DNA of 29,665 nucleotides from a virus: IMG/VR virus record IMGVR_UViG_3300020186_000074, positions 1 to 29,665 of that record; one strand, 5' to 3'. The position numbers and the translations under genes are program-made. The notes beneath the pieces are model-generated. The model was not told the origin of the DNA and did not search any database. It worked only from the letters and a program-made list of their open reading frames with translations. Every line of letters starts with the position of its first letter. Position 1 is the first letter of the stretch. Positions 1 through 29,665 of the stretch are shown piece after piece.

Positions 1-1154
1 GTCCCGTCCCCACGGGCGAGATCCGCGTCGGCGCCGAGCCGCTCACCTACGGCCGCACGCAGAACGCCTCACAGGTCACCGGTCACTCGTTTCTGCGCGA
101 CATGATCGCCTCAGCGCCTCCCGGCGGAGGCGTCCCCGACGCCGCCGCGCAGGGCCGCCTGCAGCGCCACGTCGCAGAGATGGGCGTCGAGCAGCGCGAC
201 TCGACCACCGTGGATACCTCGTCGCTCGGCGAGATGGTGCCGCCGCTGTGGATGGTCGACGAGTTCGCCGCCATCGCGCGCGCCTCGCGTCCGTTTGCCA
301 ACGCGATCGGCTCGCGTCAGCTCCCGCAGGGTACGGACACGATCATCGTCCCGCGCGTGACCACGGGCGGTTCGCTTCACTTCCAGAACGGCCAGAGCAC
401 GGCCGTTGCCGAGCAGGACATGGTCACTGGCGGAACGGCACAGGCCGTCGTCAGGACGATCGCCGGCCAGATCGACACCTCTCTGCAGTCCGTGGAGTGG
501 TCGCCGATCAACATGGTGGACTCGTTTTTCCTCCCCGAGCTTGCCTCCCTCCACGCCAACCGCGTCGAGACGACCCTGGGAACGGGGACGGGCGCCAACG
601 GCCAGTTCAACGGGATCATCGGAATGGCGGGCACCCAGGCCGTCGTTCTGAGCACGGCCGCACTGACCGCAGGCTCTCTCTACTCCGCGGTCGCGAACGG
701 CATCCAGCAGGTCCATACCAACCGATTCCTTCCCCCGGACCTGATCGTGATGCACCCCCGGCGCTGGGGCTGGATCGTCGCGCAGTCGGACACCACGGGC
801 CGCCCGCTCGTCGTGCCGATGATGCAGGTGCCGATGAACTCACAGGGCACCTTCGACGCCCCGACCTCCGAGGGCTACGTCGGCTCGATGCAGGGAATCC
901 CGGTGCTCGTTTCGGCCGCCGCCATCCCGATCACCGACGCCGTCGGCACCACGGGCGACGTCGTGCTCATCACCCGCAAGGCCGACCTGTGGCTCTGGGA
1001 GTCGAGCATCAGGACGCGCGTGCTCTACGAGGTGCTCTCGGGCGTCCTCACCGTGCGGATTCAGCTCTACAACTACGCGGCGTTCATGCCGGACCGATAC
1101 CCGACGGCGATCTCGTCTGTCCGCGGTACCGGCCTGGGAACCCCGACGTTCTAG
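1..1154 (+). CDS. major capsid protein (5' partial)
   Basis: This is the main shell protein of an HK97-fold phage capsid, cut by the left window edge. The frame is open from base 3; the first ATG (102) is internal, because the residues before it (LTYGRTQNASQVTGHSFLRDM) read like the segment preceding the core fold in actinophage capsid proteins. Visible family-like features are the stretch SSLGEMVPPLWMVDEFAAIARASRPFANAIG, shown here as two pieces SSLGEMVPPLWMVDEF and AAIARASRPFANAIG, an extended-loop region near TIIVPRVTTG, and a C-terminal RVLYEVLSGVLTVRIQLYNY. It ends at TAG 1152-1154, just before a strong hairpin. Position ahead of connector and tail genes fits. The assignment rests on motif style and gene order. 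Confidence 0.85.
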   Translation, partial: PVPTGEIRVGAEPLTYGRTQNASQVTGHSFLRDMIASAPPGGGVPDAAAQGRLQRHVAEMGVEQRDSTTVDTSSLGEMVPPLWMVDEFAAIARASRPFANAIGSRQLPQGTDTIIVPRVTTGGSLHFQNGQSTAVAEQDMVTGGTAQAVVRTIAGQIDTSLQSVEWSPINMVDSFFLPELASLHANRVETTLGTGTGANGQFNGIIGMAGTQAVVLSTAALTAGSLYSAVANGIQQVHTNRFLPPDLIVMHPRRWGWIVAQSDTTGRPLVVPMMQVPMNSQGTFDAPTSEGYVGSMQGIPVLVSAAAIPITDAVGTTGDVVLITRKADLWLWESSIRTRVLYEVLSGVLTVRIQLYNYAAFMPDRYPTAISSVRGTGLGTPTF

Positions 1155-1160
1155 GAACAC

Positions 1161-1186
1161 GGGCCCGGTCCTTCGGGGCCGGGCCC
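1161..1186 (+). terminator. UUCG-loop hairpin after the capsid gene
   Basis: Bases 1161-1171 pair with 1176-1186 (11 pairs, one a G-U wobble) around a TTCG tetraloop, starting 7 bases after the capsid stop codon. The stem is almost all G-C. No T-tract follows, so it is better seen as a partial terminator, transcript-end stabiliser or attenuator that could lower expression of the genes behind the capsid gene. Confidence 0.7.
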
Positions 1187-1199
1187 GCCCACCTTTCAC

Positions 1200-1391
1200 A
1201 TGAACCCAACCGCAAAAACCATCGAGCGCCGGATCAAAACGATGACCGAGCGACTCGCCTTCTGCCAAGACCACGGCCAGCAGGAGGAGGCGCTCGAGCA
1301 GGAGATAGCCGCACTGAAAGACCAGTTGCGCGCGATGCACGGAATGGCGGGCGCCGAGCGGCGCTCGCCATCCCACCGCCACAAGGAGTAG
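1200..1391 (+). CDS. small coiled-coil protein
   Basis: A 63-residue charged protein of unknown function. Residues about 8-45 are rich in Glu, Gln, Leu and Arg with heptad-like spacing (TERLAFCQDHGQQEEALEQE), so a short coiled coil is likely. It starts 14 bases after the capsid hairpin and has no obvious Shine-Dalgarno sequence, which makes the start uncertain. Its stop region carries the AAGGAG (1383-1388) that serves the next gene. A head accessory role is possible from position only. Confidence 0.6.
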   Translation: MNPTAKTIERRIKTMTERLAFCQDHGQQEEALEQEIAALKDQLRAMHGMAGAERRSPSHRHKE

Positions 1392-1397
1392 AGAACT

Positions 1398-1790
1398 ATG
1401 GCCATCGGACTAGCTTCAGGCGTTGCGAACGCATGGCTCGACGCGATCTGCAACGCCACCAACTACACGGCGCCCGCGGGCTTCTTCGTCAAGCTGCACC
1501 TTGGCGACCCCGGCGCGGCCGGAGCGACGTCGCCCGCCGCCAACACCACGCGCCAGTCCGCGTCGATGGCCGTCGCATCGGGTGGTGCGATCACCAGCGA
1601 CGCCGCGGTCACCTGGACGTCCGTGCCCAACACGGAGACCTATTCGCACGTCTCCTTCTGGTCGGCCGTCTCCGCCGGCACGTTCCTCGGCTCTGACGAT
1701 CTGGCCGTGTCGCGGGCCGTCACCGCGGGCGACACGTTCACCATCGCGACCGGCGACCTCGACATCACCCTGACGGCGATCGCGGCCTGA
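1398..1790 (+). CDS. phage structural protein with LHLGDPG motif
   Basis: A 130-residue protein with the pattern seen in a widespread phage structural family: an N-terminal helix (LASGVANAWLDAICNAT), then FFVKLHLGDPGAAGATSPA and a beta-rich remainder ending DTFTIATGDLDITLTAIAA. Members are often annotated as tail-fibre-like or minor structural proteins; the exact role is not established here. AAGGAG lies 9 bases before the ATG. Its stop overlaps the next start (TGATG at 1788-1792). Confidence 0.7.
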   Translation: MAIGLASGVANAWLDAICNATNYTAPAGFFVKLHLGDPGAAGATSPAANTTRQSASMAVASGGAITSDAAVTWTSVPNTETYSHVSFWSAVSAGTFLGSDDLAVSRAVTAGDTFTIATGDLDITLTAIAA

Positions 1791-2134
1791 TGCCCGTCAC
1801 CGCGCAGGGATCGGGAACGCAGACCGCGACCGTCACGACCGAGCACACGCTGCTAGATGTCGCGGTCGCTGGCACATTCACGCTCCACGTGGACTGCGTG
1901 AACATGGTCGCGGCCGACACCCTTGAACTGCGCATCTACCAGATAGTTCTCACGGGCGGCACGCGGCGCGTTGCCTATAAGGACTCGTGGGCCGACGCCC
2001 AACCGGCGGACGACCTCATCAAGATCAGCGTTCCGATTTCCTCCGAACTGACCGACGCGGGCTCGCTGAGATTCACCCTCAAGCAGACGACGGGCACGTC
2101 GCGGGCCTTCGCCTGGAAGGTCTTGGCCTACTAA
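1790..2134 (+). CDS. beta-rich virion-associated protein, unknown
   Basis: A 114-residue protein without a recognised name. Alternating hydrophobic residues (TFTLHVDCVNMVAADTLELR, SLRFTLKQTTGTSRAFAWKV) suggest a beta-sandwich. It starts on an ATG sharing a base with the preceding stop and is followed one base later by the next gene. Lying among structural genes, it is probably a virion or assembly component; this is inference from position. Confidence 0.7.
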   Translation: MPVTAQGSGTQTATVTTEHTLLDVAVAGTFTLHVDCVNMVAADTLELRIYQIVLTGGTRRVAYKDSWADAQPADDLIKISVPISSELTDAGSLRFTLKQTTGTSRAFAWKVLAY

Positions 2135-2135
2135 A

Positions 2136-2681
2136 ATGGGCGACTTCCCGTCATCACAAGTCTTCTGGTCCGCCCCCCCCGATGCGGTCATCTCGACGAT
2201 GGGCCGCAACTCGGTCGCCGGTCGGGTCGGTCAGTGCCAGGGCCTCACGAGTGCGTCGGGAGTGTGGCCCGCCGCAACCCGCACGCTCTACATTCCCGTC
2301 CAGGTCGAGCAGACGTGTATCGCCTACCAGATGGCGACATACAACGGGACGGTTGCGGCTGGCAACACCGATGTCGGGATCATGGACGAAAACGGCGCCC
2401 GGCTCGTGAGCATCGGCCCGACCGCGCAGGCCGGTACGAGCGTGGTACAGGTCTTCGACATCGCGGACACGACGCTCACGCCGGGCACCTACCTCATAGC
2501 CTGCGGACAGACCCTTGGAACCTCGACGTTCTTTCGCACGCAGCCCTCGGCGATCATCCTGAGGGCGTGCGGCGTCCGGCAGGAGGCGGTTAGCACGATC
2601 CCGGCGACGGCGACGTTTGCAAATGTGACGGCCGCCTACGTGCCCCACGTCGTGGTCGCGCTCAAGTCGCTGGCGCTCTAG
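2136..2681 (+). CDS. structural protein, paralogue A of a tandem pair
   Basis: A 181-residue beta-rich protein of unknown function beginning MGDFP. It shares with the next gene the same start, a WPAA segment, and a central block NTDVGIMDENGARLVSIGPT followed by AQAGTSVVQ, then a pattern L-x-P-G-T/S-Y. The pair is best read as an ancient tandem duplication of a virion surface or fibre-like component. A run of eight C lies at 2173-2180 inside the reading frame. Confidence 0.7.
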   Translation: MGDFPSSQVFWSAPPDAVISTMGRNSVAGRVGQCQGLTSASGVWPAATRTLYIPVQVEQTCIAYQMATYNGTVAAGNTDVGIMDENGARLVSIGPTAQAGTSVVQVFDIADTTLTPGTYLIACGQTLGTSTFFRTQPSAIILRACGVRQEAVSTIPATATFANVTAAYVPHVVVALKSLAL

Positions 2682-3223
2682 TGGGCGACTTCCCCGGCTA
2701 CACGGTCCTTCCGACTCACCTCTCGACCTGGGATCAGAACTCGCCGGCGTTCCTTGCTCGCCCCCTCGGCGGACTATCGCTGGCGGGCGCGTCGATTGCA
2801 TGGCCCGCGGCGGACCTCGCGATCTATGTCCCATACACGATCGCGCTCCACTACCCGATCCGCCGCCCGTTCTGGGCCAATGGCTCGTCGGCCGCATCGA
2901 ACGTGGACATCGGCATATACACACTCGGCGGAGCTGCGGTCTACCGGATGGGTCCCACCGCTCAGTCGGGCGCGAGCGCGATCCAGTACGGCGCGGCGAG
3001 TAATTTCGTTCTGAACCCCGGTTCTTACTACTTCGCCATGTCCTGCTCTGGCACGACAAACGCCATGTTCGGCGCAGCAGCGTTCGTCACCGAACCGGGC
3101 CGCCTGATGGGGCTCCTCCAGCAAGCGGCGGCGGCGACTCTACCGGCGGCGATGACGGGTGCCGCATGGGCGAGCACCGGCTACCCCCTGTTCGGCTTCA
3201 CGCGGACGACGACGGGCTACTAG
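2681..3223 (+). CDS. structural protein, paralogue B of a tandem pair
   Basis: A 180-residue protein starting on a GTG that shares one base with the preceding TAG stop. It begins MGDFP like its neighbour and aligns through NVDIGIYTLGGAAVYRMGPT, AQSGASAIQ and LNPGSYYFAMSCSGT. Similarity is at protein level; the DNA has diverged. Function is unknown, probably a virion component. An Ala-rich stretch (QQAAAATLPAAMTGAAWA) lies near the C-terminus. Confidence 0.7.
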   Translation: MGDFPGYTVLPTHLSTWDQNSPAFLARPLGGLSLAGASIAWPAADLAIYVPYTIALHYPIRRPFWANGSSAASNVDIGIYTLGGAAVYRMGPTAQSGASAIQYGAASNFVLNPGSYYFAMSCSGTTNAMFGAAAFVTEPGRLMGLLQQAAAATLPAAMTGAAWASTGYPLFGFTRTTTGY

Positions 3224-3760
3224 ATGGCCCGCGCATCGACACGGCGGCTCCTTCAGGTCCTCCCATCCGGAGTAACCACCCACTTCGGCGCGAGCGCATC
3301 GACCTGGACGTTCTCCGCAACGACGGCAGGCTTCAAGGAGACCTTCGGAGTAACGGCGACGCCGATCGTCTTCACGGCGACCACGGCCGGCGTCCGCACG
3401 GCGTTCGGCGCCACCGCCCTACCGCTCACGTTCACCGCCACGACCGCCGGATCGCGCACGGCCTTCGGCGCAACCGCCCTGCCGATCGCCTTGTCGATCT
3501 CCACGTCGGCCATCCTCGGCAGCTTCGGGATCGTCGCCGTCCCGCTGGTGTTCGCGACCACGACCGCAGGCACGCGCGCCACCTTCGGAGCGGTGGCCGC
3601 ACCCATCTTCGTGACGTTCACTACGTCCGGCGATCGGCAGGACAGCGCAGTCCCCGCGTTCGTCGTTGGCTCCACCTCCGGCCCGGTCGCGGTCGTCGGT
3701 GGTAGCGCCGAGGTCGCACAGGTCACGGGCACAACGCGAGTCATGGTGGAGGTCGGCTGA
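3224..3760 (+). CDS. structural protein made of 20-residue repeats
   Basis: A 178-residue protein whose middle, about residues 21-140, consists of six consecutive 20-residue units, each beginning FG and containing a pattern like TALPLTFTATTAGSRTA. The units are rich in Thr, Ala and Val, as expected for a beta-solenoid or stacked beta-hairpins. A Val/Gly-rich tail (VAQVTGTTRVMVEVG) follows. Its ATG comes directly after the preceding stop, and its own stop shares one base with the next ATG. A spike, fibre or capsid-decoration role is plausible from composition and position. Confidence 0.7.
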   Translation: MARASTRRLLQVLPSGVTTHFGASASTWTFSATTAGFKETFGVTATPIVFTATTAGVRTAFGATALPLTFTATTAGSRTAFGATALPIALSISTSAILGSFGIVAVPLVFATTTAGTRATFGAVAAPIFVTFTTSGDRQDSAVPAFVVGSTSGPVAVVGGSAEVAQVTGTTRVMVEVG

Positions 3761-4656
3761 TGGCGATTACCCAGATAGGTGACACGGTCTCCCTGGCGAC
3801 GACCTTCAAGGTCGGGGCGGTCCTCACCGACCCGACGACCATCACCCTTACCGTCCGCGATCCACTCGGCGTCTCGACGACTTACACCTTCGCCGCCGCG
3901 ACGATCACCCGCGACTCGGTGGGCGCGTACTCCAAGCAGATCGCGGTCGGCACGGCCGGGACATGGGCGTGGTTGTGGACCGGTACCGGTGCGGCGGCCG
4001 GCGTTGACGAGGGCACGTTCACCGTCGAGCGCACGCTCCTTGGCGCCAACCTGCTCTGCTCGGTGGACGACGTGAAGAGCGCCCTCGAGCTATCGACGGC
4101 CGCGAGCGACGACCTGATCCTCGGCCTTTGCGTCGCGGTCGCACCCGCCTTCGCCAGCCGCTGCCAACGGGAGTTCATCGGACCGACCGGGGGCACGCGC
4201 TCATTCGGCCTGCGGGACCGTCTCCTTGACCTGGCCCCGAACGACCTGCGATCGGTCACCACGATGACCCTTCACCCCGAGGAGAGCCCGCAGGTGCTCG
4301 TCGCAGACTCCGACTACCTCCTGCTCCCCCAAGGCGGCGCGAGCCTCGGCGACACCTACCAGCAGATCCGTTTCTCGTCGCGCCTAAGCTTCGTCTCGAC
4401 GGTCGCTCGCGAGTTCGGCGAGGCTCGGCTGCGGATCGTTGGTAACTGGGGATGCTTCGGGTCCGTCCCGGTCGCCGAGGAAGTCCGCCGCGCGGCGGTG
4501 CTCACCGTGTCGTCATGGCTCGACCGGGCGGCCTCTGAGTACGCCGCCGACGGCGGCTTCGCCCGCGAGATCGCCCCCGACCGCTCGGCCACATGGGCGA
4601 TACCCGCCGCCGCGTGGTCGCTGCTGATGCCTTGGGCCAGGCTGGGGACGCCGTGA
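3760..4656 (+). CDS. head-tail connector with N-terminal Ig-like domain
   Basis: A 298-residue protein with two parts. Residues about 1-93 look like an all-beta domain of the kind found at the N-terminus of phage baseplate and fibre proteins (TITLTVRDPLGVSTTYTFAA, then AGTWAWLWTGTG). Residues about 97-298 resemble gp6-like connector proteins: CSVDDVKSALELSTAASDDL, a repeated helix pattern, the SDYLLLPQGG region, and a C-terminal EEVRRAAVLTVSSWLDRAAS helix. The connector would sit below the portal and link head to tail. The start overlaps the preceding stop (TGATG). The fusion with a beta domain is unusual for a connector of this size. Confidence 0.7.
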   Translation: MAITQIGDTVSLATTFKVGAVLTDPTTITLTVRDPLGVSTTYTFAAATITRDSVGAYSKQIAVGTAGTWAWLWTGTGAAAGVDEGTFTVERTLLGANLLCSVDDVKSALELSTAASDDLILGLCVAVAPAFASRCQREFIGPTGGTRSFGLRDRLLDLAPNDLRSVTTMTLHPEESPQVLVADSDYLLLPQGGASLGDTYQQIRFSSRLSFVSTVAREFGEARLRIVGNWGCFGSVPVAEEVRRAAVLTVSSWLDRAASEYAADGGFAREIAPDRSATWAIPAAAWSLLMPWARLGTP

Positions 4657-5087
4657 CCTCCACGGTACCCACCTTCAAGGCGGCGCTGTTCACCCGTCTC
4701 GACTCCGCCCTCGGCGCTGTCCAGGTGACCTACGGGCGCCCGGCTCCGGCGGGACCTGAGCGGGAGTGGGTGTGGATCGGCGACGCCCGCGCCGTCCAGG
4801 CCAGCGCCGCGATGGGCCAGCGCCGCCGTGAGGAGGAGTGGACCCAGGATGTTGTCGTCTCGTGCATCTCCCCGGTGCGCGAGCCGCAGCAGACGCTCAC
4901 CGAGCGCGCCTTTGCCATCGCCGCGCTCATCGAGGATTCGCTCCGCGTCTGGAGCGCCCCGGGTAACGCTTTCGGCGGCGTCGTGCGTACGGCACTCGTC
5001 GTCGCTACAGACCTCGAGGAGCCCGTCTCCGTCGAGGAACGAGAGGCGCGGATCACCGTCCGCGTCGCCTGCACAAACCGGATCTAA
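4653..5087 (+). CDS. tail terminator / tail completion protein
   Basis: A 144-residue protein that probably caps the tail tube and docks it to the head. The chosen start is the GTG at 4653, which overlaps the connector stop (GTGA); an in-frame ATG at 4593 would require a 64-base overlap. Tail-terminator-like features are FKAALFTRLDSALGAVQVTY at the start, VWIGDARAVQASAAMGQRRR, a strand EWTQDVVVSCISPV, and the helix LTERAFAIAALIEDSLRVW. Its place between connector and tail tube supports this. A related minor head protein is the alternative. Confidence 0.65.
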   Translation: MTSTVPTFKAALFTRLDSALGAVQVTYGRPAPAGPEREWVWIGDARAVQASAAMGQRRREEEWTQDVVVSCISPVREPQQTLTERAFAIAALIEDSLRVWSAPGNAFGGVVRTALVVATDLEEPVSVEEREARITVRVACTNRI

Positions 5088-5098
5088 GGGAGAAGCCA

Positions 5099-5281
5099 AT
5101 GCAGGTCGTCTACGTCGGACCCCACGTCGAAGGGGTCGCGATTCCCTACGGGCTGGGCGAGCTCGCCGCGCGGCTGGGCGAGCCCGTCGATGTCCCCGAC
5201 GACCTCGGGGCGTCCCTTCTCGACCAGCCCTCCAACTTTCAGCCCGTCAAGAAAAAGCCCAAGAAGGAGAGTGACCGATGA
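5099..5281 (+). CDS. small head-tail region protein
   Basis: A 60-residue protein of the kind often encoded just before the tail tube gene: a short strand (QVVYVGPHVEGVAI), the phrase GEPVDVPDDLGASLLDQPSN, and a Lys-rich tail (KKKPKKESDR). AAGGGAGA (5086-5093) is 5 bases before the ATG. Its stop overlaps the next ATG (ATGA at 5278). The molecular role is not known. Confidence 0.7.
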   Translation: MQVVYVGPHVEGVAIPYGLGELAARLGEPVDVPDDLGASLLDQPSNFQPVKKKPKKESDR

Positions 5282-6264
5282 GTCGTTCCGGCCTGTGGTC
5301 CCAGATCGGCATGGTGGCCGAGACAACCGTCGGCACCTATGCCGTCCCCACGCGCTTTCTGGAGTTCGTGTCAGAAAGCGTTCAGCTCACCGTCGAGCGC
5401 GTCGAATCCAAGGCGATCCGTTCCTCTACCCGTACCCTGCGTGCCGACCGCTGGGTCGCCGGCAAGCGCTCCATCAGCGGCCAGGTGGCCTTCGAGGTTG
5501 CCGACCGTGGCTTCGGGCTTCCGCTCGCCTACGCATTCGGCGGCGGCACATGGTCGATGGCGACCCCCGCGGGCGGCACTCTCACGCGCGACATCACGAT
5601 CGTGCAGACGCTCAACTTCGGCCGCGCGCTCACGCTCCAGATCGGTCGGCCGGACACCGCCGGCACCGTCAACCCGTTCTCATACCTCGGCGTGAAGGTC
5701 ACCGAAGCGTCCCTATCCAGCGACGTTGACGGCCTCCTGACCCTTTCGACGACACTCACGTCGATCGACGAGCAGACCGGCGTCGCGCTCGCGGCGGTCT
5801 CCTACCCGGCAACCCAGGGGCTCCTGTCTTGGGTCGGCGGCACCTTCTCCCTCAGCGGCGCGTCGCTCGACGTGAAGAGCTTCACGTTCAACGTCAGCCA
5901 CGGCCTGGACACGAACCGCTACCTGCATCGCTCATCGGGCGGGACTCTGAGGAAAGAGGCGATTGAGGCGTCAATGGCCGAAGTCTCGGGCTCCTTTACC
6001 GTCGAGTTCGAGTCACTGACCCAATACAACCGCTATGTCAACGGCACGACCGGCACCCTCGCCGGGACGTGGCAGGGCGGCACTACCGAGGCGGGCACGC
6101 TCTACCAGCTCGCCGTCGGAATCCCCGTCGCCCGTTACGACGGCCAGACGCCGAACGTGGGCGGGCCCGACATCCTTGAGATGCAGGTTCCCTTCGTGGG
6201 CCTCGCCTCGGGGACGCTCTCCCCCTACAACCTGGTCTACCGCACGACGGACACGGTCGCGTAG
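5278..6264 (+). CDS. major tail tube protein
   Basis: A 328-residue protein matching the phage tail tube family: an N-terminal GLWSQIGMVAETTVGTYAVP, followed by FLEFVSESVQLTVERVESKA and a basic, RSSTRTLRADRWVAGKRSIS segment, then a beta-rich body. Copies stack in rings around the tape measure to make the tail tube. AAGGAG at 5264-5269 precedes the ATG by 8 bases, and the start overlaps the small upstream gene. At 328 residues it is longer than simple tube proteins, suggesting an extra surface domain in the C-terminal half. Confidence 0.8.
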   Translation: MSRSGLWSQIGMVAETTVGTYAVPTRFLEFVSESVQLTVERVESKAIRSSTRTLRADRWVAGKRSISGQVAFEVADRGFGLPLAYAFGGGTWSMATPAGGTLTRDITIVQTLNFGRALTLQIGRPDTAGTVNPFSYLGVKVTEASLSSDVDGLLTLSTTLTSIDEQTGVALAAVSYPATQGLLSWVGGTFSLSGASLDVKSFTFNVSHGLDTNRYLHRSSGGTLRKEAIEASMAEVSGSFTVEFESLTQYNRYVNGTTGTLAGTWQGGTTEAGTLYQLAVGIPVARYDGQTPNVGGPDILEMQVPFVGLASGTLSPYNLVYRTTDTVA

Positions 6265-6266
6265 CG

Positions 6267-6731
6267 ATGGCGACGACCGCGATCAGCATCGAGGGCCTCG
6301 CGGCCTTCCGGCGTGACCTCAAGCGCATCGATCCGGTACTCGTGAAGGGCGTGCGCGTGGCGCTCAAGGAGTCGGCGGAGATCGTGGCCGACGAGACGAG
6401 GCGTCGTGCGCCCGTGCGGAGCGGCAAGCTGAAGGGCACTGTCCGTTCGTTTACCAGTGGCAACAAGGCAGGCGTGCGAGTCAACGCCCGACGTGTCTCG
6501 CGCGGGTATCCGGGCGGCTACCCGTACCCGCGGCGGATCGAGTTCGAGGGAGGTCGGGCCGGGACGATGACCAACGCGCTGACTGGTCGCCTGGTTGGCG
6601 GTACGACCGCGGGGCCGCGCGCCTTCATCGCCCCCGCCCTGGAGGCAAAGCGCGGCGAGGTCGTGCGCCGCCTGGAGGAAGTGATCGACGACGTCGCCGG
6701 CGTCTGGGCCGGGCGCGGCGGGCTTACCTAA
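6267..6731 (+). CDS. HK97 gp10-like tail completion protein
   Basis: A 154-residue protein of the HK97 gp10 family, which acts at the head-tail junction. Typical features are a long helix (LVKGVRVALKESAEIVADET), then RRRAPVRSGKLKGTVRSF, a strand with VRVNARRVSRGYPGG, an aromatic YPYPRRIEFEGG, and the conserved ending RAFIAPALEAKRGEVVRRLE. It lies after the tail tube gene instead of before it, a variation on the usual order. The start is two bases after the tube stop; its own TAA shares a base with the next possible ATG. Confidence 0.8.
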   Translation: MATTAISIEGLAAFRRDLKRIDPVLVKGVRVALKESAEIVADETRRRAPVRSGKLKGTVRSFTSGNKAGVRVNARRVSRGYPGGYPYPRRIEFEGGRAGTMTNALTGRLVGGTTAGPRAFIAPALEAKRGEVVRRLEEVIDDVAGVWAGRGGLT

Positions 6732-6742
6732 TGGGAGGGGCG

Positions 6743-7099
6743 ATGGAGAATGAGCTAACGATCCGTTGGGGCACGGAGACCTACACGGCCGGTCAGCTCA
6801 CGGCGGCCGACATGATCGCGATGGAAGATGAGTGGGGCGAGTCGTTCCAGGGGATCGACTTCGCCTCGATGAAATCGACGTGCTGGCTGGTATGGCTGGT
6901 GCGCCGCCATAACGAGCCCGACCTGCTACTCGACGACGTGACCTCGATCACGATGGAGTCGCTCTCGGCAGGAATGGAGGATGACGCCCCGGTCCCTCCT
7001 ACCACCGGCTCGCGCAAGCGCGCGAGCGCGTCCGCCTCGAGTGGCGCCCGTACCACGGCCAGCTCTTCGGCGTCCGGCCGTGGGAAGTCGAAGAGTTGA
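6743..7099 (+). CDS. tail assembly chaperone, short (zero-frame) form
   Basis: The short form (118 residues from the ATG at 6743) of the tail assembly chaperone, which helps assemble tape measure and tube. GGGAGG at 6733-6738 favours 6743; an in-frame ATG at 6731 overlapping the previous stop would add four residues. The folded part is about residues 1-85 (LTIRWGTETYTAGQLTAADM, WLVWLVRRHNEPDLLLDDVT). The last 30 or so residues are a Ser/Ala/Arg-rich stretch of low complexity, as expected for the end of a frame not under strong constraint. The -1 frame continues with a well-formed protein. Confidence 0.75.
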   Translation: MENELTIRWGTETYTAGQLTAADMIAMEDEWGESFQGIDFASMKSTCWLVWLVRRHNEPDLLLDDVTSITMESLSAGMEDDAPVPPTTGSRKRASASASSGARTTASSSASGRGKSKS

Positions 7100-7158
7100 C
7101 CCGCCGTGAGCTCGATCTGATGGCCGCCGCCTACGAGAAGCTGTCCGAGGACTCGTGA
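6985..7158 (+). CDS. tail assembly chaperone, -1 frameshift extension
   Basis: The -1 frame is open from 6985 to TGA 7156-7158 with no good start codon of its own and encodes a structured sequence: LAQARERVRLEWRPYHGQLF followed by GVRPWEVEELTRRELDLMAA and AYEKLSEDS. This is the typical second half of a siphovirus tail chaperone (lambda G-T type), made by ribosomal slippage out of the zero frame. An upstream stop at 6982-6984 in this frame means slippage occurs after it. A candidate slip region is around CCCTCCT (6994-7000), with a hairpin at 7008-7027. The stop overlaps the tape measure GTG. Confidence 0.75.
   Translation, partial: RPGPSYHRLAQARERVRLEWRPYHGQLFGVRPWEVEELTRRELDLMAAAYEKLSEDS
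7008..7027 (+). promoter_or_regulatory. frameshift-stimulating hairpin (candidate)
   Basis: GCTCGCGC (7008-7015) pairs perfectly with GCGCGAGC (7020-7027) around an AAGC loop. It begins 7 bases after the proline-proline CCCTCCT sequence at 6994-7000, the usual spacing between a slip site and its stimulating structure. Confidence 0.55.
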
Positions 7159-9854
7159 GTACCCGCCGCCTTGAGGTAGTGATCTCGGGTGACGCGCAAT
7201 CCCTTCAGCGCGCCCTCGGAGGCGTCAATCGTGACCTCGGCGGCCTGGACAAAAGCTCGTCGCGAGCGGGGGCCGCCCTCAAACGCATCGCCGTGGGAGC
7301 GGCGCTAGCCGGTGGAGCGCTCGTAGCGGCTTTTGCGGTCAAGGGTGTGCAGGCATCGTCCGACCTCAGCGAGCAGATCAGCAAGGCGAGCGTTGTTTTC
7401 GGGGCGGCTTCCGATTCCGTCATTGCGTTCTCTAAGACGACGGCCTCGTCTCTCGGTATCTCGCAGCGCGCAGCCCTGGAGGCCACCGGCACCTTCGGCA
7501 ACATGCTCGTGCCGATGGGTTTTGCGAGGGCGGAGGCAGCGAAGGTCAGCACTCGATTCGTTCAGCTGGCCGCGGATATGGCGAGCTTCAACAACTCCAC
7601 CCCCGAAGAGGCGCTCGATGCACTCCGCTCGGGGCTCGCCGGCGAGAGCGAGCCACTGCGCAAGTTCGGCGTATTCTTGAGCGACGCGCGGCTGAAGCAG
7701 GAGGCGCTCTCACTCGGGATCTACAAAGGGAAGGGAGCCCTCGACGCGAACGCCAAAGCGCAAGCGACTTACGCCCTCATCCTGAAGGACACCAAGGACA
7801 CACAGGGGGACTTCGGCCGCACGGTCGGGGAGTCGCTACCGAACCAGTTGCGCATCGCGCGCGCCGAGTTCGAGGAGCTCCAGGCCTCGCTCGGGAACAA
7901 GCTGATTCCGGTTATGGTCTCATTCGGCGGGTTCGTCAAGGAGAATGCAGCCACGCTCCAGAAGCTCGCCGGCTTCGCTCTGGCCGCCGGAGTCGGTTAT
8001 GCCGCCTACACCGTGGCGGTCAAGGCCGCCGCCGCCGCATCGCTTATCGCAACGATCGCGACCCAGGGGCTGACCGCGGCGACGGCGGCCAGCCCTATCG
8101 GTCTGTTCGTCGCTGCCGTCGCAGCGGCGGGTGTCGGCATCGCGCTCCTTTCGCAGCGCACCAGCTACGCAGAGGCCAGTCAGCGTGGTTTCTCGGACGC
8201 GACCAGGGGGGCCGCCTCGGCCAGCCGCGAGGCCGCGAGCGCGCTTGACGCTCAGAAGGCGGCAACCGACCGCCTGACCGGAGCGAACATCGGAATCAAG
8301 GAAGCGCAACTGCGGTTCAAGGAGTCGACCCAGGCGGTCGCCGAGGCCGAGCGCACCTACGGCAAGAGATCTGACGAGGCCACCAGGGCGCAGCTCGAAC
8401 TTCGGCGAGCGGTCCTCGGCCTCTCATCGGCTAAGAGGGAGCAGCGGGACGCGACCAAGGGCGCTACCGACGCGGCCCGTGAGACCACGGCGGCGACGAC
8501 CAAGGAGGTCGACCAGGCGCAGCGCGCGGTGAACATCGCCAGGGAGCGCGTGAACGTGACCCGTCAACTCGGAGGAAGCACAAAGGATCTGGTCCCGCTC
8601 GAAAAGGCCCTTGCAAGCGCCCAAAAGAATCTCGCCGACAAGTCCGGCGACGCGGCGTTGAGGCTCCTCGCAAGCGCCCGCGCGAGCGATAGCGCCGCGA
8701 AGGCGGCGGGCGGCGCGACCCCCGAGGCTCGCGCCCTACGGGATGAGCTAAACCGGCTCTCCAAGGCGTCGATCAACGCCGCGCTTGCCACTGCTCTCGG
8801 GAACATCGGCGCCGCCGCGAGCAGTGCAGCCGATGGCGTGCAGAGCCTCTACAACAAGCTGCTGAATCCACCGGCCGCCCCGAGATTCAATCTGTCGGGC
8901 GTCCCGACCGGCGGCGGCGGACGCCCGGGGCAAGAGTCGCAGGAACGACGCCGGCTGCCGTCGAATCCTAGCTTCGGCCTCCGTGGCGCCCCCGTCGGAT
9001 CGCCGACGGACCTCGCGCGCACGACCAGTGCGGGAGACCGCCGCGGGCGTTCCGCGCGCATTGACGCCGAGACCCGTGCCCGCAAGCCCGGGGTGAGCGA
9101 TGAGGACGTCAGCCAGGAGGGAGAACGCGCCTTCATCGCCGCTCGCAAGACGACCGTCAACACCCTGCGGAGAAAGATCAACGCACGCCGCAAGGCTCTA
9201 ATCGTCAAGCTAAAGAGGTTCGACATCTCGGCGCGGATGAAGGTCAGGGTGCCCGGTCCGAAATGGGTCAATCAGCGGCAGGCGGCACTAGACCGGCGCG
9301 CGGCAATGAAGGCCACCGCGGACGGCATCCGCGAAGAACTCGAAGGTCTCGCCGTGGATTACCGCGACCTCGCGCTAGAGCTTCGCGACCTCGGCGAGCA
9401 GGTCTCCGCGCTCGATCGCACCGACGAGGCCGAGGCGGCTTCGGCCGCAGCCGTTCCGACCGACGCGCCCGAAGCCGCCGCCGCCGCACCGACCGCGGGA
9501 GACTATCTCGATGCCGCCGCCGCCGAAGCCGCACTGACGCCGGATCTCGGGGACGACCTCGCCGCCGCCCTGGCCATCGAGGGCCAGGCGAACGCCGAGC
9601 TTGCCTCCGCCCGGGCATCGGGTGACCCGCGGCGAATCGCCGACGCCGCGCGCGCGGCCCTCTCGGCGCGCCAGTCGCGCGAGCAGATAGAAGCGACGAT
9701 GGCGAACACCAATGCCCTCAACGCGAACACCGATGCCGTCAAGCAGTCGTTCGGCGGGTCGGTGACCTTCGGCTTCCGCGGCCAGGACTACGTCCTTGGA
9801 TCGCTGGCTCCGCCGAGCAGCGATCGTTTGACCGGTGCGGAGGTAGGGATTTGA
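7155..9854 (+). CDS. tape measure protein
   Basis: An 899-residue protein, the longest in the window, that sets tail length and occupies the tube lumen. The N-terminus (GDAQSLQRALGGVNRDLGGL, then LKRIAVGAALAGGALVAAFA) and the segment ISQRAALEATGTFGNMLVPM are typical of phage tape measures. A hydrophobic Ala-rich region lies about residues 270-325, and long helical Ala/Glu/Arg stretches follow. Using the rule of thumb of about 1.5 angstrom per residue, the tail would be roughly 135 nm. It starts at a GTG overlapping the chaperone extension stop (GTGA). No peptidase motif was noticed. Confidence 0.85.
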   Translation: MSTRRLEVVISGDAQSLQRALGGVNRDLGGLDKSSSRAGAALKRIAVGAALAGGALVAAFAVKGVQASSDLSEQISKASVVFGAASDSVIAFSKTTASSLGISQRAALEATGTFGNMLVPMGFARAEAAKVSTRFVQLAADMASFNNSTPEEALDALRSGLAGESEPLRKFGVFLSDARLKQEALSLGIYKGKGALDANAKAQATYALILKDTKDTQGDFGRTVGESLPNQLRIARAEFEELQASLGNKLIPVMVSFGGFVKENAATLQKLAGFALAAGVGYAAYTVAVKAAAAASLIATIATQGLTAATAASPIGLFVAAVAAAGVGIALLSQRTSYAEASQRGFSDATRGAASASREAASALDAQKAATDRLTGANIGIKEAQLRFKESTQAVAEAERTYGKRSDEATRAQLELRRAVLGLSSAKREQRDATKGATDAARETTAATTKEVDQAQRAVNIARERVNVTRQLGGSTKDLVPLEKALASAQKNLADKSGDAALRLLASARASDSAAKAAGGATPEARALRDELNRLSKASINAALATALGNIGAAASSAADGVQSLYNKLLNPPAAPRFNLSGVPTGGGGRPGQESQERRRLPSNPSFGLRGAPVGSPTDLARTTSAGDRRGRSARIDAETRARKPGVSDEDVSQEGERAFIAARKTTVNTLRRKINARRKALIVKLKRFDISARMKVRVPGPKWVNQRQAALDRRAAMKATADGIREELEGLAVDYRDLALELRDLGEQVSALDRTDEAEAASAAAVPTDAPEAAAAAPTAGDYLDAAAAEAALTPDLGDDLAAALAIEGQANAELASARASGDPRRIADAARAALSARQSREQIEATMANTNALNANTDAVKQSFGGSVTFGFRGQDYVLGSLAPPSSDRLTGAEVGI

Positions 9855-11398
9855 GCATCGTCATCGGACGCCTCAGCCTTGAAGACCCGGAGAGCTTCGC
9901 CGAGTCGGTCGGTGAGACGATCGCTCGCGTCGGCGCTACGCCGGTACCCGGTGGTCGCGCCGGGCTTGCCGTCTCCGCCGGTCTTACCAGCTTCCCGGGA
10001 GCCAGCGGGGACACCGTTGCAGATCGCCAGCGCGTGCGCCGCCAGTTGCGCTCGATGCTCAACAATCTCCCGATGCGCTTGCAGGGGCTCTACGTCGCGT
10101 GGACCGAGGACGCCGAGCAGGACGGCTGGTACGTCCCGGGATCGGCGACCTTCGACGTCGCCGGTATCGGCTCCCTGGGATCGGCCTTCTGGCGCTTCAC
10201 GGGCGTCGAGCTGGCACTGGTCGGACGGGCGCGCACCCATCGGCGCGGCGTCTCGGTCTACATTCGCGACCGGCGCGTCTCGACCGAGGCACGCGACTAC
10301 CTAAGGCGCGTCTACTCGACCAACTTCTCCGCGATGGGCAGCCCGACCGCGTTGACGTGGCTCCCGTCCACGATCACTGACCCGACGACATCGACCGGGA
10401 CGATCCCCACGCTCACGACGACGGCTCGAAGCGGCTTCGGATCATCGTCGCTGCGAGCCGTCGTCAGTGGCGCGAACCTCGATGTCATCACCTTCGAGCA
10501 GGCAGCCGCCAGCATGAACCTCGGCGACGTGATCGCCTACGACCGGCGCGGCACGCTCACCGGTCCGACCGCCGGGCCCGCCGCCGAGTGGCAGGAGGTC
10601 TACGGACCCGACTGGGAGAGCACCGGATGGACCGCCGCGACCGACGTCCCGGTGCTCGATAACTCGCTCGTGCGCGTGCGCTACGACTCTGCCAATGTCG
10701 ATGGATTCGCGATCGATCGATGGACCGGCGCGGCGTGGGATGAGCAGGGCAAGGTGCTCATCGAGCGACTGGGCGATTCGACCGCCTTCTGCGACACGCT
10801 CGTGTCCTCGAGCCTGGTCGAGTGGAGCCATGAGCGCGCCGTTGTGCGCGTGGTGATGCGGGTCGCGGCGGACGCCCAGAGCCGTGAGGAGATTTACATC
10901 ACCCTTCAGCGCGGGTGGAACGGGCCGCGCTTCGAGGTCTACCCGTCCACCAAGACCTCGGGCGTCGCCGGCGCGGGCATCCACATCTACCGGATCAGCG
11001 CCCCGACCGGCACCGAGACGGCCAACAAGTTCGACGCTTCCCTCCAGACCGCGACCGGCGTGCCATCGTTCGCCGCCGCGGCGGTTGGCGCGGCTACCTT
11101 CTCTGGCGAGAACTGGCTGCTGATGCGCCGGTCAGCGGTGAACGCGCTGATCCTCGCCGTCCTCCAGTCCGGGGCCACCGGACGCATCGAAAACAACTCA
11201 AGCGCCTACGGCGCGGCGCGCAACGGGATCGACGTACGCCTTGCGCTCGGCGGCTACATCTCGGCGCACGTCGGCATCAACGCCGCATCGACGACCGACG
11301 CGATCGACTCGGTGAACGGGCAACGCGACGGCGGGCGAGACCTGGGGCGCGAGATTTTGTACGACGCGCGCTCGCCGCAGGTAGTGGCGGCCCGCTGA
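9851..11398 (+). CDS. minor tail protein (distal tail region)
   Basis: A 515-residue tail-tip protein placed directly after the tape measure, where distal-tail or hub-adjacent proteins are encoded. The start is an unusual TTG that overlaps the tape-measure stop (TTGA); GGAGGT at 9839-9844, 6 bases before it, supports this. The N-terminal half contains WTEDAEQDGWYVPGSATFDV, as in distal tail proteins; the rest is beta-rich. No enzyme motif was seen. It probably forms part of the ring joining the tube to the tip. Confidence 0.7.
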   Translation: MSIVIGRLSLEDPESFAESVGETIARVGATPVPGGRAGLAVSAGLTSFPGASGDTVADRQRVRRQLRSMLNNLPMRLQGLYVAWTEDAEQDGWYVPGSATFDVAGIGSLGSAFWRFTGVELALVGRARTHRRGVSVYIRDRRVSTEARDYLRRVYSTNFSAMGSPTALTWLPSTITDPTTSTGTIPTLTTTARSGFGSSSLRAVVSGANLDVITFEQAAASMNLGDVIAYDRRGTLTGPTAGPAAEWQEVYGPDWESTGWTAATDVPVLDNSLVRVRYDSANVDGFAIDRWTGAAWDEQGKVLIERLGDSTAFCDTLVSSSLVEWSHERAVVRVVMRVAADAQSREEIYITLQRGWNGPRFEVYPSTKTSGVAGAGIHIYRISAPTGTETANKFDASLQTATGVPSFAAAAVGAATFSGENWLLMRRSAVNALILAVLQSGATGRIENNSSAYGAARNGIDVRLALGGYISAHVGINAASTTDAIDSVNGQRDGGRDLGREILYDARSPQVVAAR

Positions 11399-14073
11399 TG
11401 GGCGTCGTCTCCCTGATCGACGGACGCGGCCACCGTATCCGCCATATCCACCCGACCGCCTTCCGCGCCTCGGAGGGTGCCACGGCCACCGTGCTCGGGC
11501 GCACCTACGGATTCACCTGGCTCCCGAGCTCGGGCGCGCCGACCTCTGACGATCTGGTCGAGGGCAGCTACTCCGGGCGTCTCGGGGACTCGGGCGAGTT
11601 CAGCCTCACCTTCCCGAACGCGGTTGGTACCAAGGGTCAGTGGCGCACGCTCTTTGACCCGGACAAGGCGCTCCAGTTCGTCGAGATCTACCGGGACGAC
11701 CACCTTGAGTTCGTCGGCTCGATCACGCGCATGGAGATCGACCGCGGCAAGGTGACCATCTCGGGCAGCGACGCATGGAGCCTGCTTCGCCGGGCCTACG
11801 AGCGCGACCGCTCGTGGACCGCCGCGCCGCAGGAGGTGATGCAGGCGTATACGCGCGTCCCGGTGGCGGTCATCGCCGACGACCACACGACGCTGAACTG
11901 GAACGCAGAGACCGGCTCGCGGTCGGTAAGCAACGGCCAGCTAGTGATAACCGGCACGGGTGCCGGGGTCTCTGAAGTTTCGCGATCAGTCAGCATCTCC
12001 TCAGACTTCTGGCGCATGACCTGCAAGGTCGACCGATTCACGACGACGACGGGTACATCGAGCTTCAGAGTCACGCTCCGATCCGCGGGCGACTTGCAGA
12101 GTGACTTCACTTTTGGCGACGCTTTCGCTGTCACGACCCCCCGACCGATGCGGCTAGAGGCCGTTTCGAGCGGATCGGTGCAGAGCCTGATAGACGGTCT
12201 CAGTTACTTTCACGAGATTGGGCCCGCGACAGTCACTGTGGAGCGGCAAGGCCGCTGGCTCGGTGGTTATGTGAACGGGAAACTGATCGGATTCATCGGG
12301 TACAGCGGGTTCGGATCACCATACGAGTTCAAGATCAGGGCGGGATCGGACGGGTCTGGAACCCACACCGTCTATATCGACTCTTTCGAGTTCACCGAGT
12401 ATCAGCCGTTCCTAGCCCGCGGCAGCGACCTCGGCTCCTACGTCCTGCCGGGTAGCTACCCGCACGGAGGTCTGCGCGGGCGCTACTTCAGCGACGCCGA
12501 CCTCCAAGGGCTCTCCACTGCTGCGCGCTACCCGCGCATCATGTCCCCCAACCGCGTGACGGACGCCCCCGAGCGCCTGGACCCGGTTATCGACACCTCC
12601 GGCGGGCTCTCGCTCCCGGGGCCGATCGGCGGCTCGGGAGACTACTTCTCAGTGCGCTGGTTCGGCGCTGTCTATCTGCGCGGTGACCTCGGTAACTACA
12701 CCTTCGAGACGACCACGGTTACCGATGGTGTGCGCCTATGGGTGGGCAAGACCGCCTGGGGCGACCAGCTCATCGACGATTGGGTCGCGGCCTCGGGCAC
12801 CAGTACGGGAACCTGGACGGCCGCCAACTTCGGCTCGGCGGCGGGTTGGTATCCGGTGGTCCTCGAATACTTCTGCGACACGGCGGCCCCCGTCATCCGG
12901 TTGCAGTTCACGCCGCCCGGATCGACGTACACCGACCCCGGCGGCACGTCGATCACCGCGAGCACTAAGCGCGTGATCCCACTGACCTCGCTTAGCCCGC
13001 TCGGGTGCTTCGACAACCGCGTCCAGGGCAGCTCGCACTTCGACATGGTGCAGAGCGTCGGGGCGCAGTTCGGCTACCAGCTTTGGTGCGAGCCGATGCA
13101 GTTGGAGTCGGGCGAGTTCCCCGGGCGTCTCGTGCCGCGCCTTCGGGTAGGGCGCGACACCGACGTCGTGATGGAGGTCGAGGACTCCGACGGTGCCGAG
13201 CCGTTGCTCTCGCCGGGCACCACGATCGACGCATCGGAGCAGTCCCTCGCCTTGATCGGAGCCGGATCGGGGATCGCCGATGGGGCCGGGTCGCAGGTGA
13301 CCGCCAACCTCGCCGACTTGACCAACCTCGCCTCGGGCCTCTTCGCCTTGACGTCGTGGGTGGACGCCGGCGACATCGCCTTCCGCGACTTGCTCGAGGC
13401 ACGCCTGAACGCCGAGCTCGCCCTGCGCGCGAGCCCGTGGGAAGAGGTCCGGGGCACGCCGAGAGGGCAGGAGAGGCTGGCCGATACCTGGCCGCTGTCC
13501 TCGGTCCTCTCGGCGATGCGCTGGCGCCCCGGTGACGGCGTGCGACTGCTGCTGCCAGACATCGGCGTCGAGGATGCGACGCCCCGCCAGATGCTCCAGG
13601 TCACCCGGTCCTTTGGCGCCGAGGGGCGCACCGGGACACAGGTCGCATTCCGCCAGCGCCCGCGCTCGGCGGCCCGCTCGATGCGCGGCCTTCTGCGCTC
13701 GGCCATCGCGCCGTCCCGGGCCTACCAGGGCCAGAAGGTCACGCTCCCCTCGAGCTACGTGACCGGCACGATCCTCGCCGCGGGGTTCAGCACATACGCC
13801 ATTGTCCCGCTCCTCCCCGGGGACAAGGTGGTCAAGGCGACGCTGCGGATCGTCCGCAATAGCACGGACATGGCGATCGGAGCCGAGATCAACACGGTCA
13901 GCCGCACGACCGCCCTTGGCGGAACGTGGTCGACCCTTCCGATCGAGGTAGACATCACCGCTTATGCGACCCAGTGGACGGCGGCAGACGGCCGCCTCTT
14001 TGTGAGGCTGCAAAACACGGGTGTGGCCGACTCGTTCGTCGAGTTTCAGTTTTTCGTCGAGGTCTTGCGATGA
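11398..14073 (+). CDS. tail tip hub protein with PA14-like domain
   Basis: An 891-residue protein starting at the ATG sharing a base with the preceding stop; the same frame is open upstream to 10915 but only as a shadow of the previous gene. Residues 1-160 look like a siphovirus hub domain (SGEFSLTFPNAVGTKGQWRT, FVGSITRMEIDRGKVTISGS). About 178-341 is a beta-sandwich-like segment of lower GC. About 358-518 resembles a PA14 carbohydrate-binding domain (GGLRGRYFSDADLQG, TFETTTVTDGVRLWVG, YPVVLEYFCDTAAPVIRLQF). The C-terminal part has hub-like segments and a beta-rich end. It probably binds host-surface sugars at the tail tip. Confidence 0.75.
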   Translation: MGVVSLIDGRGHRIRHIHPTAFRASEGATATVLGRTYGFTWLPSSGAPTSDDLVEGSYSGRLGDSGEFSLTFPNAVGTKGQWRTLFDPDKALQFVEIYRDDHLEFVGSITRMEIDRGKVTISGSDAWSLLRRAYERDRSWTAAPQEVMQAYTRVPVAVIADDHTTLNWNAETGSRSVSNGQLVITGTGAGVSEVSRSVSISSDFWRMTCKVDRFTTTTGTSSFRVTLRSAGDLQSDFTFGDAFAVTTPRPMRLEAVSSGSVQSLIDGLSYFHEIGPATVTVERQGRWLGGYVNGKLIGFIGYSGFGSPYEFKIRAGSDGSGTHTVYIDSFEFTEYQPFLARGSDLGSYVLPGSYPHGGLRGRYFSDADLQGLSTAARYPRIMSPNRVTDAPERLDPVIDTSGGLSLPGPIGGSGDYFSVRWFGAVYLRGDLGNYTFETTTVTDGVRLWVGKTAWGDQLIDDWVAASGTSTGTWTAANFGSAAGWYPVVLEYFCDTAAPVIRLQFTPPGSTYTDPGGTSITASTKRVIPLTSLSPLGCFDNRVQGSSHFDMVQSVGAQFGYQLWCEPMQLESGEFPGRLVPRLRVGRDTDVVMEVEDSDGAEPLLSPGTTIDASEQSLALIGAGSGIADGAGSQVTANLADLTNLASGLFALTSWVDAGDIAFRDLLEARLNAELALRASPWEEVRGTPRGQERLADTWPLSSVLSAMRWRPGDGVRLLLPDIGVEDATPRQMLQVTRSFGAEGRTGTQVAFRQRPRSAARSMRGLLRSAIAPSRAYQGQKVTLPSSYVTGTILAAGFSTYAIVPLLPGDKVVKATLRIVRNSTDMAIGAEINTVSRTTALGGTWSTLPIEVDITAYATQWTAADGRLFVRLQNTGVADSFVEFQFFVEVLR

Positions 14074-14147
14074 GCCCCGACCCTCAGCCGCCTCGACGTT
14101 CTCACCGCGGCGGCTCTGCGATGACCACCACCAGGGAGACATCATGA
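14070..14147 (+). CDS. possible 25-residue peptide
   Basis: A tiny frame linking the hub and fibre genes: its ATG overlaps the hub stop (ATGA at 14070) and its stop overlaps the fibre start (ATGA at 14144). GAGGT (14059-14063) is 6 bases before the start. The peptide (MSPDPQPPRRSHRGGSAMTT, then TRETS) has no recognisable fold. It may be only a coupling leader, or chance. Confidence 0.3.
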   Translation: MSPDPQPPRRSHRGGSAMTTTRETS

Positions 14148-15301
14148 CGCTCGCCATTCACCGCGATCTGCGGACCCCGGCGGGCTTCAGCTGGGAGAAC
14201 GCCCTGCCGGTGCAGCTCGCCGAGCTCGGCCCGACCGGGCAGCCGTGGCTGCGATCAACCCTCGTGGACGGGCAGACCGGCGCGGGATCGGGTATGCAGA
14301 ACGAGCGTGCAGATTCGCAGTTCGGCGGCTACCTGCTGGGCGCCCGGCGCATCTTGCGCTGGTACGAGCGGTTCGTGGAGATGCCGACCACGAGCCTCGA
14401 CCGCTGGCAGGTGATCGGACCGGAGATCCACGGGCCGAACGTCTCACCGTTTGACCAGGCGCTCCTGATGCTCGAAGTCGGTCCCGACAAGCGGCGCCGG
14501 CTGAATGCGAACGCGGGCCGCTCGTCTGCGCGCTACGACGACATCGGTCCTATCGTCATCGGCCGCCCCTACGCGATGCTGATGGACGTCTTTCTCACGG
14601 CGGGCAGCGCGGGCTACATCCGCGTCTGGCGTGACGGCGTGCTTGTGGCTCAGTTCACCGGGGCGACGATCATGCAGGCCACGGCGGGGTCGTACTGGAA
14701 GCACGCCAACTACCGCAACGCCGCGATCAACGGCCGGTCGGTTTACGACGTATCCGACATGATCCTGTTCAGCGCAGACATGGACGATCAGCTCCCCGCC
14801 TGGCCCGGCCCGATCACGCCGCCGCCGCCCCCGGCCGCGACCCCGAAGGTCACCATCGCCGCCCCGGTCCGCGACACCGCCCACGTGGGCACGCTCCCCT
14901 GGTCGGTCACCATGACCGACGCACCGGCCGGGTACGTCCTGTACGTCGGCCTCGGCGGTACGGACGTCAGCGTCACCCAGAGGGCGACGGACGCCCCGCA
15001 CGCGGGATCCCTCAACCTCGCGACCCGCCCGGCGGCCGGGGAGGTGCGGACGCTCTACGCCGCCCTGCACGACGCGGCAGGCGCGCTCGTCACCTTCGAC
15101 GGATTCCAGGTCAACGTCGCGTCGGGCGTCACCGTGCCGCCGCCGCCGCCCGATCCGCCGGACCCCTGTGCACCGATCCGTGAGGAGCGGGACCAGGCGC
15201 TCGACCGGGAGCGGACGGCCATCGCGCAGCGCGACGACGCCCTTGCGGTGGCGCAGGCGCTACAGGGCCGCATCGACGCGGCGCGCGTGGCCCTCGGATG
15301 A
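14144..15301 (+). CDS. tail fibre with polysaccharide-lyase-like domain
   Basis: A 385-residue protein beginning at ATG 14144, with AGGGAG (14133-14138) 5 bases upstream. Residues about 43-212 resemble the jelly-roll fold of heparin/polysaccharide lyases: SGMQNERADSQFGGYLLGAR, WYERFVEMP, and the late strands GSAGYIRVWRDGVLVAQFTG and WKHANYRNAAINGRSVYDV. A Pro-rich linker, an Ig-like domain (about 236-326), a second Pro-rich hinge and a C-terminal coiled coil (EERDQALDRERTAIAQRDDA) follow. It may bind or cleave a surface polysaccharide of the host. Catalytic residues cannot be confirmed, so a binding-only lectin is the alternative. Confidence 0.6.
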   Translation: MTLAIHRDLRTPAGFSWENALPVQLAELGPTGQPWLRSTLVDGQTGAGSGMQNERADSQFGGYLLGARRILRWYERFVEMPTTSLDRWQVIGPEIHGPNVSPFDQALLMLEVGPDKRRRLNANAGRSSARYDDIGPIVIGRPYAMLMDVFLTAGSAGYIRVWRDGVLVAQFTGATIMQATAGSYWKHANYRNAAINGRSVYDVSDMILFSADMDDQLPAWPGPITPPPPPAATPKVTIAAPVRDTAHVGTLPWSVTMTDAPAGYVLYVGLGGTDVSVTQRATDAPHAGSLNLATRPAAGEVRTLYAALHDAAGALVTFDGFQVNVASGVTVPPPPPDPPDPCAPIREERDQALDRERTAIAQRDDALAVAQALQGRIDAARVALG

Positions 15302-15537
15302 GCCCTGAGCCGGATGCTCCCCGCGCGGGGGAGTTGTCGTGGCGCCTTGACCACGTAGAGCGGGAGGTCGGGAAGATGTCTGTGCAGGTGGACCAGATCC
15401 CCCTGCTGTCGGAACGGACCAAGGTGCTCGCCGACCGGCTGGAGGCTATCCAGCGCGTGCTGTGGACCATCGCCGCCGGGCTCGTGATGCTGGTGGTCTC
15501 CGTGCTGATCGCAGCGACTCAGCTCGGCGGCGTGTGA
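15298..15537 (+). CDS. coiled-coil membrane protein (holin-like)
   Basis: A 79-residue protein with an amphipathic N-terminal part (SWRLDHVEREVGKMSVQVDQ) and one C-terminal membrane segment (LWTIAAGLVMLVVSVLIAAT). This layout resembles XhlA-type accessory lysis proteins. It starts on an ATG overlapping the fibre stop and overlaps the next gene by one base, opening the lysis block. Confidence 0.65.
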   Translation: MSPEPDAPRAGELSWRLDHVEREVGKMSVQVDQIPLLSERTKVLADRLEAIQRVLWTIAAGLVMLVVSVLIAATQLGGV

Positions 15538-15854
15538 TGATGGCGCACCCGCGTCGCCTCATCGTGGCGTTCATGGCGATCTTCACCATCGCCATCGTGT
15601 CGGTGCAGGTCGTCGCCTCGACCAACGATCGCCAGCGGACGGACATCGCCGTGTCCTCCTGCGAGCGCGGGAACTTCATCCGCGCCTACTTGGCCTTCGA
15701 CAACGCCGAGTCGATCAGCGTGCTCAAGGGCAGCTTGCGCGTGGTGCCGGACACGGCCGACGAATCGTACGTCGAGACGCGGCGACGGTCACTCGAGCAG
15801 CGCGAGGCATACCAGGCCCGGCTGATACCGTTCGACTGCGAATCCCTGCGATGA
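15537..15854 (+). CDS. single-pass membrane protein of the lysis block
   Basis: A 105-residue protein from the ATG sharing a base with the preceding stop (a second ATG follows at once). It has a positively charged N-terminus and one membrane segment (LIVAFMAIFTIAIVSVQVVA), then a soluble part with two Cys (SSCERG and IPFDCES) and a charged helix. The topology would place the body outside the membrane. No family is recognised; its position before the endolysin suggests an accessory lysis role. Confidence 0.65.
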   Translation: MMAHPRRLIVAFMAIFTIAIVSVQVVASTNDRQRTDIAVSSCERGNFIRAYLAFDNAESISVLKGSLRVVPDTADESYVETRRRSLEQREAYQARLIPFDCESLR

Positions 15855-15865
15855 AGGAGGCACCC

Positions 15866-16519
15866 GTGCGAATCGTGAGCCGCAAGGAGTGGGGAGCGGC
15901 CCCGCCCCGCTCGCGCGTCGCCGTCAACTGGCCGGCGGGCGTTGACCTGTGGGTGCATCACACCACAGGTCCGAGCACTCAGACGGTACGGCAGATCCAG
16001 GCCTTCCACATGGGGCCGTCGCGCGGATGGAATGACGTCGGTTACGGGTACCTCGTTGACGTGTGGGGCGGCGTGTACGAGGGCCGGGGGCACGCGCTCG
16101 CCGCTCACTCGCCCGGCAAGAACCACGAGCCCTCGGTCGCGCTGATCGGCGACTACTCGACGACGCCCCCGAGCGAGCGCCAGCGGAGCGCGGTGTGGAA
16201 GCTGGCCGATCTGATCGAGGCGGGCGACCTGCGGGGGCACCGGGAGAACACGTCCACGGCGTGTCCGGGGGATGCCGCGATGGCGACCATCGTCAACGCC
16301 CCCCGGCCCGAGGAGCCCATCGACCTCATCACCCTTCCCGAGAGGCTGGCACTCGCGGGCTTCGGCCCCCGGTCGGTCGGACAGATCGTCGCCTCCCTGC
16401 GATCGGGACACCAGGGCACCGTCCCCAACCGGAACGACTCGGCCGTGATCCGCCGGCTGCGCGCGGCGGGCTTCGGGATCGGGTCGGCACGAACCATCGT
16501 CAAGTCACTACGGAGGTAG
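15866..16519 (+). CDS. endolysin: N-acetylmuramoyl-L-alanine amidase
   Basis: A 217-residue amidase_2 / T7-lysozyme-type enzyme that cuts the bond between muramic acid and L-alanine in peptidoglycan. The GTG at 15866 is preferred: a full AAGGAGG (15854-15860) lies 5 bases before it, whereas the in-frame ATG at 15851 overlaps that ribosome site. Zinc-ligand candidates are His31 or His32 (LWVHHTTGP), His125 (RGHRENTS) and Cys133 (ACPGD); a Tyr is present in NDVGYGYLVD. Residues 160-179 and 197-216 repeat one motif (LALAGFGPRSVGQIVASLR and LRAAGFGIGSARTIVKSLR), a candidate wall-binding region. No signal peptide, so it needs a holin. Confidence 0.9.
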   Translation: MRIVSRKEWGAAPPRSRVAVNWPAGVDLWVHHTTGPSTQTVRQIQAFHMGPSRGWNDVGYGYLVDVWGGVYEGRGHALAAHSPGKNHEPSVALIGDYSTTPPSERQRSAVWKLADLIEAGDLRGHRENTSTACPGDAAMATIVNAPRPEEPIDLITLPERLALAGFGPRSVGQIVASLRSGHQGTVPNRNDSAVIRRLRAAGFGIGSARTIVKSLRR

Positions 16520-16526
16520 AGCATCA

Positions 16527-16706
16527 ATGCGCAACCTGTCCAAGTACCGCAAGGCGATCGCCGCCTTCATCGTGCCGTTCCTCGCCCTGCCGCTCGCCGG
16601 CTGGGTCTCCGGGGAGGTCGCGTTCAGCGCGTCCGTCCTGGCCGGGACGGTCATCGCCGCCGTCTCGGGCGTCGCCACCTACCTGTTCCCGAACGAGGAG
16701 AACTGA
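16527..16706 (+). CDS. holin, two membrane segments
   Basis: A 59-residue protein with a basic N-terminus (MRNLSKYRKA), two hydrophobic segments (AIAAFIVPFLALPLAGWVSG and VLAGTVIAAVSGVATYLF) and an acidic end (PNEEN), the usual plan of small actinophage holins that let the endolysin reach the wall. GGAGG (16512-16516) is 10 bases before the ATG. It directly follows the endolysin, and its stop overlaps the next ATG. Confidence 0.8.
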   Translation: MRNLSKYRKAIAAFIVPFLALPLAGWVSGEVAFSASVLAGTVIAAVSGVATYLFPNEEN

Positions 16707-16774
16707 TGGACCTGCTCACCATCCTGATCGTGCTCGGAATCGTCTGCGCCGTCGTGTTCATCGTGCGCCGGTAG
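16706..16774 (+). CDS. 22-residue membrane peptide
   Basis: A complete frame of 22 residues (MDLLTILIVLGIVCAVVFIV, then RR): a single hydrophobic segment ending in two arginines. It starts within the holin stop (TGATG at 16704-16708), so translation would be coupled to the holin. It could modulate holin action or be an independent small membrane protein. Composition is far from random, which supports a real gene. Confidence 0.6.
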   Translation: MDLLTILIVLGIVCAVVFIVRR

Positions 16775-16816
16775 GAGTGGGTTTCCTCGCCGACTGACTG
16801 GACATGGAGGCGTGAA

Positions 16817-17140
16817 GTGAGCGAGGGGGATCACGACGCCGCCGCTATGTGGCCGGAGATCGAAGCGCACCTGGACGACGCTCTGCGCGAGGCGCAAGGC
16901 ATCCTGCGCCGCCCGGACGGACTGGACGTACTGATCCGTCAGCGGTACCTCGCGGGCTGCAAGGAGCACGACGGCGACTGGATCACCCGCCCCCTGCACT
17001 GGTTCGACGCCGAAGCCCGCGAGGAGGTCGCCGACCTGCTGACCTACCTCGCCATGCGCCGAGTGCGCGCTGAGCGGCTGTACCGCGGCACATTGTCTCG
17101 CGGTACAGCGCCGCGCCACCTTTCTGCCGACCCGCCGTAG
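16817..17140 (+). CDS. small helical protein, possibly MazG-like
   Basis: A 107-residue protein starting at GTG 16817 with GGAGG (16806-16810) 6 bases before. The core RYLAGCKEHDGDWITRPLHW and FDAEAREEVADLLTYLAMRR resembles the helix pattern with E-E-x-x-D seen in phage proteins related to all-alpha nucleotide pyrophosphohydrolases (MazG type), but not all metal-binding residues can be assigned. The last 30 residues are encoded by two strong inverted repeats and are probably not part of the fold. The function is tentative. Confidence 0.65.
   Translation: MSEGDHDAAAMWPEIEAHLDDALREAQGILRRPDGLDVLIRQRYLAGCKEHDGDWITRPLHWFDAEAREEVADLLTYLAMRRVRAERLYRGTLSRGTAPRHLSADPP
17077..17109. repeat. 11-bp perfect inverted repeat
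   Basis: GCTGTACCGCG (17077-17087) and its exact complement CGCGGTACAGC (17099-17109) are separated by 11 bases, inside the 3' end of the 107-residue gene. It could be an operator for the adjacent regulator, or the first of two hairpins ending transcription. Confidence 0.65.
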
Positions 17141-17150
17141 AAGTGGCGCG
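17112..17150 (+). terminator. hairpin across a stop codon, end of lysis block
   Basis: CGCGCCAC (17112-17119) pairs with GTGGCGCG (17143-17150), extended by TTCT with AGAA (17139-17142). The hairpin spans the TAG at 17138-17140 and comes 2 bases after another inverted repeat. No T-tract follows. It probably ends or weakens read-through of the structural/lysis transcript. Confidence 0.55.
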
Positions 17151-17208
17151 TGGTGCCGGGAGTCGCCGCTACGGCCCGTAGTGCTACCTGCTTTCGCTGG
17201 CCCCCGGC

Positions 17209-17236
17209 TTGACACCGGCAGATATGCGGGTATACG
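17209..17236 (+). promoter_or_regulatory. sigma-70-like promoter, probably leaderless
   Basis: A perfect TTGACA at 17209-17214, a 16-base spacer, and TATACG at 17231-17236. The regulator ATG is at 17245, so a transcript starting 6-8 bases after the -10 box would begin at or within two or three bases of the start codon. No ribosome site precedes that ATG. It is the only convincing promoter seen in the window. Confidence 0.7.
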
Positions 17237-17244
17237 ATCGCCGC

Positions 17245-17469
17245 ATGAACGTGAGCACCGAGAGAATCCGCGAAGCGCGCAAGGCCGCCGGCATGTCGCA
17301 GCGTGTCCTGGCCGTCGCGGTCGGCGTGTCCGAGGACACGATCCGCCGCACGGAGCAGGGCACCCACGAGACGGGCGCCAACGTGCTCGGCCGGATCGCT
17401 CAGGTTCTCGGAGTCAGCGTCGATGACCTCTACGAACACGCAACCGACCCGGCCCCCACCGCTGCCTAG
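17245..17469 (+). CDS. XRE-family regulator (Cro/CI-like)
   Basis: A 74-residue DNA-binding protein that is essentially one helix-turn-helix domain: IREARKAAGMSQRVLAVAVG followed by VSEDTIRRTEQGTH and VLGRIAQVLGVSVDDLYEHA. Proteins of this type control phage early or lysogeny genes. The ATG at 17245 is chosen because the open frame upstream passes through the promoter itself. It heads the long right-arm gene chain, so it may regulate its own promoter. There is no second domain for dimerisation or cleavage, which favours a Cro-like or small-repressor role. Confidence 0.8.
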   Translation: MNVSTERIREARKAAGMSQRVLAVAVGVSEDTIRRTEQGTHETGANVLGRIAQVLGVSVDDLYEHATDPAPTAA

Positions 17470-17511
17470 GCGATGACGGGGACCGGGCCAGATGACGGGG
17501 AGAGTAACACC

Positions 17512-17757
17512 ATGAAGTCCATGAGCGACCGCCAGACGGCGAACCTGTTCAACGATCGACTGGTCGAGGCGGCCCAGGTCATCGAGCGGCTCTATGCCGT
17601 GATCGGCGACCTGCGCTGCACCGTGAAGCGCCTCATCATCGAGCGCGACGGCACGCACAAGGCCAACCTGGTCCTGTTCGCCGACCGGACCCGCCTCGCC
17701 CGCGAGAACCTCGCGCTCCGTGCCGACCTCACCGCCGCCCTCCGGGGTGAGCGATGA
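17512..17757 (+). CDS. coiled-coil protein, unknown
   Basis: An 81-residue charged helical protein (NLFNDRLVEAAQVIERLYAV, TRLARENLALRADLTAALRG). The start at 17512 is preferred over 17473 because GGGGAGAG (17497-17504) lies 7 bases upstream; an ATG at 17521 is also possible. It ends ALRGER, encoded by one copy of a 29-base direct repeat that spans the junction to the next gene. Function unknown. Confidence 0.65.
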   Translation: MKSMSDRQTANLFNDRLVEAAQVIERLYAVIGDLRCTVKRLIIERDGTHKANLVLFADRTRLARENLALRADLTAALRGER

Positions 17758-17760
17758 CCC
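17732..17760 (+). repeat. 29-base direct repeat, copy 1
   Basis: A perfect 29-base sequence found again at 17968-17996. It covers the last codons of one gene, a GGGGTGAGCG ribosome-site region and the start of the next gene. Confidence 0.9.
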
Positions 17761-17993
17761 GCCGCATCATTGGCACATGGAACCCCGCCAATGAGGGGAA
17801 GTTCATAATGACGCCGCGGCGCAAAACGGGGTGCGCGCGGAAGGCATACCGCCCCGCCGCGAAGGCGCTCCCTCCCGTGTATGTGGTGAAGGTTGACCAC
17901 GCCAGCAGGCGCGCCTATCGGATGATCCCGAGCGGCGGACCTCGAAACCTTCATCGGACGTATCGGCCCGCCGCCCTCCGGGGTGAGCGATGA
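17754..17993 (+). CDS. small basic protein between direct repeats
   Basis: A 79-residue basic protein of unknown function ([40 protein letters not shown]). Its ATG overlaps the preceding stop. A second in-frame ATG at 17808 has GGGGAAG upstream and could be the real start. The gene is bounded by the two copies of the 29-base repeat, and its last residues (ALRGER) equal those of the gene before it, so it may have been inserted or exchanged as a unit. Confidence 0.6.
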
Positions 17994-17996
17994 CCC
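17968..17996 (+). repeat. 29-base direct repeat, copy 2
   Basis: Identical to 17732-17760 and 236 bases away from it. It again spans a stop/start junction (ATGA at 17990). Confidence 0.9.
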
Positions 17997-18355
17997 CCGA
18001 CGAGATCGCCGAGACGCTGCGGCTGCACGGGATGTGGCTTCGCGGCGGGACCGCCGGTTTGCGCGCCGACCTCTCCGGGGCGAACCTCTCCGGGGCGTTC
18101 CTCTCCGGGGCGAACCTCAGAGGGGCGTTCCTCTCCGGGGCGGACCTCAGCGAGGCGAACCTCTCCGGGGCGAACCTCTCCTGGGCGAACCTCTCCGGGG
18201 CGTTCCTCTCCGGGGCGAACCTCAGAGGGGCGAACCTCTCCGGGGCGGACCTCTACAAGGCGTACCTCTCCGGGGCGTTCCTCTCCTGGGCGAAGATCAG
18301 CGCCGATCAGGTCGAGCAGATCATCGCGGCGCTGGGAATCGAGGTGACGCAGTGA
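17990..18355 (+). CDS. pentapeptide-repeat protein
   Basis: A 121-residue protein whose residues about 24-104 are some sixteen pentapeptides of the A(D/N)LSG type ([20 protein letters not shown]). Such proteins fold as a right-handed square beta-helix; some mimic DNA and bind gyrase, but most phage members have no known role. An N-terminal helix ([19 protein letters not shown]) and C-terminal helix ([17 protein letters not shown]) cap the solenoid. The DNA has a 15-base period (CTCTCCGGGGCGAAC), evidence of recent repeat expansion. It is coupled to its neighbours by ATGA and GTGA overlaps. Confidence 0.9.
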
Positions 18356-18531
18356 CCCCCGACGAGGCGCTCATCGTGGAGCTTCGCGCGGAGGTGGCGC
18401 GCCTCCACGACGAGGTCGCTGTCCTGCGGCGGACGAACCACGAGCTGGTCCGCCAGCTCGGGGGAAGCACTTACTCCGTGGCCGACGCCGCCGAGCGCGA
18501 GGCACGCGAGCACCTGGAGCGTGAGGCATGA
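18352..18531 (+). CDS. short coiled-coil protein
   Basis: A 59-residue protein from a GTG overlapping the pentapeptide gene stop (GTGA). It begins with the same TPDE as its upstream neighbour, then [20 protein letters not shown] with leucine heptads, a typical coiled coil. The same frame is open through the upstream gene but only as a repeat-derived shadow. Function unknown. Confidence 0.6.
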
Positions 18532-18698
18532 ACCCCGTCGAGGTGGGCCAGGCCGGCGGTGGCGACCACGACGGGGCGCAGTTCGAGCGCGACCTGCGCG
18601 GTGACCACGACGGGCCGCACTCCTACTGGACGCCCGCCTACGGAACGCACGAGACTCAGACGATCGCCGGGGCACTCTCGGCATGGGAGGACCGATGA
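18528..18698 (+). CDS. small unknown protein with DHDG repeats
   Basis: A 56-residue acidic protein with two GDHDG motifs (GGDHDGAQFERDLRGDHDGP) and HSYWTPAYGTHETQTIAG. ATGA overlaps at both ends put it in the gene chain. The Asp-rich repeats might bind metal, but this is a guess. Confidence 0.55.
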   Translation: MNPVEVGQAGGGDHDGAQFERDLRGDHDGPHSYWTPAYGTHETQTIAGALSAWEDR

Positions 18699-19549
18699 CC
18701 GACGAGACGATCAAGTACCCGAGCGTGACGGGCCTCACCGGCCTGTTGCCGAAGAACCTGACGTGGTGGGCGGGCAACGCCGTCGCGGCGTGCGCGCTCG
18801 ATGAGCGTGCCGATTGGGCGCACCTGCCCACCAGGGACGAGCAGTTCGACTACATCAAGCGGGCGCACGACCGCATCAAGAACACGGCGGCCGACCTGGG
18901 GACCGAGGTTCACAAGTTCGTGGAGGCGCAGAACCTCGGCAAGCCCGTCCCGACCTGGCCGCTCCCGGTCAAGGCGCGCATGTTGCACTTCGCCCGCTTC
19001 GTGGAGGACTTCGCCCCCCGCGTCGAGTCGGCCGAGGTGAAGGTGTACCACGACGACTGGCGCGACGGACTGAGGCAGGGCGGGGGCCACCCAAACCGCT
19101 ACGCTGGCACGCTCGACATGATCGCGGAGATCGACGGGCACCTGTCGATCATCGACATCAAGACCGGGAAGAACGTGTGGCCTGAGGCGTGTCTACAGAT
19201 CAACGCCTACGCCTACGCCGACTTCCTGATCGCCGATCCGTTCCACCCCGGCGCGAAGCAGTTCACGCCGCCGCGCCGCAAGCGGTGGTATGAGTGGCAC
19301 GGCCCGGCTGAGGACGAGATTCCGATGCCCGAGATCACCAAGGGCTACGTGCTGCACCTGCGCAACGACGGCTACGACCTCCACGAGGTGCCGATCGGCG
19401 ACGAGTTCTACGAGATGTTCCTCGCGCTGTTCTCGGTGGACCGCTGGGAGCGGACGCTGAAGAAGGCGGCGCTCACCGGCATCGTGCAGCCGCCGTTCAA
19501 CGAGAAGCGCGCGGAGCAGGCCATCGCCGAGTTCGGGGGGGCTGCCTGA
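18695..19549 (+). CDS. Cas4/RecB-like PD-(D/E)XK exonuclease
   Basis: A 284-residue nuclease of the RecB/Cas4 superfamily, probably acting on DNA ends in recombination. Motifs in order: His73 (LGTEVHKFVE), Asp141 (RYAGTLDMIAE), Asp154-x-Lys156 (LSIIDIKTGK) and Gln168 (CLQINAYAYA). No iron-sulfur cysteine cluster was seen, unlike many Cas4 proteins. The start at 18695 (ATGA overlap, GGGAGG just upstream) is preferred over ATG 18683. The next gene encodes a Gp3-like protein, a frequent pairing in actinophage recombination modules. Confidence 0.85.
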   Translation: MTDETIKYPSVTGLTGLLPKNLTWWAGNAVAACALDERADWAHLPTRDEQFDYIKRAHDRIKNTAADLGTEVHKFVEAQNLGKPVPTWPLPVKARMLHFARFVEDFAPRVESAEVKVYHDDWRDGLRQGGGHPNRYAGTLDMIAEIDGHLSIIDIKTGKNVWPEACLQINAYAYADFLIADPFHPGAKQFTPPRRKRWYEWHGPAEDEIPMPEITKGYVLHLRNDGYDLHEVPIGDEFYEMFLALFSVDRWERTLKKAALTGIVQPPFNEKRAEQAIAEFGGAA

Positions 19550-20517
19550 TGGCGATTCTCGACATCCAGCGGCGCCAGCGCGAGCTCGGCCGTATCCGCA
19601 TGGGCGACAAGGGCGGCAAGGGGCAGCCGCAGAAGCTGTCCGAGTTCCGGCTGACCTCTCCCGCCCGCCACCTGCTCGAGCACGCCGCCGCCCTGTGGGG
19701 TGGTGAGGTGCGCGAGTGGCCGGGGTCGCCCTCCGAGGGGCAGTACGAGCTGTACACCAAGACCGACACGCTGCCCATCGTCATCCCGCCGAGCGCCGAG
19801 CCCGTGTCTCAGTGGTACGAGCAATGGAGCGCGGGGGGCTGCACGCACCGCTGCGACGGGGCGCGCAACCACATCACCGAGACGCCCTGCTCGTGCGACG
19901 CCGACGACCGGGCGTGCAAGGCGACCACGCGCATCAACGTGATGCTCCCCGACCTGCCCGACGTGGGCGTGTGGCGGCTGGAGACGCACGGAATCAACGC
20001 CGCCTACGAGCTGCCGGGCACGATCGACGTGATCCAGATGTCATCGGCCACGGGCCGGTTCCTGACGGGTCGCCTGCGGATCGAGCACCGGACGTCCAAG
20101 AAGGCGGGACTCACGCGCAAGTTCATCGTCCCCGTGATTGACCTCGACGTCACGATGGGGGCGCTCATGTCTGGGGAGGTCCAGTCACCCTCCCTGGGCA
20201 CCGGGGGGGGTGAGCTCCCGGACGTAGTGTCTCCGGTCGCAGCTCTCCCCTCCGGTCAGGCGTCGGATGAGCCCTCGGACGGGTCGGTGGACACGGCCGA
20301 GGGCTCTCCGCGCACCATCACCCAGCCGCAGATCGCTCGCATGATGGCCGTCGCCAAGGAGCACGACGTGACGGTCGAGGACCTCAAGCTGGTCGTCCGT
20401 GACATCGCGGGGGTCGCGAGCCGCAAGGACATCCCGGTCGAACGGTACGACGACGTGATCGCCGCCCTGTCGGGCGAGATGGTCACCAACAACGAGCGCA
20501 TGGAGGACCCGGCATGA
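19549..20517 (+). CDS. phiC31 Gp3-like (recombination directionality factor-like) protein
   Basis: A 322-residue protein matching the family of phiC31 gp3, which in that phage binds the serine integrase and switches it to excision. Family-like stretches are ELGRIRMGDKGGKGQPQKLS, EFRLTSPARHLLEHAAALWG, a Cys-rich centre (Cys98, 102, 114, 116, 123; GGCTHRCDG) and TRINVMLPDLPDVGVWRLET. Many phages without a serine integrase carry such proteins, where a general recombination role is likelier. After an acidic linker, residues about 256-315 form a helical domain (ITQPQIARMMAVAKEHDVTV) like the tails of some annealing proteins. An eight-G run sits at the linker. Confidence 0.75.
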   Translation: MAILDIQRRQRELGRIRMGDKGGKGQPQKLSEFRLTSPARHLLEHAAALWGGEVREWPGSPSEGQYELYTKTDTLPIVIPPSAEPVSQWYEQWSAGGCTHRCDGARNHITETPCSCDADDRACKATTRINVMLPDLPDVGVWRLETHGINAAYELPGTIDVIQMSSATGRFLTGRLRIEHRTSKKAGLTRKFIVPVIDLDVTMGALMSGEVQSPSLGTGGGELPDVVSPVAALPSGQASDEPSDGSVDTAEGSPRTITQPQIARMMAVAKEHDVTVEDLKLVVRDIAGVASRKDIPVERYDDVIAALSGEMVTNNERMEDPA

Positions 20518-20798
20518 TCGCCCACGCCCACGTCCCGCCGCCGCCGATCATCGTGGCCGTGGCCCGCGAGACGCGCCGCAGCGGATGGCCGCACGAGATC
20601 ACCCAGGCCGAGGCGGCTGCCGTGACGCGAGCGGCCTTCCGGGCGCAGCACCTCCGCTCCGGTAGCGGCCAGTGCCTATTCGGCGCGACCGTCGCCCGCG
20701 TCACCTGCACGTTCACCCCGACCGGCCGGCCCACGTACGTCGTGAAGGTGCGCGTGCGCCAGACCGGCGCGTGGTCATGGCTGCGGGTGGCATCGTGA
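20514..20798 (+). CDS. unknown small protein
   Basis: A 94-residue protein with an N-terminal Pro-rich stretch, a helix (EITQAEAAAVTRAAFRAQHL) and C-terminal strands (VARVTCTFTPTGRPTYVVKV). It looks like a compact alpha-beta protein, but no family is recognised. ATGA and GTGA overlaps link it to its neighbours. Confidence 0.65.
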   Translation: MIAHAHVPPPPIIVAVARETRRSGWPHEITQAEAAAVTRAAFRAQHLRSGSGQCLFGATVARVTCTFTPTGRPTYVVKVRVRQTGAWSWLRVAS

Positions 20799-21052
20799 AC
20801 GACGCCAGGTTGTGGACCCAGGAGGAGGCGTCTCGCCAGATTGCGCGCGTCCTTCATGTCATGGCGGACTACTACGCCGGGGTCGATGAAACGCTTTCGG
20901 AGGAGGAGTGGACGGCCCGGAAGCAGCGGTTACACGACGACATGATCCTCCTTGGCCCGGAGTCGAACAAGTTCGCGCGGATGCTCTACATGGATGCGGT
21001 CCGCTTCGCGCCGACGTGCTTCCCGTTGACTGAGTCGGAGCCGACGTCGTGA
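20795..21052 (+). CDS. unknown helical protein
   Basis: An 85-residue helical protein from a GTG overlapping the previous stop; an in-frame ATG at 20777 is the alternative. Notable segments are WTQEEASRQIARVLHVMADY and LSEEEWTARKQRLHDDMILL. No family recognised. Confidence 0.65.
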   Translation: MNDARLWTQEEASRQIARVLHVMADYYAGVDETLSEEEWTARKQRLHDDMILLGPESNKFARMLYMDAVRFAPTCFPLTESEPTS

Positions 21053-21351
21053 ACGCCCGCATCGTGATCGACGCTGAGGCTTTCGAGGCTGCTGCCGACG
21101 ACCCCCGATTCCAGCCGATGAACGAGGCTGCCGATCGGAACCTGCGAGAGCTCCGGTCCCAGGGGCGCTTCTACCCGTACGACGTCAACGGCGACGGCAC
21201 GGAGGTCCCGGTGGCCGTGATCTACGAGGGCTCCGAGCGGCTGCGGCGCTGGTCATGGCCGGTCGCCCTCGGGACGCTCGCGAGCATCGCCCTGATCGGC
21301 TTCGTGGTGGACCGGCTCGTCTGGCTCATCGTGCGGGCGGTCGGGTCGTGA
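21049..21351 (+). CDS. small tail-anchored membrane protein
   Basis: A 100-residue protein from a GTG start (GTGA overlap). The soluble N-terminal part is acidic (IDAEAFEAAADDPRFQPMNE); near the C-terminus is one membrane segment (VALGTLASIALIGFVVDRLV). This layout suggests anchoring with the body in the cytoplasm. No known phage family; possible roles include superinfection exclusion, as a guess from topology only. Confidence 0.65.
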   Translation: MNARIVIDAEAFEAAADDPRFQPMNEAADRNLRELRSQGRFYPYDVNGDGTEVPVAVIYEGSERLRRWSWPVALGTLASIALIGFVVDRLVWLIVRAVGS

Positions 21352-21626
21352 GCGCCGAGCCGTTGACGAGTCAGGAGCGGTTTGACCGCCTCTTCACGTT
21401 CGGCGCCGATCCCGACGATGCCATCGTCCACTCGGCCAAGACGGTCAGGCGCTACGAGGCCACCGTGCAGGCCGAGACGGCTCGCGCTGACGCAGCCGAG
21501 GTGCGGGCGGAGCGGCTGGCCGAGACGATTCGGTGGGCACGAAGCCGCGCGCTCCGCCACGACGAGGTCCTAGTTCACCAGCTGACGGAAGTTCTCGCCG
21601 CATACCGGCCGGAGGGCGAGCGATGA
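21348..21626 (+). CDS. coiled-coil paralogue 1
   Basis: A 92-residue protein from GTG 21348. It starts VSAEPLTSQERFDRL and contains the coiled-coil unit EATVQAETARADAAEVRAER, followed by LAE. The opening and the unit recur in the gene at 24745, and partly in those at 24091 and 23583. Function unknown. Bases 21456-21524 match 24871-24939 at 65 of 69 positions. Confidence 0.7.
   Translation: MSAEPLTSQERFDRLFTFGADPDDAIVHSAKTVRRYEATVQAETARADAAEVRAERLAETIRWARSRALRHDEVLVHQLTEVLAAYRPEGER
21456..21524 (+). repeat. 69-base coiled-coil unit, copy 1
   Basis: Encodes EATVQAETARADAAEVRAER plus LAE and matches 24871-24939 with 4 mismatches. This is far closer than the rest of the two genes. Confidence 0.85.
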
Positions 21627-22393
21627 GCGCGCAGACGAAGCGGCGATGCAACGGGAAGACCTGCATCACGATCCTCTCGTCCTACAACTCGGACCCCGAA
21701 GGGCTCTGCGGGCCATGCCGGCGGGCGGATACCGACGCCGCCGTCCTCCGGTTCCGGGCGCAGATGGAGAAGCGCGATGCCGCCCCACCGGTGACGCGCG
21801 CGCACACGCAGATGTGGCGGGTGCTGCGAGCCATGCCGGCGAGTGCGCGTGAGATCGCTGCGGCGACCGGCATCGGTCTCGACAAGGTGCGCATCACCGC
21901 GCACGACGCATGTGCAGATGGCAGGGCGGGGCAGCGCAAGCGCACGCGGTCGGGGTCGCAGGGCGAGAGGACCGAGTACGTGTGCCTCGTCGATCTGCCT
22001 ATGCCGACCGGGGCCGGGAACGCGAAGTACACGCGGGAGTCGCTGATCGTGGCGCTCCACGACATGCGCCGGTTTCTCGGGCGGGCTCCGATCGCCGAGG
22101 ACTGTGGCACCCCCTGGCCCTCGCGCTCCACGTTCGAACGCCACTTCAAGTCGTGGAACGAGGCGCTCCACGCGGCGGGAATCAGGGCGAAGGTCGCGCC
22201 GCGTGCCGACCTTGTCCGGCTCCTGTCCGAAGGACCCTCGACGTCTACCGAACTGTCTAAGCGCCTTGGGCGCAGCGTCAACGCCGTGACGAGCAACCTC
22301 TTCCAGATGTACCGAGACGGTGTCGCCGAGCGCGAGTGGATCCCGCAAGGCCGACGCTACGTCTACCGGCTCGTGCCGAGTCGGCCCGCGTGA
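21623..22393 (+). CDS. DNA-binding protein: zinc knuckle, two winged helices, HNH-associated repeat
   Basis: A 256-residue protein (ATGA overlap at 21623) built of four parts: a Cys4 zinc motif (Cys9, 14, 29, 32), a winged-helix-like region at about 62-122 (MWRVLRAMPASAREIAAATG), a homing-endonuclease-associated repeat at about 136-187 (YTRESLIVALHDMRRFLGRA, FERHFKSWNEALHAAG), and a second winged helix at about 192-250 (LVRLLSEGPSTSTELSKRLG). No HNH catalytic domain is present. The repeat type usually gives DNA target recognition to HNH enzymes, so this is more likely a regulator or a nuclease-derived DNA-binding protein. Confidence 0.75.
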   Translation: MSAQTKRRCNGKTCITILSSYNSDPEGLCGPCRRADTDAAVLRFRAQMEKRDAAPPVTRAHTQMWRVLRAMPASAREIAAATGIGLDKVRITAHDACADGRAGQRKRTRSGSQGERTEYVCLVDLPMPTGAGNAKYTRESLIVALHDMRRFLGRAPIAEDCGTPWPSRSTFERHFKSWNEALHAAGIRAKVAPRADLVRLLSEGPSTSTELSKRLGRSVNAVTSNLFQMYRDGVAEREWIPQGRRYVYRLVPSRPA

Positions 22394-22602
22394 GCGTGGT
22401 GACGTTCGACGCCATCGGGTGGAACCCGGACTACACCGCGACGGGAGACCCGCGCGTGCCCGAAGTCTGCTCCTGGTGCCTTGGGGCGCGGTTGCTGCTC
22501 GAGACGCTTGAGCTGGGGACGGTGGGCGAGCTGATCCCCGTGCAGTGCCGGGGCTGCGGTGGCACGGGCAAGGCCTACATCGACCGGAGGGGGACGACGT
22601 GA
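22390..22602 (+). CDS. small zinc-ribbon protein
   Basis: A 70-residue protein from GTG 22390 (GTGA overlap) with CSWC and CRGCGGTGKAY, a DnaJ-like CxxCxGxG half. Together they make a four-cysteine zinc site. Partner or nucleic-acid binding is likely; the exact role is unknown. Confidence 0.7.
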   Translation: MSVVTFDAIGWNPDYTATGDPRVPEVCSWCLGARLLLETLELGTVGELIPVQCRGCGGTGKAYIDRRGTT

Positions 22603-22961
22603 TGGACGCCTACACGATGCACCTGCTGAGGCTCCTGCTCTCGCATGACCGGGCGGGGTGGTGCGGGCTGCACATCTGGCCGAACGCGGACACCGGTGGC
22701 CCGTCTGTGCATCTCTCCTTGCACGACGACCAGCCCATCTTCAACTTCAGCGCGGAGACGCTGGAGGAGGCGATCAGGGACGCGCTCACGGAACTCGGCG
22801 TCGAGGTGCCGGAGCGGCCGAGCGCGAAGAAGGTGGCGAGGTGCGCTGCCGACTTCGCCGAGGTCGCTCTCTACGGGCCCGAAGGGGCTCGCGGGTACCT
22901 CCGCGGCCTCTACGCCCGCGAGCCGCTGACCGTGATCGCGATGCTGGAGGGCGAGGCGTGA
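22602..22961 (+). CDS. unknown protein
   Basis: A 119-residue protein. ATG 22602 shares a base with the preceding stop, with GGAGGGGG (22586-22593) 8 bases before; a GTG at 22599 is also possible. Strands (GLHIWPNADTGGPSVHLSLH) and helices (ETLEEAIRDALTELGVEV, VARCAADFAEVALYG) suggest an alpha-beta fold. No family recognised. Confidence 0.65.
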   Translation: MDAYTMHLLRLLLSHDRAGWCGLHIWPNADTGGPSVHLSLHDDQPIFNFSAETLEEAIRDALTELGVEVPERPSAKKVARCAADFAEVALYGPEGARGYLRGLYAREPLTVIAMLEGEA

Positions 22962-23467
22962 TCCGTCACCTGTTGCCGATCCCGGCCGTGCTGCTCGTCG
23001 CCGGCGTGCTCGCGGTGACCGGGGCGCAGGCCGACTCGACGCCCGCGCCAGTCGGTTATGCCAAAGATGCCCCGCGCGTTGTGCCCGCGGCGAAACTCGT
23101 CAAAGCGGTCGGGCAGCGCGAGAGGTGGCGGGCGCGTGCCGTGCGGGCAGAGCAGGTGCTGAGGTCCTCGCCGGACGCCGAGACGTCGCTCCAGATCGCG
23201 GGGATCGTCTACGGGCAGTCGTGGACGGCGATGCGCTCGTGCTGGCTCTCGGAGGGCTACCGCAACGGGGAGCGCTACCAGAGGCGGATCGTCCGCTACA
23301 ACCGCGCGGGCAGCGGCGCCGCCGGTCCCGCTCAGTTCATGCCGGGCACGTGGGCGGGCACGCCGTTCGGCCGCTTCGACATCCACAACGTCTTCGCCCA
23401 GGCGATGGCGACCGGGTGGATGTGGCAGCGGGACCGTCGCGGCGAGTGGGCTGGTGCCGGATGCTGA
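22958..23467 (+). CDS. secreted lysozyme-like (transglycosylase) protein
   Basis: A 169-residue protein from GTG 22958 with an N-terminal signal peptide (about residues 1-25, ending GAQA before DSTP). Residues about 90-169 match the lysozyme/transglycosylase fold of actinobacteria and their phages: MRSCWLSEGYRNG with Glu99 as candidate catalytic acid, then GSGAAGPAQFMPGTWAGTPF, IHNVFAQAMATGWMWQRDRR, and a final Cys169 that may pair with Cys95. It would cut peptidoglycan outside the membrane. Its place among DNA-metabolism genes, about 7 kb from the lysis block, is unusual. Confidence 0.75.
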   Translation: MIRHLLPIPAVLLVAGVLAVTGAQADSTPAPVGYAKDAPRVVPAAKLVKAVGQRERWRARAVRAEQVLRSSPDAETSLQIAGIVYGQSWTAMRSCWLSEGYRNGERYQRRIVRYNRAGSGAAGPAQFMPGTWAGTPFGRFDIHNVFAQAMATGWMWQRDRRGEWAGAGC

Positions 23468-23586
23468 CACCAGATCAGTACCTCGGTGCCATCGAGCAGG
23501 CGTTCCTTACCTACGGGGCCGACGGCGACGTGGGCAAGTTCACCCGCGCCGTGGAAGCGGCCCTGCGCGCGTGGCGGGCGTCGTGA
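23461..23586 (+). CDS. 41-residue helical protein
   Basis: A short frame overlapping the previous gene by 7 bases and the next by 4 (GTGA). The product (MLTPDQYLGAIEQAFLTYGA, DGDVGKFTRAVEAALRAWRA) is two amphipathic helices. Function unknown. Confidence 0.55.
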   Translation: MLTPDQYLGAIEQAFLTYGADGDVGKFTRAVEAALRAWRAS

Positions 23587-23879
23587 GCGGCCAGCCGAGA
23601 TTCCGGCACGCCCACCCGCTGACCGCGAAGGCGCAGGGGATGATGCTCGACCTCCGGCTCGGTCCGTGCGGGGATTGCGAGAACCCGGCGGAGTGGAGCG
23701 ACCTGGCCGGCGTGCTGGCGCGGGCGACCGCGGAGGTTGAGCTAGAGCGGAAGCGGGCGGAGCGGTTGGCCGAGCACTACCGCGGGGCGATCTACGACGC
23801 GCTCCGTGCCAAGGGGGAAGGCGAGGCGCGGGCCATCCTCCTGCGCTCGCTCGCCCTGGACTGGAAGGAGGAGCGATGA
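23583..23879 (+). CDS. coiled-coil paralogue 2
   Basis: A 98-residue protein from GTG 23583. The N-terminal part has a CGDC motif (GPCGDCENPAEWSD); then comes the coiled coil TAEVELERKRAERLAEHYRG, encoded by 23732-23773, which matches 24231-24272 at 40 of 42 bases. It ends KEER in the shared junction sequence GGAGGAGCGATGAGCG. It belongs to the same shuffled family as the genes at 21348, 24091 and 24745. Confidence 0.7.
   Translation: MSGQPRFRHAHPLTAKAQGMMLDLRLGPCGDCENPAEWSDLAGVLARATAEVELERKRAERLAEHYRGAIYDALRAKGEGEARAILLRSLALDWKEER
23732..23773 (+). repeat. 42-base coiled-coil unit, copy 1
   Basis: Matches 24231-24272 with 2 mismatches; it encodes the EVELERKRAERLAE segment. Confidence 0.85.
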
Positions 23880-24094
23880 GCGGCGAGCAGTTGACGCGGT
23901 GGGAGCGAGACGCGCTGGAATCCCTCGACCGGCTAAGGGAGTCAGAAGCCGCCCTCAAGTTCTGCCGGGACGACTTCCACGGCGCGTGCAGGACTGCGAA
24001 CAAGGCCGGGACATCGTGGCGGGAACTGGCGCTGCTCACGGGGTACAGCCTCGCCCACCTGTTCAAGACGTGCCGGGCAGAGGAGGAGCGATGA
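23876..24094 (+). CDS. small helix-turn-helix protein
   Basis: A 72-residue protein (ATGA overlap) beginning MSGEQLTRWERDALESL, akin to the MSVEPLTREER openings of the coiled-coil paralogues. Its C-terminal half (NKAGTSWRELALLTGYSLAH, LFKTCRA) looks like a helix-turn-helix. It may be a small transcription regulator that shares only its N-terminal leader with the paralogues. Confidence 0.65.
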   Translation: MSGEQLTRWERDALESLDRLRESEAALKFCRDDFHGACRTANKAGTSWRELALLTGYSLAHLFKTCRAEEER

Positions 24095-24429
24095 GCGTCG
24101 AGCCGCTTACCCGGGAGGAGCGGGACAGGCTGCAAGACCCGCGCCGCTGGGGAGTGACGCACCAGCGGTGGGAGGCCACCGTGCAGGAGGTCGAGGAGCG
24201 GCTGAAGTTCGTAGCCGCTCAGTGGGAGAAGGAGGTTGAGCTAGAGCGGGAGCGGGCGGAGCGGCTGGCCGAAGCGCTGGGCGGCGCTATCGAGCTGGCC
24301 GATGAGGGATGGTCGTACGCCAGCGACTACTTCCGCGAGAAGTGGAACTACGTAAGCCAGGCCGACGCCCTCCGCGCAATCCTCGCCGTCCACCGGTCGA
24401 AGTCGGCAGATCACGGGAGGGCGTCGTGA
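24091..24429 (+). CDS. coiled-coil paralogue 3
   Basis: A 112-residue protein beginning MSVEPLTREERDRLQDPRRW. It combines the EATVQEVEERLKF start of one coiled-coil unit with the EVELERERAERLAEA unit shared with the gene at 23583, so it is a mosaic. A C-terminal helix (ASDYFREKWNYVSQADALRA) ends it. Function unknown. Confidence 0.7.
   Translation: MSVEPLTREERDRLQDPRRWGVTHQRWEATVQEVEERLKFVAAQWEKEVELERERAERLAEALGGAIELADEGWSYASDYFREKWNYVSQADALRAILAVHRSKSADHGRAS
24231..24272 (+). repeat. 42-base coiled-coil unit, copy 2
   Basis: Second copy of the unit at 23732-23773, with 2 mismatches. Confidence 0.85.
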
Positions 24430-24497
24430 GGTGCCGCACCTGCCACCGCGAACAACAGCGACGCTACCGAGCTCGCATTGAGGAGGAATCACCATGA
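24426..24497 (+). CDS. possible 23-residue CxxC peptide
   Basis: A GTG-started frame (GTGA overlap) encoding VRCRTCHREQQRRYRARIEE, then ESP, and ending in an ATGA overlap with the next gene. CRTCHRE followed by basic residues resembles the start of phage zinc-finger or HNH proteins, so it may be a remnant or a real mini-protein. Confidence 0.4.
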   Translation: MRCRTCHREQQRRYRARIEEESP

Positions 24498-24748
24498 TGC
24501 GTGGCACCAGCGTGGTACGGGGTGTGTTCGGACCCGGGAATCCCGCGCCGTATGGGACGTATCCCCATCCGCGCCCTAGATCGCTCGACCCCGATGGACA
24601 GGGCGTTTCCCCTGCGCTGACTGGCCCGATTCCTGCGGCCGGTGGCGAGGAAATGCGAGCAGGCGTGGCACCCGCGCGGTACACGCATGGGCGCTGCCAG
24701 TGCAGCGAGTGTGTCTCGGCGTGGGCTGCCTGGTGGTGGTCGCTGTGA
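24494..24748 (+). CDS. unknown Pro/Gly-rich protein with CxCxxC
   Basis: An 84-residue protein with AGGAGG (24481-24486) 7 bases before its ATG. The first part is Pro- and Gly-rich and probably disordered (GPGNPAPYGTYPHPRPRSLD). Near the end is HGRCQCSECVSAWAAWWW, a metal-binding-like cysteine cluster followed by tryptophans. No family recognised. Confidence 0.55.
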   Translation: MMRGTSVVRGVFGPGNPAPYGTYPHPRPRSLDPDGQGVSPALTGPIPAAGGEEMRAGVAPARYTHGRCQCSECVSAWAAWWWSL

Positions 24749-25032
24749 GCGTCGAGCCGTTTACGAGGCGGGAGGAGCGGGACGATCTGCTCGCTTTCTC
24801 TCGCATGTGGGCGTCTGATGGCAATGAGGACGGATGGCTGCGGTCATACGCCGCGTCAGTCATCCGCCTAGAGGCCACCGTGCAGGCCGAGACGGCCCGC
24901 GCTGACGCCGCCGAGGAGCGGGCGGAGCGGTTGGCCGAGCTATTGCGGCTGTTTAGACCGCAACTCTCTGACGTAGACGTGAGAGTAGTGGACGAAGCCC
25001 TCGCCGACGACCAGGCGGGGGAGGAGCGATGA
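24745..25032 (+). CDS. coiled-coil paralogue 4
   Basis: A 95-residue protein from GTG 24745 (GTGA overlap), opening VSVEPFTRREERDDLLAFSR and containing EATVQAETARADAAEERAER plus LAE, closest to the gene at 21348. It ends GEER in the shared GGAGGAGCGATGAGCG junction. Function unknown. Confidence 0.7.
   Translation: MSVEPFTRREERDDLLAFSRMWASDGNEDGWLRSYAASVIRLEATVQAETARADAAEERAERLAELLRLFRPQLSDVDVRVVDEALADDQAGEER
24871..24939 (+). repeat. 69-base coiled-coil unit, copy 2
   Basis: Second copy of the unit at 21456-21524, 65 of 69 bases identical. Confidence 0.85.
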
Positions 25033-25592
25033 GCGTGACCTCGCTATGCCTTGGCCTGGACGTCAGTCCTCGCCGGATGGGATGGGGGCTCGTGGACCTG
25101 CTGACCGGCGAGCCGGTGACGTGCGGGTGCGAGGAGCTGTGGAGGAGCAGCACGCGCAAGGCCGAGCACGAGGCCGTCAACTGGCCGGAACAGGCGGAGA
25201 GGACGCAGGCCGCGATTCACCGGTTCGCCGCCGTGCCCCGGACCCACGAGGTGCAGGCCGTGTTCATCGAGCATCCGATCTCCCGGTTCGCGGGCGTGGC
25301 GTACGACGGGGGGCTCGCGGTCGGCGTGGCGATGGCCGAGGTGCAGCGCAGGTGGCCGTGGGTCACCGTGCAGTTCCTCCTGCCCTCGGAGTGGCGTACG
25401 GAAGTGGGCCTCAAGGGCAACGCGAGCAAGGAGGACGTCCTCGCCTTCGCCGAGGCCCTCGAGTGCTGGCCGGTGCTCTGGGACTTCCACCCCCAGGACG
25501 CGGCCGACGCGCTCGTGATCGCGATGGCCGGCCAGCAGCGCAACAAGGAGTCGTGGGACACGGGCGTCGCGCGCGGGGCGGTGTCGGCGTGA
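25029..25592 (+). CDS. RuvC-like Holliday junction resolvase
   Basis: A 187-residue RNase H-fold nuclease that would cut four-way DNA junctions before packaging. The metal-binding acids can be placed: Asp11 (LCLGLDVSPRRMGWGLVD), Glu81 (VQAVFIEHPI), and Asp157/Asp160 (HPQDAADALVIAMAG). The length fits RuvC. It lies in an ATGA/GTGA-coupled run just before a winged-helix gene and a methyltransferase. Confidence 0.85.
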   Translation: MSVTSLCLGLDVSPRRMGWGLVDLLTGEPVTCGCEELWRSSTRKAEHEAVNWPEQAERTQAAIHRFAAVPRTHEVQAVFIEHPISRFAGVAYDGGLAVGVAMAEVQRRWPWVTVQFLLPSEWRTEVGLKGNASKEDVLAFAEALECWPVLWDFHPQDAADALVIAMAGQQRNKESWDTGVARGAVSA

Positions 25593-25822
25593 ACCGCGAC
25601 GAGCGGCGTGCCGCGATCCTCGAGGCGATGGCCGGCGGGCAGTCGCTCACGCCGTCTCGCATCGCGCAGGGCATCGAGGGGCTATCGACGGTCGCCTGTT
25701 GGGCGGAGCTGGGACGCATGTGGGAGGACGGCCTCGTGTCATGGCTGGGCGAGCACACGTACCGGCTGGTCGTGTACCGCGCCCCCGTGGATGAGCAGAC
25801 CGTCATGGACGTGGAGGCGTGA
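25589..25822 (+). CDS. small winged-helix protein
   Basis: A 77-residue protein from GTG 25589. RRAAILEAMAGGQSLTPSRI, WAELGRMWEDGLVSWLGEHT and a terminal strand (YRLVVYRA) make a winged helix-turn-helix. It is probably a transcription regulator or a DNA-binding accessory of the resolvase or methyltransferase on either side. Confidence 0.65.
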   Translation: MNRDERRAAILEAMAGGQSLTPSRIAQGIEGLSTVACWAELGRMWEDGLVSWLGEHTYRLVVYRAPVDEQTVMDVEA

Positions 25823-27033
25823 GCGTTCACCTCGACGACGGCGACGTGGTGCTGCACCTGGGCGATTGCGTCGAGGTCATGGCCGCTATGCCCGCCGAGT
25901 CGGTGGACGCCATCGTGACCGACCCGCCGTACGGATTGAGCCGCGAGCCGGACATAGCCGAGGTGCTGCGTCGCTGGCTAGCGGGCGACGACTACAACCA
26001 TCGCGGCGCCGGATTCATGGGGCGCGCCTGGGACTCGTTTGTTCCCGGCCCGGCGGTCTGGCGCGAGTGCTGGCGCGTGCTGAAGCCCGGAGGTCACCTG
26101 CTCGCCTTCTCGGGCACCCGCACGTCGGATCTCCAGACCATCGCCATCCGTCTCGCGGGCTTCCAGATTCGAGAATCTCTTGTGTTTCTTCACGGCTCGG
26201 GATTTCCGAAGTCCCTGAACGTGTCCAAGGCAATCGACAAGGCGGCCGGGGCCGAGCGGGAGGTGGTGGGCGACAAGCTCAACCGACCGGGGTACCACCT
26301 CAACGGGCACGACGGCGGAGAAGCTTTCGGGCACGGGCTGTCCTCGTCAACCCCCGATACGCGCATGGCGGCGGCGCAGATCACCGCGCCCGCCACGCCC
26401 GAGGCCGCTGCCTGGGAAGGGTGGCATACGGCACTCAAGCCCGCCCACGAGCCGATCGTCATGGCCCGCAAGCCGCTTGCCGAGAGGACCGTGGCGGCGC
26501 AGGTGCTAGCGACCGGAACCGGGGCGATCAACGTGGACGGGTGCCGGATTGGCTGGGCATACGAGGGCGAAGCGGGCGAGACAGAAGCCCGATGCTCTCC
26601 GAACGCCCGAGGCCGCAAGCGGGTTGCGACTGTCGAGGTCACACCGGAAACCATCGCCGTGAACATCAACCCCGCCGGACGCTGGCCCGCCAACGTGATC
26701 CTCGACGAGCGGGCTGCCGAGATGCTGGACGCGGCCGTGGGGGAGAGTCCCGGACCATCACGGTTCTTCTACACCTCCAAGGCGAGCACCGCCGAGCGTG
26801 ACGGGGCTACGCATCCAACGACGAAGCCGCTCGACCTGATGCGCTGGCTTGTGCGGCTCGTCACGCCGCCGGTGGGTGGCGTGGTGCTCGACCCCTTCGC
26901 CGGATCGGGTACGACGCTGCTGGCCGCCCGTAACGAGGGCTTCCGGGCCATCGGCATCGAGCGCGAGGCCGAGTACGCCGCCATGTGCGCGCACCGCCTA
27001 CGGCAGCTCACACTGGAAATGGGGGCGCGATGA
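25819..27033 (+). CDS. orphan DNA methyltransferase (DPPY type)
   Basis: A 404-residue amino-methyltransferase. The catalytic motif IV DPPY is at residues 35-38 (VDAIVTDPPYGLS) and the cofactor-binding motif I DPFAGSGTT is at 358-366, so the order is that of the beta class. Between them lies a large insert (about 120-330), with NVSKAIDKAAGAEREVVGDK, as seen in phage members. It probably methylates adenine N6 or cytosine N4 to protect phage DNA from host restriction; no partner restriction enzyme is present. It starts on a GTG overlapping the previous stop. Sequence specificity is unknown. Confidence 0.85.
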   Translation: MSVHLDDGDVVLHLGDCVEVMAAMPAESVDAIVTDPPYGLSREPDIAEVLRRWLAGDDYNHRGAGFMGRAWDSFVPGPAVWRECWRVLKPGGHLLAFSGTRTSDLQTIAIRLAGFQIRESLVFLHGSGFPKSLNVSKAIDKAAGAEREVVGDKLNRPGYHLNGHDGGEAFGHGLSSSTPDTRMAAAQITAPATPEAAAWEGWHTALKPAHEPIVMARKPLAERTVAAQVLATGTGAINVDGCRIGWAYEGEAGETEARCSPNARGRKRVATVEVTPETIAVNINPAGRWPANVILDERAAEMLDAAVGESPGPSRFFYTSKASTAERDGATHPTTKPLDLMRWLVRLVTPPVGGVVLDPFAGSGTTLLAARNEGFRAIGIEREAEYAAMCAHRLRQLTLEMGAR

Positions 27034-27218
27034 CCGACCTGAAAGAGATTCCCGAGGGGGCTGAGGATTCAGTGAGCGTGCTCCGCGTGGTGCTGAAGGC
27101 GCGTGATGAGGAACTGACCCGTCTGCGCGTGCGCGTGCAGGAGGAGTTCATGCGCCGTCGAGAGGCAGAGTGGCGGCTCGAGTCCGCGCTGCACGACCGA
27201 CCGCCGATCCACGCGTAG
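27030..27218 (+). CDS. short coiled-coil protein
   Basis: A 62-residue charged helical protein (ATGA overlap) with VLKARDEELTRLRVRVQEEF and MRRREAEWRLESALHD. It directly precedes the helicase-like gene with a 2-base gap. Unknown; a loader or accessory of the helicase is possible from position. Confidence 0.6.
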   Translation: MTDLKEIPEGAEDSVSVLRVVLKARDEELTRLRVRVQEEFMRRREAEWRLESALHDRPPIHA

Positions 27219-27220
27219 GG

Positions 27221-28315
27221 ATGGCGATATCGCACCTCCACCCCCTCGACGGGGGTCACGACGACGACCCCGACCCCTGGGGCCTCTCCGACGACCCCCC
27301 GGCGCTCGAGCGCAAGAGGTACCGATCGGGACAAGAGATCTTCGACGCCGCGCCCGATCACGTCCCCTGGATATGGGACGGGTACGCCGCGGTCGGCACC
27401 ATTACCCTGTTCGCCGGTCGCCACAAGGGCGGAAAGAGCACGCTGCTGTTCGAGTTCATCGGCGCCATGTGCGAGGGCCGCGAGCACTACCTCGGACACA
27501 AGATCGCTCCGAGCCCCGTGGTGCTGCTCACCGAGGAGGGGGTGGAAACCCTCCGGGACAAGCTGGAGTCGATTGAGGAGGCCGCGCGTGAGCGCCTGCG
27601 CGTACTCACGCGGGCTGAAGTATCGCCGCGTGGCGAATACGATTGGGCTACGGCCGTGCGCGACGCCGGCATGGAGGCGCTCGAGTGGGGCGCCCGGATC
27701 GTGGTGGTGGACACCTTCGCGTTCTGGGCGCAGATCCGCGACGAAAACGACAACTCGCTGATGCAGGAGGTCGTGAGCGTGCTCGGCGAGCTGACCGTGC
27801 AGGGGCTCGCGGTGATCGTTGTGCATCACTCCCGCAAGGAAGGCGGCGAGGACGGCAACGCCATCCGCGGCGCGAGCAGCCTGCAAGGCGCCGTGGACAT
27901 CATCGTGGAGATGGTCAAGCCGCCGGCCGAGAAGGACGACCAGGACGAATCGGCGGAGCGCGAGCTGCGAGCCATCGGCCGGTTCCCCGGCATCCCCGAG
28001 GCGCTCAGAGTGAAGCTGGTTGACGGCCGCTACAAGGTCATCGGCGAGGGCACAAGGGCACAGATGAAGGCGCTCGCAGGAGAAGCGCGGGTGCTCCAGG
28101 TGCTCAGGGATTCGTACCCTGAGACGATCGACGGTGGGGCGCTGAGAGAGTCAACCGGGCAGCCAAAGGAGACGTCTAATCGGCACCTCCGGGCGCTCGA
28201 GCAGGCGGGCACGATCGAGGCGTTCTCGGACGGCAACGGGAAGCCCAAGAGGTACCGCTGGAGCGGTCCCGCAGCACCGGATCCGTTCCCCCTCGGACCC
28301 CTCAATGGAGGCTGA
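27221..28315 (+). CDS. RecA-fold replicative helicase / RepA-like ATPase
   Basis: A 364-residue protein of the RepA/AAA_25 type. Walker A is at 66-73 (FAGRHKGGKSTLLFEF), a catalytic Glu105 in VVLLTEEGVETL, Walker B at 160-164 (RIVVVDTFAFWA), and a sensor-like VIVVHHSRK near 198-206. A winged helix follows at about 285-355 (VLQVLRDSYPETIDGGALRE, RHLRALEQAGTIEAF). Such proteins unwind DNA as hexamers in plasmid and phage replication. The start 27221 leaves the frame clear of the upstream gene. The motif array directly behind it may be its origin or loading site. Confidence 0.8.
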   Translation: MAISHLHPLDGGHDDDPDPWGLSDDPPALERKRYRSGQEIFDAAPDHVPWIWDGYAAVGTITLFAGRHKGGKSTLLFEFIGAMCEGREHYLGHKIAPSPVVLLTEEGVETLRDKLESIEEAARERLRVLTRAEVSPRGEYDWATAVRDAGMEALEWGARIVVVDTFAFWAQIRDENDNSLMQEVVSVLGELTVQGLAVIVVHHSRKEGGEDGNAIRGASSLQGAVDIIVEMVKPPAEKDDQDESAERELRAIGRFPGIPEALRVKLVDGRYKVIGEGTRAQMKALAGEARVLQVLRDSYPETIDGGALRESTGQPKETSNRHLRALEQAGTIEAFSDGNGKPKRYRWSGPAAPDPFPLGPLNGG

Positions 28316-28316
28316 T

Positions 28317-28499
28317 ATGGACCGACCCACTGACCGACCCACAACCGACCCACACCGACCCAAAGGCTTTCATCGCAAGGCCCCGAAGACCGACCCATCC
28401 GACCGACCCTTTAGGGGAGGTCGGTGGGTCGGTCGGGATACGGGGGAAGAAAACGGGTCGGTAGCGTGGGTCGGTTCGTCGCTGCGGGTGATGACGTGA
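28317..28499 (+). CDS. possible 60-residue protein encoded over the repeat array
   Basis: A frame with GGAGG (28307-28311) 5 bases before ATG 28317 and a stop overlapping the next GTG (GTGA). The product (MDRPTDRPTTDPHRPKGFHR...) is basic and Pro-rich. The repeated unit occurs in different reading frames along it, so the DNA motif, not the protein, appears conserved. It may be translated only to keep coupling between neighbours. Confidence 0.35.
   Translation: MDRPTDRPTTDPHRPKGFHRKAPKTDPSDRPFRGGRWVGRDTGEENGSVAWVGSSLRVMT
28321..28475. repeat. array of nine 9-bp motifs (candidate origin or operator)
   Basis: The motif ACCGACCCA occurs forward at 28321, 28333, 28344, 28354 and 28389, with a one-base variant at 28402, and inverted (TGGGTCGGT) at 28425 and 28467, with a variant at 28454. 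The first four start 12, 11 and 10 bases apart, about one helical turn. The inner copies at 28402 and 28425 form an inverted pair. Iteron clusters behind a helicase or initiator gene are a known origin layout; an operator array is the alternative. Confidence 0.75.
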
Positions 28500-29152
28500 G
28501 CCGACGTGGATACGGATGGATGATCGCGCTGATCGTGTGCGCCGCGTTCTGGGGAGCGGTCGGGGCGACGATTCACCAGGCGGCCGGCGCACCGCTCGTC
28601 GAGGCCACCGTGCTCGGGGACGTCGATGTGCTGAACGCGCGATCGCAGACCTACCTCGCCCAGACGCTGAGGCTGCCGATCCAGCAGGGGCGCCCCGTGC
28701 TCGAGGGCAGCCCGCAGGAGATGGGGCCCTACGCCGGGCTGAGTTACCGGGACCGGGTGGTGATGGGGCGCTACACGCTCCTCGGCATCACGATCGGCGA
28801 TCCCGAGTCGCTGCACATCCTGCTCCACGAGTCGCTGCACACCGACGGGACGCACGAGGAGGAAGGGATCGTGGACGCCTTCACCTGGGATCTGTTCCCG
28901 GCATGGTCGTATCGCCTCACCGGCGTACGCCAGCCGATGGCCGCCGCCGTGTACCCGTCGGAGGTGCAGGCGATACGCAAGGCATCGTCGCTTGCGACGG
29001 GCTCACCGTGGAGGACACGGCCTGCGCGTCTGTGGAGGCGCGCGCTGTGGATGGCCGACGAGCCGACCAGGCAGACGCTCCTCGCCGAAGCGTGGGCACG
29101 GCCGGGGCTCGATGGCCGCGAGCCGGTCTGCTGCATGACCGAGGTGCGCTGA
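28496..29152 (+). CDS. membrane-anchored HExxH protein (metalloprotease-like)
   Basis: A 218-residue protein from GTG 28496. Residues about 8-24 (WMIALIVCAAFWGAVGA) form a signal anchor. The zinc-type motif His111-Glu112-x-x-His115 lies in LHILLHESLHTDGTHEEEGI, with several candidate third ligands (His120, Glu121-123, Asp127). The rest is helical. It would act outside the membrane if active. No full family match is recognised, and phages rarely carry such proteins, so activity is inference from the motif. Confidence 0.65.
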   Translation: MSRRGYGWMIALIVCAAFWGAVGATIHQAAGAPLVEATVLGDVDVLNARSQTYLAQTLRLPIQQGRPVLEGSPQEMGPYAGLSYRDRVVMGRYTLLGITIGDPESLHILLHESLHTDGTHEEEGIVDAFTWDLFPAWSYRLTGVRQPMAAAVYPSEVQAIRKASSLATGSPWRTRPARLWRRALWMADEPTRQTLLAEAWARPGLDGREPVCCMTEVR

Positions 29153-29391
29153 TGCCACGCATCCGTCGGCAGGTGGATCGTAAGCTCGCCATGCACGCCG
29201 AGGTAGAACTGATGGCGGCCAAGGCGACCGGCAAGAGCGAGGCGGGTCCGCAGATGCAGGTGGGCCTGGTCGTCTGGGACGACGGCAAGGTGCCGCGCGT
29301 GCCGTTCATCGGGGCCCACGCCGGCGCTATCGACGGCACCATCCCGCACCGCAACGGCAAGCTGGATAGGTGGACGGGAGTGCGTGGGTAG
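29152..29391 (+). CDS. unknown small protein, last gene of the right arm
   Basis: A 79-residue basic protein whose ATG shares a base with the preceding stop. A helix (VDRKLAMHAEVELMAAKATG) is followed by a strand region (MQVGLVVWDDGKVPRVPFIG). No family recognised. It is the last gene before the non-coding right end. Confidence 0.6.
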   Translation: MPRIRRQVDRKLAMHAEVELMAAKATGKSEAGPQMQVGLVVWDDGKVPRVPFIGAHAGAIDGTIPHRNGKLDRWTGVRG

Positions 29392-29438
29392 CGGCCGTCC
29401 GCGCCGATGTGATATCTATTCCATCAGCGGTGGCTAAG

Positions 29439-29467
29439 GGAGCGGCGGACAAACCGCCATAAGCTCC
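29439..29467 (+). other. two-part stem-loop
   Basis: GGAGC-GGCGG (29439-29448) pairs with CCGCC (29454-29458) and GCTCC (29463-29467), with an ACAAA loop and a 4-base bulge (ATAA). It lies 48 bases after the last gene and may stabilise the transcript end. Confidence 0.45.
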
Positions 29468-29518
29468 TAAGATTTGAGGCCGCCCTGCCTATCTGCACCA
29501 TATCTATCGCTTCGTCTA

Positions 29519-29545
29519 GGCCACCCCTCACCTGGTGGTCTTTTT
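29519..29545 (+). terminator. Rho-independent terminator at the end of the right arm
   Basis: GGCCACC (29519-29525) pairs with GGTGGTC (29534-29540), one pair a wobble, with an 8-base loop, directly followed by TTTTT (29541-29545). It is oriented to end the + strand transcript of the right-arm operon. Confidence 0.7.
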
Positions 29546-29584
29546 CGTTCCTACGCCACGTGGTCTTTTTCGTTCCTACGCCAC
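29535..29584 (+). repeat. tandem 25-base direct repeat, two copies
   Basis: Bases 29535-29559 and 29560-29584 are identical and adjacent. Each starts GTGGTCTTTTTC and ends ACGCCAC; the ends GTGG and CCAC are complementary, and the junction makes the palindrome CCACGTGG. The T-tract of the terminator is within copy 1 and is repeated in copy 2. Confidence 0.9.
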
Positions 29585-29665
29585 GACTCCTCCTCACTCC
29601 GAGCGGCATCCACGCTTCGATTGCGAGTCTGCGGATGGGGGGGGTGGGTACAAACGGTTCGGAAC

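Follow-up and report, generated by a model that had tools for sequence, protein, structure and literature searches.

The segment 28316–28495 of the window (the whole 29,665-nucleotide stretch of viral DNA that was analysed), situated directly behind the gene of a RepA-like helicase, is probably a phage replication origin, a reading to which a rough probability of 0.74 is given; its iterons would be bound by the winged helix of the helicase itself, which would load at a dyad without a separate loader. The preliminary description of this DNA had offered a phage origin, a site bound by the winged helix of the helicase, or an operator, and comparative evidence favours the first two, which merge into a single reading. 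The features of the region are as follows:

27221–28315, plus strand: hexameric helicase of the RSF1010-RepA type (AAA_25), proposed initiator (Pfam, profile and fold)
28305–28499, plus strand: overlapping open reading frame of 64 amino acids, judged not to be a gene (no family match; peptide lost in the relative L016)
28316–28495, no strand: proposed replication origin, the entire gap from the helicase stop to the next gene (word array and strong dyad)
28321–28362, plus strand: left iteron set, four exact copies of ACCGACCCA with starts 12, 11 and 10 bp apart
28365–28385, plus strand: small hairpin and core, with ATCGCAAGGCCCCG at 28372–28385 (core identical in L016)
28388–28434, no strand: central stem-loop of 19 pairs, loop TTTA at 28410–28413 (energy folding)
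28389–28410, plus strand: forward iterons 5 and 6 (the sixth with one mismatch), forming the left stem arm (word search)
28425–28433, minus strand: inverted iteron, forming the right stem arm (word search)
28454–28475, minus strand: two more inverted iterons, the first with one mismatch (word search and fold)

The array is real, and its number of copies is far above chance. Exact copies of ACCGACCCA start at 28321, 28333, 28344, 28354 and 28389 in the forward orientation and at 28425 and 28467 in the inverted one, and copies with one mismatch start at 28402 (forward, ending in CCT) and 28454 (inverted, ending in CCG); the start-to-start spacings of the forward copies are 12, 11, 10, 35 and 13 bases. 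All seven exact copies in the whole 29,665-base record lie within 28321–28475. The seven exact 9-mer copies per 160 bp compare with a maximum of 3 in 100 third-order Markov genomes, while matches with at most one mismatch number 22 where 10.6 were expected, a count reached in 0 of 100 shuffles. The array occupies the gap between the helicase stop (28315) and the next plausible start, GTG at 28496. The word search confirmed what had been described at 28321–28475, namely six forward and three inverted copies, spacings of 12, 11 and 10 bases between the first four, and a position directly behind a helicase-like gene; of the nine copies attributed to one word, seven are exact and two carry one mismatch. 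The copies had also been placed in different frames of the small open reading frame, which holds for two phases (four versus two forward copies), not for three.

This open reading frame, of 60 amino acids if counted from the ATG at 28317, spans the array, which would accord with a coding repeat of a small protein, devoid of any role at the DNA level. Such a reading is extremely improbable and was rejected, as the copies lie in two phases and on both strands and the peptide is not conserved in L016; no Pfam or PHROGs match was found for 28317–28499. L016 lacks both the peptide and the word of the window but retains the array, its spacing, the position of the stem-loop and a core of 14 bases. 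Accordingly, it is the layout that is conserved, and selection bears on this DNA architecture and not on the 60-residue frame, in agreement with the earlier suggestion of selection on the DNA; the opposite case, a peptide retained with the motif gone, was not seen.

The helicase gene, for which an alternative GTG start at 27170 is possible, encodes a product with a match to Pfam AAA_25 (E 3e-23) and an AAA_25/RepA core in which Walker A is present. Its nearest solved structure is RepA of RSF1010 (profile match 1g8y, E 9e-16; fold match 1olo). The C-terminus of the structure model (pLDDT 80.7) has the order H-H-H-E-E, and a winged helix of three helices and a two-stranded wing is predicted at residues about 279–347 of the 364-aa form; the C-terminal part modelled alone (pLDDT 72) matches winged-helix domains. 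The product is predicted to be an initiator helicase with a C-terminal domain for binding double-stranded DNA. Owing to this extra predicted winged helix, it differs from a stand-alone RepA, which has no origin-binding domain of its own, and represents a helicase related to RSF1010 RepA, yet of a different kind. No primase domain was detected in the product by Pfam, and no primase gene was found on the fragment, which is a weak point of the origin reading.

Several other genes and repeats were annotated in the record. Just upstream of the helicase gene, 25819–27033 (plus strand) encodes a 404-aa DNA methyltransferase (N6_N4_Mtase, PHROG 67), whose profile matches are split over two stretches of its sequence, and the product of 21533–22393 (plus strand) matches both HNH_repeat, which is associated with homing endonucleases, and winged helices. 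The gene behind the array, 28496–29152 (plus strand), encodes a protein that matches no family and has a hydrophobic N-terminus and a zincin-like HExxH motif, HESLH. The other strong repeat signal of the record is a 15-nt DNA repeat at 17990–18355 (plus strand), encoding a 121-aa pentapeptide-repeat protein. Near the record end, at 29533–29582, two tandem copies of a unit of about 25 bases (gtggtctttttcgttcctacgccac) were recognized by eye.

The central stem is built of forward and inverted words, with its apex 96.5 nt past the helicase stop, and in the single-strand fold the inverted iterons at 28454–28475 form pairs with those of the left set. The fold z of the 180 nt after the stop is −8.6; the array folds nearly equally on the two strands (z −6.69 and −6.66), and no terminator T-run was found at it. 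This near-equality, together with the missing terminator tail, is more easily reconciled with a DNA dyad than with a device acting as RNA. An element that works at the transcript level, be it a terminator, an attenuator or a small structured RNA, is very unlikely: the strong single-strand fold (z −6.7), retained in L016 despite a different sequence, is compatible with it, but equal folding of both strands is what a DNA dyad predicts, and a hairpin does not require forward copies in tandem at intervals of one helical turn. Moreover, the terminator hairpin of pRN1 is dispensable, whereas its large stem-loop is required for replication (PMC4234260). On these grounds, and for want of a T-run, the terminator reading was rejected. 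Masking of the words, which asks whether the hairpin is separate from them, gave values below 0.05 in five of eight phage arrays; in the window, the words themselves form the stem.

The lack of a clear AT-rich element, earlier counted against an origin, was borne out and stays a weak point of the origin reading: the 180 nt after the stop contain 64% GC (57–68% in relatives) and no AT-rich unwinding region beside or between the repeat sets, a GC-rich dyad being present there instead. The array was therefore not assigned to the classical iteron/DUE replicons. Stem-loop origins of the pRN1 kind are independent of iterons plus DUE (PMC4234260). The record is a complete IMG/VR entry, which starts at a capsid gene, ends 1.2 kb past the array and is probably a fragment. 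No switch of GC skew was seen at the array, but on a fragment the skew test is uninformative.

A single close relative, L016, was found in the viral collection; its helicase is 59% identical to that of the window. The L016 array starts at the helicase stop codon and is built of another word, CTTGCTCAC, represented by five forward copies, one exact inverted copy and partial copies; all six exact copies belong to the array, and none occurs elsewhere in the 42.7-kb record. Thus, the search of related phages for the motif cluster, suggested in the preliminary description, revealed an array at the same position, but with a different word. The 14-base core ATCGCAAGGCCCCG is common to both and has the same offset. 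The apex of the stem-loop is at the same distance from the stop in L016 as in the window, and the stem-loops span positions 73–119 (window) and 74–116 (L016) after the stop, although the stem arms are identical at only 10 of 22 and 8 of 22 positions. Similar to the pRN1 type, a large stem-loop behind a replication gene has here retained its fold without its sequence. The winged helices of the two proteins differ around the recognition helix, and two such sequences prove nothing on co-evolution.

Further searches of viral contigs with ATCGCAAGGCCCCG gave 98 stretches, with an array only in the L016 record and the others chance-like; relaxing the core pattern did not change this outcome. The triple pattern of ACCGACCCA was found in 12 viral stretches, none of which contained a forward-plus-inverted array of ACCGACCCA according to the array detector. 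By helicase protein search, no relative was detected in plasmids, and only distant AAA_25 proteins were detected in phages.

Motif and alignment searches yielded 23 AAA_25-type loci with downstream DNA, including the window. An array lies no more than 250 nt from the stop in nine of them (each 0 of 300 shuffles), namely, the window, L016 and seven other helicase relatives, and each has its own word: ACCGACCC, CTTGCTCA, AGCGTGGC, ACGCTTGC, TATCGGCT, GGGGTGCC, GCTCCACC, CGCCAGTC and GCCGCAGT. Eight arrays stand behind the stop, while that of L202 (GGGGTGCC) sits within the coding tail. The position is near-exclusive where word copies were counted over whole records: the array holds 7 of 7 in the window, 6 of 6 in L016, 6 of 8 in L155 and 8 of 13 in L218 (L216–L218 are related more weakly, with tblastn E of 2e-6 to 1e-4). 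The remaining 14 loci, some with arrays inside the gene or elsewhere, have no 3' array, which counts against the origin reading and makes the rule frequent, not universal; four helicases of MAGs, studied by genome contig scans, are among these 14 and are without arrays.

The eight flanks with an array behind the stop have fold z of −4.0 to −8.6 (180 nt), and 13 helicase flanks lacking one at this place have z of +1.3 to −1.9, with two exceptions (−3.4 and −4.0). By energy folding, the apex of the longest hairpin is located at +83 to +97 in seven of the eight array loci, but a simple ungapped dyad scan placed the centre at +84 to +98 in only four of the eight, and the constant apex position is therefore suggestive only.

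In the cultured Synechococcus phage S-CBS1, copies of GTGCGAAAC are present right after the part coding for the winged helix. In L193 (MW202711, 2720–2960), TGAACGTG words lie within the coding part of repA, well ahead of its stop. Arrays in two orientations, obtained by chance, were also found in L147 (7815–8025, TTCTGACG), L018 (9200–9430, GTGGAAGG) and L047 (5780–6020, GAAACATTG), behind genes of primases or VapE-type helicases of other families, which suggests that the arrangement is widespread. No array was found behind the gene in question in any of the five phages with a primase/polymerase relative (BFK20, NBR1, Sour, NTR1 and Fransoyer), four of which have a separate helicase gene.

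These comparisons bear on two other explanations. An operator array, through which a phage repressor or the autorepressing winged helix of the helicase would control downstream genes or silence the replication module, is unlikely. Many short asymmetric sites in a gap ahead of a downstream gene would suit it, as would the winged-helix folds common among repressors; however, no sigma-70-like promoter was predicted in 27900–28900, with poor coverage of actinobacterial promoters, the genes behind the arrays vary (HNH, zincin-like, unknown), and the arrays track helicases and primases of several families, whereas operators are expected to be scattered or at promoters, not bound to the 3' end of a replication gene. 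The second explanation, a site serving partition, packaging or recombination (iterons of the centromere type, pac/cos, or arm sites for integration), is highly improbable and was rejected: such sites are likewise built of short repeated words, but no gene of ParA/ParB, terminase or integrase was found among the scanned neighbours, and the position behind helicase genes is constant in relatives.

For the replication origin, the following mechanism is proposed. The helicase encoded upstream would act as its own initiator, its C-terminal winged helix binding the ACCGACCCA iterons, which on one side of the dyad follow each other at about one helical turn and on the other are inverted. Two helicase rings may thereby be brought face to face over the dyad, which would open or extrude as a stem-loop; the helicase would then load onto the exposed single strands and unwind the DNA, and priming could be carried out there by host DnaG or by a phage primase encoded off the fragment. 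The iteron word and the winged helix may evolve together, while position, spacing and dyad stay, and such co-evolution is proposed to give each phage its private word, as if the gene product and its site were a matched lock and key across related phages.

For origins of uncultured phages, this gives a simple rule, namely, to look for a private word together with a dyad at the 3' end of the helicase gene. Natural initiator–origin pairs with differing words could allow a recognition code of the winged helix to be derived, and the reason for word turnover becomes testable; the iterons of PLE satellites change under pressure from a nuclease that attacks and cuts the origin (PMC8263062). Downstream iteron origins with initiator helicases that read them are already known. 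In the literature searched, mostly papers outside subscription, a putative downstream iteron origin with phage RepA-type helicases fused to a winged helix is new, as are the turnover of words while the layout stays fixed and the joining of iterons to a pRN1-like stem-loop.

Among known systems, RSF1010 provides the closest solved relative of the helicase core, RepA. Its initiation uses iterons plus hairpins, and the iterons are bound by RepC, a protein separate from the helicase RepA (PMC4234260); the protein of the window, in which a predicted winged helix is joined to a RepA-like helicase, thus looks like a fusion of helicase and DNA binder. pRN1 needs a stem-loop downstream of orf904, with diverging sequence and retained fold, and phage BIP-1 has a similar stem-loop after its replication gene (PMC4234260). 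As in the window, the stem-loop follows a gene whose product carries a winged helix at its C-terminus (predicted in the window), but both are reported without iterons and have an AEP primase and SF3 helicase, whereas the window has iterons and an AAA_25 helicase.

The annotated 302-bp ori of Streptococcus phage Sfi21 (34487–34784), behind a putative primase gene, contains TTAGTTAC words in both orientations, and its strong dyad has the apex about 104 nt after the stop; it differs in its long AT-rich centre, host and helicase family. In satellite phage P4, the cis-required region crr carries 8-bp ori repeats in two orientations directly behind the alpha helicase gene, and these are bound by the C-terminal winged helix of alpha (PMC4234260); however, P4 has a separate ori about 4.5 kb off and an AT-richer flank, and alpha, a member of another helicase family, contains a Toprim-type primase. 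In the Staphylococcus systems SaPI Rep-ori and SCCmec Cch2-ori, the C-terminal domain of the initiator helicase binds iterons directly downstream of its own gene (PMC7581432). Their helicases are of the DUF927 / D5 type and binding is demonstrated, while the helicase of the window is of the AAA_25 type and would bind its iterons by analogy; as in SaPI, P4 and Sfi21, multiple short repeats stand directly behind the gene of the proposed initiator.
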